DNA of 64,000 nucleotides from Adhaeribacter soli (GTDB taxonomy: Bacteria > Bacteroidota > Bacteroidia > Cytophagales > Hymenobacteraceae): NCBI RefSeq assembly GCF_008727925.1, contig NZ_VTWT01000002.1, positions 372,001-436,000 of the forward strand. Direction: 5' to 3'. The notes under the pieces are model-generated. The model saw only the letters and a list, made by a program, of their open reading frames with translations. It made no database searches and had not been told where the DNA came from. Each line of letters begins with the position of its first letter. Position 1 is the stretch's first letter. A program made the translations under genes and the position numbers. Shown here piece after piece: positions 1 to 64,000 of this stretch.

Positions 1-952
1 TATAATCCAGTTCGAATTTCTTGATCCGGATCATGGCCCCGAACGACATTCCGGCGCCGCCGGCTTTGGTTTCGGTGCGCAGTTCGCGGCGCTGCAGGTG
101 GTTATACCCAAAGCGGAGGTTAAAGTTTTTGCTCAGAATAAATTCGCCGCCCACTACAAAATGTCGCGCTAACTTGTCGCCAAACGTCTTCTTCGGTTTA
201 ATTTCCTTGTTGAATTCATCGAGCTTGCCGGTTGCCGTGGTATCGAGGTAAACAATATCGAATTTATGCAGGTGGTGCGCGGTAAGGGAGAATTTCAGCG
301 GCATGTGCGCCAGTTTATAGCTCATCCCAACTTGCGCATCGAAAGGCATTGGTTCGCGGTTTCCGTTATAGGTTTTCAGCTGATAACCGATATTCTTCAG
401 GGCCAGGCCAACCGTAAAATCCTGCTCCGGATGCTGAAAAATACCGCCCACATCTACCAGTGCCCCTACCGCTTTGTACTCCGCAATGCGGGAAACGCCC
501 AGCTTCGCGGTAGCGCCCAGGGTGAAATGGTCGATGGATTGTGCGTGTGTCAGGTTTACGGTATAGTCGGCCACCGAAAAAGTGCCCTGCTCCTGCCCGG
601 TGGCATCGCGCTGTACAAAGTCGCCGTAGTTCACGTACTGAATGCCGGCTGCCCAGTGCGCCCCTTTTTTATTCGGTAAGCTGAAGGTAAGGCCGTTTTG
701 CTTGATGTCGCTCAGGAAGCCGGTATGCGTAAAGGAAAGCTGGTAATCCGATTCCGGGTTCAGTAAGGCCGGATTTGAATACAGCATGTTTACGTCGTGG
801 CTCCGCGAGGATACGTTTATCCCCCCCAGGCCGGCCGTTTTTGCCCCGACCGGCAGGTTCAGGAAACCAAAGCTCCGCTGACCGCCGATCTGGGCAGAAA
901 CCGTATGGCTGAGGGCAAAAAAAGTACAAAAGGCGTAAAAGATCTTCCGCAT
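1..952 (-). CDS. porQ: PorQ-like type IX secretion protein (partial, cut by left edge)
   Basis: The reading frame starts at an ATG at 952 and stays open to base 1, so the C-terminus lies outside the window. About 317 codons are visible. It opens with a signal peptide (MRKIFYAFCTFFALSHTVSAQ) and continues with a PorV/PorQ-type outer-membrane barrel pattern: an early stretch reading LNLPVGAKTAGLGG, then SNPALLNPE and many alternating amphipathic strands. The early AGLGG and NPALL signatures are typical of the PorV/PorQ branch of the FadL-like barrels. PorQ belongs to the attachment complex of the type IX secretion system, which anchors cargo on the cell surface. The downstream neighbour on the same strand is lon, 53 bases away. 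Other members of the PorP/UPF0164-like barrel group remain possible. Confidence 0.78.
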   Translation of the reverse strand, partial: MRKIFYAFCTFFALSHTVSAQIGGQRSFGFLNLPVGAKTAGLGGINVSSRSHDVNMLYSNPALLNPESDYQLSFTHTGFLSDIKQNGLTFSLPNKKGAHWAAGIQYVNYGDFVQRDATGQEQGTFSVADYTVNLTHAQSIDHFTLGATAKLGVSRIAEYKAVGALVDVGGIFQHPEQDFTVGLALKNIGYQLKTYNGNREPMPFDAQVGMSYKLAHMPLKFSLTAHHLHKFDIVYLDTTATGKLDEFNKEIKPKKTFGDKLARHFVVGGEFILSKNFNLRFGYNHLQRRELRTETKAGGAGMSFGAMIRIKKFELDY

Positions 953-1005
953 AAAACACCAAATAAAAGGCTACCTGCCAAATGCTACACGCACGAAATC
1001 CGGTT

Positions 1006-3504
1006 TTATTGTTCCAACGCGCCGGCCAAAGACGCTTCTTTCGTTAATTCAAGTTTCAGCGGCTTTTTAACCTGCTCCGGAAGCAACGCAAACTGAATTA
1101 CATCGTCTACCGAATCTACGTAATGGATGCGCACATCTTTCAGGTACACGGCCGGGATCTCGGAAATATCCTTTCTGTTTTTGGTGCACAGAATAATATC
1201 GGTAATACCGGCGCGTTTGGCTGCCAGAATTTTCTCCTTGATGCCGCCCACCGGAAGCACTTTTCCGCGAAGCGTAATTTCACCCGTCATCGCCATTTTC
1301 GGCCGCACTTTACGTTGCGTGAAAATAGAGGCAATGGAGGTGAAAATAGCTATACCCGCCGAAGGACCGTCTTTCGGAACGGCGCCTTCCGGGAAGTGAA
1401 TGTGCAGGTCGTACTGGTCGAACAAACGGTAGTCGATGTCCAGCAGTTCGGCGTGCGCTTTCAGGTAAGAAAGGGCCGTAATAGCCGATTCTTTCATCAC
1501 GTCGCCCAGCTGGCCGGAAAGCGTAAGCTTGCCTTTGCCCCGGCTCAGGATCGATTCGATGAACAAAATATCGCCGCCCACAGAAGTCCAGGCCAAGCCG
1601 GTAACTACCCCGGCGGTATCGCTTTCCTGATAAATTTCCTTATCGAACGGTTCCGGCCCAAGGATCTTCACCACATCTTTCGCATCCAGGGTATGGTTAT
1701 ATTCATCTTCCATAGCCTTCGCCTTGGCAATGTTCCGTACCAGCGCGCCGATCTTGCGTTCCAGACTTCTTACGCCGGATTCGCGGGTATAATCGTCGAT
1801 CACTTTTTGTAGCGCGGAGGTAGTGATTTTTACGTCTTTTTCCTCCAGACCATGCTCTGATTTTTGCTTTGGCACCAGGTGACGTTTAGCAATTTCAGTC
1901 TTTTCTTCCAGCGTGTAACCGGTAATATCAATGATCTCCATCCGGTCGCGCAAAGCAGGCTGAATGGTATCTAATGCGTTCGCGGTAGCAATGAAAAGCA
2001 CTTTGGAAAGGTCGTATTCCACTTCCAGGTAATTGTCCACGAACGTGCTGTTCTGTTCCGGGTCCAGAACCTCCAGCAAGGCAGAAGACGGGTCGCCACG
2101 GAAATCGGAACTTACCTTATCGATCTCATCCAGAATAATTACGGGGTTGGATGAGCCAGACTTTTTGATCTGGTTGATGATCTTGCCCGGCATCGCGCCT
2201 ACATAGGTTTTCCGGTGACCGCGGATCTCGGCTTCGTCGCGCACGCCGCCTAAGCTCATGCGGATGTATTTCCGGCCCAGCGATTTGGCAATAGAACGCC
2301 CCAGCGAAGTTTTACCCACGCCCGGAGGACCGAACAAGCACAAAATCGGCGCTTTCAGGTCGTTTTTCAGCTTCAGCACCGCCAGGTATTCAATAATCCG
2401 GTCTTTCACTTTCTCCAAACCGTAATGGTCGGTATCCAGAATTTTCTTGGCCCGCTTCAGGTTGAAATTATCCTTCGTGTATTCGCCCCACGGCAACTCG
2501 ATCAGGAATTCGCAATAGTTCAGCGCAATCGGGTACTCGGCAGCCTGTGGATTGATGCGGCCCAATTTGTCGAGTTCTTTGTTGAAATGCTTTGCAACGG
2601 CTTCCGGCCATTTCTTTTTGGCCGCGGCAGCGCGTAACTTCTCGATTTCCTGATCCGGACCATCGAAACCGAGTTCATCCTGCAGCACTTTTATCTGCTG
2701 GCGCAGGAAATAATCGCGCTGCTGCTGGTCGATATCGGTATGTACTTTGGTCTGAATTTCCTGTTTGATCTCAAGCAGCTGAATTTCCTTCATCATCAGT
2801 TCGAGCAAAGTGGTACCGCGCTCCACGCCATCGTTGATTTCGAGGAGCTTCTGCTTCTGGGCCACTTCCACGTTTATGTTCGAAGACAGGAAATGCGTCA
2901 GGAAACCCGGGCTGTCGATATTATCCAGCGCGATCTGGGCTTCCTGCGGAATTTCCGGGTTCAGCTTCAGCATTTTGGCGGCCGCATCTTTCAGACTTTG
3001 TACCAGCGCTTTTACCTCACGGCTGTTCTTGTTCGGGAAATCTTCTTTACAATGCGAAACCTGCGCCGTTAAAAACGGAACTTCCTGCAGCACTTTTTCG
3101 ATCTTGAACCGGCTCTGGCCCTGAATGATGATAGTCGTATTGCCGTCTGGCAGCACGAGCATTTTCAGGATCTTGGCCATGGTACCCACCTGGAACAGGT
3201 CTTCGGAAGTAGGATCGTCGGCAGCCGTGTTTTTCTGGGCCACTACGCCTACAATTTTATCGCCGCGGTAGGCTTTGCGCACCAGCCGGATCGATTTTTT
3301 CCGGCTTACGGTAATAGGCAAAACCACGCCCGGAAACAAAACGGTATTGCGGATCGGCAGGATCGGCAACGAAGCCGGCTTTTTAAGCTTGCTCAGCTCT
3401 TCGTCTTCGGGGGTGGCAACTATAGAAATTAATTCTCCCCCGTCGTCGTCGGAAAGGTCTTGCAACAACAACTGATGAAGAAAATTAGATGTGTTATTTA
3501 TCAT
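1006..3504 (-). CDS. lon: ATP-dependent protease Lon
   Basis: This 832-residue protein is a complete LonA-type cytosolic protease that degrades misfolded and regulatory proteins. The N-terminal substrate-binding domain (about 45-245, starting [14 protein letters not shown]) is followed by an AAA+ module with Walker [10 protein letters not shown] (lysine 398) and Walker B VIILDEID (455-462). The C-terminal protease domain carries the Ser-Lys dyad: PKDGPSAG with serine 715 and GGIKEK with lysine 758, the same 43-residue spacing as in the E. coli enzyme. The start at 3504 is an ATG (MINNTSNF). A perfect 13-base inverted repeat lies 17 bases upstream and may regulate it. The length is slightly above that of the E. 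coli protein (784), as is usual in Bacteroidota. Confidence 0.97.
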
Positions 3505-3520
3505 AGTAGGTTAAAACCAG

Positions 3521-3533
3521 TGTCAAAATGACA
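3521..3533. promoter_or_regulatory. Perfect inverted repeat upstream of lon, possible operator
   Basis: The sequence TGTCAAAATGACA is a 5-base inverted repeat around a 3-base centre and lies 17 bases before the lon start codon. Its position in the leader suggests a regulator site or a small RNA hairpin. No regulator can be named from the sequence. Confidence 0.3.
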
Positions 3534-3754
3534 GGTATATGCTTACAGAACGGTTACTTTTTGCGGAAATTACTAAAAACGCAAGACCTATGCCAAGTTA
3601 TCGGCAAGATTAATTCCGGCAAAGGCGTAACCACCCGGTTTTTCCGGATTCTGCTTCTCGTTTAAACAAAGTTAATTGCATTTTAATTTAGTTTTTATGC
3701 AGATAAGTTATAAATTTGTTTACGTTTTCCAGAAAAGGAATCGTTTGTTATCAT

Positions 3755-5758
3755 ATGATTTTCCGCTTCTATCTGGCTGTGTTTCTTCTGCTGGCTGCTT
3801 TGGCATGCCAGCCGGCGTTGGCACAAAAAACCAAACAGGTCCGGCTTAAAAGCAAGCTCCTGTCCGACTCTACCCGCCAGCTGGCTCCTAAAGCCGAAGT
3901 GGCCGTCGATTTCCCGAACCTGAATAAAATTCCGTATTACTACGATAAAAAAAAGCTGGCCCAGATCCGCAAACTGGAGCGCCGGAAAAACTGGCAGAAA
4001 ACCCTGCCCCTGCTCGAAGCCTACGTGACCAATTTCGGGATCGAGAACTTTTACAAAGATACGCCCATGCTCTGGCGCCTGGGGCAGCTCTATGAACGCA
4101 ACGGCCAGCTGGATAAAGCCAAGGCATTTTACAAACTGGTACTGAAACACCACCGCACCGACGTTAAAAAAGTACAGCTGTACTACGATTCGCTGGAACA
4201 GAAGGAAAAAGATTATTACGTACCGCTCGACTATTACTACAAACTGGTTGAATACCGCAAGCACGTAGCCAAGTTCCTGCCGCCCAAAGGGGTTAACGTG
4301 AACATGGGCTCGGAAATAAACTCGAAAGCCGAAGATTACGGACCGGCCGTACGATCGAGCGAGGACCAGCTGATCTTTACCTCCAAACGCACTTTTCGCG
4401 GCCTGAATGCGGTTCCGAACGAAGACCTGTATTATTCTAAAATGGTTGACGGTGAATGGGAAGAAGCGAAATCTTTTGGCAAGCCGATAAACTCGATCTG
4501 GAACGAAGGCTCGGCCTGTTTGAGCCGCGACGGCAAAACGCTTTATTTTGCCCGTTGCGAATGCCCGGATTGCCACGGTAACTGTGACCTGTACGTAGCG
4601 CATTTACTCGCCGACGGCACCTGGGGCAAGATCAAAAACCTGGGGCCGGAAGTAAACAGCCCGGGCTGGGATTCGCAACCGACGCTTTCCAAAAATGAGG
4701 ATACGCTTTACTTTGCTTCCGATAGATTGGGTGGTTTCGGCCTTTCCGATATTTATTTCACGCATAAACTGAAAAACGGAAAATGGGCACCGGCCAAAAA
4801 TTTAGGCCCGGTGGTAAATACCCGCGAAAACGAGGTGAGCCCCTTCTTCCACCCGCTTTACCAGGTACTCTATTTCAGTTCCCGCGGGCAGTTGCTGAAC
4901 TTCGGCGATTTCGACATTTACAAGACCTACCGCGTGAACGGCCGCTGGCAGGAACCGCGCAATATCGGTCCGCTGGTAAACGGGAAAGGCAGCGAATACT
5001 ATTTCAGCATCGATGCCGAATCTACGAACCTGTATTACGCCAAAGCCGAGCCCAAAGACCCTAAAAACCTGGATCTTTACTCGTTCCCGTTACCCATGGA
5101 AGCGCACCCGCTGGCCGTTACACACATCGAAGGTATCCTGACAGACTCGGTTTCCAACCAGCCATTAACGGGTATTATTTCCATTATTGACTTAGACAAC
5201 GGCGTGGAAGTAGCGTCGAAATACATTCGCCCGGACGGTACGTTTGATTTTGACCTGATCGACAATAACCGGTATACCATGCTCATTCAAAGCCCGGACT
5301 TTTTTACCGTGGAAAAGACTTTTGACCTGGCTACCGATACGGTTTTCAAGATCATGACCACGATGATCGATTACAAACTGCCGCTTATTTTCAAGAACAT
5401 CGAATTCGACGAAGGGAAAGCTACCATTAAAAAGGACATGGAACCGATCCTCGACCGCATCGTACTCTTCCTGGCCGACCACCCGACCTTCCGCTTAAAG
5501 ATCGGCGGCCACACCGACAGCTCCGGCGACCCGGATTTGAACATGGAACTATCGCAAAAGCGGGCCGATTCGATTAAGAAGTACCTGATCACGAAAGGCA
5601 AAATGCCGGAAGAGCGGGTAGAAGCTTTTGGCTACGGCAGCACCGAGCCGCTGAAAGATGAGGTAACCGATGAAGACATGAAAATTAACCGACGGGTAGA
5701 ATTCAAGCTCCTGAAACCGGAAGCCGAAAATCAGGAACAGATGAAAGGCTGGGACTAA
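3755..5758 (+). CDS. PorE-like protein: TPR, PD40 propeller, carboxypeptidase-like and OmpA domains
   Basis: I place the start at the ATG at 3755 (667 residues), because it gives a clean signal peptide ending ALA|QKT near residue 23; an upstream in-frame start would put 13 polar residues before it. The domain order is a short TPR region (about 60-140), a series of PD40/WD40-like repeats (about 190-430, with YFAS and YYAK strand signatures), a carboxypeptidase-regulatory-like fold (about 455-530) and a C-terminal OmpA peptidoglycan-binding domain (about 540-655, GGHTDSSGD and LSQKRADS). PorE of the type IX secretion system has this same order and ties the outer-membrane machinery to peptidoglycan. 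PorE is a lipoprotein, whereas the cysteine at 18 here lacks a convincing lipobox, so this may be a paralogue rather than PorE itself. Confidence 0.8.
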   Translation: MIFRFYLAVFLLLAALACQPALAQKTKQVRLKSKLLSDSTRQLAPKAEVAVDFPNLNKIPYYYDKKKLAQIRKLERRKNWQKTLPLLEAYVTNFGIENFYKDTPMLWRLGQLYERNGQLDKAKAFYKLVLKHHRTDVKKVQLYYDSLEQKEKDYYVPLDYYYKLVEYRKHVAKFLPPKGVNVNMGSEINSKAEDYGPAVRSSEDQLIFTSKRTFRGLNAVPNEDLYYSKMVDGEWEEAKSFGKPINSIWNEGSACLSRDGKTLYFARCECPDCHGNCDLYVAHLLADGTWGKIKNLGPEVNSPGWDSQPTLSKNEDTLYFASDRLGGFGLSDIYFTHKLKNGKWAPAKNLGPVVNTRENEVSPFFHPLYQVLYFSSRGQLLNFGDFDIYKTYRVNGRWQEPRNIGPLVNGKGSEYYFSIDAESTNLYYAKAEPKDPKNLDLYSFPLPMEAHPLAVTHIEGILTDSVSNQPLTGIISIIDLDNGVEVASKYIRPDGTFDFDLIDNNRYTMLIQSPDFFTVEKTFDLATDTVFKIMTTMIDYKLPLIFKNIEFDEGKATIKKDMEPILDRIVLFLADHPTFRLKIGGHTDSSGDPDLNMELSQKRADSIKKYLITKGKMPEERVEAFGYGSTEPLKDEVTDEDMKINRRVEFKLLKPEAENQEQMKGWD

Positions 5759-5803
5759 ATTTAATTGTTTAATTGTTGATTGTTAAATTGTTGATCGCAT
5801 AAA

Positions 5804-5842
5804 AAAAACCGCTGAAGCATTTGAGAAGCTTCAGCGGTTTTT
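5804..5842 (+). terminator. Rho-independent terminator after the PorE-like gene
   Basis: A 13-15 bp hairpin (AAACCGCTGAAGC paired with GCTTCAGCGGTTT, eight-base loop) is followed by a run of T residues, about 50 bases after the stop codon. Confidence 0.85.
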
Positions 5843-5891
5843 TGTTGGCTTTTGGTAGCGTTTTCACTTCGGGCTTATCTATAGGGGAATT

Positions 5892-6084
5892 GCGTCATTT
5901 CGAGCGAAGCCGAGAAAACTTATTCATACATCTATGGCATTTGAGCGTAGCAAAAAATGCCTTCCGTTCAGATTCGGTATGCAATAGTTACCTCGGAAGC
6001 TACGCTGGGTCCTTTCGTCTCTCGTTTCAGGAATGCTCAGGATGACGCAATAAATTAGTTTAGCCTGACGGTTATGGTGAAAAC
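5892..6084. repeat. Dispersed repeat family A, copy 1
   Basis: This non-coding block starts GCGTCATTTCGAGCGAAGCC and ends with AGGATGACGC near 6048, so the ends are imperfect inverted repeats. The internal phrases TATGGCATTTGAGCGTAGC and AAAAAATGCCTT, and the tail up to about 6084, recur at 56395-56590. It lies between two converging genes. It resembles MITE- or REP-like elements common in Cytophagales. Confidence 0.75.
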
Positions 6085-6117
6085 TTCAACAATTGTAAAC
6101 TCTGACTTCCCAAAAGC

Positions 6118-6615
6118 TTACAGAAGCGCGTGCACGAAATCGTTGTGTTTGAAGAGCAGCGTTTTTTTCTGGCCGTTCATGGTAACGTTCATCAGGTTCA
6201 TCTGGTCTTCGAAAGTTTCGAACAGCACTTTGTTGCGAAGGGTAAGTTGTTTCAATTGCTCTGGTTTCACCGGTATTTCAAGGTAAAGCCATTGAGCATC
6301 ATCTTCGGTTTCAAAGCCTAAGAATTTCTGGGGCAGAACCTGCTTCGCGTTAATTTCCACCTGAAAGGTTTTCTTCAGATAAGCTGCTAGTTGGCTTTTC
6401 ACATCCGGAGATTGCTGAAGGGTAACCGGCTTTTTGGCGGCATCCGATAGCGTTTTTTCCAGATCGTCGGTAAACACTTTTATGGCTATTTCCAACGCCT
6501 GGCTTTTCGGGTTATAGCTTACCTCCGCAATGCTTACGTGGTATGGGTGCGCTTCCGCTCTCAGACCAATGCCTAGCAAAGCCAAAACAATGAGGGTGTA
6601 AAGCCGGAATTTCAT
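6118..6615 (-). CDS. Small secreted protein, DUF6702-like
   Basis: The start is set at the ATG at 6615 (165 residues), which gives a signal peptide (MKFRLYTLIVLALLGIGLRA, cleavage near AEA|HPY); an upstream extension is charged and unlikely. The mature part begins HPYHVSIAEVSYN and continues with an IAIKVFTDDLE segment and a C-terminal LFKHNDFVHALL. This layout matches an uncharacterised Bacteroidota family that I recall as DUF6702, often found near metallopeptidases. No catalytic residues are evident. It is probably periplasmic. The gene converges with the PorE-like gene across repeat A. Confidence 0.65.
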   Translation of the reverse strand: MKFRLYTLIVLALLGIGLRAEAHPYHVSIAEVSYNPKSQALEIAIKVFTDDLEKTLSDAAKKPVTLQQSPDVKSQLAAYLKKTFQVEINAKQVLPQKFLGFETEDDAQWLYLEIPVKPEQLKQLTLRNKVLFETFEDQMNLMNVTMNGQKKTLLFKHNDFVHALL

Positions 6616-6708
6616 TTTCTTCTGTTTCAATTTAAGTAGCAAGACTAAAATAACCGCATAATCTGAAAGCAAATACAATTATATACTCTACTGAATCATA
6701 AAGCCCTG

Positions 6709-6750
6709 GATATTTTTAGTCTTGATACTAACATCCAGATACCAATGTCC
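6709..6750. repeat. Short dispersed repeat family H, copy 1
   Basis: The minus-strand reading ATTGGTATCTGGATGTTAGT followed by ATCAAGACTAAAAA matches 60671-60712 with only a few differences over about 35 bases. It lies in a spacer between two minus-strand genes. Confidence 0.6.
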
Positions 6751-6787
6751 TTCATTTTATTACCGGAACGGTAGGGTTTTGCCTAAA

Positions 6788-6815
6788 AAAACAGGAACGC
6801 ACCTGGGTACGTTCC
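6788..6815 (-). terminator. Terminator after rseP
   Basis: The hairpin CAGGAACG / CGTTCCTG has a ten-base loop. Read on the minus strand it is followed by TTTTTTTAGG, about 30 bases after the rseP stop codon. Confidence 0.8.
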
Positions 6816-6845
6816 TGCCTTTGCAATTTATTTTGGCGTCCTGAA

Positions 6846-8156
6846 TTACATGAACAATTTGAACACGTCGTTGAAGATCGCGAAAGCCATTAAACCTAAC
6901 AGCAGCACCATCCCTACTTTCTGGGCATTTTCCAGGAATTTGTCGGAAGGCTTGCGGCCGCTGATCATTTCGTAGGTCAGGAACATTACGTGGCCGCCGT
7001 CCAGCGCCGGAATCGGCAGGAAGTTCATGAAGGCCAGTACCATGGAAAGCATGCCCACAATAGACCAGAACTTCAGCCACTGAAACTCACCGCCGAAAAC
7101 CTTGGCAATGCCGATCGGGCCGCTCAGGGATTTGGAGGCGGAAACTTCGCCGCGGAAGATCTTGCCGAAACCTTTGATATTGGCCGTTACAATGCCGAAA
7201 GCCTGTTTGGTTCCGGCCGGAATGGCTTCTAATACCGTATATTCTTTGGTAGCCATTTTCAGGAGAGGAACCGGCGCAAAACCGATCTTTCCATCGGAAT
7301 CAACCTGCACGTTAAGCGTTACTTCCTGACCGTTGCGGTTTACCACCATCGGCACTTTTTTACCCGCATTGGCTTTTAAAGCTGCCTGAAAATTATGGAA
7401 ATATGGCGTTGGCTGGCCGTTTACACTCACAAATTTATCGCCGGTTTTCACGCCAGCTTTGGCAGCATTTTCCTGGGCAATTACCTGGCCTACTTCGAAC
7501 GGGAAGATGGTTTCCACAAAACGGGCATCGTTCTTATCGGCCATTTTATCCATCAGGTCTACCGGGACCTGAATATCGATCTGCTGGCCGTTTCTATCCA
7601 CGGTGTAATACCCCCCGCGCGAAAGCAGCACATCTTGGTCGTAAATTTCGTCGAAGTTCTGGAAAGGCTGACCGTTAATTTTCACGATCTTGTCGCCGGT
7701 CTGGAAGCCCATATGCCTGCCCAGGTCGTTGGCCACAATACCGTATTTCGCTTCGGAAGCAGGCAGGTAGCTTTCGCCGTATTTGTAAGCAATTACGGCA
7801 AAAATTACAATACCCGTAATCACGTTCACAATAATGCCGCCCATCATCACGATGAGGCGCTGCCAGGCGGGTTTGGCCCGGAATTCATACGGTTCCGGTT
7901 CTTTCGATAAAGCGGCCGTATCCAGCGATTCGTCTATCATGCCGGAGATTTTCACAAAGCCGCCTAACGGAATAGCGCCGATCATGTACTCGGTTTCGCC
8001 AATCTGTTTGCTAACTACTTTCGGGGGAAATCCTATTGCAAATTTCTCGACCCGCATGCCAAACCATTTGGCGGTTAGCATGTGGCCGAGTTCGTGTAAT
8101 CCTACTAAAATTGTCAGGCCCAGAATAAGCTGGCCTGCCATGATCAATGCATCCAT
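6846..8156 (-). CDS. rseP: RIP metalloprotease RseP (site-2 protease)
   Basis: This 436-residue inner-membrane zinc protease cleaves transmembrane segments, classically the anti-sigma factor that controls envelope stress. The HELGH zinc motif is at residues 21-25 inside the first membrane segment. The NFLPIPALDGGH motif at about 378-389 supplies the third zinc ligand (D386). Two PDZ domains lie between them, at roughly 130-190 and 225-290, which is the RseP arrangement rather than the single-PDZ type. Membrane segments flank the active site and the C-terminus. It shares its strand with dxr, 158 bases upstream, an arrangement common in Bacteroidota. The spacer is filled by simple repeats that touch the start codon. 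Confidence 0.96.
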   Translation of the reverse strand: MDALIMAGQLILGLTILVGLHELGHMLTAKWFGMRVEKFAIGFPPKVVSKQIGETEYMIGAIPLGGFVKISGMIDESLDTAALSKEPEPYEFRAKPAWQRLIVMMGGIIVNVITGIVIFAVIAYKYGESYLPASEAKYGIVANDLGRHMGFQTGDKIVKINGQPFQNFDEIYDQDVLLSRGGYYTVDRNGQQIDIQVPVDLMDKMADKNDARFVETIFPFEVGQVIAQENAAKAGVKTGDKFVSVNGQPTPYFHNFQAALKANAGKKVPMVVNRNGQEVTLNVQVDSDGKIGFAPVPLLKMATKEYTVLEAIPAGTKQAFGIVTANIKGFGKIFRGEVSASKSLSGPIGIAKVFGGEFQWLKFWSIVGMLSMVLAFMNFLPIPALDGGHVMFLTYEMISGRKPSDKFLENAQKVGMVLLLGLMAFAIFNDVFKLFM

Positions 8157-8314
8157 TTAATTAATGTGCTAATGTGTTAATTTGCTAATGTGCTGTTCTA
8201 ATGGTTTAAATTTTTAATGTGCAAATGTGGCATTGCGGTAATGTGGTATTCTCTTTCATATTGAAAAATAAATTTTGCCACATTAGCACATTACCACATC
8301 AGCACATTAGCACA
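8157..8314. repeat. Inverted simple-repeat block between dxr and rseP
   Basis: The block begins TTAATTAATGTGCTAATGTG and ends with CACATTAGCACATTAAAT, so short A+T-rich units (about 9-11 bases) form inverted arms around a roughly 80-base centre. The left arm touches the rseP start codon and the right arm touches the dxr stop codon. There is no open reading frame inside. Confidence 0.75.
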
Positions 8315-9463
8315 TTAAATAAACTCTTCGGCCAGGCGGCGCGTTTCGGCGTCGGTTTGTACGTAGTCTTCCAGCGAAGGCTGCGCAATATACGCAACTT
8401 TGGCCAGACAGCTTTCAATAAGGTCCGGCATCTGCAAAAACCCGATCTCATCGTTTAGGAAAGCGGCTACCGCAATTTCGTTGGCGGCATTCAGTACGCA
8501 AGGGGCATTTCCGCCTTTGGCAAGCGCATCGTAAGCAAGCTGCAGGTTGCGGAAGGTTTCCAGATCGGGTTGCTCGAAGGTTAGCTGGCTGAAGTTCCGG
8601 AAATCAAAACGGGGGAAATCGGATTTTAGTCTGTTCGGGTACCCCATGGCGTACTGGATCGGCAGTTTCATGTCGGGCAAACCCATTTGCGCTTTCATGC
8701 TTCCGTCTTCGAACTGCACCAGGGAATGAACAATGCTTTGCGGATGGACCACTACTTCTATCTGATCCTGTCTTAAACCAAACAACCATTTCGCCTCGAT
8801 CACTTCCAGGCCTTTGTTCATGAGCGAAGCCGAATCGATGGTAATTTTGGCGCCCATGCTCCAGTTCGGATGTTTCAGAGCCTGTGCTTTGGTCACGGTT
8901 TCTAAAAAGGCTTTGTCTTTGCCGCGGAACGGTCCACCGGAAGCGGTTAAAATGATCTTTTCGATCGGGTTATGAAATTCGCCGGCCAGGCACTGAAAAA
9001 TGGCGCTGTGCTCGGAATCTACCGGATAAATGTTCACGCCTTTTTCGCGCGCCAGTTTGCTAATGAGTTCTCCGGCTACCACCAGGGTTTCTTTGTTAGC
9101 AAGAGCAATGGTTTTACCGGCCTGAATGGCCCGGATAGTTGGCTGCAAACCGGCATAACCTACCATAGCAGTAAGTACCAGGTCTACAGTTTCCATTTCC
9201 ACGATGCTGTTCAGGGCGTTGGCGCCGGCGTACACTTTTATGTCGTGCGGGTCCAGGGCATCAAACACTTCGTCGTAGAGCGCTTCGTTTGCAATAACTA
9301 CGGCGTTGGGTTTGTAAGCTAAGGCTTGGGCGATGAGGAGTTTGGCGTTGTGGTTGGCCGTTAATACTTCCAGCTCAAAACTTTCCGGATTGGCTTCTAT
9401 TACTTCCAGGGCCTGGGTGCCGATGGAACCGGTGGAGCCGAGTATGGCGATTCTTTTTTTCAA
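8315..9463 (-). CDS. dxr: 1-deoxy-D-xylulose 5-phosphate reductoisomerase
   Basis: This is the second enzyme of the non-mevalonate isoprenoid pathway and makes 2-C-methyl-D-erythritol 4-phosphate with NADPH. The 382 residues begin with the nucleotide-binding loop GSTGSIG (9-15). Metal ligands are visible in PVDSEH (D149, E151) and MNKGLE (E220), matching D150, E152 and E231 of the E. coli enzyme. The catalytic loop GGPFRGK and the C-terminal helical domain (VLNAANEIAV) are intact. The start is ATG at 9463. It lies directly upstream of rseP on the same strand. Confidence 0.97.
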   Translation of the reverse strand: MKKRIAILGSTGSIGTQALEVIEANPESFELEVLTANHNAKLLIAQALAYKPNAVVIANEALYDEVFDALDPHDIKVYAGANALNSIVEMETVDLVLTAMVGYAGLQPTIRAIQAGKTIALANKETLVVAGELISKLAREKGVNIYPVDSEHSAIFQCLAGEFHNPIEKIILTASGGPFRGKDKAFLETVTKAQALKHPNWSMGAKITIDSASLMNKGLEVIEAKWLFGLRQDQIEVVVHPQSIVHSLVQFEDGSMKAQMGLPDMKLPIQYAMGYPNRLKSDFPRFDFRNFSQLTFEQPDLETFRNLQLAYDALAKGGNAPCVLNAANEIAVAAFLNDEIGFLQMPDLIESCLAKVAYIAQPSLEDYVQTDAETRRLAEEFI

Positions 9464-9517
9464 TGCTTATTCAAATTTAGGTACTGTTTCAGGCTGGTTT
9501 CACTTTGTAGCAGATTA

Positions 9518-9690
9518 ACCACCCCCACCCCCTCCTTGGTAAGGAGGGGCGCTTCTTTTGCTGCCAGTTTTAACTCCGGCGGTTCTTAGGTTACTTTTTA
9601 TTCTAAAATGGTAGCGTTTTAGTCCCAAAGCCTGACTTCAGCAGGAACTCAAGCTCCCCTCCTTTCCAAGGAGGGGTTGGGGGTGGTTGC
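9518..9690. repeat. Family B G/C-rich inverted repeat pair upstream of dxr
   Basis: A left arm at 9518-9555 (CCACCCCCACCCCCTCCTTG then AAGGAGGGG) is mirrored by a right arm at 9652-9690 (CCCCTCC, AAGGAGGGG, TTGGGGGTGG). About 95 bases separate the arms. It belongs to the same general family as the blocks near 22.2, 44.1 and 51.2 kb. Confidence 0.7.
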
Positions 9691-9732
9691 CTTTTCCAGC
9701 TCAAAACGCTCCTGTTTTACCTGTCGTATTTT

Positions 9733-9775
9733 TTTCGCAATAACGTGGGGACAGGTCAAGCCCTGTCCGTACACG
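9733..9775. repeat. Repeat family I, copy 1
   Basis: The core GGGGACAGGTCAAGCCCTGT is nearly palindromic. The same unit, reversed, is at 15189-15228, and a shorter relative is at 9889-9920. Confidence 0.65.
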
Positions 9776-9888
9776 GAAATTTCAAATTCATTAATTCTGA
9801 AAATTGGCTCCGCCGAACTTCGTTTCCCCAATTCTGAAAATTCTATAATTCTGAAAATTCTGATTCAGGAATGCGTGATCAGGAATGC

Positions 9889-9920
9889 GTGCGGACAGGT
9901 CGCGACCTGTCCCTACAATC
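9889..9920. repeat. Repeat family I, copy 2 (short)
   Basis: The sequence GCGGACAGGTCGCGACCTGT is a palindrome-centred relative of the 9733 and 15189 units. It is preceded by two direct copies of CAGGAATGCGTG (near 9867 and 9880), a phrase also present at 51210. Confidence 0.55.
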
Positions 9921-9961
9921 AAAAAAATCACCGTTCAGACGAAATCCTTTTCCTCATCCTT

Positions 9962-9981
9962 CCTTAAAATCGTGTTCAAAC
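9962..9981. repeat. Repeat family C remnant forming the 3' end of the GH3 gene
   Basis: On the minus strand GTTTGAACACGATTTTAAGG matches the family C end GTCTGAACACGATTTTAAGG at 19 of 20 bases. The TGA inside it is the stop codon of the GH3 gene. Confidence 0.5.
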
Positions 9982-11469
9982 TTTCAGCAAACCTTCTGCT
10001 AAATTCCGGTCGTTGCTTAGGCGTGGTACTTTGTTTTGGCCGCCGAGCTTGCCTTGGCTTTGCATGTAACTTTGAAAGGCTGCCGGGGGTAAGGCGGTAA
10101 CTTTCAGGTTCTGCAGAATATTGCCTTTTATCAGGTCGTCGTAGTAGCTGTTCAGTTTGCAGAGTTGGGTGTTCAGTTCCTGTTCGAAGGCTTTCAAATC
10201 CGTTGGCTGGCTGGCAAACTCGATGAGCCATTCGTGGTACGACGGTTCGGTTTCGGTGCTGCTTATTTTTGGGGCTACAGTGAATTCGGCTACGGAAACT
10301 TCCGGGAAATGGCGCATGGTTTCGCGGAGAGCTTTCTCTACTTCTTCGCCAATTACGTGTTCGCCGAAAGCGGAAATAAAATGCTTGATACGACCGCTTA
10401 CAATTACTTTATACGGGTTTTTCGATACGAATTTTACGGTGTCGCCAAGGGAGTAACTCCAGAGACCGGCGTTGCTGCTTAGTACCAGCGCGTAATTCAC
10501 ACCCAACTCCACTTCGCCAATGGTTAAACGGGTCGGGTTTTCGTTGAAATATTCGCTGGCCGGGATGAATTCGTAGAAAATGCCGCTGTTGAGCAAAAGC
10601 AAAAGGCCGTTATCGTGCTGCGAATTCTGGTAGGCAAAAAAGCCTTCGGAAGCCGGAAACGTTTCGATGCTGTCTATTTTCTTTCCTACGCTCTGGAACA
10701 GCTTGGCTTTATAAGGTTCGAAGTTTACGCCGCCGTAAACGAAAAGCGAAAAATCTGGAAAAATATCCTTAATGGGTCTTCCGGTTCTGGCTGTAAGCTT
10801 ATCGAAATACATCTGGACCCAGGGCGGAATGCCGGAGATCAGGGTCATGCGCTGCGGCAGAGTTTCTTCCACCACTTTGTCGAGCTTCGTTTCCCAGTCT
10901 TCAATGCAATTGGTCTGGTAACTTGGCATCTGATTGGTGCGCAAATAACCCGGCACGTGGTGGTTTACAATGCCTGATAAGCGCCCGGTTTTTATGCCGC
11001 CTACTTCTTCCAGCACCGGACTTCCCGATAGAAAGATCAGTTTACCATCGAGGAACTGGCTGTTGCCGGTTTCGTGGATGTAGCTAAGCAGGGCATTTTT
11101 GGCGCCGTTGATGTGGTTCGGAATACTGGCCTTGGTAATGGGAATGTATTTGGTGCCCGACGTAGTGCCGGAAGTTTTGGCCAGATAGATTGGTTTACCG
11201 GACCAGAGAATATCCGGTTCGCCTTTCTTAACCCGATCGAAATACGGTTTCAGGCCTTCGTAGTCGCGCACGGGAACAGCCTTAACGTAATCGGCGTGCG
11301 ATTTTATTTTTGAGAATTGATGGTCTTTGCCGAAAACGGTACCGGCGGCTTGCTTTAAGATCTGCTGAAAAATAGCCTGTTGCGCTTTTTCCGGATGCTG
11401 TAGCCATTGCTGGTCGCGGGCGTGCGTGTAGGCGGCAAGCGGTTTACTTAGAGCGGCTTTAATTCCCAT
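9976..11469 (-). CDS. GH3-family adenylate-forming acyl-amido synthetase-like protein
   Basis: The 497-residue protein belongs to the GH3 family, relatives of plant auxin-conjugating enzymes that adenylate a carboxylic acid and join it to an amino group. The ATP-binding motif is clear at about 97-109 (AKTSGTTSGTKY). Further family signatures are LVYGGVNFEPY-like and SLGDTVKFVS segments, and ISAFGEHV near the C-terminal domain junction. It is cytosolic, without a signal peptide or membrane segments. Bacterial members are widespread in Cytophagales, but their substrates are mostly unknown, so no specific reaction is proposed. The stop codon falls inside a remnant of repeat family C. Confidence 0.88.
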   Translation of the reverse strand: MGIKAALSKPLAAYTHARDQQWLQHPEKAQQAIFQQILKQAAGTVFGKDHQFSKIKSHADYVKAVPVRDYEGLKPYFDRVKKGEPDILWSGKPIYLAKTSGTTSGTKYIPITKASIPNHINGAKNALLSYIHETGNSQFLDGKLIFLSGSPVLEEVGGIKTGRLSGIVNHHVPGYLRTNQMPSYQTNCIEDWETKLDKVVEETLPQRMTLISGIPPWVQMYFDKLTARTGRPIKDIFPDFSLFVYGGVNFEPYKAKLFQSVGKKIDSIETFPASEGFFAYQNSQHDNGLLLLLNSGIFYEFIPASEYFNENPTRLTIGEVELGVNYALVLSSNAGLWSYSLGDTVKFVSKNPYKVIVSGRIKHFISAFGEHVIGEEVEKALRETMRHFPEVSVAEFTVAPKISSTETEPSYHEWLIEFASQPTDLKAFEQELNTQLCKLNSYYDDLIKGNILQNLKVTALPPAAFQSYMQSQGKLGGQNKVPRLSNDRNLAEGLLKV

Positions 11470-11516
11470 CGGCAGTTATTTGAATGGTAAAGATACTGTT
11501 TTTGAGGGAACTTGCA

Positions 11517-12047
11517 GATTTGAAGATTTGAAGAATGAGGAATTTGAAGATTTGAAGATTTGGAGATTTGAAAATGAGAGAATGTAGGAATGGGGAAATT
11601 TGGCAATTTGACGATGGGGCTGATTATTCAATTATTAGGAAGTATTCAGAGGAACTTACCTGTACAAACTAGTACATAGTCAAGTTAATTTTTAGAAAGT
11701 GGGATTACAAATCCCACGGCTCGGTTAAGACGGGATCACAATTTCCGTTAAGCAATAGAAAGCATTCAGAGTAATTCACCTGTACGAAAATTATGATAGG
11801 AATTCCGGTTCCTGAAGTAGTTTAGAGTTTTCTCATTTATAAGTACCGGACATATTTACTTCTAACTACTTCGATTGTCCTGCTGTAGGTAATGCATAAG
11901 TCAATGCACAAAATTCACAAGATTCTTCCAGAATGACAGAAAAGAAATGGGTAGAGTTGGGTAAACTAAATTTATCTATTTACTCATCTTCACATTTACT
12001 CATACCTTCATTTTCAAATCTCCAAATTTTCAAATCTTCAAATCCGC
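11517..12047. repeat. Repeat-filled spacer: inverted simple repeats enclosing a family D remnant
   Basis: The left arm, 11517-11610, repeats GAAGATTTGAAGATTTG-type units. The right arm, about 12000-12045, reads CAAATCTCCAAATTTTCAAA and on, which is the inverse. A family D element (from 11671) sits between them. No coding sequence is visible in the 578-base gap. Confidence 0.65.
11671..11760. repeat. Repeat family D, copy 1 (decayed right end)
   Basis: It starts AGTACATAGTCAAGTTAATT, continues with the palindrome GTGGGATTACAAATCCCAC and the phrase CGGCTCGGTTAAGACGGGAT. It is the inverse of the block at 34349-34459 and related to 56663-56746. The opposite end is no longer recognisable. Confidence 0.7.
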
Positions 12048-12998
12048 TTACCTCCCGCATCTTGCTTTCAGCATGGGCTCCAGCCCTTTTTGGCCTTTGG
12101 CGATAGCGTTTCTCAGGAAGGTGCAGGCTTCTTGTTTTCGGTTAAGCTTAAACAGGATGTCGGTTTTAATGCGGTAGAATTCCAGGGTTTTGGGCTCCAG
12201 TGTCAGGGCTTTATCAATATCGGCCAAGCCCTGAACAGGTTGCTTTAGCGAGTCGGCGTACAGGATGGCCCGGTTGGAAAAGGCGCGCGCAAAACCCGGA
12301 TCCAGGGCAATGGCTTTATTAAAATCGGCCAGGGCTTTCTGGTGGTCCCGTTTCCACGACCAGGCATAACCCCGGTTCAGGTAAATACTGGGGTTCGTCG
12401 GATCGAGCTGCAGGGCTTTATTGCTGTCGTCTATGGAGCGGTCGAATTGCTGGGCCTGAATGTAATAATAGGCTCTTTGTTTGTAACCAAGTCCCTTGCC
12501 GTATTCCGGAAAACCCTGAACCAGTTGCGTACTTACATCGATCACGGCATCAGGGTCGTTTCGTCTTTCCAGAACGGGCAGCAACCGGGCCAGGCTTTTG
12601 GGTTCGGCTTGGCGGTTCTGGTCGCGCTCCCGGCCCAGGCGGTAGTATTTAACGGCTTCGGCGGCATTTTTATCAAAGGCATACCGGGTTAAATGACCGA
12701 AAGCAAAATAAACGTCCGGGCTTTTCGGGTTGAGCAGCCAGGCTTGGTTGAAGCGCTTCATGGCCGTTTTCGGGTCCTGGCGGAAGAACTCCTGCCAGCC
12801 CATTAAAACGTATTTCCGGGCCGCTGAATCGGCACTGCCGGTAAGCTTTATTTCTGCTTTTATGAAACGGGCGTCTGCTCTCCGCACAGACGCGGACTTC
12901 ACGCACTTGTCGCCGAACATGGGTTTCAGGTCGGAACATTGCCCAAAAACCTGCCACGAAAACAGAAGGGCAAAAATTAAAAGCAACAGCGGTTTCAT
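12048..12998 (-). CDS. Secreted tetratricopeptide-repeat protein
   Basis: The 316-residue product has a signal peptide (MKPLLLLIFALLFSWQVFGQ) and then tandem TPR helices from about residue 65 to the end. Typical TPR spacing is visible in AMKRFNQAWLLNPKSPDVYF, SNKALQLDPTNPSIYLNRGY, FNKAIALDPGFARAFSNRA and IDKALTLEPKTLEFYRIK. It is probably a periplasmic or outer-membrane-associated scaffold. Two cysteines soon after the signal peptide (QCSDLK and DKCVKS) could pair. No enzymatic domain is present. The gene stands alone on the minus strand. Confidence 0.85.
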   Translation of the reverse strand: MKPLLLLIFALLFSWQVFGQCSDLKPMFGDKCVKSASVRRADARFIKAEIKLTGSADSAARKYVLMGWQEFFRQDPKTAMKRFNQAWLLNPKSPDVYFAFGHLTRYAFDKNAAEAVKYYRLGRERDQNRQAEPKSLARLLPVLERRNDPDAVIDVSTQLVQGFPEYGKGLGYKQRAYYYIQAQQFDRSIDDSNKALQLDPTNPSIYLNRGYAWSWKRDHQKALADFNKAIALDPGFARAFSNRAILYADSLKQPVQGLADIDKALTLEPKTLEFYRIKTDILFKLNRKQEACTFLRNAIAKGQKGLEPMLKARCGR

Positions 12999-13226
12999 AG
13001 GAATTCAAAAAGTAAGAAGTTGCTGAAAGGAAGGATTTAACAAATTGAAAAAGGTTAACCAAAACCACCGGCACTTAACTTCGTAAGCACAGCTTTCAGG
13101 AACAGATACGTAAATTTTATTTTTTCAGCCACGCGGCAAGCTGTCCTACATGGCCTGAAAGGAAAAAGTATTCGTACTGCCTGAAATTAAACTCATTTCT
13201 TCAACCAATTATTTTAAATAAAAGCT

Positions 13227-13667
13227 ATGGCAAAACACACCGGCTCGGCCATCTGGCACGGCGGCCTGAAAGAAGGCAAAGGAAACGTAAGTTCACAATC
13301 CGGGGCGCTGAACGCGGCTTATTCTTACCGCACGCGCTTCGAAGACGATCTTTCGGGAACGAACCCGGAAGAACTGATCGGCGCGGCGCTGGCGGGTTGC
13401 TTTTCCATGTTCCTGAGCAGCCTGGTAGAAAAGCACGGCCACAAACCAAAGCACATCCAGACCGATGCGCACGTAACGCTAACCGTGGGAGAAAACGGCC
13501 CGACCATTACTCACATAGAATTGAAAACGGAAGCCGCAATCAAGGATATTGAAGAGAACGATTTTCAAAAACATGTGCAGGAAGCAAAAGCCAATTGCCC
13601 GGTAAGCAAAGCCCTGGCAGGAGGACCGGAAATTACCGTTTCGGCTGTGCTCCGCGACGAAGATTAA
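13227..13667 (+). CDS. osmC: OsmC-family peroxide reductase
   Basis: This 146-residue OsmC/Ohr-type thiol peroxidase reduces organic hydroperoxides in the cytosol. Both redox cysteines are present: C58 in GAALAGCFSMFL and C124 in KANCPVSKAL. The N-terminal HTGSAIWHGGLKEGKG and the segment LSGTNPEELIGAAL are typical of the OsmC rather than the Ohr branch. The start is ATG at 13227 after an A+T-rich leader. A hairpin terminator follows. The gene appears monocistronic. Confidence 0.93.
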   Translation: MAKHTGSAIWHGGLKEGKGNVSSQSGALNAAYSYRTRFEDDLSGTNPEELIGAALAGCFSMFLSSLVEKHGHKPKHIQTDAHVTLTVGENGPTITHIELKTEAAIKDIEENDFQKHVQEAKANCPVSKALAGGPEITVSAVLRDED

Positions 13668-13698
13668 GAATGCTTCAGCCATGATCAAACAAAACCAG

Positions 13699-13730
13699 AC
13701 GGCAACTTATAAAAGTTGCCGTTAATTTTT
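13699..13730 (+). terminator. Terminator after osmC
   Basis: The perfect hairpin ACGGCAACTT / AAGTTGCCGT with a four-base loop is followed by TAATTTTT, about 30 bases past the stop codon. Confidence 0.8.
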
Positions 13731-13802
13731 CCTACCTTGCGTCTTAATTCAATCAGGCTGTTTTAATATATGAGGTCATTGCTGCGGGTCGGAATTCGTC
13801 CG

Positions 13803-14252
13803 ATGAAAAATGCGCGCATTTCGTTTAGCGTACAACTGGCGCTGGTGCTTTTCTGGCTGGTTTATGTAGGTTTTATGCTTTTCACCGAAAGCGCCACCAA
13901 CGACCGCAACTTCCTCCATTATGTTTTCCTGGCGCTCACGCTGCTTTACCTGGTCTACATCCTGGCCCAGAACACTTCTATTTTCGGTTTGCAGTCTTAC
14001 CTGGAAATTACGCCGGCTTACATTGTTCAGAAAAAGGGCCATTTCCGGCCGAAGCTGGTTATTGCGTTCGAAGATGTGGCTAAAGTTCAGATCCTGCCGT
14101 TCCTGCTTCGCTTTACGCTGAAAAACGGGGAGGTAATAAATATGGACACTAAATCGATTAAACGGAGAAAGAATATTGCCCTGGTAAAAGAGAATCTGGA
14201 GCTTATGGCCGAGCGGCACCGTTTTGAGCTGCAGGACAATTTGATGCCCTAA
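13803..14252 (+). CDS. Small membrane protein with a PH-like C-terminal part, unknown function
   Basis: I favour the ATG at 13803 (MKNARISFSV, 149 residues); an in-frame ATG at 13770 would add 11 residues. A possible promoter element TACCTTGC lies near 13733. Two hydrophobic segments (about 10-25 and 38-56) are followed by a soluble part of about 85 residues with beta-strand alternation (LEITPAYIVQKK, KLVIAFEDVAKVQILP, LRFTLKNGEVINMD). This resembles bacterial membrane-anchored PH-like domains. I do not recognise a named family. It is followed 47 bases later by a very short membrane-protein gene and probably shares its transcript. Confidence 0.65.
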   Translation: MKNARISFSVQLALVLFWLVYVGFMLFTESATNDRNFLHYVFLALTLLYLVYILAQNTSIFGLQSYLEITPAYIVQKKGHFRPKLVIAFEDVAKVQILPFLLRFTLKNGEVINMDTKSIKRRKNIALVKENLELMAERHRFELQDNLMP

Positions 14253-14299
14253 GTTTCGTTTTACAGGCAGATCCATTAACTATTGAAAGCGGGGAAAGC

Positions 14300-14428
14300 A
14301 TGTCGAAATTTAAAGAACGCATGAAAAAGCTGGGACTAGCCGGTTTTATGTTTTTCTTCATTAAAGGACTGGTCTGGCTGTTCATTTTCTTCGGCGGCGC
14401 CAAACTGTTTTCCGAACTTTTCGACTAA
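14300..14428 (+). CDS. 42-residue single-span membrane protein
   Basis: ATG at 14300 follows a purine-rich stretch (AAGCGGGGAAAGC) that could act as a ribosome binding site, unusually clear for this window. The product starts MSKFKERMKKLGLAG, a basic N-terminus, then has one strongly hydrophobic segment (FMFFFIKGLVWLFIFFGG) and ends AKLFSELFD. The layout suggests an inner-membrane peptide with a cytosolic N-terminus. It is transcribed after the PH-like membrane protein and before a terminator. I believe similar short genes occur in Cytophagales, but a database search would have to confirm this. Confidence 0.6.
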   Translation: MSKFKERMKKLGLAGFMFFFIKGLVWLFIFFGGAKLFSELFD

Positions 14429-14482
14429 ATTCATTTAGTGCTTTAATCACGCTACTTCTTCCTTTTTAAAGCTCAAGTCCTG

Positions 14483-14512
14483 AAGCCATCTTGCGATGGC
14501 TCCTTTTTTTTA
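14483..14512 (+). terminator. Terminator after the small membrane-protein pair
   Basis: The hairpin AGCCATC / GATGGCT with a TTGC loop is followed by CCTTTTTTTTATTT. Confidence 0.75.
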
Positions 14513-14593
14513 TTTATTTTTTCAGGATTTATGGCATAAAGCTTGTCTATTGCGTAGGGAGATAAATTTTTACGCAACACCAAACTTCGCACC

Positions 14594-15091
14594 ATGAAAA
14601 CACTTACGAAAAACCTGCTGCTCGCTTTTACCGGCGGCGCGCTGTTGCTCTCTTCCCCGCTGGCAATGGCGCAAGGAAACGGAAAAGGCCAGGAAAAAAA
14701 GGCCCAGAAAGAAGCTTACAAAGCAACCAAACAAAACGGCAAGGAAGGCAACGGAAAAGGCAAGAATAAATTTAAAGGGAAAGATAAAAGCGCCGTTAAG
14801 AAATTCCCGCACAGCAAACCATACAGCGTAAAAGTGCCACCGGGCCATTATCCGCCGGCAGGCCACTACCGCATCTGGTACCCGAACCGCCCGCCCGGAC
14901 ACCAGCCAGCCCCGGTTCGTAACGGCCTTCCGCCCAACGCCCCCTTAACCGACGGCGCCTTCATTTTGTACGGCGACCAGGGCTACGACACCCAATACGA
15001 CTGGCGCAAACACGAGCAGGAAAAACCTAAAACGGTGCCACGCGAAATCATCGACATTTTATTCCCGAACACCACCGTGCCGGCGCAGTAA
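14594..15091 (+). CDS. Secreted Lys/Gly-rich protein with PPGH motifs
   Basis: The 165-residue product has a signal peptide ending AMA|QGN near residue 26. A Lys/Gly/Asn-rich linker follows (about 27-70, with GNGKGK-type runs) that should be disordered and basic. A Pro-rich segment then reads KVPPGHYPPAGHYRIWYPNRPPGH, two PPGH units around an aromatic core. The C-terminal part ends REIIDILFPN. PPGH/P-rich segments followed by R-[IV]-W-[YF]-P occur in uncharacterised envelope proteins of several phyla. No function can be assigned. The gene stands alone between two terminators. Confidence 0.7.
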   Translation: MKTLTKNLLLAFTGGALLLSSPLAMAQGNGKGQEKKAQKEAYKATKQNGKEGNGKGKNKFKGKDKSAVKKFPHSKPYSVKVPPGHYPPAGHYRIWYPNRPPGHQPAPVRNGLPPNAPLTDGAFILYGDQGYDTQYDWRKHEQEKPKTVPREIIDILFPNTTVPAQ

Positions 15092-15188
15092 ATTTGTCTG
15101 AACTATGATTTTTGGGATTTTTATGATTTACAAGATTTCAGAATTTGGAAATTTTAAAATTTGAGGATAAGCGACTTTGAAGATTCTC

Positions 15189-15228
15189 GTGTACGGACAG
15201 GGCTTGACCTGTCCCCACGTTATTGCGA
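15189..15228. repeat. Repeat family I, copy 3
   Basis: GTACGGACAGGGCTTGACCT and the following GTCCCCACGTTATTGCGA are the inverse of the unit at 9733-9775, matching over about 40 bases. Confidence 0.7.
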
Positions 15229-15237
15229 CAATAAACA

Positions 15238-15278
15238 AAAACGCTATACTTTCCACCCGAAAAGTATAGCGTTTTTTA
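15238..15278. terminator. Bidirectional terminator between the PPGH protein and dnaA
   Basis: AAACGCTATACTTT pairs with AAAGTATAGCGTTT around a nine-base loop, with A and T runs on both sides, so it can stop transcription from either direction. Confidence 0.85.
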
Positions 15279-15289
15279 TTTTGTCGAAC

Positions 15290-15330
15290 CTACGAAAATT
15301 CGAACAATCGAAAATTCGAACTTACGAATT
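15290..15330. repeat. Simple repeats touching the dnaA stop codon
   Basis: Units of the type GAACCTACGAAAATTCGAAC recur about every 10-12 bases and run into the last codons of dnaA. Similar units, inverted, lie before the 5'-nucleotidase gene at 17783-17860. Confidence 0.55.
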
Positions 15331-16752
15331 TTTCGATTTGAATTTCTTCTGCAATTCCTGAATAGAAGCCTTGAATTTCTTATCCGTATCGATCAGATCC
15401 GAAACGGTTTGCACCGAGTGGATTACCGTACTGTGGTCGCGGCCGCCGAAATGGTAACCGATAGACTTGAGCGAATGACTGGTGTACTCTTTGGCAAAAT
15501 ACATAGCCACCTGGCGCGCGGTAACGATCTCCTTCTTCCTGGTTTTGGCTTTCAGCGAATCTAAGGTAACGTTGAAATATTCGGCAACCGTTTTCTGAAT
15601 GAAATCGAGATTTACTTCCGTTTCTACGTCTTCAATAATGTGCTTCAGCGCGTTCTTGGCCAGCTCCAGGTCAATCTCTTTCCGGTTCAAACTCGACTGC
15701 GCAATTAAAGAAATAAGCACGCCTTCCAGTTCCCGCACGTTGGTATCTACGCTGTAGGCAAGGTACTCGATTACGTTCTCCGGAATATCGATGCCGTCGC
15801 TCTGCATCTTCTTCTGGATAATGGCCATCCGGGTTTCGAAATCCGGACTTTGCAGGTCGGCGGTTAAGCCCCATTTGAAACGGGAAAGCAAACGTTCTTC
15901 CAGACCTTTCAGGTCGCGCGGCGGACAATCGGAAGTCATGATAATTTGCTTGCCGCTTTGGTGCAGGTGGTTGAAAATGTGGAAGAACATTTCCTGGGTT
16001 TTTTCCTTGCCGCTCAGGAATTGTACGTCGTCGATGATCAGGATATCTACCAGCAAATAGAAGTTGGCGAAGTCCTGCATGCTGTTCGTTTTCACCGATT
16101 CCACGAACTGGTTCACGAACTTTTCGGAAGAAACGTAAAGCACGAATTTTTCCGGCGCGTGGCTCTTAATGTGGTTTCCGATTGCCTGCACCAAATGCGT
16201 TTTACCAAGCCCTACCCCACCGTAAACCATCAGCGGGTTAAAGGAAGTGGTGCCCGGCTTATTCGCCACCGCATAACCGGCCGAACGGGCCAGACGGTTG
16301 CAGTCGCCTTCGATGTAGTTTTCGAAAACGTAGCTCGGGTTCAGTTGGGAATTAAGATAGTTGCGGTCGATGGTTTTCGACTCGAACGGATTGCGGATAA
16401 CCTGCTGCTCGGGCTGGTAAGAATTTACCACGGCCTGCGGAATTTTCTTCGTAGGCAGGTTTACGGTTTGCGGTTTGTTGGCTGCGTTTCCGCGGTCTAC
16501 GATGATAGAATACTCCAGGCGGCCTTCGCTGCCCAGTTCCTGGAAGATCACCTTCTTCAGCAAACTTACATAATGCTCTTCCAGCCATTCATAAAAGAAC
16601 TGACTGGGCACCTGAATGGTAAGCACGTTGTTAACTAGCGACGTAGGTACAATGGGCTCGAACCACGTTTTGTAGCTCTGCTCCCCAATGCTCTCCCTGA
16701 TCACCTGCAAACAATTACCCCATACGGTAGTAGCGTCCTTTACCATCAACAT
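15322..16752 (-). CDS. dnaA: Chromosomal replication initiator DnaA
   Basis: This is the complete 476-residue AAA+ protein that opens the origin and starts replication. Domain I (about 1-85) binds helicase partners and a short linker follows. The AAA+ core has Walker A GGVGLGKTH (178-186) and Walker B IIDDVQF (D241, D242). The C-terminal DnaA-box-binding domain carries the signature GGRDHSTVIHSVQT (about 436-449). ATG at 16752 gives MLMVKDATTV; the next ATG at 16746 is an equally plausible start. I saw no DnaA boxes in the flanking spacers, so the origin is probably not here. Short simple repeats lie just past the stop codon. Confidence 0.98.
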   Translation of the reverse strand: MLMVKDATTVWGNCLQVIRESIGEQSYKTWFEPIVPTSLVNNVLTIQVPSQFFYEWLEEHYVSLLKKVIFQELGSEGRLEYSIIVDRGNAANKPQTVNLPTKKIPQAVVNSYQPEQQVIRNPFESKTIDRNYLNSQLNPSYVFENYIEGDCNRLARSAGYAVANKPGTTSFNPLMVYGGVGLGKTHLVQAIGNHIKSHAPEKFVLYVSSEKFVNQFVESVKTNSMQDFANFYLLVDILIIDDVQFLSGKEKTQEMFFHIFNHLHQSGKQIIMTSDCPPRDLKGLEERLLSRFKWGLTADLQSPDFETRMAIIQKKMQSDGIDIPENVIEYLAYSVDTNVRELEGVLISLIAQSSLNRKEIDLELAKNALKHIIEDVETEVNLDFIQKTVAEYFNVTLDSLKAKTRKKEIVTARQVAMYFAKEYTSHSLKSIGYHFGGRDHSTVIHSVQTVSDLIDTDKKFKASIQELQKKFKSKNS

Positions 16753-16845
16753 CGCTGCGTCTTCTTTCTTCTGATTGGAACTCCTTCGTAATTCGCCGAA
16801 GGACTACAAATTTGATCAATTAATTTTAAAGAAAAAATTTTTAGA

Positions 16846-17781
16846 TCACGAACTTATTACAGTGCGTTCATCTACAGGCAGAACGGCAGCTGCGTAGCCA
16901 TTTTTCCGTCCGTCGCGGCTGAATTCGAAGTCGATGCGGCCCAGGTTAATGCCGGCCCAGCCTACCTGATTAATCAGCGTTTCATTTCCGCCGGGGCTGA
17001 TAATGGTATCGGGTTTCTCTAAAAAAGTATGCGTGTGCCCGCCCAGGATCAGATCAATTCCGCCAACCTGCGCGGCCAGTTTCCGGTCGTCTACTTTATC
17101 CGTTTCGTATTTATAACCCAAGTGCGAAAGGCAGATCACCAGATTACATTCCTGTTCTTCCCGCAAGATCTTTACTATTTCCTTCGCTTTTTTCACCGGA
17201 TCGAGGTAAACGGTCTGGCCGATCATATTATCCGCTACCAACCCTTTCAGTTCAATTCCCAGGCCGAACACACCGATCTTCAGACCGTCTTTTTCAAACA
17301 CTTTATAAGGCTGAAATTTATCTTTCAGAATGGTATTGCTGAAGTCGTAATTGGCAGAAAGGAATGGAAAACCTGCGTGCGGCAATTGCTTTTGCAAACC
17401 TTCCAAGCCGTTGTCGAAATCGTGGTTGCCGAACGTGGCCGCATCGTAACCCATCATGGTCATGAGCTTGTATTCCAGTTCACCGCCGAAGAAATTAAAG
17501 TAAGGCGTGCCCTGAAAAATATCGCCGGAATCGAGCAGCAGCACATTCTTTTCTTTCGAACGGATCTCCTTTACCAAAGCCGCGCGCCGCGCCATGCCGC
17601 CCATGCCGCCGTTGCTCCGCCCGTCGTTCGGAAACGGATCGATGCGCGAGTGCATGTCGTTGGTGTGCAGAATTACCAGCTTCCTGGTTTTGCCTTTGGC
17701 TTCGCCTACGGAAGGCAGACCAAGCAAACCAAGACCGGCGGCACCCAACAGCGTATTGCGGAGGAAATCTCTTCTATTCAT
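16846..17781 (-). CDS. 5'-nucleotidase, metallophosphatase half
   Basis: This 311-residue protein holds only the N-terminal, metal-binding half of the UshA/5'-nucleotidase family. The dimetal motifs are HTNDMHSR (about 39), LDSGDIFQGT (about 83), GNHDFDNG (about 117), LSHLGY and GGHTHTF. The N-terminus reads MNRRDFLRNTLLGAAGLGLLG, a twin-arginine-like signal, so export to the periplasm is likely. The substrate-binding C-terminal half is encoded separately at 18638-19471, upstream on the same strand. The two parts probably act together on nucleotides. The split arrangement is common in Bacteroidota, but here a DUF559 cassette separates the two genes. Confidence 0.9.
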   Translation of the reverse strand: MNRRDFLRNTLLGAAGLGLLGLPSVGEAKGKTRKLVILHTNDMHSRIDPFPNDGRSNGGMGGMARRAALVKEIRSKEKNVLLLDSGDIFQGTPYFNFFGGELEYKLMTMMGYDAATFGNHDFDNGLEGLQKQLPHAGFPFLSANYDFSNTILKDKFQPYKVFEKDGLKIGVFGLGIELKGLVADNMIGQTVYLDPVKKAKEIVKILREEQECNLVICLSHLGYKYETDKVDDRKLAAQVGGIDLILGGHTHTFLEKPDTIISPGGNETLINQVGWAGINLGRIDFEFSRDGRKNGYAAAVLPVDERTVISS

Positions 17782-17782
17782 T

Positions 17783-17865
17783 TTCGTAGGTTCGAATTTT
17801 CGAATGTTCGTAGGTTCGTAGTTTGTAGGTTAGAATTTTCGTAGTTCGAATGTTCGACTTTAAGT
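17783..17865. repeat. Simple repeats before the metallophosphatase gene
   Basis: Repeated units such as GTAGGTTCGAATTTTCGAAT start directly next to the start codon at 17781. They are of the same kind as the units after dnaA. Confidence 0.55.
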
Positions 17866-17928
17866 TAAATTTTTTTCTCAAGTTTAAAAACTCTCCCTTA
17901 AGGCAAAGCCGGTTCATTCTTGCGGATT

Positions 17929-18019
17929 CTCCCCTTGAGCATTTAGAGGGGTGTGTACATCTGCGGATTTATCATCAAAGTGCTTACACCCCTATAATCC
18001 CCTTAAGGGGAGACTCTCG
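17929..18019. repeat. Palindromic repeat left of the DUF559 gene
   Basis: The unit runs from CTCCCCTTGAG to CCCCTTAAGGGGAG, with inner GGGGTGTGTACA and TTACACCCCT that can pair. Its ends match those of the unit at 18515-18605. Confidence 0.75.
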
Positions 18020-18068
18020 ATAAAGAGTGAAATATCTTTTTAAGCTTTTGTAAAGATGTTGCCCATAT

Positions 18069-18446
18069 TCAGGTAAACAATTTCTTCAAATCATGAACCT
18101 GATTCCAGATTTCATCCAGAACCCACCGCATGTTTCGCTTCACCTCTAAATCTTCAAAACGCAGAAATCTTATGCCATGCGCTTCTAACTTTTCCTGCCT
18201 CAAACAATCATAATCTGCTTTGTCATTATGGCTATCACCATCAATTTCAATAACCAGTTTCAATTCATGAGCATAAAAGTCAACAATGAAATCGAGCATC
18301 GGAACTTGCCGGTGAAACTGAACTCCATCTATCTGTCGGTTTTTAATCTCGTTCCATAAAAGAATTTCAGATAAGGTACTATTATTTCTTAGTTCCTTGG
18401 CTTTGGCCCGAAGATCTTTTCGATATGGGATGATCGGATTTTTCAT
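18069..18446 (-). CDS. DUF559-family endonuclease-like protein
   Basis: The 125-residue product matches the DUF559 family, small proteins with a PD-(D/E)XK/Vsr-like nuclease fold. Family signatures visible are LRNNSTLSEILLWNEIKNRQ, GVQFHRQVPMLDFIVDFY, LVIEIDGDSH and IRFLRFEDLEV. The residues D52 (DFIVDF region), E68 and D70 of the IEIDG strand, and the following SH, form a plausible metal-binding site. The protein has no signal peptide. It lies between the two halves of a 5'-nucleotidase and is bracketed by two palindromic repeats of one family. This suggests a mobile or nuclease-maintained cassette rather than a role in nucleotide metabolism. Its natural substrate is unknown. Confidence 0.88.
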   Translation of the reverse strand: MKNPIIPYRKDLRAKAKELRNNSTLSEILLWNEIKNRQIDGVQFHRQVPMLDFIVDFYAHELKLVIEIDGDSHNDKADYDCLRQEKLEAHGIRFLRFEDLEVKRNMRWVLDEIWNQVHDLKKLFT

Positions 18447-18514
18447 GCTACCTAAAGTTTAGACAGATGGTTTACACCTGCTGCGGCTTCCAAAGTTAAA
18501 GCATTCTACGGCAC

Positions 18515-18605
18515 TCTCCCCTTGAGGGGAGCTGGAGGTGTGTTAGGACGTTTCTGATAAGGATCAGCAGGTGTAAACACCCCTCTAACTCCCCTCAAGG
18601 GGAGA
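18515..18605. repeat. Palindromic repeat right of the DUF559 gene
   Basis: The unit runs from CTCCCCTTGAGGGGAG to CTCCCCTCAAGGGGAG with inner GGAGGTGTGTTA and TGTAAACACCCCTC. It can fold into one long imperfect hairpin of about 90 bases. It matches the left unit at both ends. Confidence 0.8.
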
Positions 18606-18637
18606 ATCCCCGGAAATCCTTCCTTTCAACTATTATC

Positions 18638-19471
18638 CTACTTCTTCCGTTCTTTAGGCAAAGGCGAGTCAGCAGGAGAAGTTGGCGGAACCGCTGCATT
18701 AACCACGTTAACTCTTCCTTCAACCTTCGCTTCTACCACTTTGCCTTGCGCCGTAAGTTCGCGGATTTCTTTCACAATTATATCACGAAGTAAAGCGCCG
18801 GTTTTTTCGGTTTTTACCGGGTTCTTCAGGAAGCCCAGGTTGTCGCCGCCGTTGGCCAGGTAATCGGATAAGGCTATGGTGTAGGTTTTGATGGAATCTA
18901 AGGGCTGACCGCCGATAAAGACCTCCTGCGGCTGGTTGTTTTTAATGCTGTAGGTTACGTTGGAAGTGGAAATTACTTTGCCGGCTTCTTTGTAAATGTG
19001 CGGTTGCGTAGCATAATTCAGGAGTTGCTGCAGGGCCGGACTCGTTACGGTTATCACCAGCAGTTCATTTTCGAAAGGCATCAGCTCGAACACATCGCCT
19101 AAGGTCAGGTTGCCTTGTTTTAAAGGAGTGCGGATGCCGCCGCTTGTCATCAGGCCAATGTCTACCGGACGACCTGTTATTTTCTCGGCCTGGGTGCGCT
19201 GCAGGTCGGCTACAAAATTCCCGACCGGCGATTCTACCGGCAATTTCTCCAAAGGCTGCGGCGCCACGCCAATTACTTCGGCCATGCGGCTGGTTACCTG
19301 TTGCCGGTAAGGCGCGATCGTTTTTTCGGCGGCCGGGTCGGCGGCAATTTTATCGGAAACGCCCAGCAGCGATTTCTGCAGTTTGGGTTGCGGGTGCCAG
19401 GTGCGCTGACAGGCCGTAGCCAGGCTTAGGACCAGGGAAAGTAAAACGATTCGGAGCGGGAAAACGCGCAT
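18638..19471 (-). CDS. 5'-nucleotidase C-terminal domain lipoprotein
   Basis: The 277-residue protein starts with a lipoprotein signal (lipobox LATAC, C21) and carries the substrate-binding half of the 5'-nucleotidase family: SPVGNFVADL, MTSGGIRTPLKQG, LGDVFELMPFENEL, and SDYLANGGDN at the substrate pocket. It would sit on a membrane facing the periplasm and supply nucleotide recognition to the separate metallophosphatase encoded downstream at 16846-17781. A C-terminal Pro/Ser-rich tail ends PKERKK. It is the upstream gene of the pair, which the DUF559 region interrupts. Confidence 0.9.
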   Translation of the reverse strand: MRVFPLRIVLLSLVLSLATACQRTWHPQPKLQKSLLGVSDKIAADPAAEKTIAPYRQQVTSRMAEVIGVAPQPLEKLPVESPVGNFVADLQRTQAEKITGRPVDIGLMTSGGIRTPLKQGNLTLGDVFELMPFENELLVITVTSPALQQLLNYATQPHIYKEAGKVISTSNVTYSIKNNQPQEVFIGGQPLDSIKTYTIALSDYLANGGDNLGFLKNPVKTEKTGALLRDIIVKEIRELTAQGKVVEAKVEGRVNVVNAAVPPTSPADSPLPKERKK

Positions 19472-19786
19472 GGAATTTCTTTAGAAACCTATTAAACAAA
19501 GGTACAAGGTTCCGCTTTCAGAAACCAGTACTAAAGTACAGGGTTTACCGCGCTGTTCCTATACCTTTTCAACAGATAACAATTGAATTAATAACCTTTA
19601 CCCTAATAAAACCACCTATATCCTAAATTATTATTACAATAATACAATTAAATATTCCTAAAGCCATTCTTTCCCGTATTAAATAGCAAAACTTCGGTTT
19701 TTACAGCCACTCTTTTTCAGCCTGCACTTCCGGTATAAATCCCAATTCGGGACACAATTGTCTGTTTCATTTATACCTGTCTTACT
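19472..19786. other. A+T-rich spacer without visible genes
   Basis: A 315-base gap between divergent genes, rich in A and T around 19560-19700. It presumably holds both promoters, but I see no strong motif, repeat or open frame. Confidence 0.4.
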
Positions 19787-20011
19787 ATGAGAACTTTATT
19801 ACTATCGCTGGCTATTTTGCTTACCCTGCCGGATTTTTCCGGAAACTTTTCCGGGGAAGGCACCAAGAAATTCTATATCAAGTCCCGGAAAAAAATTGTG
19901 TACCGCGGAGACAAGAAAATTCAAAGAAGCGTGGTGAAAAAATTCAAACCGAAAACCCACATGTTCATCGGCGAAGGACGGGTGAACGGGCTGAACCGCT
20001 ACACCGATTAA
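19787..20011 (+). CDS. Small basic secreted peptide, paralogue 1
   Basis: The 74-residue product begins with a short hydrophobic signal-like segment (MRTLLLSLAILLTLPDFSG). The mature part is strongly basic (KKFYIKSRKKIVYRGDKK) and ends with KTHMFIGEGRVNGLNRYTD. This C-terminal block is shared with the next gene (KKHMFAGEGQVNGSRRFR), although the middle parts hardly match. The conserved end points to a real pair of related secreted peptides. I do not recognise a family. Roles such as binding an acidic polymer or acting as a toxin or signal are guesses. Confidence 0.6.
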   Translation: MRTLLLSLAILLTLPDFSGNFSGEGTKKFYIKSRKKIVYRGDKKIQRSVVKKFKPKTHMFIGEGRVNGLNRYTD

Positions 20012-20180
20012 TTTCATCCCCGGTTTTCCGACCTTTAAATTAGTAGCCCTCAACGGGTTAATAACAAACGCCTATCTTTCCTGAAACAGACTTTTTCCAA
20101 GAAAAATGTAGCACCCGAAAAACATCCGCTTTGCTTTCTGCCGTTTGGTTTACCGCCAGATAAAAGGTTGCGTATAGCCG

Positions 20181-20208
20181 GTTAAAGGAGTTTTACTGCT
20201 CCCTTAAC
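20181..20208. other. Hairpin between the two small peptide genes
   Basis: GTTAAAGGAG pairs with CTCCCTTAAC at nine of ten positions around an eight-base loop. It has no long T run, so it may be a weak terminator or a leader structure. Confidence 0.4.
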
Positions 20209-20303
20209 TTAAAACTATATGAACCTTAAACCAAACGCAAAATATTATGAACAGAACGTTTACAGCTTTACATGAATACCCAACATTTTAATTTGTAAAT
20301 ACT

Positions 20304-20519
20304 ATGAAAACGTTACTGTTAGGAATGGTCTTTATGTTCAGCTTAACGCTGGCGGAGGCCGACGAGGGAAGCAAACCACGAAAACATAAAAACCAGCCAA
20401 AAGCCAAGATCACGTACAGCGAACAGAAGTACAAAAAAACCTTCGCTAAAAAAAGAGTCCCTAAAAAACACATGTTCGCCGGCGAAGGCCAGGTAAACGG
20501 CAGCCGGAGATTCCGGTAA
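20304..20519 (+). CDS. Small basic secreted peptide, paralogue 2
   Basis: This 71-residue protein has a signal-like N-terminus (MKTLLLGMVFMFSLTLAEA), a very basic central part (KPRKHKNQPKAK, KYKKTFAKK) and the C-terminal block KKHMFAGEGQVNGSRRFR shared with the gene 292 bases upstream. A strong terminator follows directly, which supports a real transcription unit. The clustering of two diverged copies suggests an old duplication. The function is unknown. Confidence 0.62.
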   Translation: MKTLLLGMVFMFSLTLAEADEGSKPRKHKNQPKAKITYSEQKYKKTFAKKRVPKKHMFAGEGQVNGSRRFR

Positions 20520-20529
20520 GCCAGACAAA

Positions 20530-20568
20530 TAAAAAAAAACCTGAAGCATGCTTCAGGTTTTTTTTTAT
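20530..20568. terminator. Strong bidirectional terminator
   Basis: AAAACCTGAAGCATGCTTCAGGTTTT is a perfect palindrome flanked by A and T runs. It can end both the peptide gene and the converging T9SS gene. Confidence 0.85.
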
Positions 20569-20626
20569 GCTTTTAGATAGCGTTTCCGCATTTACAATTT
20601 TACGCTTTTACAAATCTTCAAATTTC

Positions 20627-22090
20627 CTACTCCTTCACTATTTTTACATGCCGCACCTTATCTTTTTGTTGCAGGGAAACGATATAGATTCCGGCCGAAA
20701 AAGTACTCAAATCCAGGCGATGCGTTGGAGTGGTTTGCTGAAGGAGAACTTTGCCGCTGAGATCGGAAACGGTAACTTGGCTGAAAGAAGTGCCGGCAGG
20801 CAGTTGCAGGAAATCTTTTACCGGGTTTGGGTAAAGGCTTAGTTCCGGCTGCAGTTCTTTATTTGTGCTCATTACAAAAGAAGAGTCGCTGTAAATGAAG
20901 GCTGCTCCTTGGGCACTTCCATTAGGCCGACCAATTAGTAAAAGCTTACCATCAGCTGAAAGACTTACAGAGCGACCGAATTGAGGTTGGGTTCCTCCAC
21001 TAATTGGTGAGGTGATTTTATTTCCTAATTGACTCCATATTCCATTATTATTGACATAGGTCCAAACTGCACCTTCCCAATTATTATCAATATAACCAGA
21101 TACCACAAGAGTATCACCACCTTTAGAAAGGGAAACTTTTCTTCCAAATCGGGCATCTACCGTTGCCCCTACTGGATTTATTATATATTCCTGCCCCCAC
21201 TGTTGATTAGTTTGGTTATATCGATAGATAATTATTAAACCTGTTCTGGAATTGTAAGAAGGTGCACCTAATACTGCCACTTGCCCATTTCCAGATAATG
21301 CGACTCCTTCACCTATTCTGCCATTTATTATTGTAGCATCAGTAACCTTTTGGACAAAATTCCAAGTATTGCCAGTTCGTTTATAATAATACCCATAACC
21401 TTGTTTATTTGTGGTTGTTCCTTCTAAGCTAGCGCCAATTAAGGCAGTATTCCCATCTGCAGAAAGTGCTACAGAACCTCCAAGTAACGACCCATTGTTT
21501 GGGCTCACAGTTATTTTATTTCCTTGCTGTGACCAGTTAGTGCCAATACGCTGAAAAAACCAGGCTGCACCTCTTCCTCCATTATCTTCACTGCCACCTA
21601 CTAAAAGTATATTCCCATCAGCTGATAAAGCAACTGATTCGCCTTGCCAACTAGCATTTGTACCTTGAGTTCCAAACAATTTAGGACCTTGCTGTACCCA
21701 TCTGTTTCCATTCCGCACAAAAATCCAAGTGGCCCCTTTCTGGCTATTTTCATAATAACCACCTATGGCAATAGTGTTCCCATCAGCAGAAATTGCGGTG
21801 CTTGAACCAAAAGAAACAAACTGTCCAACTGCATCATTTGGAATTAGCTTTTTACCCATTTGACTCCACTGATGACCATTTCGGGTGTATACCCATGCTG
21901 CACCTTTGCCTAAACTATCAGCTTCGGCGCCAACTACAGCTACATTGCCATCTGCGGAAATGGCGCATGCCATTCCTTGAGCAGCAGTATTGGTAAAACC
22001 AGTTCCAAGTAAAGTACTCCGGTGCACAAACTGGGAGAAAGCCGGCAAAGCAAGGATGAGGAACAGGAAGGGTAGTAAATATTTTTTCAT
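20627..22090 (-). CDS. T9SS type A sorted beta-propeller protein
   Basis: The 487-residue product has a signal peptide (MKKYLLPFLFLILALPAFSQ) and about seven or eight tandem propeller blades of some 50-55 residues. Each blade carries a repeat like SVALSADGNTALIGA followed by GAAWVYTRNGNRWSQQG. The last 75 residues form a type A sorting domain (LSLYPNPVKDFLQLPAG, VTVSDLSGKVLLQQ, GIYIVSLQQ), the signal for export by the type IX system. The blade region is clearly A+T-richer than the sorting domain: one line inside counts about 37 percent G+C, against about 48 percent at the sorting end. It is probably a surface protein, and the ligand is unknown. Confidence 0.88.
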   Translation of the reverse strand: MKKYLLPFLFLILALPAFSQFVHRSTLLGTGFTNTAAQGMACAISADGNVAVVGAEADSLGKGAAWVYTRNGHQWSQMGKKLIPNDAVGQFVSFGSSTAISADGNTIAIGGYYENSQKGATWIFVRNGNRWVQQGPKLFGTQGTNASWQGESVALSADGNILLVGGSEDNGGRGAAWFFQRIGTNWSQQGNKITVSPNNGSLLGGSVALSADGNTALIGASLEGTTTNKQGYGYYYKRTGNTWNFVQKVTDATIINGRIGEGVALSGNGQVAVLGAPSYNSRTGLIIIYRYNQTNQQWGQEYIINPVGATVDARFGRKVSLSKGGDTLVVSGYIDNNWEGAVWTYVNNNGIWSQLGNKITSPISGGTQPQFGRSVSLSADGKLLLIGRPNGSAQGAAFIYSDSSFVMSTNKELQPELSLYPNPVKDFLQLPAGTSFSQVTVSDLSGKVLLQQTTPTHRLDLSTFSAGIYIVSLQQKDKVRHVKIVKE

Positions 22091-22208
22091 AAGTTCGGAC
22101 TAAACAGATATTGTTAAAGCTCAAAGATACTGCTTTCCGCAAAACATGCTACATGGTGTTAAGGGCAGGCGCAAAATATTTAAGCAGCCATCCGGCAAAT
22201 CGGCGTGT

Positions 22209-22333
22209 CCCCCCTTTGGAGAGCCCGTCCCGACAAAGGAGGGAGGGCTGGGGGAGGATTTTCACATTATCTGATTTTAAAAATTCAAATAATTCTCCTG
22301 TCCTCCCCCTACCCCCTCCAAAGGGGGACTTGC
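22209..22333. repeat. Family B inverted-repeat element, copy 2
   Basis: The arms are CCCCCTTTGGAGAG and GGGCTGGGGGAGGA on the left, and TCCTCCCCCTACCCCCTCCA plus AAGGGGGAC on the right. The centre contains TTATCTGATTTTAAAAATTC, which nearly recurs in the 44.1 kb copy. Confidence 0.75.
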
Positions 22334-22379
22334 TTTCTGCTAAATCCAGACATTTCGCTTTTACATCAGCCGACCCCAT

Positions 22380-22500
22380 ACTTTCCCGATCCCCTCATTT
22401 CCCAATTTTCACATTCCCTGATTTTCTAATTTACCCATCTCCAAATCTTCAAATTTTCAAATCCCTCATTAGCACATTAACAAATTAACACATTAGCACA
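22380..22500. repeat. Simple-repeat tail touching the DUF72 stop codon
   Basis: Units like CCAAATCTTCAAATTTTCAA and CACATTAACAAATTAACACA repeat every 9-12 bases and end at the stop codon of the next gene. Confidence 0.6.
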
Positions 22501-23244
22501 TTAAATATTCGCAACAATCTCCTGCAACCGCTTCGCATCCGTAATAGCACTCCCAAACATGGTGTTGTTGAAATAAACCCACACTTCCTTGCCGTCCAGG
22601 AGCCAGTCGTTTATCATAAAGGCGTAGCGTTCCAGGGCTTCGTCGGAGTACGGGCCGGAGTAGAGGCGTTCCTGGCCGTGCAGGCGAAGGTAAACTTTGT
22701 CGGTGGTGGTAATGTCGAGCTTCGGCCAGCGCGGCGAATCGGCAATTACAAAGGCAATTTCGTAGTCGCGGAGCAGGTCCAGGGGTTCTTCTTCGAGCCA
22801 GCTTTTGTGCCGTACTTCAAAGGCAAAAAGCTGGTCGGGGTACTTGTCGCGGAGCAACCGGAAGAAGTCTTCCGCCAGCGGCCTGTCGAAGCGAAGGCTG
22901 GCCGGGATCTGTACCAGTACCGGCCCCAGGCGTTCGCCCATCAGCAAATAGCGGCTCATCCACTTTTCCAGTTCCGGACCGGTATCGAGCAGGCGTTTAT
23001 TGTGGGTAATATCCTTGTGCATTTTGGCACCGAACCGGAATTCCGGGGGCGTGGTGGCCAGCCATTTTTCGATGGTTTTAACCATGGTATAATGGTAGTG
23101 GCTGCTGTTTATTTCGGTGGTGTTGAAGTGGCCGGCGTAAAAAGGCAGGAAATCGGCGCTGGGCAGGTCTTCCGGGTAAAAAAGGCCTTTCCAGCGGTAA
23201 CTCCAGCCACTGGTGCCAATGTATAAATTCGGTATGGTTTGCAT
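22501..23244 (-). CDS. DUF72 (YecE-like) TIM-barrel protein
   Basis: The 247-residue protein matches the DUF72 family: IGTSGWSYRWKGLFYPEDLP at the N-terminus, TTEINSSHYHYTM, FRFGAKMHKDITHNKR, LVQIPASLRFD, FAFEVRHKSWL, and the C-terminal VWVYFNNTMFGSAITDA. Members fold as TIM barrels, and their reaction is not established. It is a cytosolic single gene with its start at ATG 23244, divergent from mutA. The spacer of 128 bases holds the mutA promoter. Confidence 0.92.
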   Translation of the reverse strand: MQTIPNLYIGTSGWSYRWKGLFYPEDLPSADFLPFYAGHFNTTEINSSHYHYTMVKTIEKWLATTPPEFRFGAKMHKDITHNKRLLDTGPELEKWMSRYLLMGERLGPVLVQIPASLRFDRPLAEDFFRLLRDKYPDQLFAFEVRHKSWLEEEPLDLLRDYEIAFVIADSPRWPKLDITTTDKVYLRLHGQERLYSGPYSDEALERYAFMINDWLLDGKEVWVYFNNTMFGSAITDAKRLQEIVANI

Positions 23245-23316
23245 GGGAAAAAGTTAATTGTGCCTTGTACGCAAGCGACGGCCCGATTGCCGAAACTTTA
23301 GCATTTGTTCGCTGAA

Positions 23317-23350
23317 TTTCGGTGCAGGCAAGCTAAAAACCGTATCTTTA
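23317..23350 (+). promoter_or_regulatory. Bacteroidota-type promoter of mutA
   Basis: A -33-like TTTCGG and a -7-like TATCTTTA are separated by 20 bases and lie 22 bases before the start codon. This is close to the TTTG-N19-TAnnTTTG pattern of the phylum. Confidence 0.6.
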
Positions 23351-23372
23351 CCGCTGCAAAAAGTAATACTCC

Positions 23373-25214
23373 ATGACCGAAGCGAACGCAAAAACGCCTC
23401 TTTTCCCCGGCTTTGAACCGGTTTCCGCCGAAGCCTGGGAAGCCCGCATCCGCAAAGACCTCCGCGATGTGCCTTATCAGTCGCTGTTTTGGAAAGCCGA
23501 AGACGGCCTTACCGTAAAGCCCTTCTATACCAAAGCCGACCTGCCGGAAAACCGCACCCAAAAGCCCGACGATTTCCCGTACGAACGCACCGCCCGCACC
23601 CGCGATAATTGCTGGGAAAACATCCAGACCATTTACGTGCGCAAAGACAGCCGGCCGTTCATCGATAAAGGGATCACCGCCCTGCAGCGCGGCGCCGACG
23701 GCCTGCACTTTGTGCTCCGCGAATCCCTGGATTTCGATTTCGTCTATTTACTCGGTCAGCCCGGCGTGCAGGGTTCGGCCATCAGCTTTACCTTCCCGGT
23801 TTCGCCGGAAACCTACCTGCACCAATACCTGCAGGCAGCCCGCGACCTGAACATCGACCTGAACTTACTAAAAGGTTTTATCCAGTTCGAACCCATCGAC
23901 GACCAGCCTTTCGGTTTCCCGCCTTACGCTGCCATTCCGAAAATGCTGGAACTGGTGAAAGATGCACCTAATTTATACCCGGTAACCATCAGCGGTCACC
24001 AGTTCAGCAACAAAGGCGCTTCGGTAAGCCAGGAAATTGCCATTGCCTTAAGCGCCGCCGTTAGCGTATTGGATTGCGCCGAAAAAGCAGGCGTTCCGGC
24101 CGAAAAAGTGATCGGCCATATTCAAATGCATTTAGCCGCCGGCACCAATTATTTCTTCGAAATTGCGAAGTTACGCGCCCTGCGTTTGCTCTGGAGCGCC
24201 CTGGTAAACAGCTACGGTCTGGCCGGCGAACTTGCCTCCCGTCTGCGCGTGCACTCCTCCACTTCGCGCTGGTACCAAACGGTATTCGATCCGCACGTAA
24301 ACCTGCTCCGCACCACCACCGAAGCCATGAGCGCTATTCTGGGTGGTTCCGATTCTATTTCCGTGGCGCCGTTCGATAAGATCTATAAAACCCCGGACGA
24401 TTTTTCGGAACGCATTGCCCGCAACATTTCCGTAATTCTGAAAGAAGAATCGTACCTCGATAAAGCCATCGATCCGGCTGCCGGTTCTTATTACCTGGAA
24501 GCCTTAACCAAAGAGCTTGCGGAAAATGCCTGGCAGATCTTCCAGACCCTGGAAAGCAAAGGCGGTTTCCGGAAGGCGCTGGAAAGCGGCTTTATTGCGG
24601 CTGAAATCAAGAAAGTAACCGAAGAGAAATTCCGGGCTTATACGATCCGCGAAAACATTTTAGTAGGCACGAACAAATACCCGAACCTGCACGAGAAAGT
24701 AGATTTCGATCCGGAGCAACTCATGCAAAGCAAGTACTTCGATACCAGCCGGGCCGCCTATCCGTTCGAGATCATGCGCCTGGCCTCGGAGCTGCACTTC
24801 CGGAAGAAGCAGAAGAAAGCGCGGGCGGTAATTGCCGTTATCGGCACCAAAATAACTGAACACCTGCACGCCTCTTTTGCCAAAGAATTCTTCGATTGCG
24901 CCAACTTCGAAACCCACGTTTTCCATTTCGAAACCATAGAAGCTGCCCTGAATGTGCTGCAGAACGATGCCGCCAAAGTAGTAGTGCTTTCCGGCTCCGA
25001 CGAACAATACCAGTATTTCGACCAGGCCCTGACAACCCGGATCAAAAACCACGCCCACAAGCCAATTTTAATTCTGGCCGCCACCCCGCAACACATGGAA
25101 GAGGAAATGATGAGCAAAGGCTTCGACCAGTACATTTTCCAGGGCTGCAACATGGATTCCATCATCTCCTGCATCCAGCAGAAAATGGTACACGAGGAAA
25201 ATCCGTTGGATTAG
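23373..25214 (+). CDS. mutA: Methylmalonyl-CoA mutase small subunit
   Basis: The 613-residue beta subunit of the B12-dependent mutase pairs with the large subunit encoded at 25769-27904 to interconvert succinyl-CoA and (R)-methylmalonyl-CoA. The TIM-barrel half is conserved (PVTISGHQFSNKGASVSQEIA, HLAAGTNYFFEIAKLRALRLLW, DPAAGSYYLEALT). The C-terminal flavodoxin-like domain (VIAVIGTKITEHLHASFAK) lacks the DxHxxG cobalamin motif, as expected for the non-catalytic subunit. The start is ATG at 23373. Its stop codon is embedded in the first unit of the simple repeats that flank the inserted S23 gene, which separates it from mutB. Confidence 0.96.
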   Translation: MTEANAKTPLFPGFEPVSAEAWEARIRKDLRDVPYQSLFWKAEDGLTVKPFYTKADLPENRTQKPDDFPYERTARTRDNCWENIQTIYVRKDSRPFIDKGITALQRGADGLHFVLRESLDFDFVYLLGQPGVQGSAISFTFPVSPETYLHQYLQAARDLNIDLNLLKGFIQFEPIDDQPFGFPPYAAIPKMLELVKDAPNLYPVTISGHQFSNKGASVSQEIAIALSAAVSVLDCAEKAGVPAEKVIGHIQMHLAAGTNYFFEIAKLRALRLLWSALVNSYGLAGELASRLRVHSSTSRWYQTVFDPHVNLLRTTTEAMSAILGGSDSISVAPFDKIYKTPDDFSERIARNISVILKEESYLDKAIDPAAGSYYLEALTKELAENAWQIFQTLESKGGFRKALESGFIAAEIKKVTEEKFRAYTIRENILVGTNKYPNLHEKVDFDPEQLMQSKYFDTSRAAYPFEIMRLASELHFRKKQKKARAVIAVIGTKITEHLHASFAKEFFDCANFETHVFHFETIEAALNVLQNDAAKVVVLSGSDEQYQYFDQALTTRIKNHAHKPILILAATPQHMEEEMMSKGFDQYIFQGCNMDSIISCIQQKMVHEENPLD

Positions 25215-25355
25215 ATTTTTCGATTTTTCGATACTCGATTTTTCGACTTTTTAATTCTTAGTTTGTAATTTATGAAAAAAGTCGAAAAATCGAGTATCGA
25301 GCAATCGAACAGTCTAGCAAAAAATCGAGTATCGAACAATCGAACAGTCTAACAA
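25212..25355. repeat. Left simple-repeat arm of the S23 cassette 1
   Basis: It starts at the mutA stop codon with TTTTTCGATTTTTCGATACT, then switches orientation to units such as GTCGAAAAATCGAGTATCGA and ATCGAACAATCGAACAGTCT. The two AATCGAGTATCGA blocks are direct repeats of about 34 bases. Confidence 0.75.
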
Positions 25356-25724
25356 ATGCATAGATTTAAGGAGCTGAAAGTTTGGCAAGAAGCAATGGAA
25401 TTGGCGAAAGTGGTTTATGCAACTACGAAGCTATTTCCGGCAGAAGAAAAATTTGGTTTGACTTCACAGATAAACCGGGCTGCCGTTTCAATTCCTTCCA
25501 ATATTGCGGAAGGCTCCGGCAGAAGTACTGACAAAGATTTTGCGCAATTTTTGAATATTGCTTTAGGCTCCGCTTTTGAACTTGAAACCCAGGTTTTACT
25601 GGCCAATTCTTTTGGATTTATTCCTGCAGAAAACGCTACTACTTTGCTTGAAAAAACCGATAAAATACAGCGAATGCTGAACAGCTTCCGGATGACAATA
25701 ATAAAAAGTCCGAAGTCGAATTAA
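25356..25724 (+). CDS. S23/IVP-family four-helix-bundle protein, copy 1
   Basis: The 122-residue protein starts [20 protein letters not shown] and carries the family signature [16 protein letters not shown] (about 46-61), then [16 protein letters not shown]. The family includes proteins encoded in intervening sequences of 23S rRNA genes and the Avd accessory protein of diversity-generating retroelements. It forms helical bundles, often pentameric, that bind nucleic acid. Here there is no rRNA, reverse transcriptase or template repeat nearby. The gene lies between mutA and mutB, which are normally adjacent, and inverted simple repeats touch both of its ends. It probably arrived as a small cassette. 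Its function is unknown. Confidence 0.9.
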
Positions 25725-25768
25725 TAAAAAGTCGAACAATCGAATATCGAACAATCGAAAAATCGAAA
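25722..25768. repeat. Right simple-repeat arm of the S23 cassette 1
   Basis: Units such as AAAAGTCGAACAATCGAATA and TCGAACAATCGAAAAATCGA end directly at the mutB start codon. They are inverted relative to the first part of the left arm. Confidence 0.75.
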
Positions 25769-27904
<2,136 letters not shown>

Positions 27905-27927
27905 GTTTCTGAATGATTATTTACTGG

Positions 27928-27965
27928 AAAGTCCGGTTGCTGAAAAGGCGGCCGGACTTTTTTGC
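27928..27965 (+). terminator. Terminator after mutB
   Basis: AAAGTCCGG pairs with CCGGACTTT around an 18-base loop, and a run of T residues follows. Confidence 0.75.
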
Positions 27966-28110
27966 TTTACCCCCTACCATTCCTACCCACACAAACTTTC
28001 CTACAACATTATTTGAAAAATATTAAATAAATTCTGTTATTCAGGCAACGGATTGTGGTCTTATGCACGTCTTCCGTTTACAAACCGCTCCCACTCTACG
28101 AAATTGTTGC

Positions 28111-30204
28111 ATGAAAACTCCGGCGCCTGTTTACCTGCTTTTTTTCTTCTGTTATTTCATTGGTTTTGCGGCAAAAGCCCAGAAGGAAGCCAGTTACTGG
28201 TATTTCGGCAATAAAGCGGGCCTCTACTTCACTTCTAGTAACCAGACCCTCCTACGCGACAACGGCAAAATGAAAGCGCTCGAAGGCTGCGCCACCATTT
28301 CCGACAGCCTGGGCAACCTGCTTTTTTATACCGCCGGCGATACTGTTTTCAATAAATCCCACGTAAAAATGTCGAATGGCTGGCTCCTTACCGGCCACCA
28401 ATCGGCCTCACAATCTTCGGTAATTGTGCAGGAACCGTACAGCACTTCCCGGTACTATCTTTTCACGGTAGATGCTTTAGGCGGCGGCAACGGCCTGCGC
28501 TACTCCATTGTAGATGCCGATGCTGTAGGAAACGTGGTAGCTAAAAATATTCCGCTGCAAAGTCCCGTTTCCGAAAAAATTACGGCCGTAGATCACCGCT
28601 ATACCCGCGATGCCTGGGTTATTGTGCATGGCTCCGGTTCGCAGAACGACAACTTTTACGCTTACCGGGTAACCAAACCCCAGCAACCGGGCGCTTCGGC
28701 GATCCGGCCGCCGGTAATAAGCCGGGTTGGCATTTCCCACGCCGGCAGTTTCCCGAATAACAAGACCATCGGCTGCATGAAAGCCTCTCCGGACGGCCGG
28801 AAACTGGCGCTTGCCATGCAGGATTCGAGCCTGATAGAAATTTATGACTTTAACGATTCATCGGGAGTGGTTTCCAACCCGGTCCGGCTCCGCAAACTTC
28901 CCGGCGCTTACGGAATAGAATTCTCCCGCGACGGCAGCAAGCTCTACGTAAGCACCCAGGGCGAAACGCAGGAAATCCTGCAATTCAACCTGCAGGCCGG
29001 GAAAGGGCATCCGGACTCGATCAGGCTTTCGATGCAAGGGATTCTGATTACGCGCTCTTTGTTTGCAGCAAGTTTACAACTCGGAATAGACGGCAAGATC
29101 TACGTGGCCAATACCGATGCCGATGCTAAAGACCGTCAATACCTGGGCGTGATCAACGCACCCGACAGCCTGGGTAGCAAATCGAAACCCCTTCTCAACT
29201 CCCTGAAATTGAACGCTAATACCCATACGCCCGTGCGCTTTAGCGAGCAGGGCCTGCCTAACTTTAACCAAAGCTATTTGTGGCTTCCGGCATTTAAATT
29301 CAAATACCGCTGCATCGGCGACCTTACCCAGTTTTCCTCCATCATCAACCGCCAGATAAAAGGCATCCGTTGGGATTTCGGCGATCCGGACAGCGGCCCG
29401 GACAACACTTCCTCCCAGGACAACCCCACCCATAAGTTCACCAAGCCCAACACCTATAATGTAACCTTAACGGTAACTTTGCTCAATAACCGCACCCGCA
29501 GCCTCACCATTCCGGTTACTATTGCCCCCTTGCCTAATGTATTCCTTGGCATGGACCAGTGGATTTGCCCTACAGGCGAAATCAAGCTTAAAGGTCCGGA
29601 AGAGATGGCGCGCTACCAATGGAGCAACGGGAGTTCCGCCCAGGAAATTAAAGTAACCAAACCCGGTATTTACTGGCTGGAAGTCGAGAACGAAAACGGC
29701 TGCAAAAACCGCGATTCCGTTAACATTTTACCGAAACCGGGTCCGGTTATTTTTCAGCAGAAGCTGCTGGAAACCTGTGCGTTTGTGCCGCTTAAGCTCC
29801 GCACCAGTTACCGCAGCAGTACCTACAAATGGGGAGATGGCAGCACTGACTCTACCTTATGGGCAAACCGCGAAGGCTGGTATAAAGTTACCGTACCTTA
29901 TGATGGCTGCAAATTTACCGATTCGGTGCAGGTGGTATTTAAAGAATGCCCTGAACTCCTGGTTCTGCCTAACATAATAACCCCCAACAACGACGGACAG
30001 AACGACAAGCTCATGCTGCGCGGCATCATATCGGAAGGCTGGCAGCTCCAGATCTTCAACCGCTGGGGAACCCCGATCTTCGAAGATAAAAATTACCGGA
30101 ATACCTGGCCGGAGAAAGCTCCGGCTGCCGGCATCTACTACTACCTTTTAAGAAAACCGGAAGCTGGTATCAGCCGCAAAGGCTGGATCGAGGTGGTTCA
30201 TTAA
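28111..30204 (+). CDS. T9SS type B sorted surface protein, tandem copy 1
   Basis: I set the start at the ATG at 28111 (697 residues), which gives a signal peptide ending AKA|QKE. The N-terminal half is a propeller-like domain with the phrases YWYFGNKAGLYF, EGCATISDSLGNLLFYT and GIEFSRDGSKLYVS, frequent in Bacteroidota cargo proteins. A PKD-like domain follows (IRWDFGDPDSGP, TFTKPNTYNVTLT-like), then two Ig-like segments. The C-terminal type B sorting domain (LPNIITPNNDGQND, LQIFNRWGTPIFED, AGIYYYLL, GWIEVVH) marks it for type IX secretion. It lies 28 bases before a paralogue on the same strand. It is probably an adhesin or other surface structure. Confidence 0.9.
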   Translation: MKTPAPVYLLFFFCYFIGFAAKAQKEASYWYFGNKAGLYFTSSNQTLLRDNGKMKALEGCATISDSLGNLLFYTAGDTVFNKSHVKMSNGWLLTGHQSASQSSVIVQEPYSTSRYYLFTVDALGGGNGLRYSIVDADAVGNVVAKNIPLQSPVSEKITAVDHRYTRDAWVIVHGSGSQNDNFYAYRVTKPQQPGASAIRPPVISRVGISHAGSFPNNKTIGCMKASPDGRKLALAMQDSSLIEIYDFNDSSGVVSNPVRLRKLPGAYGIEFSRDGSKLYVSTQGETQEILQFNLQAGKGHPDSIRLSMQGILITRSLFAASLQLGIDGKIYVANTDADAKDRQYLGVINAPDSLGSKSKPLLNSLKLNANTHTPVRFSEQGLPNFNQSYLWLPAFKFKYRCIGDLTQFSSIINRQIKGIRWDFGDPDSGPDNTSSQDNPTHKFTKPNTYNVTLTVTLLNNRTRSLTIPVTIAPLPNVFLGMDQWICPTGEIKLKGPEEMARYQWSNGSSAQEIKVTKPGIYWLEVENENGCKNRDSVNILPKPGPVIFQQKLLETCAFVPLKLRTSYRSSTYKWGDGSTDSTLWANREGWYKVTVPYDGCKFTDSVQVVFKECPELLVLPNIITPNNDGQNDKLMLRGIISEGWQLQIFNRWGTPIFEDKNYRNTWPEKAPAAGIYYYLLRKPEAGISRKGWIEVVH

Positions 30205-30232
30205 CAACGGTACTTCCCTGAACAGAAAAACT

Positions 30233-32512
30233 ATGAAACAGCTATATTATATTTTAATGCTGTGCTGCTCCGCTTCCATGGCCCTGGCGCAGGGCGAAGC
30301 AAATAACTGGCATTTCGGCAACCAGGCTTCCTTCGAATTCAGTGGCACGGGCTCCCCGGTGAGTACTTTTACCAGCGCCATGACCAACGCCGAAGAAGGC
30401 TGCGCCAGCATTTCGGATAAGAACGGGCAACTGCTTTTTTACACCAACGGCGAAACCATCTGGGACCGCAGCAACAACATCATGCTCAACGGCCATAGCC
30501 TGATGGGACACGTTTCTTCGACCCAATCGAGCCTTATTGTACCCAGACCCGGCAGCGACTCGCTCTATTACGTTTTCACCACCGATGCCGTACAGAATAA
30601 CCTGGCCAACGGGCTGCGCTACAGCGTAGTAGATATGGAAGCAAACTGGCCTTTGGGTGCAGTTGTTTCCGGGCAGAAGAATATAGCACTTTACGGCAGC
30701 GCCACCAAACCAGTCTCTGAAAAGCTGACTGCCGTTAAACACTTTAACAACCGCGATGTATGGGTAATTGTGCAGAGTTATGTCAGCCTTACCCAGCAGG
30801 AATTTATTGCCTTTCTGGTTACTTCTTCCGGTATTTCGGCTTCACCGGTTATCAGCGTATTACCGGCGGTGGCGGGCAGCCAGAACATCAAGACCGGGTA
30901 TCTTAAAGCCTCGCCCCTGGGAAATTACCTGGCCGGCAACTTTGGTTCCAACGGGTGCTATCTTTTCGATTTCGACAACAAAACCGGATCGGTATCTAAC
31001 CCGCTGCAGCTTACCAACCCAAGTCCCCGTCCCTATTACGGCCTTGAATTTTCGCCGGATGAGTCTAAACTTTACACCAACGATTCCTGGCTAATCCAGC
31101 AATTTAATCTTAATAGTGGTAATCCGGCATCAATTCTGGCTTCCAGAACCAGCCTGAACCCCATGAGCAATTACGGTGCCATGCAGCTGGCCCCTAACGG
31201 GAAAATATACATTGCCCGGCCCGGCCAGAACGCTTTGGCCGAGATATCCCAACCCAATGCGCCCGGCCCTTCCTGTAATTTAACGATGTTCGGCCCAAAC
31301 CTCGTGTTGCCCAGCAACAGTTTCGAAGGGTTGCCTAATTTCATTACCGGTTATTTTAATCCGCCCCGCTTCGAATATATTGGGAACTGTGCCGGAAACC
31401 CTTTGTATTTCAGCATACCATTGTCATTTGGCATCGATTCGGCAACCTGGAACTTTGGCGATACCGGCAGCGGGGCCCAGAATTTTGCCAGGGGTTTGAG
31501 CCCTAACCATGTATTCAGAAATCCGGGTAACTTTACGGTACTGCTAACGATATTCCGGCAAGGCCAGCCTGCTTATTATCAGCAACAGGTAGTAGTCCGG
31601 AACAAGCCGCAGGTGCAGCTGGATTCCGATATTGTAGCCTGCGCCGGCGACAGCATAAGCCTTAAAAATCATTTCCCCCGCAGCCAGTTCAACGAACGGT
31701 ATTTATGGAGCACCGGCGAAACCGGCTTTGCCATTTCCCCAACCGTTTCCGGCATTTACTGGCTCGAATTAACCAATGGTTTCTGCACCACCCGCGATTC
31801 GATAAAAGTTACGTTCCGCCCCTTGCCGCAGGTTAGCCTGGGCGCCAGCCAGATCCTTTGCGATGTGGCTACCGTTACCCTGGATGCCAAGAACCCGGGC
31901 TGTACGTATTACTGGCACCCCGGGAAAGAAACAACCCAAACCATTACGGTAACCAAGTCAGGCAGATACACTGTGTACGTAACCTCCCCGGATGGCTGCA
32001 CCAATATGGATTTCATTGATATTACAATGATTACTTCGCCGCGGGTGGAATTAGGGGATGACATTGTGGTTTGTGAAGGCGAACCTGTTACTCTGCGCGC
32101 CACGGATCCAGGCAGTGGCAGAAGCGTTTTATGGAGCGATGGCTCCCGGTTTTTATCACTCCAACCTACTAAAAGCGGAAAATACTGGGTGCAGGTTACC
32201 CACAGCATCTGTACCATCAGCGACACCATTAACGTAACCTTCAAATCTTGTCCGCCGCCGCCGGTGCCGGTAATTCCCAATATCATTACCCCCAACGGCG
32301 ACGAGAAAAATGACAAACTGGTGCTGAAAGAAATCCCGGAAGGCGTATGGCACCTGAAACTGTTTAACCGCTGGGGCCAGCTTTTATTCGATGAGAAAGG
32401 CTACCGCAACGACTGGCCGAAAGATAAGATCAGCGATGGTACTTATTATTATTTACTCGAAGACCCGGAAACCAAGCGCACCTTTAAAGGCTGGGTGGAA
32501 GTGGTACATTAA
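30233..32512 (+). CDS. T9SS type B sorted surface protein, tandem copy 2
   Basis: The 759-residue paralogue of the preceding gene has a signal peptide ending ALA|QGE. The order is the same: a propeller-like region (NNWHFGNQASFEF, EEGCASISDKNGQLLFYT, GLEFSPDESKLYT), a PKD-like segment (ATWNFGDTGSGAQN), three Ig-like repeats starting with LDSDIVACAGDS, LGASQILCDV and LGDDIVVCEGEP, and a type B sorting domain (VIPNIITPNGDEKND, LKLFNRWGQLLFDE, GTYYYLLE, GWVEVVH). The 28-base spacing suggests co-transcription. The extra Ig-like unit compared with copy 1 suggests that repeat number varies between family members. Confidence 0.9.
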   Translation: MKQLYYILMLCCSASMALAQGEANNWHFGNQASFEFSGTGSPVSTFTSAMTNAEEGCASISDKNGQLLFYTNGETIWDRSNNIMLNGHSLMGHVSSTQSSLIVPRPGSDSLYYVFTTDAVQNNLANGLRYSVVDMEANWPLGAVVSGQKNIALYGSATKPVSEKLTAVKHFNNRDVWVIVQSYVSLTQQEFIAFLVTSSGISASPVISVLPAVAGSQNIKTGYLKASPLGNYLAGNFGSNGCYLFDFDNKTGSVSNPLQLTNPSPRPYYGLEFSPDESKLYTNDSWLIQQFNLNSGNPASILASRTSLNPMSNYGAMQLAPNGKIYIARPGQNALAEISQPNAPGPSCNLTMFGPNLVLPSNSFEGLPNFITGYFNPPRFEYIGNCAGNPLYFSIPLSFGIDSATWNFGDTGSGAQNFARGLSPNHVFRNPGNFTVLLTIFRQGQPAYYQQQVVVRNKPQVQLDSDIVACAGDSISLKNHFPRSQFNERYLWSTGETGFAISPTVSGIYWLELTNGFCTTRDSIKVTFRPLPQVSLGASQILCDVATVTLDAKNPGCTYYWHPGKETTQTITVTKSGRYTVYVTSPDGCTNMDFIDITMITSPRVELGDDIVVCEGEPVTLRATDPGSGRSVLWSDGSRFLSLQPTKSGKYWVQVTHSICTISDTINVTFKSCPPPPVPVIPNIITPNGDEKNDKLVLKEIPEGVWHLKLFNRWGQLLFDEKGYRNDWPKDKISDGTYYYLLEDPETKRTFKGWVEVVH

Positions 32513-32589
32513 AAATGCGCCTGTATCAGGAATAAGAATAAAGCTTCTGAAAATTAATTTTAAATAAACTTGTCAGGTTGGTGCCGCAT

Positions 32590-32630
32590 AAAAAAGAGGC
32601 TGCCTCGAAATGGAGACAGCCTCTTTTTTA
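32590..32630. terminator. Bidirectional terminator
   Basis: AAAAAGAGGCTG pairs with CAGCCTCTTTTT around a short stem-loop region. It serves the plus-strand T9SS pair and the converging minus-strand gene. Confidence 0.85.
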
Positions 32631-32671
32631 TGCATTTCGCTACCGTTTCTTATACCGATCGGTTTTCTGAA

Positions 32672-34066
32672 TTAATCCAGCGTGCCGAATTTAAAACGCA
32701 GGAAACCAAAAGCGGCAGAAAGGTAAGGATCTTCCTGGCCAATTAATCCTGCAATATCGCGGGTGGCTACCCCTAATTCGTAAACCGGCGTAACAAACGT
32801 CAGGCCCAGGGGAACGCTTGCTCCGTAACCGGCGCCGGCCGTCAGGCCTGAACTCACTTTCAGCAGCGGAAGTACCTTGTAATCTACCCCTACCCCAACA
32901 AATGGATTTACCAGGTTACCGGCTACCTCGTTCAAAGGAAAAGTGGCATCGATCCCGGCTTCTACTTTGTCGCTGAACTTAAACCCGAAACCGGTCCGTA
33001 GTTTGCCCGGCGTTTTGGTTTTCAACGATTTATTTGGCTGGTAGGAGAATAAGCTATCGGAGCCGCCGCCGGCAATATTGGCCACTTCCTTAAAAAAGTT
33101 AAAACTGTTAATACCTTCGGAAGTTACTTTGGTAATGTACTGGTCGTTAGCCGTAAGCAGGTTGCCGCGCCAGGTCATATTCCCGATGTCGGTTACTGCC
33201 ACGCTGGCCAGGATCTTCTCCCCGATCTCGGCGCTTACCCCAAGGTCAAACGCATGGCCTTTGCCAACCGGCTTGAACAGACCGGTTCCGATATCGGCGG
33301 TATTAAAATTAGGGTCATTTACCAGATCGCCGTAATTCACGTCAAATTCCGGAGAAAGCGCCGTGTAGGCCGTTACCTGGTCCTGATCTATAACAATATC
33401 GAGCACGCCAATTCCCTGAATATGCTTATACCCAACGCCTACCTGTAGTTTAAAAGCTTCCAGATCCAGCACGGTAAGGCCGGCCGCTACGTTCCACTCG
33501 TTTAAAAGCGACATCTGAATGGAGGTAGGCGCTAACGTTTTACGAATACTGATCGTATCGCCTTCCTGATATCCGGTAAAGACCGGCGCGTTTTTACCCA
33601 GGAATAAAATATCGGCGCCATTTTTATTAAGCCCGATGTGGCTGGCTACCCGCTGCCGGTTGCTGACTGCTATGCCGCCAAACTTCGGGATCTGGAACGC
33701 AATAGCCAGGGTAGAAACATCCACGTTTACGTTCAGGGCATCTTCGTTATTAAAGGCTTTGGCAAACTCCTGCTTTTCCGCCTGCGTTAACCTTTCATCT
33801 ACGTTCGAGATAAATTTATTCAGCTGCTTGCGGGTTAGCGATTTCGAATTGATCCCTGCCCCTACCTCAAACAAAGAAAAGGAAAATAACGCATTGCCAG
33901 AGCGCCCCAGGTTAGCCGGGTTAATGCCAATGGCCTGGTAATCGGTAGCGAAGGTATTCACAACCCCGCCCCGGCCGGTAGCGGTAAAATTGCTTAACTC
34001 GTTCTGGGCAAATACGTTTCCGGCAGCGGCAACCGCCAGAAAACCAGCTAGTAGAATTTTTTTCAT
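32672..34066 (-). CDS. DUF5723-like outer-membrane barrel protein
   Basis: The start at ATG 34066 gives 464 residues and a signal peptide (MKKILLAGFLAVAAAGNVFA); nine codons upstream of it are unlikely to be used. The mature part begins QNELSNFTATGRGGVVNTFA and continues DYQAIGINPANLGRSGNA, an NPANLG motif shared with PorV/DUF5723-type barrels. Repeated amphipathic strands run to the C-terminus, which ends with the aromatic pattern FGFLRFKFGTLD. It is predicted to sit in the outer membrane. In this setting it may be one of the accessory barrels around the type IX system, but no direct role is shown. Confidence 0.78.
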   Translation of the reverse strand: MKKILLAGFLAVAAAGNVFAQNELSNFTATGRGGVVNTFATDYQAIGINPANLGRSGNALFSFSLFEVGAGINSKSLTRKQLNKFISNVDERLTQAEKQEFAKAFNNEDALNVNVDVSTLAIAFQIPKFGGIAVSNRQRVASHIGLNKNGADILFLGKNAPVFTGYQEGDTISIRKTLAPTSIQMSLLNEWNVAAGLTVLDLEAFKLQVGVGYKHIQGIGVLDIVIDQDQVTAYTALSPEFDVNYGDLVNDPNFNTADIGTGLFKPVGKGHAFDLGVSAEIGEKILASVAVTDIGNMTWRGNLLTANDQYITKVTSEGINSFNFFKEVANIAGGGSDSLFSYQPNKSLKTKTPGKLRTGFGFKFSDKVEAGIDATFPLNEVAGNLVNPFVGVGVDYKVLPLLKVSSGLTAGAGYGASVPLGLTFVTPVYELGVATRDIAGLIGQEDPYLSAAFGFLRFKFGTLD

Positions 34067-34093
34067 AGAAAATCGGGACAGGGTTCTAAACAA

Positions 34094-34348
34094 AGCAAAA
34101 ATAAGGGAAAATTATTCCTGAATGCATTTTTTGTTTCGGGAATTTACGGGCGGAAAGCCCTAGCCATCGCATAGGCGTTTCATGCTCATGCACGCTGGTC
34201 TGAGTTTAAAACTTAGACCTTTATTTGACCTGAAGTTTATAAATCAGGGAGATGACAGTCTCAAAAAGAGGGGTTTCTACAAGAATCAACCGCTAACCGC
34301 CCCTTATATAAGATACGCTTGCAAACTCAAAGCTTCTGTTTTAGCTGG
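34094..34348. other. Spacer without visible genes
   Basis: About 255 bases between the minus-strand barrel gene and the family D element. It presumably holds the promoter of the barrel gene. No repeat or coding frame is convincing. Confidence 0.35.
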
Positions 34349-34459
34349 TACACTGTCAATTTAAATTATAGCTTTTGCTTGACGGAATTTGTAATCCCGT
34401 CTTAACCGAGCCGTGGGATTTGTAATCCCACTTGCTAAAAATTAACTTGACTATGTACT
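34349..34459. repeat. Repeat family D, copy 2 (complete)
   Basis: The left end TACACTGTCAATTTAAATTA and the right end AATTAACTTGACTATGTAC are imperfect inverted repeats. The centre holds GGAATTTGTAATCCCGTC, AACCGAGCCG and the palindrome GTGGGATTTGTAATCCCAC. It is the inverse of 11671-11740. A fragment CTCAAGGGGAGAATT, like the end of the DUF559-flanking repeat, follows at 34464. Confidence 0.75.
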
Positions 34460-34600
34460 TGTCCTCAAGGGGAGAATTCGACAGCATGAGACAGCCCTTC
34501 TTAATCGGAATTGAATTTCCGAAATATCCGGCCCGGGTCTCTTAAACTTCTTGTGGGTTTAGTATCTTCGCTGCAATTTAAACGAAACTGTGCTCCTGTT

Positions 34601-35584
34601 TTGGCCAAAAGATTTCCTGCCGCTTATTACGTTGAACGCATTTTAGCCCACGACCGCCTGGGCCTGAGCCGCGCTATAACCTTAGTAGAAAGCACTCTTC
34701 CCTCCGATCAGGAACTGGCCCGCGAGATCATTCAGCAACTCCTGCCCTTTTCCGGTAATTCCGTACGGATTGGTATTACCGGCGTTCCAGGCGTGGGAAA
34801 AAGTACGTTTATCGAAGCTTTCGGCACGTTTGTAACCCGTGAACAGCAAAAAAAACTGGCCGTGCTGGCTATCGACCCCACCAGCCAGCGGACTGGCGGC
34901 AGCATTCTGGGTGATAAAACCCGCATGGAAACCCTGGCCGGAAACAAACAGGCTTACATCCGCCCTTCGCCGGCAGGCAAGAGTTTGGGCGGCGTGGCCC
35001 GAAGCACCCGCGAAAGCATTATTTTGTGCGAAGCGGCCGGTTTTGAGGTAATTTTTGTGGAAACGGTGGGTGTAGGCCAAAGCGAAACAGCAGTACACGA
35101 AATGGTAGACTTTTTCCTGCTGCTCATGCTGGCCGGCGCCGGCGACGAACTGCAGGGCATTAAAAAAGGTATCATGGAAATGGCCGATGCCGTAGTAATT
35201 ACCAAAGCCGACGGGCAGAATTTACAGAAAGCCCGGGCTGCCCGCGCCGAATACCAGAGCGCCCTGCATTTATTTCCGCGCACGGCTTCCGGCTGGAGCC
35301 CCAAAGTTGCCATTTCTTCGGCACTGGAAAATACCGGCATTACCGAGGTATGGCAAACCATAGAAGCTTACCTGGAAACAGTTCAGAACGGTAGTTATTT
35401 CGAACAAAAAAGGCAGCACCAGAATTTACACTGGCTCCACGAAAGCATCCGCCAGACCTTATTAGACCGCTTTTTTGCCAAACCCGAAGTAAAAGAAACG
35501 CTACCCGAATTAGAGAAAAAAGTGCTTCAGGGTGAAGTTTCGGCGTTTGCCGCGGCGGAGGAGCTGCTGAAGTTTAGCAACTGA
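34601..35584 (+). CDS. meaB: Methylmalonyl-CoA mutase-associated GTPase MeaB
   Basis: This G3E-type GTPase protects and gates the B12 mutase. The P-loop GVPGVGKST, the segment LAIDPTSQRTGGSILGDKTR, the switch region FVETVGVGQSE and the base-recognition motif ITKAD are all visible. The frame is open further upstream to 34511 but without an ATG. I choose the TTG at 34601 (327 residues, starting xAKRFPAAYYVERIL), because homologues begin just before the equivalent of YVERILAHDR. A -7-like TATCTTCG at 34563 also lies upstream of it. mutA and mutB are 7-11 kb away on the same strand. Confidence 0.9.
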   Translation: MAKRFPAAYYVERILAHDRLGLSRAITLVESTLPSDQELAREIIQQLLPFSGNSVRIGITGVPGVGKSTFIEAFGTFVTREQQKKLAVLAIDPTSQRTGGSILGDKTRMETLAGNKQAYIRPSPAGKSLGGVARSTRESIILCEAAGFEVIFVETVGVGQSETAVHEMVDFFLLLMLAGAGDELQGIKKGIMEMADAVVITKADGQNLQKARAARAEYQSALHLFPRTASGWSPKVAISSALENTGITEVWQTIEAYLETVQNGSYFEQKRQHQNLHWLHESIRQTLLDRFFAKPEVKETLPELEKKVLQGEVSAFAAAEELLKFSN

Positions 35585-35620
35585 ACCCACCCCTAAGCCC
35601 AATGCCTTCAACTTAAGAAG

Positions 35621-35725
35621 TCCCGTTGATAAAGTCAACGGCAATGGATAGCAAGATTCTTAAAAGGAGAATTCAAATTTCTGTTTTTGTTGTATCTATT
35701 GCCGTTGACTTTAGTCAACGGAAAC
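35621..35725. repeat. Repeat family E, copy 1
   Basis: CCGTTGATAAAGTCAACGGC at the left is mirrored by GCCGTTGACTTTAGTCAACG at the right. Each arm is itself a palindrome. A direct repeat CCACCCCTAAGCCC lies outside each arm (35587 and 35761). Confidence 0.7.
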
Positions 35726-35855
35726 CGTAACGCTCAGCAGTAAATACTTTAGTTGACAGCCCCACCCCTAAGCCCTCCGAGGATGGGTTCGCGTATTGCC
35801 GGTATTTTCTACTTTATCGTGGGTTCTGGTTCATTACCGGTGAGGCGGTAAACAT

Positions 35856-35890
35856 AAAAAAAGCGCCTCCGGAATCCGGAAGCGCTTTAC
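35856..35890 (-). terminator. Terminator after the TonB-type gene
   Basis: On the minus strand AAAGCGCTTCCGGATTCCGG and GGCGCTTT form a hairpin followed by TTTTTTATG, directly after the stop codon. Confidence 0.8.
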
Positions 35891-35893
35891 TTT

Positions 35894-38764
35894 TTAAGGT
35901 CTGAAGGGACGTTCCATACCGGGCCTTTCTGCCGGTTCCGGAACAGCTTTTCCACTACCAAATGCCCGGATGTTGTAAGTGAACACCAGCATAAAATAGC
36001 GCTGTAGCACGTTGGTTTCCACGTCTTCGATGTAGGTTTCGGAGATGTTGCGCTGAATGCTGTTGTTCTGGCTCAGCAAATCGAAACCGGTGAGTTTGAT
36101 CTCGCCCTGGTTATTTTTGAACAGCTTTTTACCAATGGCCGCATTCCAGAGTAAGTAATTCTGATCGATGCCGGCAGAAAGGCCGCTGTAGTACTGGTGC
36201 GACAGATCGGTCTGCACAAATAATCCTTTCCAGATGATCCAGTTCAGGCGCAAAGAGGAATTCTGGTTGTAGTAATTATTATTGGAACGGGTTTGCAGCG
36301 TATTTTTCACCAGGTTGTAGCTCGGATTGGTGGAAAGGGTAAAGTCCAGGTTTTCGCTGATGTTGCTGCTCAGCACAATGCCCGCACTGTACGCCTGGGT
36401 ATTCGAATAATTGAGCTGGTTGTTGATCTGCCCCGGCAAACGGGTAAAAGTAGCCGAAGCATTCAGGTTCAGGTTAGATTTGATAAGCCCCAGCGGCATA
36501 CCATAATTCACGAAGGAACGGAGGCGGTAAAAGCCATCGAGGTTGGCGGGGCGGCTTAACTGGGCACCGCGCAAAAACGCTACCCCACCCGGCAATACGG
36601 CATCTTCCTGGGAAATGATGGTGCTGTTCGCAATGTAGTTATTGGCCAGTTCCCCGCTTAAAACCCCAAAGAAGTTCGTCGATTTTTCCGGTTTGGCACT
36701 TGCAAAGCGCATCACCAGGAAATGGCGGTAATCCTGCTGCAGGTCCGGGTTACCGGTGGTTAACAGCAGCGGGTTCGAGTTATCGATCACGTTCTGCAAC
36801 TGGTTTATTGATGGCGCGTTGGTGCTTGTACGGTAGAAAAAGCGGAGGCTCTGGTCTTTGGTCAGGTTGTAGCGCAACATGGCCGAAGGCAGGAAATTGT
36901 TGAAATTCCGGTTTATACTGGTCAGGAACGGAAATTCCTGTTCGCTCTCCAGGTTCGCGTACTGGTACATACCACGCACCATAAACTGGAAATCTTTCCC
37001 TTTGCTGTAGCGGTAGCCCAAACCGGCCTGCTGGGTAAGGTAATCGGAATTGAAAACGTTGGAAAGCCCGGTATTGAAAGCCGTATACGCCGCTTCCGTT
37101 TCGGAATAATCGTAGGTTTTCTGGTCGGCTTCGTTGCGGCGCAAACTGGCATTATAATCTACCGAAAGGCTGCCGTTTTCCGACACCGGTTCGGTATAGG
37201 TTAAATTAGCGCCGAAGGTTGGGCCATTGGTATTCAGGTCAGAAAACTGGTTCAGCAGATCGGTTTGCATAGTATCGTTGCGCATAAACCGGTTTTCGGC
37301 TAAAAGGGAACGTTCGCCATTGTTTCCGGCCCAAACCGTACTGAAATTAGCCGAAAAAGTGCGCCCCCGTTTTTCAAAGCGGCGGCGATAAAGCAGGTCG
37401 TTGGCAAAGTTATAGCCTAACAGGTCGGTATTGAGCTGGTTGCGGGTACTGTTCTGGAATTGTCCCAGACCCAATGTCTGCCCGAAGAGGTTAGAAGACC
37501 CTTCGTTTTGCTGCAGGGTAAGGCGGGGCTGCAAGCGGATCGAGTTCATCGAGTCGATCTCCCACTCCATGCGGAAATTAAAACGATGGTTGATGTTCAT
37601 GGCGGTGGAACGGGAGTTTTCGCTATAAACCTGCCCGGAATCGGAAGGCAGCACATATTCCCGGAATACGTTCTGGTTGGCCAGGTTATCGGTAGCATTC
37701 AGGAAATAACTGCCCGTTACATCCATTTTCTTGCCCCATTTATCGGCATAGTTCAGGCCGAAAGCGTGGGTTTTGGAAATGCCGTTGCGGGTGCTTACCT
37801 GGAAATCGGAAGCGCCGCCACCGCCACCCCAGTTGCCGCCAGGTCCGCCTCCCGGTCTGCCGCCCATACCTCCCCGGCCGCCTCTGCCACCTTGCCCGCC
37901 ACCGCCGGAAACGCCTAACAGATCGGAAGCCGAGAAATTCTGCTGGTTGATGTTGTTCGTTTGGCCGATAATGGTCAGGCGGCGGTTGCCGTTCATCAGG
38001 TTCAGGTTGCCGCCGGCCTGGTAGCGGTTATCGGTTCCGGCACCGGCATACACTTTACCGAATTTGCCGTTCCGCATATTGGGTTTGGTTACAATGTTTA
38101 TGGTTTTGGTGGTGTTGCCGTCGTTAAAGCCGCTGAAACGGGCCTGTTCGCTTTGCTGGTCGAAAACCTGGATCTTGTCGATCACTTCGGCCGGCAGGTT
38201 CCGGAGCGTAGCCGCTGCATCGTCGCCGAAGAACTCTTTGCCGTCTACCAGCACCCGCTTTACTTCTTCGCCCTGGGCCTGTACTTTGCCGTCCTGCATG
38301 GTTACGCCGGGCACTTTCTGCACCAGGTCTTCGGCGCTGGCATCGGGGTTGGTTTTAAAGGAACGGGAATTGAATTCGGAAGTATCGCCTTTCTGTATGG
38401 CTGTAGGGGTTTTGCCGATCACCTCCACTTCTTTCAGAAGCTTGGTTTCCTGGTTCATGGCAATGGTACCCAGGTTTACCGGCTGCCCCGCAACGGTTAG
38501 CAATTGCCGCACCGGCTCATACCCGATAAACGAGATCCGGAGTTGGTAGCGCCCATCGGCCACATTGGTAAAAGTGAAACGGCCATCCATATCGGCCTGG
38601 GCGGGTTTCATGGTAGAATCGGGCAAGCGCACCAGCAGTACCTGGGCAAAAGACACCGGTTCATTCGTAACTTTATCCTGAATGCTGCCCGAAACGGTAA
38701 CGCCCTGGGCAACGCTAAAAAACGCTGTTAAACTAAAGCAAAAAGTAAAAAAAAGGCTTTTCAT
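35894..38764 (-). CDS. TonB-dependent receptor-like outer-membrane protein
   Basis: The 956-residue product has a signal peptide (to about residue 20) and a carboxypeptidase-regulatory-like domain (about 22-105: VSGSIQDKVTNEPVSFAQV, FIGYEPVRQ). A plug domain follows (about 115-230: SAEDLVQKVPGVTMQDGKV, VDGKEFFGDD, NIVTKPN), then a large beta-barrel of the outer-membrane-beta-barrel type. Residues 286-318 are an unusual Gly/Arg-rich stretch (GGGGQGGRGGRGGMGGRPGG), probably a surface or periplasmic loop. The C-terminus ends in a Pro/Arg-rich tail. Such proteins import or assemble unknown ligands. No SusD partner is next to it, which argues against a classical polysaccharide locus. Confidence 0.92.
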   Translation of the reverse strand: MKSLFFTFCFSLTAFFSVAQGVTVSGSIQDKVTNEPVSFAQVLLVRLPDSTMKPAQADMDGRFTFTNVADGRYQLRISFIGYEPVRQLLTVAGQPVNLGTIAMNQETKLLKEVEVIGKTPTAIQKGDTSEFNSRSFKTNPDASAEDLVQKVPGVTMQDGKVQAQGEEVKRVLVDGKEFFGDDAAATLRNLPAEVIDKIQVFDQQSEQARFSGFNDGNTTKTINIVTKPNMRNGKFGKVYAGAGTDNRYQAGGNLNLMNGNRRLTIIGQTNNINQQNFSASDLLGVSGGGGQGGRGGRGGMGGRPGGGPGGNWGGGGGASDFQVSTRNGISKTHAFGLNYADKWGKKMDVTGSYFLNATDNLANQNVFREYVLPSDSGQVYSENSRSTAMNINHRFNFRMEWEIDSMNSIRLQPRLTLQQNEGSSNLFGQTLGLGQFQNSTRNQLNTDLLGYNFANDLLYRRRFEKRGRTFSANFSTVWAGNNGERSLLAENRFMRNDTMQTDLLNQFSDLNTNGPTFGANLTYTEPVSENGSLSVDYNASLRRNEADQKTYDYSETEAAYTAFNTGLSNVFNSDYLTQQAGLGYRYSKGKDFQFMVRGMYQYANLESEQEFPFLTSINRNFNNFLPSAMLRYNLTKDQSLRFFYRTSTNAPSINQLQNVIDNSNPLLLTTGNPDLQQDYRHFLVMRFASAKPEKSTNFFGVLSGELANNYIANSTIISQEDAVLPGGVAFLRGAQLSRPANLDGFYRLRSFVNYGMPLGLIKSNLNLNASATFTRLPGQINNQLNYSNTQAYSAGIVLSSNISENLDFTLSTNPSYNLVKNTLQTRSNNNYYNQNSSLRLNWIIWKGLFVQTDLSHQYYSGLSAGIDQNYLLWNAAIGKKLFKNNQGEIKLTGFDLLSQNNSIQRNISETYIEDVETNVLQRYFMLVFTYNIRAFGSGKAVPEPAERPGMERPFRP

Positions 38765-38913
38765 AGATGCACTAAACGCAAGTTCTGCCGGATTAGATAT
38801 AAGTTGGTGGGAAAGGTTTAACCCTAAGCTTCAGAATATTTTTTACCAATAAACCCGGTTAAATAAAAACTGCTGCTTTTCAGGCGGCCGTTTTTCTGAT
38901 AGCTATATTTTAT

Positions 38914-39393
38914 TTATTGGAGCGGAATATCCGTAAAAGAGCCGTCGGTAATTGTTTTAGTACCACTAGCTCCGGTTGAAGTATCGGCAACTCCCATAAA
39001 AGTAAAGGTCCCTGAAACCAGGTTTGCTACCGTATCCCATTTAGTAATGGTAACACTGGCATTTGGATTAGCCCAGGTAGGACCAAACGACGAACCGGGA
39101 GGAGCAACCACGTAAATGGCTCTTACCGCGTAGGTTCCGAGCTGCTTAATATCCGGTTGGTAAGAAGTAAATAGTCCGATACTTTCTCCGTTCATATTGG
39201 CGCCACCTAATACAAAATCGCGGTCCTGGTTAGCAGCCATCGGTACTACTGCAGCCCAATCTGCGCCATCTACTTTTGCAGTAAAACTGTTCGCAGGCTT
39301 TGGTTTAACTACCGGGTCTTTGTCTTTTTTTTCGCAACTGGTAAAAACTAAGGCCGCTGCAAACGCACAGGCGTAAAATAATTTCAATTTCAT
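38914..39393 (-). CDS. Small lipoprotein, DUF6252-like
   Basis: The 159-residue product has a lipoprotein signal with lipobox FTSC (C20) and a charged linker (EKKDKDPVVKPKP). The mature domain reads NSFTAKVDGADWAA, then beta-strand segments ending SGTFTFMGVAD and ITDGSF. The motif F-A-KVDG-W at the start and SGTFxF near the end are typical of a Bacteroidota lipoprotein family that I recall as DUF6252. It is probably anchored in the outer membrane, function unknown. The gene is single, with repeats C and E downstream of its promoter side. Confidence 0.75.
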   Translation of the reverse strand: MKLKLFYACAFAAALVFTSCEKKDKDPVVKPKPANSFTAKVDGADWAAVVPMAANQDRDFVLGGANMNGESIGLFTSYQPDIKQLGTYAVRAIYVVAPPGSSFGPTWANPNASVTITKWDTVANLVSGTFTFMGVADTSTGASGTKTITDGSFTDIPLQ

Positions 39394-39460
39394 GAATGGG
39401 TAAAATTTGATCGGTTAAAAAGGTTTGGGAGATTTTTATTTATTAACTGGCGTTACACAT

Positions 39461-39510
39461 GGTTGTCTGAACACGATTTCAGGGATTGATAAGACAGACA
39501 GGATTTTTAA
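39461..39510. repeat. Repeat family C, copy 1
   Basis: GGTTGTCTGAACACGATTTC followed by AGGGATTGATAAGACAGACA matches the copies at 50881, 51483 and 63014. Confidence 0.75.
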
Positions 39511-39522
39511 GTTAACTTATTT

Positions 39523-39572
39523 ATTGCCGTCTGCTTTAGCTGACGGAACCTTCAGCTAAAGCAGACGGCAAT
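39523..39572. repeat. Repeat family E-like palindrome with 21-base arms
   Basis: ATTGCCGTCTGCTTTAGCTG then A at the left pairs exactly with the right arm over 21 bases, with an eight-base loop between. It shares TTGCCGT...GACGG ends with the other family E sites. Confidence 0.75.
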
Positions 39573-39781
39573 GAAAGCTGGGACAAATGTTTCCTGTTTG
39601 AAACCGGCATATAGCAGCAATTCATAAAAGGAACATCGTAAGCAGGTTATGCTTTTTCATAAATAAGGCTAACAGGTGCTGATAAAGCAAATATATTTAT
39701 TTCTTATTGTTATCAGTCATTTCCCGGTAATCCATCTCCTGTTGCCTATGAATTTACCAGAATATTATCCGACTTGGGCTT

Positions 39782-40141
39782 CTACCCTACCGTTTCTTCC
39801 AGCGTAACCATGGCCCGGTGGCAAATCCCTCCCAACGGTGGGTTGAACTTGTAAATGTTTACTTTCACGCCTTTCACCTTCGGAAAATTATGGATCACCT
39901 GCGCAATTACCCGCTGGCCGATATGCTCCAGCAGACGAGCAGGCTGTTTCATTTGCTCGTGCACGATCTTGTATAGGGTTTCGTAGTTCACGGTTTCGTG
40001 CAGGTCGTCGGAAGCGGCTGCGCTTTGGAGGTTGGTCTGGATGTAAAGGTCTACGCCGTACTTATTGCCGATCTTCTGTTCTTCGTCGTAAAATCCGTGA
40101 AACGCAAAAAACTCCATGCCTTCTAATGCTATCTGACCCAT
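39782..40141 (-). CDS. folB: Dihydroneopterin aldolase
   Basis: This 119-residue folate-pathway enzyme splits dihydroneopterin to 6-hydroxymethyl-dihydropterin and glycolaldehyde. Recognition comes from the N-terminal IALEGMEFFAFHGFYDEEQ (the FHG/E region binds substrate), the segment DDLHETVNYETLYKIV, RLLEHIGQRVIAQV with the conserved glutamate, and VKVNIYKFNPPLGG. The length is normal. The start is ATG at 40141. Simple repeats and a long palindrome lie immediately upstream. Confidence 0.95.
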   Translation of the reverse strand: MGQIALEGMEFFAFHGFYDEEQKIGNKYGVDLYIQTNLQSAAASDDLHETVNYETLYKIVHEQMKQPARLLEHIGQRVIAQVIHNFPKVKGVKVNIYKFNPPLGGICHRAMVTLEETVG

Positions 40142-40200
40142 GATTTTAATGTGCTGATTGGGGAATTTGGAAATTTGAAAATTTGAAGATGTGAAGATGG
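40142..40200. repeat. Simple repeats touching the folB start codon
   Basis: Units such as GGAAATTTGAAAATTTGAAG run for about 45 bases next to the ATG, in the manner of the blocks at 11517 and 44026. Confidence 0.6.
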
Positions 40201-40238
40201 GAAATTATTTCCATTGGAAAATAAAAAGGCAGCTCATC

Positions 40239-40421
40239 CCGCAAGTTTAGGCGGAGCCGTAACTTGTGGGTAAACATTTGGTCAGTTTGTAACTGACCTT
40301 GCCTGCAAGGCAATCAAAGCGGGTACCATGAAATTCGGGTATAATTGACCAGATGCTTCCGCCAGTTACAAACTGGCTAATTGAAAAAGTCACAAGTTGC
40401 GGCTCCGCCTAAACTTGCGAC
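40239..40421. repeat. Large nested palindrome (family F)
   Basis: Outer arms of about 29 bases (CGCAAGTTTAGGCGGAGCCG and on, mirrored at 40393-40421) enclose smaller palindromes GGTCAGTTTGTAACTGACC, TTGCCTGCAAGGCAA and CCAGTTACAAACTGG. The block of 183 bases could fold into a branched structure. Confidence 0.75.
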
Positions 40422-40450
40422 ATGATAAAAAGTACTCCCTTCCCGAAAAC

Positions 40451-40484
40451 AAAAAAGCAGCCCCAATTTCTGAAGCTGCTTTTG
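40451..40484 (-). terminator. Terminator after the DivIVA-like gene
   Basis: AAAAAAGCAGC pairs with GCTGCTTTT. Read on the minus strand it ends in a T run. Confidence 0.75.
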
Positions 40485-40516
40485 TCTTATGTCTTAAGTC
40501 CTGTATCTAACGTCTC

Positions 40517-41671
40517 CTACAAATCATCGAAAAACGAGGTTTCAGCAACGGCTTTTTCCTTCTGGAATACCGGGCCTTTACCGGGTTCGGTGAGTGGTGG
40601 CTGAATTTCCGGCGTGCCTGGCGTTAACGGAGTAATTTCCGGCGCTGGTCTTTCAATTTCCGGTCTGGGAATGCTTGGAATATCTTTTTCCGGACTTGGT
40701 ACGCTAGGGCTCGGGATGTTTGGCACCGGGGTTTCTGGCTGCGGCACTTCCGGTTTTGGCGGCGTTACGCCCGGAGTGGCCGGATTAATGCTGGGCTCCG
40801 GTTTGGTGCTCGGCAGGATCTCGGGCTGAATTACCGGCTCCAGTGGTTTTGGTTGCTGGGGCTCAGTATGGCGCTCCGGAGCGGTGCCCGGCGAGGTGGA
40901 AGGCGTATGTTCCGGCGCTTTCATGGGCTGCGGATTTTCCTTCGGCGATTCCGGAATGGCTTCTTCGCTGCCGCCACCGTTCATTACGAATGGGCGGTTG
41001 GCCGGCGCGCTTTCCGGGTTTTTATAGGTATTGGCTTTTGGCGTGATTTCGGCTACGGTTTTTACCGGTACTTCGCGGAGTAGTTCGTTGTCCATTTCTA
41101 TTTCTTTCACCTTTACATTGGCGGCTCTTGATAAGATACTCGACAAAGAAGGTTTAGGTTTTGCCTGCGACTTTTCAACTTTATCTAATGCGTCATTGGC
41201 CAGATTCTTCAGGTCACGAACCAGATTTTCCACGTAAGTTTCCATGCGCTGGTGCTCCTGCTCCAGGGCTTTTACTTCCTGCTGCATTTCGGCAATGGCT
41301 TTTTCCGATTGCTTGTAGGCATCTTCTATCAGGCTGCGGGCTTTCTGGCGGGCTTCATTCATCAGCTGGTCGGCCTGCAACTGGGCTTCGCGGATCTTCA
41401 GGTCGGCGGCTTTGTTGGCTTGCTCTACCATGCTGGCGCTGGTGTCTTCGGCGGTTTTCAGGGTTTTATAAAGGGAAGATTCCACCTCGCGCATTTTCTG
41501 CACGTCGCGGTTAGCTACTTCCAGCTTCATTCTGAGGTCTTTGTTTTCATCGTTCATCTTCTCCCACTGCTGCGAGAGCGTGAGCAAAAACGCCTGAACC
41601 TCATCTTTATCAACCCCACGGAATGCTTTTTCAAACGTCTTTTGTCTGATTTCTAACGGTGTAATCTTCAT
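40517..41671 (-). CDS. DivIVA-domain coiled-coil protein with long Pro-rich tail
   Basis: The 384-residue protein starts MKITPLEIRQKTFEKAFRG, the conserved DivIVA N-terminus (compare the ...PLDI..K.F....RGYD pattern). A long coiled coil follows (about 30-165). The second half (about 230-370) is a Pro/Glu-rich disordered tail with many PxxP and PEI/PEV repeats, ending in SFFDDL. DivIVA proteins bind curved membranes and guide division or growth machinery in Gram-positives; members in Bacteroidota are little studied. It starts 41 bases inside the 3' end of the WD40 gene, so the two are translationally coupled. Confidence 0.88.
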   Translation of the reverse strand: MKITPLEIRQKTFEKAFRGVDKDEVQAFLLTLSQQWEKMNDENKDLRMKLEVANRDVQKMREVESSLYKTLKTAEDTSASMVEQANKAADLKIREAQLQADQLMNEARQKARSLIEDAYKQSEKAIAEMQQEVKALEQEHQRMETYVENLVRDLKNLANDALDKVEKSQAKPKPSLSSILSRAANVKVKEIEMDNELLREVPVKTVAEITPKANTYKNPESAPANRPFVMNGGGSEEAIPESPKENPQPMKAPEHTPSTSPGTAPERHTEPQQPKPLEPVIQPEILPSTKPEPSINPATPGVTPPKPEVPQPETPVPNIPSPSVPSPEKDIPSIPRPEIERPAPEITPLTPGTPEIQPPLTEPGKGPVFQKEKAVAETSFFDDL

Positions 41672-42599
41672 ACCTCATTTTAACTTTAATATCCCAAACA
41701 GAAATTGTCCGGTCATCGCTACACGAAACTAACGCATTTTCGTGGGCTGACCAAAATAATTTATTAACCGATGTTCCGTGACCCGCGTGCCGGGCCTTAT
41801 CGATTACTTTCAGCAGCTTAAAAGTTTGTGCATCCCATACTTTTACGGACTTATCCATGCTGCAGGTAGCAAAATATTTCCCGCACGGGCTAAAGGTAAG
41901 GTGGTTGATGGTGAACAGGTGCGCAATGATGGAAAGGTGTTCTTCGTAGTTCTTTTCCGGGTTCCAGATGCGTAAATGTGCGTCGCGGCTGCCGCTTAAC
42001 AAAAATTTGCCATTGGGTGTGTAAGCCAGCGTAAAAACCGAATTGGCATGGGCATCTACTTGCTGTTTCAGCTCTAAGGTTTGGGCATCGAAGATCCGGA
42101 TGGAGTGGTCGGAATAGCCGGCAGCCAGCTCGTTTCGTACTTCATTCAGGGCAAAGCATCGCAAACTTTTATCGGACAGCTTCACGACTTTTTTTACCGT
42201 AAAACCTACTGTTTCCAGCATTACCAGCGTACCGTCGGCCAGACCGGCGTAAAGCAATTGTTCTTTTTCGGAATAAGCCAGATCGAAAATGGCTACCGGC
42301 GGCAGGGCTACAGTTTGTACCAGTTTTTTGGCTTCCGGCGCTACTATTTGCAGGCCTTTAAAATTCTGCCCGATCACCAGCAGGTCTTTATCGGCTAAAT
42401 ATTTCAGGGCGTAAACCGATTTTTCGGCATTCGCGATCAGGTCGCCGTTTTCCGGCTCGTTCAGGTTCCAGGCCACTACAAAGCCGTCGCCGCCAGCCGA
42501 ATAAAAAATTGTATCCTTGCCCGACCGTTCCAGCGTATACACGCAATCGCGGTGCCCGGTTAAGGTTGCAGTTTTGGTAACTTCCAGAGGACTGGCCAT
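41631..42599 (-). CDS. Seven-bladed WD40 repeat protein
   Basis: The 322-residue protein has no signal peptide, so it is cytosolic. WD40 blades are clear: TLTGHRDCVYTLERSGKDTI, AHANSVFTLAYTPNGKFLLS then SRDAHLRIWN, HLTFSPCGKYFATCSMDKSV then KVWD, and LVSCSDDRTISVWD near the end. It probably forms one seven-bladed propeller that acts as a protein-binding platform. Its 3' end overlaps the DivIVA-like gene by 41 bases, which links the two functionally. A propeller partner for a DivIVA-like polar or septal protein is an inference from this overlap. Confidence 0.9.
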   Translation of the reverse strand: MASPLEVTKTATLTGHRDCVYTLERSGKDTIFYSAGGDGFVVAWNLNEPENGDLIANAEKSVYALKYLADKDLLVIGQNFKGLQIVAPEAKKLVQTVALPPVAIFDLAYSEKEQLLYAGLADGTLVMLETVGFTVKKVVKLSDKSLRCFALNEVRNELAAGYSDHSIRIFDAQTLELKQQVDAHANSVFTLAYTPNGKFLLSGSRDAHLRIWNPEKNYEEHLSIIAHLFTINHLTFSPCGKYFATCSMDKSVKVWDAQTFKLLKVIDKARHAGHGTSVNKLFWSAHENALVSCSDDRTISVWDIKVKMRYEDYTVRNQTKDV

Positions 42600-42751
42600 T
42601 TTAGCGCAACAGTTAGTTTTATTTTATAAATTTACAAAGTTTCACCCGAAAATAAGATTTATTTAACCAGCCAGCCAACCATCTGCCCCTTTTCCTTGTC
42701 TACACCCCAAACCTGCATAATTTTCAATTGTTCTCATGCTGAACAGTTTGA

Positions 42752-43399
42752 ATGCTACCTGCCATGCCAATAACCGATATCCGCGAAATAAACGAAGATA
42801 CTTTTCTGGGCTTCTGGTCGATTACCGAAACCACTCAGGAACTTACCGACCTGCTTAAAAAAGTGCGACCTGAACAGGAGATCAGATCGTTTAAGAATGA
42901 AAACCGCCAGCGCGAGTGGCTTGCCAGCCGCATTCTGGCATATCTGCTTTTGCAGGATTTCACTTCCGAAAATTTCCTGCTGCAATCCGATGAGAACGGC
43001 AAGCCCGTTTTTCCGGAAACCGATTTTCAGATCTCCATTTCCCAGTCGGGCGGCGAGGTGGCGGTTATTGTTTCGAGTTGCTACGAAGTTGGCATAGATA
43101 TTGAAATTATCCGGGAGAAGATCATGCAGCTGGCTTACAAGTTTTTAAGCGAAAAAGAACAGGCCTTTGCCAATGCCGATGTGGCCCGGACCTGTTTGTA
43201 CTGGAGCGCCAAAGAAACGTTGTATAAATTGTACAGCCGGAAGAAATTGCTCTTCAAAGAAAATTTAGGCTTAGGCCCCATAAACGAATTAGAAAGCGGC
43301 GTTTTAGACGGCAGTATCACGCTACAGGATTTCAACAAAAACTACGCGGTTCATTACGAGAAAAACAATAACTTTATTCTGACGTACTGCCTCGCCTGA
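42752..43399 (+). CDS. 4'-phosphopantetheinyl transferase superfamily protein
   Basis: The 215-residue protein carries the magnesium-binding motif GIDIE (D116, E118) and WSAKETLYK (E155, K159), typical of the Sfp/AcpT superfamily that attaches phosphopantetheine to carrier proteins. The usual N-SHS histidine region reads ISISQSGG here, with glutamine where histidine is common. Start choice is uncertain between 42752 and an ATG at 42764 (MPITDIRE). It lies 14 bases before a thioredoxin-like gene and is divergent from the WD40 gene. The carrier protein it serves is not in the window. Confidence 0.85.
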   Translation: MLPAMPITDIREINEDTFLGFWSITETTQELTDLLKKVRPEQEIRSFKNENRQREWLASRILAYLLLQDFTSENFLLQSDENGKPVFPETDFQISISQSGGEVAVIVSSCYEVGIDIEIIREKIMQLAYKFLSEKEQAFANADVARTCLYWSAKETLYKLYSRKKLLFKENLGLGPINELESGVLDGSITLQDFNKNYAVHYEKNNNFILTYCLA

Positions 43400-43413
43400 G
43401 AGAACCTACATTT

Positions 43414-44025
43414 ATGAAACTTCTTCAAATCACCTTATTCGCGGCGGCCCTTACCGTATCTGCTTTTGTCTTTTCAGCTTTTGGCCAGGCAGGTTACCAG
43501 CTAGGCCAGAAAGTGAACGATTTCACCCTGAAAGACAGCAACGGGCAAAACGTTTCGCTCAGCAACTTCAACAACACCAAAACGGTGGTGGTTGTGTTTA
43601 CGAACGATATTTGCCCTTACTCCCGCCTTTACGAAAACCGCCTGATGGGCCTGAATAATGCCTACCAGAACCGGGGCGTGAAATTCATTTTCATTAACCC
43701 TGCTATTGGCGCGGAAGGCGGCGAAACGGTAGCCGATATGGCAAAAAAAGCCAGCGACAACAAATACAACTTCCCTTATTTAGCCGACGAAGGTCAGAAG
43801 ATCAGTCAGCAGTTTGGCGCTACGAAAACTCCGGAAGTATTTGTGCTGCACAACGTAAACAAGGAATTCGTGCTAAAATACAAAGGCGCCATAGATGATA
43901 ATCCGCAACTGGAAACCGGCGTAAAAGACAACTATCTGAAAAATGCCATAGATGCGGTATTGAACGACCGGAATGTGCAGGCTTTTGATAAACGCGCTAC
44001 GGGCTGTTTGATCAAGAAGTATTGA
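43414..44025 (+). CDS. Secreted thioredoxin-like (AhpC/TSA) protein
   Basis: The 203-residue protein has a signal peptide (ending AFG|QAG near residue 24) and a thioredoxin-fold domain: VNDFTLKDSNGQNVSLSNF, VVVFTNDICPYSRLYENR and KTPEVFVLHN. Only one cysteine stands in the active-site position (C67, ICPYS), so it resembles a one-cysteine peroxiredoxin or resa-like protein rather than a CxxC disulfide reductase. A second cysteine lies near the C-terminus (TGCLIKKY). It is probably periplasmic and probably co-transcribed with the phosphopantetheinyl transferase 14 bases upstream. The physiological substrate is unknown. Confidence 0.85.
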   Translation: MKLLQITLFAAALTVSAFVFSAFGQAGYQLGQKVNDFTLKDSNGQNVSLSNFNNTKTVVVVFTNDICPYSRLYENRLMGLNNAYQNRGVKFIFINPAIGAEGGETVADMAKKASDNKYNFPYLADEGQKISQQFGATKTPEVFVLHNVNKEFVLKYKGAIDDNPQLETGVKDNYLKNAIDAVLNDRNVQAFDKRATGCLIKKY

Positions 44026-44095
44026 TTTGGAAATTTGGAGATTTGGAGATTTGGAGATTTGAAAATGAGGGAATGAGGAAATGGGATTTGAATTT
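44024..44095. repeat. Simple repeats touching the thioredoxin-like stop codon
   Basis: GGAGATTTGGAGATTTGGAG-type units repeat every nine bases directly after the stop codon, then GAAAATGAGGGAATGAGG. Confidence 0.65.
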
Positions 44096-44125
44096 TTTAA
44101 CTGACGTTACGTAAGTTTTTTTGAA

Positions 44126-44231
44126 GTCCCCCTTTGGAGGGGGTTGGGGGAGGACAGGAGATTTATCTGATCATTTTTAAAATCAAATAACGAAAATTCC
44201 TCCCCCTACCCCCTCCAAAGGGGGACTTTTC
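44126..44231. repeat. Family B inverted-repeat element, copy 3
   Basis: Arms GTCCCCCTTTGGAGGGGGTT and its inverse ACCCCCTCCAAAGGGGGAC flank a roughly 50-base centre containing ATCTGATCATTTTTAAAATC. The whole unit resembles that at 22209-22333. Confidence 0.8.
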
Positions 44232-44307
44232 TCCTGCTTGCGTAACGAAATATCTACCTTTTTCAATTTCCTGAATAGCATTCATTTCAAACGGTATTCT
44301 TTCCAAT

Positions 44308-44342
44308 AAAAAAGCCGCTGCAGCGATCCTGGAGCGGCTATT
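44308..44342 (-). terminator. Terminator after the SirB1-like gene
   Basis: AGCCGCT pairs with AGCGGCT, with a T run on the minus strand, just past the stop codon. Confidence 0.7.
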
Positions 44343-44363
44343 TCTATTCAGACTGATAGCATT

Positions 44364-45257
44364 TTATTCTTCGCCTTCTTCCTCTTCATCCTCCTCTTCG
44401 CCGGCATTCAGGTTGTCTTTTTCGTCGGTAATGGCGTCGAGCAGTTTGGTTACTTCGGTGGCTTTTTCCAGATCGCTGAGCTTTTCGAAGGAAAAGGCCA
44501 GGTTCCGCAGGGCCCGCTGCACAATGGCCAGGTTATCAGCCGGCTGATAGAAAATATCTACCGGGTTCAGGTTCAGTTGCAGCAGGTAATTATCGATGTC
44601 GGCCTTGGTTAGCATTAAGCCTTTGTTGTACACGTTAATGTAAAACTGCTCTACTACCGGATGCTTGAAAGTTAGAATAAAAAGGTTCGGCAGATTCACC
44701 CCGTAAACCGGTAAGCCTAGTTTCTGGGCAATGGTTAAATAAATTACGCACAACGTAAGCGGGTTCCCGCGCCGGCTTTCCAGCACCAAATGCAGCATGG
44801 AGTTGGCCGGGGCATGAAAATTAACGGTGTTGGCCGAAAACTTATACACCTTGAACAGGGCGTAGTTCAGCGCTTTTACCTGGTCGTAAGGGTGCATTTC
44901 CGGCTTTACGTGCAGCCAGGCTTCGTAATAAATTTGCTCAATGGTTTTGGTTATGCTGGCAAATTCGACATCCGGATACTGGAACGTATTTACCAGCCAC
45001 ATCCCCTTCAGCAGATCGGTAGCGCCTTCTTCTTTCCAGGCTTTCAGTCGGTTGCGCAAACTATCGAACTGCAGGTCATGGATCAGGTCTTCCATTTTCT
45101 TCTGAAAGTCCGGGTTCAGGCTTTCCTCCCAGGCTTCTTCCAGGAACGGGATAATGGTTTCGCCTAAACTATTGATCTGGGCCGATACATGCGCCACCAC
45201 TTCCGGGTCATCGTCTTCCAGCAGCGAGATCAGGGCTTTTATTTCCTTGTTTGTCAA
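44364..45257 (-). CDS. Transglutaminase-like SirB1-family protein
   Basis: The 297-residue protein begins with helical repeats (EIKALISLLEDDDPEVVAHV) and holds the SirB1/transglutaminase-like core: NSMLHLVLESRRGNPLTLCV, IYLTIAQKLGLPVYGVNLP, HPVVEQFYINVYN. The C-terminal helical part reads LAIVQRALRNLAFSFEKL. The tail is very acidic (GEEEDEEEEGEE). Family members are usually catalytically uncertain. It is cytosolic. Just upstream, the A+T-rich repeat arm of the second S23 cassette touches its start codon. Confidence 0.85.
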   Translation of the reverse strand: MTNKEIKALISLLEDDDPEVVAHVSAQINSLGETIIPFLEEAWEESLNPDFQKKMEDLIHDLQFDSLRNRLKAWKEEGATDLLKGMWLVNTFQYPDVEFASITKTIEQIYYEAWLHVKPEMHPYDQVKALNYALFKVYKFSANTVNFHAPANSMLHLVLESRRGNPLTLCVIYLTIAQKLGLPVYGVNLPNLFILTFKHPVVEQFYINVYNKGLMLTKADIDNYLLQLNLNPVDIFYQPADNLAIVQRALRNLAFSFEKLSDLEKATEVTKLLDAITDEKDNLNAGEEEDEEEEGEE

Positions 45258-45314
45258 TTTAATGATTAATGTTTAATGATTAATGTTTAATAACCGGGAG
45301 AATACACTTCTTTA
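45258..45314. repeat. Simple-repeat arm of S23 cassette 2 (left)
   Basis: TTAATGATTAATGTTTAATG followed by ATTAATGTTTAATA units touch the SirB1-like start codon. They are inverted relative to the arm at 45723-45760. Confidence 0.75.
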
Positions 45315-45677
45315 TTAGTCAGCATTTCTGATTCTTCCGGTTGTTTTTAAAATGGTAAAGAGTATTTTGCTCAATTCTACGCAATCCTTAAAAATGGAGT
45401 TAAAGGCATTTTCATCCAGAAAGCCTGAATCTTTTAATAACTGTAACCAATATTCGGTTTCAAGCGCTTCTTTATAGGCTATCGAAAGTTTTGCTGAAAA
45501 ATCAGCTTTGGTAATTCCACCTACCGCTTCTGTTACATTTGCCCCAATGGAAGTACCGCTTCGCAATAATTGCTTTGATAACACAAACTCTCGCTTTTCG
45601 GCTGATAAATGTTTATAGAGCTTAACAATACGCAACGCAAAAGCATATGATTTGGATTTGATCACATTGTCCGTCAT
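45315..45677 (-). CDS. S23/IVP-family four-helix-bundle protein, copy 2
   Basis: ATG at 45677 gives 120 residues (MTDNVIKSKSYAFALRIVKL). The family signature reads LLRSGTSIGANVTEAVGG (about 45-62), parallel to the [17 protein letters not shown] of copy 1. The rest is helical (FSAKLSIAYKEALETEYWLQ). Identity to copy 1 is low, so the two represent different branches of the family rather than a recent duplication. Like copy 1 it has no partner gene of its own and lies between A+T-rich inverted repeats. The function is unknown; binding of a structured RNA or DNA is plausible from the family. Confidence 0.9.
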   Translation of the reverse strand: MTDNVIKSKSYAFALRIVKLYKHLSAEKREFVLSKQLLRSGTSIGANVTEAVGGITKADFSAKLSIAYKEALETEYWLQLLKDSGFLDENAFNSIFKDCVELSKILFTILKTTGRIRNAD

Positions 45678-45722
45678 AAGCAAACCTTAAATCGCTTTGT
45701 ACGAACCTTTGTTTATTGCGGC

Positions 45723-45760
45723 TATTAAACATTAATCATTATTCATTAATCATTAATTAA
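45723..45760. repeat. Simple-repeat arm of S23 cassette 2 (right)
   Basis: TATTAAACATTAATCATTAT and TCATTAATCATTAATTAA end at the stop codon of the carboxylase gene. They are the inverse of the arm at 45258-45292. Confidence 0.75.
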
Positions 45761-47385
45761 GTTTGAATTACCCCTACGTTGAACGGCTTTTCGATTGGGG
45801 CGTGGTTGGCGGCTTCTATGCCCATGGAAATTACCTTGCGGGTTTCCAGTGGATCGATGATACCGTCTACCCATAATCTTGCAGCGGCGTAGTATGGCGA
45901 TAGCTGTTCGTTGTAACTGGCCGTTATTCTATCTAAAAGTTCTTTTTCGGCCTCCGGGGTAATTTCTTCGCCTTTGGCTTTTAAAGAGGCAACCTGAATC
46001 TGAAGCAGCGTATTAGCCGCTGCCGCGCCGCTCATTACGGCCAGTTGTGCGGTTGGCCAGGCGTAGATCAAACGCGGGTCGTAGGCTTTTCCGCACATGG
46101 CGTAGTTACCGGCACCGTAAGAATTCCCGATCAGGATCGTGAATTTAGGAACTACCGAATTGGCCATGGCATTTACCATTTTGGCGCCGTCCTTTATAAT
46201 GCCGCCGTGCTCCGATTTGGAGCCCACCATAAAGCCGGATACGTCCTGCAGGAACACCAAAGGAATTTTCTTCTGGTTGCAGTTCATGATGAAGCGGGCT
46301 GCTTTGTCGGCGGAGTCGGAATAAATTACGCCGCCCATTTGCATTTCGCCTTTTTTGCTTTTCACGATCTTGCGCTGGTTGGCCACAATCCCTACTGCCC
46401 AACCGTCTATTCTAGCTAAGCCGCAAACCAGGGTTTGGCCGTAAAGGTCTTTGTAAGGCTCGAATTCGGAATTATCTACCAGGCGGTTGATGATGTCCAT
46501 TACATCGTAAGGCTTCACGCGGTCTACGGGCATGAGGCCATAGATCTCTTTTTCGTCGAGCTTCGGCGAGGCCGGCGTAGCGCGGTTATAACCGGCTTTG
46601 TCGTAGTCGCCGATTTTATCGAAGATGTTGCGGATGGCATCCAGGCATTCCTGGTCGTTGGCAAATTTATAGTCGGTAACGCCGGAAATTTCGGAGTGGG
46701 TAGTGGCGCCGCCTAAGGTTTCGTTATCGATGGTTTCGCCGATGGCGGCTTTTACCAGGTAAGAACCCGCCAGGAAGATAGAACCGGTCTGGTCTACGAT
46801 CATGGCTTCGTCGCTCATAATTGGCAGGTACGCCCCGCCGGCTACGCAACTTCCCATAACGGCCGATATCTGAATAATGCCCATGGAGCTCATAATGGCA
46901 TTGTTGCGGAACATGCGGCCGAAGTGTTCTTTATCGGGGAAGATCTCGTCCTGCATCGGCAGGAAAACGCCGGCGCTGTCTACCAGGTAAATGATCGGCA
47001 GCTTGTTTTCCATGGCAATTTCCTGGGCGCGGAGGTTTTTCTTGGCCGTGATCGGGAACCAGGCGCCGGCTTTCACGGTAGCATCGTTGGCCACGATCAT
47101 GCACTGACGGCCTTTTACGTAACCGATGCCGGTAACCACGCCGCCGCTCGGGCAGCCTCCGTATTCCTTGTACATGCCTTCGCCGGCAAAAGCGCCCACT
47201 TCCAGGAATTCCGATTCATCGTCTATTAAATAATCGATGCGTTCGCGGGCGGTAAGTTTGCCTTTGGCGTGCTGGGCTTTGATGCGGCTTTCGCCCCCAC
47301 CCAGGTAAATTTTCTTGAGTTTGGTTTTTAACTGGAAGCTGAGTTGTTTCAGCGCATCTTCATTTTTATTGAATTCGATATCCAT
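45757..47385 (-). CDS. Acyl-CoA carboxylase beta (carboxyltransferase) subunit
   Basis: The start is placed at the ATG at 47385 (MDIEFNKNEDALKQL, 542 residues); the longer frame adds a Ser/Phe-rich extension without support. The carboxyltransferase fold is clear: KLTARERIDYLIDDESEF, GGVVTGIGYVKGRQC, MGSCVAGGAYLPIMSDEAMI, DVSGFMVGSKSEHGGIIKDG and GNSYGAGNYAMCG. The overall pattern (LPMQDEIFPDKEHFGRMF) is closer to methylcrotonyl-CoA carboxylase than to propionyl-CoA carboxylase, so leucine breakdown is one option and propionate entry to the mutase pathway the other. The biotin-bearing alpha subunit is not in the window. Confidence 0.92.
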   Translation of the reverse strand: MDIEFNKNEDALKQLSFQLKTKLKKIYLGGGESRIKAQHAKGKLTARERIDYLIDDESEFLEVGAFAGEGMYKEYGGCPSGGVVTGIGYVKGRQCMIVANDATVKAGAWFPITAKKNLRAQEIAMENKLPIIYLVDSAGVFLPMQDEIFPDKEHFGRMFRNNAIMSSMGIIQISAVMGSCVAGGAYLPIMSDEAMIVDQTGSIFLAGSYLVKAAIGETIDNETLGGATTHSEISGVTDYKFANDQECLDAIRNIFDKIGDYDKAGYNRATPASPKLDEKEIYGLMPVDRVKPYDVMDIINRLVDNSEFEPYKDLYGQTLVCGLARIDGWAVGIVANQRKIVKSKKGEMQMGGVIYSDSADKAARFIMNCNQKKIPLVFLQDVSGFMVGSKSEHGGIIKDGAKMVNAMANSVVPKFTILIGNSYGAGNYAMCGKAYDPRLIYAWPTAQLAVMSGAAAANTLLQIQVASLKAKGEEITPEAEKELLDRITASYNEQLSPYYAAARLWVDGIIDPLETRKVISMGIEAANHAPIEKPFNVGVIQT

Positions 47386-47880
47386 GAACGAGAAGAATGA
47401 GGAATGAAAAGCATTGTACTGCCCCGCAGAGCAAGCGGACAAAGTTACTAAAATTTGGGAATGGCAGCCGGTACCTTGGCCGGAAACTCATTTTTGCTGC
47501 TAATCCGGAATTTTCCTTTCGTTTAAGCTTCTTCTCCCCTAAAAAGCGGGGCCGCTTCATTCCACAATCAATTACTTTCCTGAATTACCTGAACCGTTGG
47601 TCGGGGGACAATGAACAAGGCTTCTTAAATAAAAAGAAATTTGAAGCGGCAGTCAGTTGGTGGTTCGCCCATGCCTGGTAAACAAAGGTCTATAAACTTC
47701 CTACTATGAAAGGCTTAGATCACAAACCTACCCCCTGAAAATCCGATACTGAAATAGCCAGTCTTCAGAGCAACTCTTCTTCTGGTGAGGTAAGCTTAGT
47801 TTCTGCAATAAATAACAAGTTGTTTATTGCTGTTCAGGAAAAAGGATTAATTTAGCAGTGTTATTTCTTATCTCACGCGC
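47386..47880. other. 495-base spacer, no gene recognised
   Basis: It lies between divergent genes and must hold both promoters. A hairpin GCAATAAATAAC / GTTGTTTATTGC is at 47804-47830, about 50 bases before the T9SS gene. No coding frame or dispersed repeat stands out. Confidence 0.45.
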
Positions 47881-50829
47881 ATGAAAACAGCTTTACTTCC
47901 CAGGCATATTTCAAAATACCTGCTACTTCTAATCTGCAATTTAAGCTTGTTCAGCTTTCCAACCCAAGCCCAGAAAGAAGCTAATAACTGGTTTTTTGGT
48001 GCTGGTGCCGGCATAAACTTCAATTATAATCCTCCTCGCGCTGTGTATGGTGGCCAAACAACTCACGGTTTAGGTAATGCATCCATGTCTGATGCCAATG
48101 GAAATCTTCTTTTTTATACAGGGTACAATTATGTACTACCAGGCTCAAGCGGAGCTTTTATCTGGAATAAGAATCATCAGCCAATGGCTAATAGTATAGG
48201 TTATCATCAAACATGGAATAACACATTGATATTTCCATGGCCTGCTCAACCATCAAAATACTTTGTTTTTGACAGTCATGCATTTTCAAGTCCGGGAAAT
48301 AAAAATTATTCGGTCATTGACATGAGCTTAAACAATGGTTTAGGTGGTGTAACTTCTTTAAATATTCCTTTTGCAAATTTTGCAGGTTCAGATTTTATAG
48401 GTGCCCAGCATCGAAATAACCGTGACTTCTGGTTAATAAATCAGCTTGATTCCGTACATATCTTTGAAGCTCATCTTATTTCACCTGCCGGGCTAAATGT
48501 AATACCAGTAGTCAGTCGTATACCTGCTTTGGCCAGAACTTCTATCGATATGCGATTAAAAGTTTCTCCTGATGGCAAAACAATCGCTTTCACAGATTAT
48601 AATTCACCTAATAACGGCATCCAGCTTTTAAATTTTGATGCTTCAACAGGAATTGTAACAGATAAAGGCAATTTGCCTTCTAACCGGGGATTATCTACAA
48701 TTGAATTCTCCCCGGATGGAACAAAGTTATACTGCATTCGGGAAAATAGTGGGCTTACAGGTCCAGCCAGATTTCCGGATCTTTTGCAGTTTGATCTGGA
48801 AGCGGGAACAATAACCGATATCGCTAACAGTGCAGTAGTCATACACCACTTCGCATATTTGAATGTGCCTGGTTACATGCAAGTAGGACCGGATGGCAAA
48901 ATATACATGACAACAAACCAGCAAGGCTTTTTAAATGTTATTAACCGCCCAAATCTAAAGGGCCTAGCTTGCCGCTTCATTTTAAATGGTTTTAACCTCA
49001 ATCCATTAAATATTGGTAATATTCAAAGCGGCTTCTTTCTTCCCACCTTCATCCAAAGCTACTTTTACCGGCCGAAAATCGACCTGCAACAAACCTGCTT
49101 CGGCGACACGGCCCGCTTCCAGCTCAGCAACAATGCCTACGTAGATTCGGTGCGCTGGGACTTCGGCGATCCGGCTTCCGGGGCTTTGAATAAGAGCACG
49201 GCTTTTAACCCGAAACACTTCTACGCCACGCCCGGCCCTAAGCAGGTACAGGCCATTGTGCACTTCAACTTCACTTCCGATACGCTTAACCAGACCATCT
49301 ACATTCCGGTTAGTATTACCAAGCCCAACCTGGGTCCTGACCGCGGCCTCTGCCCCGGCGATACGCTGCTTTTGCGTGCTTTCCAGTCCGGAGCTACCTA
49401 CGAGTGGCAGGATTCTATCAATACCGATTCGGTTTACGTGGTTACAAAGCCCGGCACGTATTGGGTACAGGTAAGCAACGGTTGCGGCGTGCGTACTGAT
49501 TCGGTTACTATCACCTTCGATCAGCCGCTGAGTTTAAGTCTGGGAGCAGATACCTTACTTTGCCCCGGAGAGCAACTGCAGCTGCAGGTAAATGCCAACG
49601 GCGCTGCCGTGCTCTGGTCCGATTCCACTACCGGAAACAGCATTACCGTTACTCAACCCGGAACGTATTGGGCCCAGCTCAGCAATGCCTGCGGCTCCTG
49701 GCGCGATTCCATTAACGTCAGCTACCGGCCTGTTCCTGCTGCTACCTGGTTGCCTAACGATCTTACCCTCTGCAAACAGACGCAATACACCATTAACGGC
49801 ACTCATCCCGATGCGGTCAGCTACAAATGGCAGGACGGCAGCACTTTATCTTCCTTTACAGCTACCGTTTCCGGCACCTACTGGCTCGAAGTTACCACAG
49901 CCTGCACTACCGTTAGAGATTCTATAAACCTGACGCTCATTCCTACTCCGCCTATAAACTTAGGAGCAGATACGCTGCTCTGCCCCGGTGAACAGTTGCA
50001 GTTGCAGGTAAGCACCCGCGGCGGCAATATTCGCTGGCAGGATGGCAGCACCGATACGGTCTTTACCGTTACCAAAGCCGGTACGTACTGGGCTGAAATA
50101 AGCAACAGTTGCGGTAGCTGGCGGGATTCGGTTACGGTATATTTTAGAAGTCCTTCCATTACCAAATGGCTACCTAAAGACACGATCCTCTGCTTGCAAA
50201 GCAGGTTTGTGATAAACGGACAGCATCCGGATGCGATTAGCTATAAGTGGCAGGATGGCAGCAGCAATGTTGTTTTTGAAGCCAGATCTTCCGGTATTTA
50301 CTGGGTAGATGTAACTACAGCCTGCGCAACCCTCCGCGATTCGGTGCAGATCACGCTCCTTCCCCTTCCTGCCAGGCTCCTGCCAGCCGATACCCTGCTT
50401 TGCTCCGGCGAAAGCATTCAGTTAAAAGCTCCGCAAGGAAAGAGCTACAAGTGGAGCAACGGCCAGACTTCCCAAACCATCACCGTCAGCCAGCCGGGAA
50501 CCTACAAAGTAAACGTAGGAATGGGTGAGAATTGCTTCTACACCGGTTCGGTAAATGTAAAAGAAGAACGCTGCTACTGCACTGCTTTCATTCCTAACCT
50601 CATCACGCCCAACAACGACAATCAAAACGACCGCTTCGAACCCAAAGGACTGGAACCCGGAACCTGGCAGCTGGAGATCTATAACCGCTGGGGAAGCCGC
50701 ATCTACCAGAATAGCAACTACACAAACCAGTGGCCGGAACAGGATATTCCTGCGGCTACCTACTACTACCTGCTCCGAAACAAAGAATCCGGAAAAACTT
50801 ACAATGGCTGGATCGAGGTGGTGAAGTAA
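47881..50829 (+). CDS. Large T9SS type B surface protein with tandem Ig-like repeats
   Basis: The 982-residue product has a signal peptide ending TQA|QKE and the same N-terminal propeller-like region as the 28-32 kb pair (NNWFFGAGAGINFNY, TIEFSPDGTKLYC). A PKD-like domain follows (VRWDFGDPASGAL, about 415-470). Then come Ig-like modules, of which a pair is tandemly duplicated with a 420-base period (LGADTLLCPGEQLQLQV twice, starts near 49541 and 49961). The C-terminal type B sorting domain reads FIPNLITPNNDNQND, LEIYNRWGSRIYQN, GWIEVVK. Up to about 49,030 the DNA is A+T-rich (one line counts 32 percent G+C); afterwards it is near 60 percent. This suggests an imported passenger joined to a resident 3' half. 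Confidence 0.9.
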   Translation: MKTALLPRHISKYLLLLICNLSLFSFPTQAQKEANNWFFGAGAGINFNYNPPRAVYGGQTTHGLGNASMSDANGNLLFYTGYNYVLPGSSGAFIWNKNHQPMANSIGYHQTWNNTLIFPWPAQPSKYFVFDSHAFSSPGNKNYSVIDMSLNNGLGGVTSLNIPFANFAGSDFIGAQHRNNRDFWLINQLDSVHIFEAHLISPAGLNVIPVVSRIPALARTSIDMRLKVSPDGKTIAFTDYNSPNNGIQLLNFDASTGIVTDKGNLPSNRGLSTIEFSPDGTKLYCIRENSGLTGPARFPDLLQFDLEAGTITDIANSAVVIHHFAYLNVPGYMQVGPDGKIYMTTNQQGFLNVINRPNLKGLACRFILNGFNLNPLNIGNIQSGFFLPTFIQSYFYRPKIDLQQTCFGDTARFQLSNNAYVDSVRWDFGDPASGALNKSTAFNPKHFYATPGPKQVQAIVHFNFTSDTLNQTIYIPVSITKPNLGPDRGLCPGDTLLLRAFQSGATYEWQDSINTDSVYVVTKPGTYWVQVSNGCGVRTDSVTITFDQPLSLSLGADTLLCPGEQLQLQVNANGAAVLWSDSTTGNSITVTQPGTYWAQLSNACGSWRDSINVSYRPVPAATWLPNDLTLCKQTQYTINGTHPDAVSYKWQDGSTLSSFTATVSGTYWLEVTTACTTVRDSINLTLIPTPPINLGADTLLCPGEQLQLQVSTRGGNIRWQDGSTDTVFTVTKAGTYWAEISNSCGSWRDSVTVYFRSPSITKWLPKDTILCLQSRFVINGQHPDAISYKWQDGSSNVVFEARSSGIYWVDVTTACATLRDSVQITLLPLPARLLPADTLLCSGESIQLKAPQGKSYKWSNGQTSQTITVSQPGTYKVNVGMGENCFYTGSVNVKEERCYCTAFIPNLITPNNDNQNDRFEPKGLEPGTWQLEIYNRWGSRIYQNSNYTNQWPEQDIPAATYYYLLRNKESGKTYNGWIEVVK

Positions 50830-50880
50830 GGCTGTTTTTTGCTACCGGAAGCTGTTGGATACCAGCCGTTACGCAAGCCG

Positions 50881-50922
50881 GATTGTCTGAACACGAAAGG
50901 ATTAATTAGATAGACAGGATTA
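50881..50922. repeat. Repeat family C, copy 2
   Basis: GATTGTCTGAACACGAAAGG and TAGATAGACAGGATTA match the family. With the inverted copy at 51483 it brackets a 560-base island of other repeats. Confidence 0.7.
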
Positions 50923-51080
50923 TATTTCGGGAAAGAATTAAAATCCAGGTACCAGGGGTAGTCAAAAAGGAAATTGCTAATAAAAGCTTGTGCAGGGTTT
51001 GCAATGAAAACTGTACAAGTTTTAGCAGGTTCGGCTATTTTAATACCAAAGCATATTTAGCAACTTCCCTTATTTGATAT

Positions 51081-51368
51081 AGTGCAAGCGGCTGCCTGTC
51101 CCATAACTTTTCTGGGAAAAACGATAATTATTGAAAAGCTGAAGTTGGTTATTGCATGTCCCCCTTTGTAGGGGGCAAGGGGGAGGATTTTACAGTATTT
51201 GTTTTTTATCAGGAATGCGTGAACCTCCCCCTCTCCCCCTCCGAAGGGGGACTTTATCCAATATGAGGGATTAAATGGTTGTTTCAGGAATGTTATGGGA
51301 CAGGATATGGCGTCCGCTTGTGCTTACATAATTACCTGGTCTGCTGTTAGAAAGCACAAGCGGACGCT
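51081..51368. repeat. Family G nested inverted repeats
   Basis: GCAAGCGG...CTGTCCCATAAC (51083-51107) is mirrored by GTTATGGGACAGG...CCGCTTGTGC (51292-51323), and GCGTCCGCTTGTGCTT is mirrored again by AAGCACAAGCGGACGC at 51353-51368. A family B element lies inside. Confidence 0.65.
51158..51254. repeat. Family B inverted-repeat element, copy 4
   Basis: GTCCCCCTTTGTAGGGGGCA and GGGGGAGG pair with CCTCCCCCTCTCCCCCTCCG and AAGGGGGACTTT. The centre contains TTTTTTATCAGGAATGCGTG, a phrase also seen near 9870. Confidence 0.75.
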
Positions 51369-51482
51369 TGCGCTATAACCTTCTGCCAAAATTTTAATCT
51401 TAAGGAATCCGGTATTTACGACTTAATATAACTTCCCTTCCTTTATTCCTCGCCGCGTCCGGGTAATTTTTAAGCGAAATAC

Positions 51483-51527
51483 AATCCTGTCTATCTTAAT
51501 AATCCTTAAAATCGTGTTCAGACAAAC
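51483..51527. repeat. Repeat family C, copy 3 (inverted)
   Basis: AATCCTGTCTATCTTAATAA and TCCTTAAAATCGTGTTCAGA are the inverse of the copies at 39461 and 63014. Confidence 0.75.
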
Positions 51528-51541
51528 AGGCTTTAAAAAGC

Positions 51542-51580
51542 AAAAACGCTATGCTTTTTACCTAAGAAGCATAGCGTTTC
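51542..51580 (-). terminator. Terminator after the mlaD-like gene
   Basis: AAACGCTATGCTT pairs with AAGCATAGCGTTT. On the minus strand a T run follows. Confidence 0.8.
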
Positions 51581-51598
51581 GGTGAAGGGTATTTCCGG

Positions 51599-52612
51599 TT
51601 ACTTCCTGTTCACGTTTTCGGCTTCTTTTATTTTTACTTCGCCGGAGCCTTTGGTATTTACTACATTGGCCTTTTTAACCTTGGTATCGCCGCTGCCGGC
51701 CGATTTGCCGAAAACCGAGAAATGGACGTACCGTTTCGGATTGGCTTTCAGGTCTACCATCAGGGCATCCATGTTGCGGGCGGTGCTGTTGAGGTTGTTG
51801 TAAAGCGAATCGTCGTTCATGAGCTTGCCCAGGGTGCCGGTGTTTTGGTTGAACTTCTTCACGGCCATTTGCGCCTCCGCTACGGTGGCGTTCATATTCC
51901 GGATCGTTTCGTTTAATTCGGAAGCTTTCAGCGTATCGGAAATGGTAGCCAGGTTGCCGGCCAGTTTGTCGAATTTACGCTGGGTGCTTTTCAGGTTGTG
52001 AGTAAGCTCGCTCAGGTTGGTGGTAATCTCGTTCAGGTTCCGCTGGTTCATGATCAGGATGTTCTTCATGGCTTCGGTAGAGGCCTGGGCATTGAGCATA
52101 GTAGCCTGCAGGCTTTTCTTGGCATCCTTGTCGAAGAACTCGTTTATCTTGAGCAAGGTAGAATCTACCCGGCCTACCAGCGGCATGGCTTTGGCGGTGA
52201 GCATGTCGGTAATGCTTGTCTCTACGAACGAGATCAGCGTATCGCCGCCTTCGTAGCGCTTGGCGTTGGCGCCCATAACCAAGGTAATGGCTTTGCCGCC
52301 TAAAATAGAGGAGCTGGAAAGGTTGGCTACCGTAGAATCGCCGATGTCAATTTTTTTATCGACATCCATGGTTACCACGATCTGGTTCTTTCTTTCCGGA
52401 ATGAGCTGCACATCCTGCACAATTCCCACTTTTACGCCGTTCAGTAATACCGGATTGGAAATAGTTAAACCATCTACCGAATCGTAAACGGCATAAAAGG
52501 TCCGGGTTTTGGAAAAGATGTCGCTTCCTTTTAAAAATGTAAAACCAAGATATAACGCGACGGCCGCCGCAACACCCAAAAGGGCAACTTTAACTTCTTT
52601 GGAAATCTTCAC
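51599..52612 (-). CDS. MCE/MlaD-domain phospholipid transport protein
   Basis: The 337-residue protein has an N-terminal membrane anchor (VALLGVAAAVALYLGFTFL) and one MCE domain (about 40-120: YAVYDSVDGLTISNPVLLNG, VKVGIVQDV, SSSILGGKAITLVMG). A long helical and coiled-coil segment (about 150-280) follows, then a basic tail. MlaD-type proteins form rings that carry lipid between the inner and outer membranes together with an ABC transporter; the transporter genes (mlaE, mlaF) are not in the window. It lies 17 bases downstream of the amidase gene and is probably in one operon with it, linking cell-wall and lipid maintenance. Confidence 0.9.
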   Translation of the reverse strand: MKISKEVKVALLGVAAAVALYLGFTFLKGSDIFSKTRTFYAVYDSVDGLTISNPVLLNGVKVGIVQDVQLIPERKNQIVVTMDVDKKIDIGDSTVANLSSSSILGGKAITLVMGANAKRYEGGDTLISFVETSITDMLTAKAMPLVGRVDSTLLKINEFFDKDAKKSLQATMLNAQASTEAMKNILIMNQRNLNEITTNLSELTHNLKSTQRKFDKLAGNLATISDTLKASELNETIRNMNATVAEAQMAVKKFNQNTGTLGKLMNDDSLYNNLNSTARNMDALMVDLKANPKRYVHFSVFGKSAGSGDTKVKKANVVNTKGSGEVKIKEAENVNRK

Positions 52613-52629
52613 TTATGCGTTTGCTTAAA

Positions 52630-53409
52630 TTAATTCATGGCTTCGAGTTCTTCTTTATACTCCTTGAAAGCCTTATATATACCTGAAGCCATATACGTCT
52701 GATTGGTCTTATCGTTGAGGTATTTTTCTTCGTTGCGGTTCGTTAAAAATCCAATTTCTATCAGGGCGCTCGGCATGGCCGATTTCCAGAGCACCAGCAG
52801 CCCGGCCTGTTTTACGCCCCGGCTGCTCCGGCCAACTTTGTGCTTAAACTGGTGCTCTACCTTTTGGGCAAAGCGCAGGCTGTTTTCCATGTAAGCGCTT
52901 TGGTAAAGGGCAAACATAATGTGGCTTTGCGGCGAACTCGGGTCGAAACCGTTATATTTTTCCTTGTAGTTCTCTTCCTTTAAAATTACGGCGTTTTCGC
53001 GTTTGGCCACTTTCAGGTTGCCTTCGGAAGTATGCAACCCCATGCAATAGGTTTCGGTGCCAAAGGCGGACGACGGGCCGGAATTGCAGTGAATGGAAAT
53101 AAAGAGATCGGCCCGGTTCTTATTGGCAAGGCCAGCCCGGTCGATCAGTTCCACAAAGGAATCGTCTTTGCGGGTATAAATAACTTTTACGTCCGGCAGG
53201 TGGTTTTCGATCTGGCGGCCCAGTTCCAGCGCCACTTTCAGGGCGATCTCCGCTTCTTTCGATACCAGGCCGTTGCAGCCGGGGTCTTTCCCGCCGTGGC
53301 CTGCATCAATTACTACGGTGCGCAACCTGAACTCTTTCCGCCCTGATCCGGTAAAAGAAGCAAAAACAAATAAAACTGCTAAAAACGGAACAACGACAAT
53401 ATTTTTCAC
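52630..53409 (-). CDS. N-acetylmuramoyl-L-alanine amidase (Amidase_3)
   Basis: The 259-residue zinc amidase cuts the amide bond between muramic acid and the peptide stem of peptidoglycan. The zinc and catalytic motifs are VVIDAGHGGKDPG (histidine), a conserved glutamate in the SKEAEIALKVALEL stretch, SIHCNSGPS (histidine) and ALIEIGFLTNRNEE (catalytic glutamate). A hydrophobic N-terminus (MKNIVVVPFLAVLFVFASF) indicates export to the periplasm. It is the first gene of a pair with the mlaD-like gene. The divergent LptD-like gene starts about 65 bases away, so the two promoters share the spacer. Confidence 0.94.
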   Translation of the reverse strand: MKNIVVVPFLAVLFVFASFTGSGRKEFRLRTVVIDAGHGGKDPGCNGLVSKEAEIALKVALELGRQIENHLPDVKVIYTRKDDSFVELIDRAGLANKNRADLFISIHCNSGPSSAFGTETYCMGLHTSEGNLKVAKRENAVILKEENYKEKYNGFDPSSPQSHIMFALYQSAYMENSLRFAQKVEHQFKHKVGRSSRGVKQAGLLVLWKSAMPSALIEIGFLTNRNEEKYLNDKTNQTYMASGIYKAFKEYKEELEAMN

Positions 53410-53437
53410 AACGTGCGTTACTTAAAAGCTAATCCTC

Positions 53438-53445
53438 TAACTTTG
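53438..53445 (+). promoter_or_regulatory. -7 promoter box upstream of the LptD-like gene
   Basis: TAACTTTG matches the TAnnTTTG box exactly. It lies 29 bases before the proposed CTG start at 53474; the -33 box is weak. Confidence 0.5.
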
Positions 53446-53473
53446 TACAAAATAAGCAAAATTTTACCAAACC

Positions 53474-56203
53474 CTGAATAAGCTCGTCCACATTTTCGGC
53501 CTCCTCCTGCTGGCGCTGGCTTTGCTGATGCGCCCGGAAACGCTATGCGCACAGGTAAAAAAAGGCACCCGTATGCCCCAAAAGCCGCCTGCAGCAACTC
53601 CGGCTACACCAGCATCCCCAACTCAGGCAGCACAAAATCAAGCTCCGGCTGCTGCTTTGTCAGTAGATACCCTTGCCCAAAACCAGGATACCCTGCGGCT
53701 TGGCACTACTGCTAAAGGCGATATCGAAACCACCATTAACTACAATGCCCGCGATTCCATTCGCTTCGATGTGGCCCAGAAAACCATGTATTTATATGGC
53801 ACGGCCAAGATCGTTTATGGCGCCACTTCGCTGGAAGCCGAGCAGATCCAGATAAACTGGGAAACGAGTACGCTTTACGCAAACGGCGTGCCCGATTCTA
53901 CCGGCAAGCTTATTGGTACGCCTTATTTTAAAGATGCCGAACAGGAATACCAGGCCGAGAAAATTGCCTACAATTATAAAAGTAAACGAGGCAAGATCAC
54001 GGGCGCAGTAACGCGGCAGGGCGAAGGCTTTATTCACGCCGAAGTAGTAAAGAAGAACGCGGAAAACGAATTATTCGGCCGCAACGCCCAGTACACTACC
54101 TGCGATCTGAAGCACCCTCACTTCTTTATTAATGCGAATAAAATGAAAGTGGAACCGGGCAAACGGGTGGTTACCGGGCCATTCAACCTCTGGGTTGGCG
54201 ATGTTCCTACCCCACTGGGCTTTTTATTCGGCTTATTCCCTACTCCTAAAAAAAGAGGTTCCGGCGTAATTATTCCAACCTTTGGCGAAACCCGCGAGCG
54301 GGGCTTTTACCTGCGCCAGGGTGGCTATTACTGGGCCGTAAATGATTACATCGGGGTAAAGTTCCTGGGCGATATTTACTCTTTGGGCGGCTACGGGCTT
54401 TCTACCCAGGCCGATTATTTTAAGCGGTACCGGTATTCCGGCGGTTTCAACTTTAACTACGATTATTTTCCGGCCCCCGAGCTGGTGCTGGATACGACTG
54501 CTTCTGTCGGCCCCGGCAGATTTATCCGGCCGGAGCAGCGCACGTTTCAGCTTATCTGGTACCATACCCCGATCCCGAGGCCGGGCGGCGGTCGCTTTTC
54601 GGCTAACGTAAACATTTCAAGTTTCAGCCACAATAAAGTAAACGCCACCGACCTGGGGCAATACCTGGCTTCTACGTTTCAGTCTTCGGTCCGCTACGAA
54701 AGGTCTATTCCGAATTCGCCGTTCAACTATTCGATTGCGGCCAGCCAGACCCAGAACGTACAAACGCAGGTAATGAACGTGAACTTCCCGGAGATTTCCC
54801 TGGGAACGAACAGCATTTATCCCTTACGATTTTTAAGTGATGTGCCGCGCGGCGCCTGGTACGAGGAAATAACCAACCAGGTATACTTTACCTACCGGAG
54901 CGACATCCGGAACCAGTTTTCCAACGTGGTGGCCGGCGATACGCTGAAAGACATTGCTGCCAACCTGGGGCGGATCCTGAGCAACGGGCAGAACGGGGCC
55001 AGGCACAACTTTAATATCTCGCTGGGAAGTTACAAAGTGCTGAAATACCTGAACTTCTCGCCAAGCGTTACCTACAACGAGGGCTGGCTTTTACAGCGTT
55101 TGAACTACCGTTTTGTGAACGATACGCTGCGCATCGATACCCTGAACCGGTTCAGCCGCTTTTACGATTACTCGGCCGGCGCCAGCTTGAGCACCCAGAT
55201 CTTCGGTATTTATAACGTTAAGGGCCGGAAGATAGAGGCGATACGCCATACCATAAACCCTTCGTTTGTTTACAGTTTCTCGCCGAACTTCCAGTCGCCG
55301 AATTTCGGGTTTTACCAGAACGTGCAGACCGATCCGAACGGCCGTTACGAACTGCGTTCCCGTTACCAAGGCTTTATTTTTCAGCCGTCCGGCGCTACCC
55401 GACAAAGCAACTTAGGCTTTAACCTTCGGAACTCGGTGGAAATGAAAGTACGGACCGGCGGCGATACGGCCAGCACCTTTGAGAAGCGAAGCCTGCTTGA
55501 TAACCTGAACCTTTCCACTTCCTACAACTTTGCCGCCGACTCGCTGAACCTGAACCTGATCCAGATCGGCCTGAACACGAATTTACTGAACCGGCTGAAT
55601 GTTTATCTGAGTTTGATCTATGACCCTTATCAGATAGACCCGGAAAACAACTTTACGCGGATAAACCGCTTCGAGATCAGCCGGGGCGGCTTTCAGATAG
55701 CGCGTTTTACCAATGCCACCCTCGACCTGAGCACCGACCTGAACCCGGAGAACTGGAAACGGGAAAAGCGGGAAAGCGCCAATGCTTATCCGCTCGGCCG
55801 GAACCCGCAACCCACTTCCTTCGAACAAGCCAATAACCTGCCGGTTTACGTGGATTTCGATATTAAATGGACCCTCTTTTTAGGTTTTAATGCTTCGTAC
55901 ACCAACCCAAGGTATTTGCCGGAAAGTAGCCGCAACAACGTTACCACCAAAAACCTGACGGTACGCGGTTCGGTAAACCCCACGGAAAAATGGAAAGTAC
56001 AATACACCACGGGCTACGATCTTCAGAACAAGGACATTACCGTTACCCGCATCGATATTTACCGCGACCTGCATTGCTGGGAAATGAGCATCGGCTGGAC
56101 GCCGTTTGGGTTTACCCAGGGGTATTACGTAAATATAAACGTAAAATCTTCTATTCTCCGCGACCTGAAGATCAGCCGGAACCAGACGTATTACAACCGC
56201 TAG
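53474..56203 (+). CDS. LptD-like LPS assembly outer-membrane protein (unusual start)
   Basis: The protein has the OstA/LptD layout: a periplasmic beta-jellyroll (about 70-215: DARDSIRFDVAQKTMYLYGT, EAEQIQINWETSTLYANG, KRGKITGAVTRQGEGFIHAE) and a large C-terminal barrel. It delivers lipopolysaccharide to the outer leaflet. The first ATG (53528) lies after most of a signal peptide. The frame is open back to 53456 and encodes LNKLVHIFGLLLLALALLMR ending at CAQ, so a CTG start at 53474 gives a complete export signal (909 residues). The TTG at 53522 would not. A Pro/Ala-rich linker (about 38-65) follows the signal. The end RNQTYYNR fits an outer-membrane barrel. Confidence 0.85.
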   Translation: MNKLVHIFGLLLLALALLMRPETLCAQVKKGTRMPQKPPAATPATPASPTQAAQNQAPAAALSVDTLAQNQDTLRLGTTAKGDIETTINYNARDSIRFDVAQKTMYLYGTAKIVYGATSLEAEQIQINWETSTLYANGVPDSTGKLIGTPYFKDAEQEYQAEKIAYNYKSKRGKITGAVTRQGEGFIHAEVVKKNAENELFGRNAQYTTCDLKHPHFFINANKMKVEPGKRVVTGPFNLWVGDVPTPLGFLFGLFPTPKKRGSGVIIPTFGETRERGFYLRQGGYYWAVNDYIGVKFLGDIYSLGGYGLSTQADYFKRYRYSGGFNFNYDYFPAPELVLDTTASVGPGRFIRPEQRTFQLIWYHTPIPRPGGGRFSANVNISSFSHNKVNATDLGQYLASTFQSSVRYERSIPNSPFNYSIAASQTQNVQTQVMNVNFPEISLGTNSIYPLRFLSDVPRGAWYEEITNQVYFTYRSDIRNQFSNVVAGDTLKDIAANLGRILSNGQNGARHNFNISLGSYKVLKYLNFSPSVTYNEGWLLQRLNYRFVNDTLRIDTLNRFSRFYDYSAGASLSTQIFGIYNVKGRKIEAIRHTINPSFVYSFSPNFQSPNFGFYQNVQTDPNGRYELRSRYQGFIFQPSGATRQSNLGFNLRNSVEMKVRTGGDTASTFEKRSLLDNLNLSTSYNFAADSLNLNLIQIGLNTNLLNRLNVYLSLIYDPYQIDPENNFTRINRFEISRGGFQIARFTNATLDLSTDLNPENWKREKRESANAYPLGRNPQPTSFEQANNLPVYVDFDIKWTLFLGFNASYTNPRYLPESSRNNVTTKNLTVRGSVNPTEKWKVQYTTGYDLQNKDITVTRIDIYRDLHCWEMSIGWTPFGFTQGYYVNINVKSSILRDLKISRNQTYYNR

Positions 56204-56228
56204 TTTTTTAGCTGAAAACCTACCATTT

Positions 56229-56258
56229 AAAGCCACCTTTCCGGGTGGCTTTTTTATT
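56229..56258 (+). terminator. Terminator after the LptD-like gene
   Basis: AAAGCCACC pairs with GGGTGGCTTT around a five-base loop, and TTTTTATT follows. Confidence 0.85.
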
Positions 56259-56288
56259 CCGTTGACTTTAGTCAACGGCAATGGATAT
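56259..56288. repeat. Repeat family E, copy 2
   Basis: CCGTTGACTTTAGTCAACGG and the following CAATGGATA match the block at 35630-35650. Confidence 0.65.
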
Positions 56289-56394
56289 TCGGAATTTTGA
56301 ATAAATATTGTTTCGTGCTTTATATTTGAATAAACATTGTTTCGTGCTTTATAAAGAAGTAATTATCGAAAAAGCAGGTTGAAGGCAAAAGCCG

Positions 56395-56590
56395 GTCATC
56401 CCGAGCGAAGCCGAGGGAACTTATACATACTACTATGGCATTTGAGCGTAGCAAAAAATGCCTTTCACTCGGTTCGGTATGCGATAGTTCCCTCAAGAGC
56501 TACGCTCGCAAGTTTCGCGCTCCCGCACTCACTTGTGTTCGGGATGACGCAATAAACTGGCTTAGCCTCACTGCTATGGTGAAACCACGC
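56395..56590. repeat. Dispersed repeat family A, copy 2
   Basis: It starts GTCATCCCGAGCGAAGCCGA and ends TTCGGGATGACGC (56550), so the ends are inverted. It shares with copy 1 the phrases TATGGCATTTGAGCGTAGC and ATGCGATAGTTCCCTC, and the tail AATAAACTGGCTTAGCCT. Confidence 0.8.
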
Positions 56591-56662
56591 AACAACGGCG
56601 AACAAAAGAGCCCCTACAATTTTACCTTTATGGAGCGCTCTTTTTTTATCAAGAATAAGCTT

Positions 56663-56746
56663 AGTACACTGTCAAGTTAATTACTGGAATTTGCTTGACG
56701 GGATTTGTAATCCCACTTGCTAAAAATTAACTTGACTATGTACTAG
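56663..56746. repeat. Repeat family D, copy 3
   Basis: TTAGTACACTGTCAAGTTAA at the left mirrors TTAACTTGACTATGTACTA at the right. The centre has GACGGGATTTGTAATCCCAC. A shorter, complete version of the 34349 copy. Confidence 0.8.
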
Positions 56747-56798
56747 GTTCCTGAAATATTGGAATGCAAGTTTTAAATCAGGCTGGCCGGCAGGTTAA

Positions 56799-56825
56799 TT
56801 TTGCAGTTTTCTTTTTATACCTTTG
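56799..56825 (+). promoter_or_regulatory. Candidate promoter of panB
   Basis: TACCTTTG at 56818-56825 matches the -7 box exactly, 22 bases before the start codon. A TTTTG is present 14 bases upstream, closer than usual for a -33 box. Confidence 0.5.
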
Positions 56826-56846
56826 GCAGAGCTTAACCCTGTTTTT

Positions 56847-57662
56847 ATGTCGGTTCAGAAAGAAGTAAAACGCATTACCACGCACCAGCTGCAAACCATG
56901 AAGCAGCGGGGCGAAAAAATTTCCATGCTTACGGCCTACGATTTTTCCATGGCCCAGATCTTTGACAGCGCCGGGATCGATGTGCTGCTGGTCGGCGATT
57001 CGGCCAGTAACGTTATGGCCGGGCACGAAACCACCCTGCCTATTACGCTGGACCAGATGATCTACCATGCGCAATCGGTAGTTAGGGGCATTAAGCGGTC
57101 TTTTGTGGTTGTAGATATGCCGTTCGGTTCGTACCAGGGAAATTCTTCCGAAGCCTTGCGTTCAGCTATCCGGATCATGAAAGAATCGGGCGGACACGGC
57201 ATCAAGCTGGAAGGCGGCTCGGAAATTAAAGATTCGGTTATCCGGATCCTGAGCGCGGGCATTCCGGTTATGGGCCATTTAGGTTTAACGCCGCAATCGA
57301 TCTATAAATTCGGAACCTATAACGTACGGGCCAAAGAAGAAGCAGAAGCCAACAAACTGGTGGAAGATGCGCTTTTGCTGCAGGAACTTGGCTGCTTTGC
57401 CATTGTACTGGAAAAAATTCCTTCTTCCTTAGCCAAACGTGTTGCCAAAACGCTCTCCATTCCAATTATTGGCATTGGCGCCGGCCCGCACGTAGACGGG
57501 CAGGTGCTGGTAGCGCACGACATGCTGGGCATCAACAAAGAATTCAAACCAAGATTCCTCCGTACCTACGCCGACCTGCACACCATCATGACCGATGCGG
57601 TTACCAACTACATTGCCGACGTAAAGAACCGCGATTTTCCGAACGAGAAGGAAGCGTATTAA
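56847..57662 (+). CDS. panB: 3-methyl-2-oxobutanoate hydroxymethyltransferase
   Basis: This is the first committed enzyme of pantothenate synthesis and makes ketopantoate from 2-oxoisovalerate and methylene-tetrahydrofolate. The start at ATG 56847 gives 271 residues ([13 protein letters not shown]), preferred over an upstream frame because of the promoter position. Signatures are [70 protein letters not shown] and [18 protein letters not shown]. The metal-binding aspartates (VGDS, VVDMP) and the catalytic glutamate (IVLEKIP) are in place. Its stop codon touches the simple-repeat block that follows. Confidence 0.97.
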
Positions 57663-57841
57663 TGGTTAGTGAATAATGATTAGTGATTAGTATTTCGTAG
57701 GGCTGGCTACCGTTGTGCGTAAAGTTAGCGTAGCGCTTTACATAGTAGGTAGTTTTAGTTTGGAAGCTGATTCTAACTTCTATTTCGGGTTTCTCCGTAT
57801 TACTAATCACTATTCACTAATCATTAATCACTAAAAAAAGC
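57663..57841. repeat. Inverted simple-repeat block after panB, gene-free
   Basis: Left arm AGTGAATAATGATTAGTGAT and right arm TAATCACTATTCACTAATCA are inverse. The centre of about 100 bases holds a hairpin (GTAAAG / CTTTAC). The arms touch the panB stop and the next start codon. Another partial array is at 58355-58385. Confidence 0.75.
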
Positions 57842-58354
57842 ATGGCTACTTTTCGGGAGCGGATTATTGGGTTGGCCCGGTCGCTGAACCTTTCGCGTGA
57901 GCAGTTTACGGTGGGGCCTTTTATTGACTGGCCGGCTATCCAGAAAAGGATCGAGAGCCGATTTGTGATGAAAACCCGATCGGATCTGAGTCCGCTGGAG
58001 TGGCCGGAACACTTTAAAGGGAAGCAACAGGTTATTAAATCCCAAACCTTCGAGCCGTATGAATACCTGGATGAGCTGCTGCCGGTTAATGAGATATTCT
58101 GGCTGCTCCTGCCTGATTCAGCTCAGGAACAGAAACTCTGGCTTTTTCAGGGATACATTCGGCCTATTCAAAAAGTACTGAGCCAGTTGCCGAAAACCTC
58201 GTTTTATGTAGTTGCCAAAAAATACGAATGGCTGCTCTTCAACGACCGGAAGGATGAATTCACAGCCTTAGGTGAACTACCCGAAAAACCGGAAAGCTAC
58301 AAAGAACCAGAAGCTGAAACTCTGCCACCGGAGCAACCCGAAGAAGAAAACTAA
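57842..58354 (+). CDS. Conserved hypothetical cytosolic protein
   Basis: The 170-residue protein has no signal or membrane segment. Visible pieces are RERIIGLARSLNLSREQF, LDELLPVNEIFWLLLPDS, KLWLFQGYIRPIQKVLSQLP and SFYVVAKKYEWLLFNDRKDE; the last reads like the YIVSKKYEWLL motif of small immunity- or DUF6756-like proteins, but I cannot name it firmly. The C-terminal 25 residues are Glu/Pro-rich and disordered. The start codon is touched by simple repeats, and a similar array follows the stop codon. Confidence 0.6.
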   Translation: MATFRERIIGLARSLNLSREQFTVGPFIDWPAIQKRIESRFVMKTRSDLSPLEWPEHFKGKQQVIKSQTFEPYEYLDELLPVNEIFWLLLPDSAQEQKLWLFQGYIRPIQKVLSQLPKTSFYVVAKKYEWLLFNDRKDEFTALGELPEKPESYKEPEAETLPPEQPEEEN

Positions 58355-58388
58355 TCACTATTCATTAATCACTAATCACTGGTAAAAA

Positions 58389-59066
58389 ATGCTGGACGTA
58401 CTGTACGAAGACAACCATTTGCTGGTGGTGAACAAACCGGCCGGTTTACTGGTGCAGGGCGATGCCACCGGCGACCTTACCCTTCCGGACCTGGCAAAAG
58501 AATATCTCCGTGAGAAGTACAACAAACCCGGAAATATATTTGTAGGCGTAGTGCACCGGCTCGACCGGCCCGTGAGTGGCGTAGTTGTGCTAGCCAAAAC
58601 GTCGAAAGCATTGGCCCGCATGAACGAGCTTTTCCGGAGCAACAAAACCATAAAAACCTATCTGGCACTTTCGCTCCGGCGGCCCCGGCAACAGGAAGCC
58701 CGACTGGTGCATTGGCTGGTGAAAGATCCGGTGAAGAATATTACCAAAGCCTTTACGTCCGAAAAACCCGGCAGCCAACGGGCGGAACTTAGCTATAAAT
58801 TGCTGGCCCAACGGGAAAATTTTTACCTTATTCAGGTGAATCCGGTAACCGGCCGGCCGCACCAGATCAGGGTGCAGCTGGCTTCGCAAAACAGCCCGAT
58901 CGCGGGTGATGTAAAATATGGTGCACCGGCCTTGCTGCCCGATAAACGCATTGCCCTGCACGCGTACCAGCTGGAATTTGAGCACCCGGTACAGAAAACT
59001 TCTATAAAGATTAAAGCGCCCCTTCCTAATGCAGTTCCCTGGAAAACTTTCCGGAATGACTTTTAA
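58389..59066 (+). CDS. RluA-family pseudouridine synthase
   Basis: The 225-residue enzyme converts uridine to pseudouridine in rRNA or tRNA. The catalytic motif HRLDRPVSGV contains the active aspartate (about D61). Further signatures are YEDNHLLVVNKPAGLLVQGD, KTYLALSLRR and NPVTGRPHQIRVQLA. It lacks the N-terminal S4 domain of RluC/RluD and is shorter than they are, closer to the RluA/TruC type. The exact target site is not predictable. Confidence 0.93.
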   Translation: MLDVLYEDNHLLVVNKPAGLLVQGDATGDLTLPDLAKEYLREKYNKPGNIFVGVVHRLDRPVSGVVVLAKTSKALARMNELFRSNKTIKTYLALSLRRPRQQEARLVHWLVKDPVKNITKAFTSEKPGSQRAELSYKLLAQRENFYLIQVNPVTGRPHQIRVQLASQNSPIAGDVKYGAPALLPDKRIALHAYQLEFEHPVQKTSIKIKAPLPNAVPWKTFRNDF

Positions 59067-59145
59067 GCCAGATGAATCGGAAAAGCTTCATTTTCAGGAA
59101 GCTTGCAAAAAAATGATTTTTGTCATTTTCTCGGAAAATAAGGGA

Positions 59146-59182
59146 TTGCGTTTTTAAAGTTTCTGTGCAGCTTGTAATTTTG
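59146..59182 (+). promoter_or_regulatory. Promoter of the desaturase gene
   Basis: TTGCG and TAATTTTG are 24 bases apart. The second box matches TAnnTTTG exactly and lies 77 bases before the start codon. Confidence 0.5.
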
Positions 59183-59259
59183 TGAACGATTTGCTGCTGC
59201 CGGTGTTTCAGACCCAAGGTGGCAATACTTTTTTCCGCGACAACTTTACCCTTTTCTGA

Positions 59260-60000
59260 ATGATCATTCTTATCTTTTTTGTGGTACACTGGTACCTTTC
59301 GTTGTTTGTGCAGACATTTTACCTGCACCGCTATGCCGCGCATAAAATGTTTACTATGAACCCGTTCTGGGAGAAATTCTTCTTTTTCTTCACCTACGTT
59401 TGCCAGGGTTCCTCTTTCCTTTCGCCGCGGGCTTATGCCATTCTGCACCGCATGCACCACGCTTTTTCCGATACCGCCAAAGACCCGCATTCGCCGCATT
59501 ACTATACCAATGCCTTCAGCATGATGTGGCAAACCAAGAACATTTACAACGATGTATTGCGGCACCGGGTGAAGCCGGAAGAACGCTTCGACGGCAATTA
59601 CCCGGAATGGAATGCACTGGAAAGTTTTGGTGATACGTACTGGAGCCGCGTAAGCTGGGGCTTGTTCTACATTGCGTTTTATGTAATGTTCGTGCCGGCC
59701 GATATGTGGTATTTGTACCTGTTGCTGCCATTCCACTTCCTGATGGGGCCGATCCACGGAGCAATCGTAAACTGGAGCGGCCACAAATACGGCTACCAGA
59801 ACTTCGACAACAACGACAAATCCAAAAATTCGCTGTTCTTCGATTTCCTGACCGGCGGCGAGCTTTTCCAGAATAACCACCACAAACTACCTAACCGCGT
59901 TAACTTCGGCGTGAGATGGTGGGAAGTAGACCCAACGTATCCGGTAATCTGGACCCTGGACAAGCTGGGCATTATTAAGATGAAAAAAGCCCGGGCTTAA
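59260..60000 (+). CDS. Acyl-CoA desaturase-type fatty acid desaturase
   Basis: The 246-residue membrane enzyme introduces a double bond into acyl chains. The histidine boxes that bind the diiron centre are present: HRYAAH (23-28), HRMHH (63-67) and NNHHK (H207, H208), plus GHKYGY. Hydrophobic segments (about 2-20, 38-55 and 130-165) give the usual hairpins. The product is shorter than eukaryotic stearoyl-CoA desaturases but normal for bacterial relatives. It probably adjusts membrane fluidity; electron donors are not encoded nearby. A strong terminator follows. Confidence 0.92.
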   Translation: MIILIFFVVHWYLSLFVQTFYLHRYAAHKMFTMNPFWEKFFFFFTYVCQGSSFLSPRAYAILHRMHHAFSDTAKDPHSPHYYTNAFSMMWQTKNIYNDVLRHRVKPEERFDGNYPEWNALESFGDTYWSRVSWGLFYIAFYVMFVPADMWYLYLLLPFHFLMGPIHGAIVNWSGHKYGYQNFDNNDKSKNSLFFDFLTGGELFQNNHHKLPNRVNFGVRWWEVDPTYPVIWTLDKLGIIKMKKARA

Positions 60001-60016
60001 GTGTAAGCCGATAATT

Positions 60017-60058
60017 AAAAAGTAAAGCCTTTCCTGTACGGGGAAGGCTTTACTTTTT
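60017..60058 (+). terminator. Terminator after the desaturase gene
   Basis: AAAGTAAAGCCTT pairs with AAGGCTTTACTTT around a GTAC-containing loop, and T residues follow. A shorter relative with the same loop (CCTGTACGG) is at 60790-60813. Confidence 0.85.
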
Positions 60059-60064
60059 AACAGC

Positions 60065-60096
60065 TTTTGCAGGATTTAAATTAATCATTACCTTTA
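60065..60096 (+). promoter_or_regulatory. Promoter of the small secreted protein gene
   Basis: TTTTG and TACCTTTA are separated by exactly 19 bases, close to the phylum consensus, 41 bases before the start codon. Confidence 0.65.
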
Positions 60097-60136
60097 GCAG
60101 CATAACATTCTATTACTCAGACACAAAGTAAACAAG

Positions 60137-60583
60137 ATGAAAAAATCGTTACTCCTGGTTAGCTTCTTAATCATTACTGGTCTAAGCTATGCCCAACAGA
60201 AAAATGAATCAACTATTTACCTGGGCGGAAAACCAGGGACTGACTCCAATAACCCTGAACGTTGTTTTAAACTGGCGGACTTCAAAAATAAGCTTTCAGT
60301 TACTTCAGGGGTAGATTCAGTAACCAAGATCGATATTTTTCAGGTTGTCAACAAAAAGCCAATTGCTAATACCAGCTTTACTTCTGTGAAGGAGTTACAA
60401 AACTTTGATCTTTATTCCTGGATCCAGGAAGGTGGTTCAACTTCTCCTGCCGGAAAAACTACCCGGAACCAAGCCGCCCAAAAAAGCAAGCTTGCTCCGG
60501 GCGACAGGCTGGCAATAGAAGTGCGATACCTTAAAAATGGTAAGCAGGAGTCTATTATCAGATCCTTTTTTCTTTGCAAATAA
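60137..60583 (+). CDS. Secreted protein of unknown function
   Basis: The 148-residue product has a signal peptide (MKKSLLLVSFLIITGLSYAQ). The mature part reads STIYLGGKPGTDSNNPERCF, then alternating strands (SVTKIDIFQVVNKKPI, GDRLAIEVRYLKNG) and ends IRSFFLCK, so two cysteines could form a disulfide (C43 region and the penultimate position). No family is recognised. The fold may be a small beta-sandwich. The gene is A+T-richer than its neighbours and has its own clear promoter. Confidence 0.7.
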   Translation: MKKSLLLVSFLIITGLSYAQQKNESTIYLGGKPGTDSNNPERCFKLADFKNKLSVTSGVDSVTKIDIFQVVNKKPIANTSFTSVKELQNFDLYSWIQEGGSTSPAGKTTRNQAAQKSKLAPGDRLAIEVRYLKNGKQESIIRSFFLCK

Positions 60584-60670
60584 TAATCTGCACCTATCTG
60601 AATGCTGATTATTGCTCGAATAAATTCCTTACCGCATTTGAATCTTTTTTCAGCCTTAAATTAAGTAAAA

Positions 60671-60712
60671 AGATATTGGTATCTGGATATTAGTATCAAG
60701 ACCAAAAAATAT
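60671..60712. repeat. Short dispersed repeat family H, copy 2
   Basis: ATTGGTATCTGGATATTAGT then ATCAAGACCAAAAA matches the inverse of 6709-6750. Confidence 0.6.
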
Positions 60713-60789
60713 ACAAATAACTTAATTTCAGGATATTACAAAATGAAAGTTGCTTTCAAATTATACGATTATTCTAGTCCGGCTACTTA

Positions 60790-60813
60790 AAACCTTTCCT
60801 GTACGGGAAAGGT
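60790..60813 (-). terminator. Hairpin after the sulfotransferase gene
   Basis: AACCTTTCC pairs with GGAAAGGTT around GTACG-type loop bases, 36 bases past the stop codon. The T run on the minus strand is short. Confidence 0.55.
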
Positions 60814-60848
60814 TGTGTTTCTTTCACCAGATTCATAGCATTTTTCGT

Positions 60849-61985
60849 TCATAAAAAGGATAGTTCCCTCCTTTCGCGAAGCAGCCGATGAGCCTTTTCA
60901 AAAATAAAATATTCCTGCTGAAGCGCTGTTGAAGCCTGTTCCGGGTTTTGCCAGAGTGCTAACCGCTTTATTTCGGCATTCTTTTCTTCCTCCCGTTCGG
61001 AAAAAAGCGCATCTATGCCGGGGCGGGTAATCGGGAAAGGCTCTTTAAAATTGCGGATCAGATCAAAGTCCGGCGCTGAAATTTCAGGATCGTACCCCAG
61101 TACTTTCATTTCCGGAAAACACACCGTTTCTATGAAGTTTTGTAAATCCTTTGGAAGGACCTTCCGGTAACTGCCTGCCGAATCCGGAGATAATACGGAA
61201 GCGGATTCGTGCGAAGAGTTGCTTTTCCAGATCTGCCCGCTTTGGTGGAGTAAGGGTTTTTGAAGGAAATCGGCAGGAAATTGGTCGAGCGTCAAATGGC
61301 CGGAAAGGGCAGCCAACATTTCTACAGGTTGCCGGATCAGGTCTTCGTAGCGGAGTACCAGTAAATCCGATTCATCCAAAAAGGCCAAGGCAAAAGCCAC
61401 CGATTTTCGCCAGTTCCGGATGATCCAGAGAAAAGGACGCGGCGAGCCCACAAATTCCTGACCTTTGCCAAAATAAGTGGAAGCAATCACATCCCGCGGG
61501 TCGCGTAGAATAAGCAGGCATTTAATTTTATGATGCAGCAGGTAAGGCAAAAATTCTTCACAGATCACTTCTTTGCTGCCGGATGCTGTTGCGCCGTTTT
61601 TTGCTTTCATTAATACCTGCCGGTAAAAATCAGCGAAAGTGAGTTCCGGGTTAAAGGTAAGTGGCAGTACGCTGGTATACCCCTGGCTTCGCGCGTGGAA
61701 AGCTAAATTTCCGGCATTTACCTGCTCCAGTAAATCTTTCCTGAAATGAAAATCTTCTAAAAAACGGGTAAACGTTGCCGGCCGGTAGCTTTTCTCCCGG
61801 AAATAATCGTTGTGGACCTGATAAGGAATGTGTAGCCCCTGGTTCTGCAGAAAGGCCTTCTTTGTTTCCAGAAAAAGCGCCGGCGTGGGTTGCGATAAAC
61901 AGGATGCCTTTGGGTGATTGTGCAGGATTTTATCGAGCAGCGTGGTACCGGAACGGTAGGTGCCGGTAATAAAAAACTCAGTCAT
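60849..61985 (-). CDS. Sulfotransferase-family protein
   Basis: The 378-residue protein transfers a sulfate group from PAPS in its family. The 5'-phosphosulfate loop is GTYRSGTTLL (8-17) and the 3'-phosphate motif is LRDPRDVIAST (R161, S169). A catalytic basic or acidic residue cannot be fixed. The C-terminal 60 residues are helical and charged (FSEREEEKNAEIKRLALW). It is cytosolic. Its start overlaps the end of the glycosyltransferase gene by eight bases, so both probably modify one surface glycan or lipid. PAPS synthesis genes are not in the window. Confidence 0.88.
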   Translation of the reverse strand: MTEFFITGTYRSGTTLLDKILHNHPKASCLSQPTPALFLETKKAFLQNQGLHIPYQVHNDYFREKSYRPATFTRFLEDFHFRKDLLEQVNAGNLAFHARSQGYTSVLPLTFNPELTFADFYRQVLMKAKNGATASGSKEVICEEFLPYLLHHKIKCLLILRDPRDVIASTYFGKGQEFVGSPRPFLWIIRNWRKSVAFALAFLDESDLLVLRYEDLIRQPVEMLAALSGHLTLDQFPADFLQKPLLHQSGQIWKSNSSHESASVLSPDSAGSYRKVLPKDLQNFIETVCFPEMKVLGYDPEISAPDFDLIRNFKEPFPITRPGIDALFSEREEEKNAEIKRLALWQNPEQASTALQQEYFIFEKAHRLLRERRELSFL

Positions 61986-62934
61986 GGTTAAAACCCGCTG
62001 TTTTCCGAACCACGTACATGGGCCGTTTTTCCACGCCCGCTAATGTGCGGCTCAGGTACTCGCCGATTATGCCCACAGCCAGCAGCAGCAAGCCGCCAAT
62101 AAAAAGCAGCGTTACGATCAGGGAGGTCCAACCGGTGGTGTTTACCTGCACAAAGAATTTCCGGAGCAGAATAAAAAGCATGGCCATAAAACTAAAACCC
62201 GCTATTAAGATGCCACACAAACTGATGCTTTTTAAAGGTACCGTAGAATGGTTAATTAGCATGTTGCCGATAATACCGAGTTGTTTGCCAAGCGTATAAC
62301 CCGACTTTCCGGCCGGCCTTGGAGCATGCGCAACTTTTACGGCTGCCACACTATTCGTAGCCTGTAAAATAAGGGCAGGCAGGTATGGGTACGGCACCTG
62401 GCAAGTAGCGAGGTAATCGGCTACCGGCCGGGAAATTAACCGGAAAGATGAAAACTGAACGGCAGTTGGTTTCTGAAACAGGCGGCAATCGAGCCAGGCT
62501 TTCAGTTTTGAGCCAATCCTTTGCAAAAACGGCTGCTGAGGTTCTTCGAAATTGGCAAAAACCACGTCGTACTGCTGCAAGGCCAATAATTGGGGAAGTT
62601 CTTCGGGTAAATGCTGCAGGTCGTCGTCTATGGTAATAATAAACTGCCCCTGAGCGTACCGGATGCCGCACAATGTAGCCGCATGCTGACCGAAATTCCG
62701 GGCCAGTTGCACCACTTTCACTTCGGGATATTCCACCTGCAATTTTTCCAGCGCAGGCATGGTTTCCGGATTAATGGAGCCATCGTTCACAAAGATCAGT
62801 TCGTAGGTTTGCCCCAGGTCCAGTTTCAGCACCTTATCTATGCGCAATGCTAATTCAGGCAGGGTAACCACAGAATTATAAACTGCCACCACAACCGAAT
62901 ACATTACCGGCAAAGAAGAAGCATGTGCAGCCAT
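61978..62934 (-). CDS. Family 2 glycosyltransferase with two membrane segments (GtrB/DPMS-like)
   Basis: The 318-residue protein has a GT-A domain: YSVVVAVYNSVVTLPELALR, ELIFVNDGSINPET, LARNFGQHAATLCGIRYAQG and the metal-binding TIDDDLQHLPEE (D103-D105). Two hydrophobic segments near the C-terminus (GILIAGFSFMAMLFILL and LIVTLLFIGGLLLLAVGIIG) are typical of transferases that load undecaprenyl phosphate with a sugar. It acts at the inner membrane. Its last codons overlap the sulfotransferase start (ATGACTGA). Together they suggest synthesis of a sulfated glycan. Confidence 0.9.
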   Translation of the reverse strand: MAAHASSLPVMYSVVVAVYNSVVTLPELALRIDKVLKLDLGQTYELIFVNDGSINPETMPALEKLQVEYPEVKVVQLARNFGQHAATLCGIRYAQGQFIITIDDDLQHLPEELPQLLALQQYDVVFANFEEPQQPFLQRIGSKLKAWLDCRLFQKPTAVQFSSFRLISRPVADYLATCQVPYPYLPALILQATNSVAAVKVAHAPRPAGKSGYTLGKQLGIIGNMLINHSTVPLKSISLCGILIAGFSFMAMLFILLRKFFVQVNTTGWTSLIVTLLFIGGLLLLAVGIIGEYLSRTLAGVEKRPMYVVRKTAGFNHD

Positions 62935-63013
62935 AGTTCAGGTTAAGTGGAAACGGTACAAAAATGCAGAAAAAATCGATTCCGGCTATTAATTAAAATA
63001 CATTACGGTACCA

Positions 63014-63060
63014 GGATTGTCTGAACACGATTTTAAGGATTGATAAGATAGACAGGATTT
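63014..63060. repeat. Repeat family C, copy 4
   Basis: GGATTGTCTGAACACGATTT and TAAGGATTGATAAGATAGAC then AGGATTT. A degenerate inverted partner (AATCCTATAAATCCTAGTTC and AGACAAAAA) lies at 63254-63281. Confidence 0.75.
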
Positions 63061-63294
63061 TATTTCGAAGAAGTATCAATTCGATTCAAATTAAAAGGAG
63101 GCGGAATCTGCTCATTGATTTGAAAGCCCGGTGAAAGTTCTGAAACCAAAACTGAGCTTAAAGCAGCAATTCAGGCTACTTTTAACTTCTCTTTTTCTCA
63201 TCCGCTTCGTGTCAGAAGTAATTCTTTTGCCGAGAAATCATGTGAATCATTTAATCCTATAAATCCTAGTTCAGACAAAAAAGCTTGCCTACCC

Positions 63295-64000
63295 TCAGTT
63301 ACTAACCTTATTATTGCGAATGTTATTATTCCGGCCGGAAAAACTCAGCATATAATCTTTGGCGTTCGCTCCGGTTTGAAAAAGCAGATCCAGAATACTT
63401 ACCTCGTGCACGAACGGCGGAAAGAACTGGGGGTAATCCGGATAGCCGTTATAATTCATCCATTCCACCTTTATGCCGGCTGCTGCAAAAGCCTCCTCCT
63501 TTAAATACGCCTGTGCGGCCGGGCCGGAAAGATAAACCGAAGCGCCGGCCTGTTTACAGATATTTACCAGCCGTTCGTTTTTATCACCGGAAATTTCAAA
63601 CTCCTGCCAGTTCCGGATGCAGGTTTTAATATCTAAGATATCGCAGATTGTTTGAATGAAGGCTTCGTTTACCTGGCTCAGGTACTCAAATTCGGTTTTT
63701 AAATACAGGTCCTCAAACGTCTGCCGATAAAGTTCGAAATAAGGCGCTTTGCTGTAGTTTGCAACCAGACTTTTCCAATGCTTTTCCTGCCATAAAGGCT
63801 TCTGATTCAGCACCTTTACTTCCGAAACCGATAATTTTTCCAGGTAGGGGGCGTGCACCGGGATGGTAAGCCATTGCAGACCGTTAGGCGTTTTTATGCG
63901 ATTCCGGTTGCGCCAGTCGCGATCGGTGTATTGCACGCAATCGTACAGCACAAATTCATCCACGGAATTGATCAGGTCGAAATAACCTTTCCAGGGAATG
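63295..64000 (-). CDS. WbqC-like family protein (partial, cut by right edge)
   Basis: The frame stays open to base 64000, so the N-terminus is missing. The visible part begins IPWKGYFDLINSVDEFVLYD and continues VQYTDRDWRNRNRIKT, the characteristic WbqC signature; a GTG at 63963 is an internal codon, not the start. Later pieces are PLWQEKHWKSLVANYSKAPY and VYLSGPAAQAYLKEE, and GIKVEWMNYNGYPDYPQFF. The family is found in polysaccharide and lipopolysaccharide biosynthesis loci, with an uncertain reaction. It is probably part of the same surface-glycan region as the glycosyltransferase and sulfotransferase genes on the same strand. Confidence 0.9.
   Translation of the reverse strand, partial: IPWKGYFDLINSVDEFVLYDCVQYTDRDWRNRNRIKTPNGLQWLTIPVHAPYLEKLSVSEVKVLNQKPLWQEKHWKSLVANYSKAPYFELYRQTFEDLYLKTEFEYLSQVNEAFIQTICDILDIKTCIRNWQEFEISGDKNERLVNICKQAGASVYLSGPAAQAYLKEEAFAAAGIKVEWMNYNGYPDYPQFFPPFVHEVSILDLLFQTGANAKDYMLSFSGRNNNIRNNKVSN

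Follow-up and report, generated by a model that had tools for sequence, protein, structure and literature searches.

Gene A occupies positions 47881..50829 (+) of the analysed window, a 64,000-nucleotide stretch of Adhaeribacter soli DNA. It is a single open frame of 982 codons whose ORF and domain matches mark it as the gene of a T9SS type B surface protein of 982 aa, in which a leader, a beta-propeller passenger, a PKD/Ig-like stalk and a CHU_C sorting domain follow one another. A putative signal peptide (47881..47973, +), judged by eye from the hydrophobic start, precedes the AT-rich passenger (47974..49047, +; GC3 about 0.31), whose profile match ends at codon 389; the export half, made up of stalk and sorting domain (49048..50829, +; GC3 0.62), was delimited by comparison with a second copy, B, in the same genome. 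Within the export half lie a PKD_4 domain at residues 403-474 (49087..49302, +; Pfam, 29.6 bits against a cut-off of 27) and a CHU_C / T9SS type B sorting domain at residues 904-980 (50590..50820, +), recognised by Pfam (CHU_C, 66.3 bits against 27) and, barely above its cut-off, by NCBIfam (TIGR04131, 36.7 against 35). Both models by which T9SS type B cargo is recognised thus match gene A above cut-off, and these matches suggest that the product is exported and surface-anchored through the T9SS.

Of the PD40 propeller repeat, Pfam finds only a trace in gene A (21.1 against 20.9). An AlphaFold model of the passenger, built from 65 sequences, is of good confidence and all-beta (pLDDT 87.4, pTM 0.89), and a Foldseek search with it returned 764 PDB matches at E<=0.001, headed by lactonase-like/YVTN propellers; because the TM-scores are about 0.5, the claim is limited to fold class, and the passenger is predicted to be a propeller of the lactonase/YVTN/WD40-like kind. 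The archaeal surface-layer protein PDB 1l0q, which carries a tandem YVTN propeller and PKD, matches the passenger by fold (rank 4) and by sequence profile (E 3e-15) and shares with gene A a surface architecture of propeller plus PKD, and is presumably not a T9SS protein. With an N-terminal beta-propeller head, an Ig/PKD-like stalk and a type B sorting tag, the gene A product would be adhesin-like, and the modelled head may serve in binding.

The first-pass annotation had drawn attention to a composition break inside this gene from hand counts of about 32 and 60 percent G+C in two single lines, and measurement bears the counts out (31.7% at 48301-48360 and 60.0% at 49141-49200). It had placed the change near 49,030, at the border of passenger and export half; the most probable change point lies at 49,027 by GC3 and at 49,068 by all bases, and together with a step in identity to copy B these points define a junction, PTFIQSYFYRPK, at 49042..49077 (+). 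Over the first 392 codons (47881-49056), G+C is 39.1%, GC3 31.6% and four-fold sites 27.5%, as compared to 53.0%, 62.0% and 61.9% over 49057-50826. Set against the host values (median GC3 0.594 in 242 ORFs of at least 200 aa, four-fold GC 66.3%, intergenic G+C 39.2%), the back half is therefore normal and the front half the odd one; because the break is strongest at synonymous sites, it is no by-product of amino-acid content. The log-likelihood ratio of the GC3 break is 47.4, where 500 codon shuffles gave at most 9.8, and it ranks first in a background of 352 ORFs of at least 100 aa from a 459-kb genome sample, the second and third (23.3 and 18.2) belonging to the same family. Smaller GC3 steps occur outside the propeller-passenger family too, the largest being 17.6 (a 192-aa ORF, L050) and 17.2 (L262 3188-5062). 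The latter gene, on contig C3, is type B cargo without the propeller-passenger family and has its step at codon 250, behind an AT-rich front of a different kind.

Discordant histories of heads and stalks

Copy B (L042 7789-10749) lies on contig C12, which is not the contig of gene A. A stop interrupts its frame at codon 11, in the putative signal peptide, the long frame being otherwise intact, so that B probably yields no secreted protein. The two export halves are 92.2% identical over 589 residues without a gap (88% at the nucleotide level) while the passengers are 46.0% identical, and nucleotide identity rises from about 0.54 to 0.88 at codon 388. Homology between the copies begins about 75 bp upstream of the start and ends at the stop codon. 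From nucleotide alignment and dS, the two have in common a 5' stretch of leader, signal peptide and first passenger codons (47807..48040, +), with about 73% nucleotide identity over codons 1-53. At synonymous sites, the leader has a dS of 0.27 (codons 1-45) and the export half one of 0.52, with the passenger between them saturated (pS 0.77); because protein selection cannot saturate synonymous sites in the middle of a gene only, the parts of the gene differ in age.

The same pattern is found in G001, the one further genome of this genus in the set of relatives searched, so that two species of the genus are compared here. Its copies X and Y are 94.0% identical in the export half and 46.2% in the passenger, with the step at the motif where A and B also break (LPxFIQSYF); the stalk dS is 0.21 and the heads are saturated (pS 0.79). 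Fast protein change alone is thus insufficient in either pair, given stalk dS values of 0.52 and 0.21 against saturated heads. Across the species, identity is 65-66% for export halves and 46-52% for passengers, with 52% between the A and X passengers.

Separate trees of the two halves, which the first-pass annotation had proposed as a check, differ. In the passenger tree, A joins X (98/97) and the positions of B and Y are not fixed; in the export-half tree, A joins B (100/99) and X joins Y (97/96). AU tests reject a common tree: the passenger data reject A+B (p 0.0128) and X+Y (p 0.0151), which are modest values, and the export-half data reject A+X (p 6.7e-76). The tested tree left out two L101 genes, L114 and two control genes of the window, which are placed elsewhere in a 127-row passenger tree; that larger tree was restricted to matches of 250 to 520 aa. 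Head and stalk are thus shown to have different histories, and history, synonymous divergence and composition all switch at one domain joint; the data support a recombination border that coincides with the composition break of gene A.

The first-pass annotation had explained the break by recombination of a foreign passenger onto a resident export end. Recombination at the border is upheld by the trees and the synonymous step; the foreign origin of the passenger is not, since A, B, X, Y and Z form a single genus-only clade (support 96 in the 127-row tree and 100/100 in the AU-tested tree). A recent transfer from outside the genus would account for an AT-rich head on a host-like stalk at a locus that the sister species lacks. 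However, the nearest relatives of the A passenger among the 127 rows are same-genus heads, X of G001 first, which are AT-rich too; no out-of-genus donor was found among those rows; and saturation of synonymous sites between the A and X passengers marks the head lineage as old. We therefore consider a recent foreign arrival improbable. From these comparisons, it is the export half, common within each genome, that appears to have been recently exchanged, the passenger belonging to an old, genus-restricted, AT-rich lineage, which is the reverse of the earlier proposal.

How the stalks of one genome came to be alike could be envisioned in a different way, in which the whole gene was duplicated in each species and the head cassette was then swapped, recombination taking place within the leader and stalk that the copies share and the stalk undergoing no conversion. 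In the A/B pair, leader and stalk flank a saturated head and homology runs on to the stop codon, as such a swap would have it, and the shared leader fits duplication with head replacement as well as it fits conversion. However, X and Y have no common leader (pS 0.75), and the tandem array at L043 6068-16762 (contig C10), composed of five passenger-family T9SS genes, also speaks against a swap: its homology tracts start at differing codons (390 to 447), and the likeness of one pair lies chiefly at the sorting end, which resembles conversion tracts. Array export halves are 70-91% and passengers 47-57% identical, and the two rankings do not agree; the GC breaks are weak (four-fold GC 0.40-0.51 in heads vs 0.50-0.57 in stalks). 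Nor were spare heads found: a six-frame profile search of 10 loci of the family for orphan or displaced heads recovered 17 known genes only. Replacement of heads is thus a possible but doubtful account, and gene conversion of the stalks is the one that we favour.

The passenger family numbers 11 genes in this genome and 10 in G001. A match was found in 47 of the 59 genomes searched; other genomes of the same taxonomic family carry 0 to 4 copies each, one of which is often a free-standing frame of about 370-440 aa. Two passengers of a genome with the same family code (G019) are identical to passengers of Hymenobacter jeollabukensis, in keeping with a placement of the present genome in Hymenobacteraceae. 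All 11 passenger matches of this genome are long frames of at least 647 aa, interrupted in copy B only, and among them there were no silent donor copies that might feed one expression site, as a silent-cassette system of antigenic variation would have.

Shared ends are not confined to this family. In a screen of 306 ORFs of at least 250 aa, seven pairs had at least 240 nt at 75% identity or more, three of them family pairs and the others involving L261, L051, L253 and L256/L257. No GC step comparable to that of gene A was found in the non-family pairs measured (log-likelihood ratio at most 9.7 in L261, L051 and L253); in L256 it is 13.8, with the opposite sign. At L051 7858-15582 (C9), tandem large surface-type genes have ends that are 76% and 79% alike in nucleotides, with a mismatch at about nt 560-1160, and at L261 4093-18998 (C8), adjacent giant ORFs are 90% identical over their last 1.36 kb, with unlike N-terminal parts and no GC3 step. 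As to the earlier suggestion of a general route to new surface proteins, the pattern is seen in both species and in two stalk families of the propeller-passenger family and was not shown beyond that family.

Genomic setting and the AT-richness of the heads

Gene A sits in a segment, 47462..51541 (no strand assigned), that is absent at the syntenic site of G001 as judged by blastn junctions: about 4.08 kb here corresponds to about 166 bp there, and the flanking order is conserved, with 14 window ORFs matched. A filled site in one species and a lacking one in the other is likewise seen for B, the array, X, Y, Z and an extra tandem copy (L044:4444); the array site in G001 is 248 bp without the array. 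At another site, G001 has one type B gene (L115 6398-10108), and this genome has two unrelated surface-type genes (L249 7059-13863, C12), one with a sub-threshold type A sorting match; the site is perhaps a surface-gene hotspot.

Downstream of gene A and still within the inserted segment, positions 50830-51541 hold intergenic repeats, parts of which (about 51149-51255 and 51483-51561) match many places in G001, and an inverted pair can be seen by eye at about 50885 and 51500. These are possible REP/MITE-like elements. A further dispersed repeat is present in both species: a stretch of 210-270 bp at L115 13427-13699 in G001 matches 13 places here at 75-87%.

Family genes that have stayed in place provide a control. 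Two lie in the window, at 28063..30204 (+; passenger GC3 0.603) and 30233..32512 (+; 0.615), each with a G001 positional ortholog by synteny; the three positional pairs are these two with L101 and L044:7119 with L116. Passenger GC3 is 0.496-0.615 in the 6 positional genes vs 0.297-0.441 in 12 non-positional ones (rank test p 0.0004, which is overstated because the copies are not independent), a comparison that covers 18 of the 21 genes and leaves out L114, L227 and L228. The passengers of the positional pairs are 59, 50 and 56% identical and the export halves 56, 49 and 61%. The halves being about equally diverged, genes that stay put have one history for both; and since their passengers have diverged like those of A and X yet are host-like, fast change alone does not give AT-richness.

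In other genera, passenger GC3 is mostly host-like as well (e.g., 0.82, 0.75, 0.84 and 0.72), so the fold does not demand AT. Outside the genus, a strong break close to the border was seen in just two of 26 family ORFs, in G039 and G049, so that a break shared by relatives, which the first-pass annotation would have counted against its reading along with like trees for the two halves, is present within the genus and missing from most other genera. That many genus members break at the same place might suggest that the break comes with the fold, with the 5' end or with amino-acid usage; however, the break sits at synonymous sites and same-fold heads are host-like in most other genera and in the positional orthologs, on which grounds we reject an intrinsic composition of the fold and find the broader explanation scarcely credible.

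For the composition alone, the main rival is a lack of GC-raising recombination in the heads: without any transfer, heads too diverse to recombine would drift to AT, escaping the GC-raising conversion or selection that acts on stalks. The intergenic G+C favours this, little-constrained DNA being AT-rich here; codon selection at the level of expression cannot produce the step, since one mRNA carries both halves; and the A and X heads, being saturated yet both AT-rich, are not simply unameliorated. However, the positional-ortholog heads are equally diverged and host-like, the four-fold GC of the gene A head lies below the intergenic G+C, and the stalks have changed with no W>S excess. At third positions of the export half, we counted 30 W>S and 34 S>W changes over 157 W and 230 S sites between A and B, and 9 W>S and 12 S>W between X and Y. 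The changes balance and give an equilibrium close to the host's, so the export half behaves as resident DNA does; a GC-biased conversion lifting the stalk above host level was not seen. Drift without transfer is thus unlikely to explain the AT-rich heads, though we hold it somewhat less remote than a recent foreign arrival.

Because the passengers of A and X are both AT-rich despite saturation, their AT-richness is an old condition that has been maintained, and not what one recent arrival left behind, and we infer an AT-rich passenger reservoir in the accessory pool. Bacterial accessory sequence is described as lower in GC than core sequence (PMC5303225, 2017, in the part of the text available); the contrast there is between genes, whereas here it lies inside one reading frame. 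Family members were found on 5 of 72,556 plasmid records, all Hymenobacteraceae plasmids and distant (identity 25-33%), so members of the family can travel on mobile DNA. For head and rest, GC3 is 0.374/0.410 in L276, 0.699/0.652 in L277, 0.681/0.656 in L279, 0.766/0.871 in L275 (a split frame) and 0.714/0.867 in L278 (with almost no rest); the AT-rich-head break is not clearly repeated in any of these five copies. Among 2.9 million viral contigs, 2 loci had a match.

Proposed stalk conversion, related systems and meaning

Taken as a whole, we consider it probable that these genes are accessory T9SS propeller adhesins whose stalks are homogenised within each genome by gene conversion and whose heads form a diverse pool. 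Homologous recombination of this kind would keep stalks alike among the copies of one genome because they are similar enough to recombine, and would leave heads unconverted because they are too different; the leader of the A/B pair may be kept alike likewise. Conversion as the process is suggested by the sequence comparisons, and no donor molecule or intermediate was seen in the two species of the genus compared. The heads would be old AT-rich lineages moving between loci and strains within the accessory gene pool, so that one half of the frame looks accessory and the other resident, and the likely use would be varied binding heads on one standard export stalk.

Decoupled constant and variable parts are known elsewhere. 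In the Rhs genes of Enterobacteriaceae, core and C-terminal tip are decoupled and have distinct GC signatures (Jackson et al. 2009, PMC2935791), and the available text of that paper attributes their variability to recombination in the constant part and an old pool of alternatives, citing Neisseria mafB alongside. As far as that text describes these systems, gene A is like them in having constant and variable parts with different trees and distinct GC; unlike them, its variable part is N-terminal, its constant part is a C-terminal T9SS stalk, its heads are homologous propellers, and no displaced tips or fragments were found at the 10 family loci. A Pfam and NCBIfam scan found no Rhs or MafB domain in gene A; with no shared domain, an N-terminal variable part and no displaced tips, gene A is not a member of either group. 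A parallel in export route is the T9SS cargo of Porphyromonas gingivalis (the gingipains Kgp and RgpA, and HagA), for which rearranged domains and allelic exchange are described alongside a C-terminal domain that is conserved (Dashper et al. 2017, PMC5266723, in the part of the text available). There, as here, T9SS proteins are diversified while the C-terminal domain is conserved; however, gene A has no gingipain or CAD domain (Pfam), and the variation described in P. gingivalis is among strains, whereas the variation seen here is spread over scattered accessory loci within a single genome, which have a long stalk in common. A literature search, to whose scope most subscription papers were external, did not find the pattern described for type B cargo.

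In two species independently, then, T9SS export stalks evolve in concert per genome and heads do not, and composition switches at the joint. A GC3 step at a domain joint combined with a filled and an empty site provides a simple mark for modular surface proteins, and positional orthologs in the same genomes provide internal controls for why accessory DNA is AT-rich. More tentatively, one could envision the T9SS stalk as a genome-wide homogenised landing platform, on which arriving propeller heads would receive the resident stalk by gene conversion, export compatibility would be maintained by recombination, and a genus-wide pool of AT-rich heads would diversify binding or recognition in bacteria that are apparently free-living. 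Our findings would extend T9SS cargo diversification, as the available text of PMC5266723 describes it, from an oral pathogen to Hymenobacteraceae.
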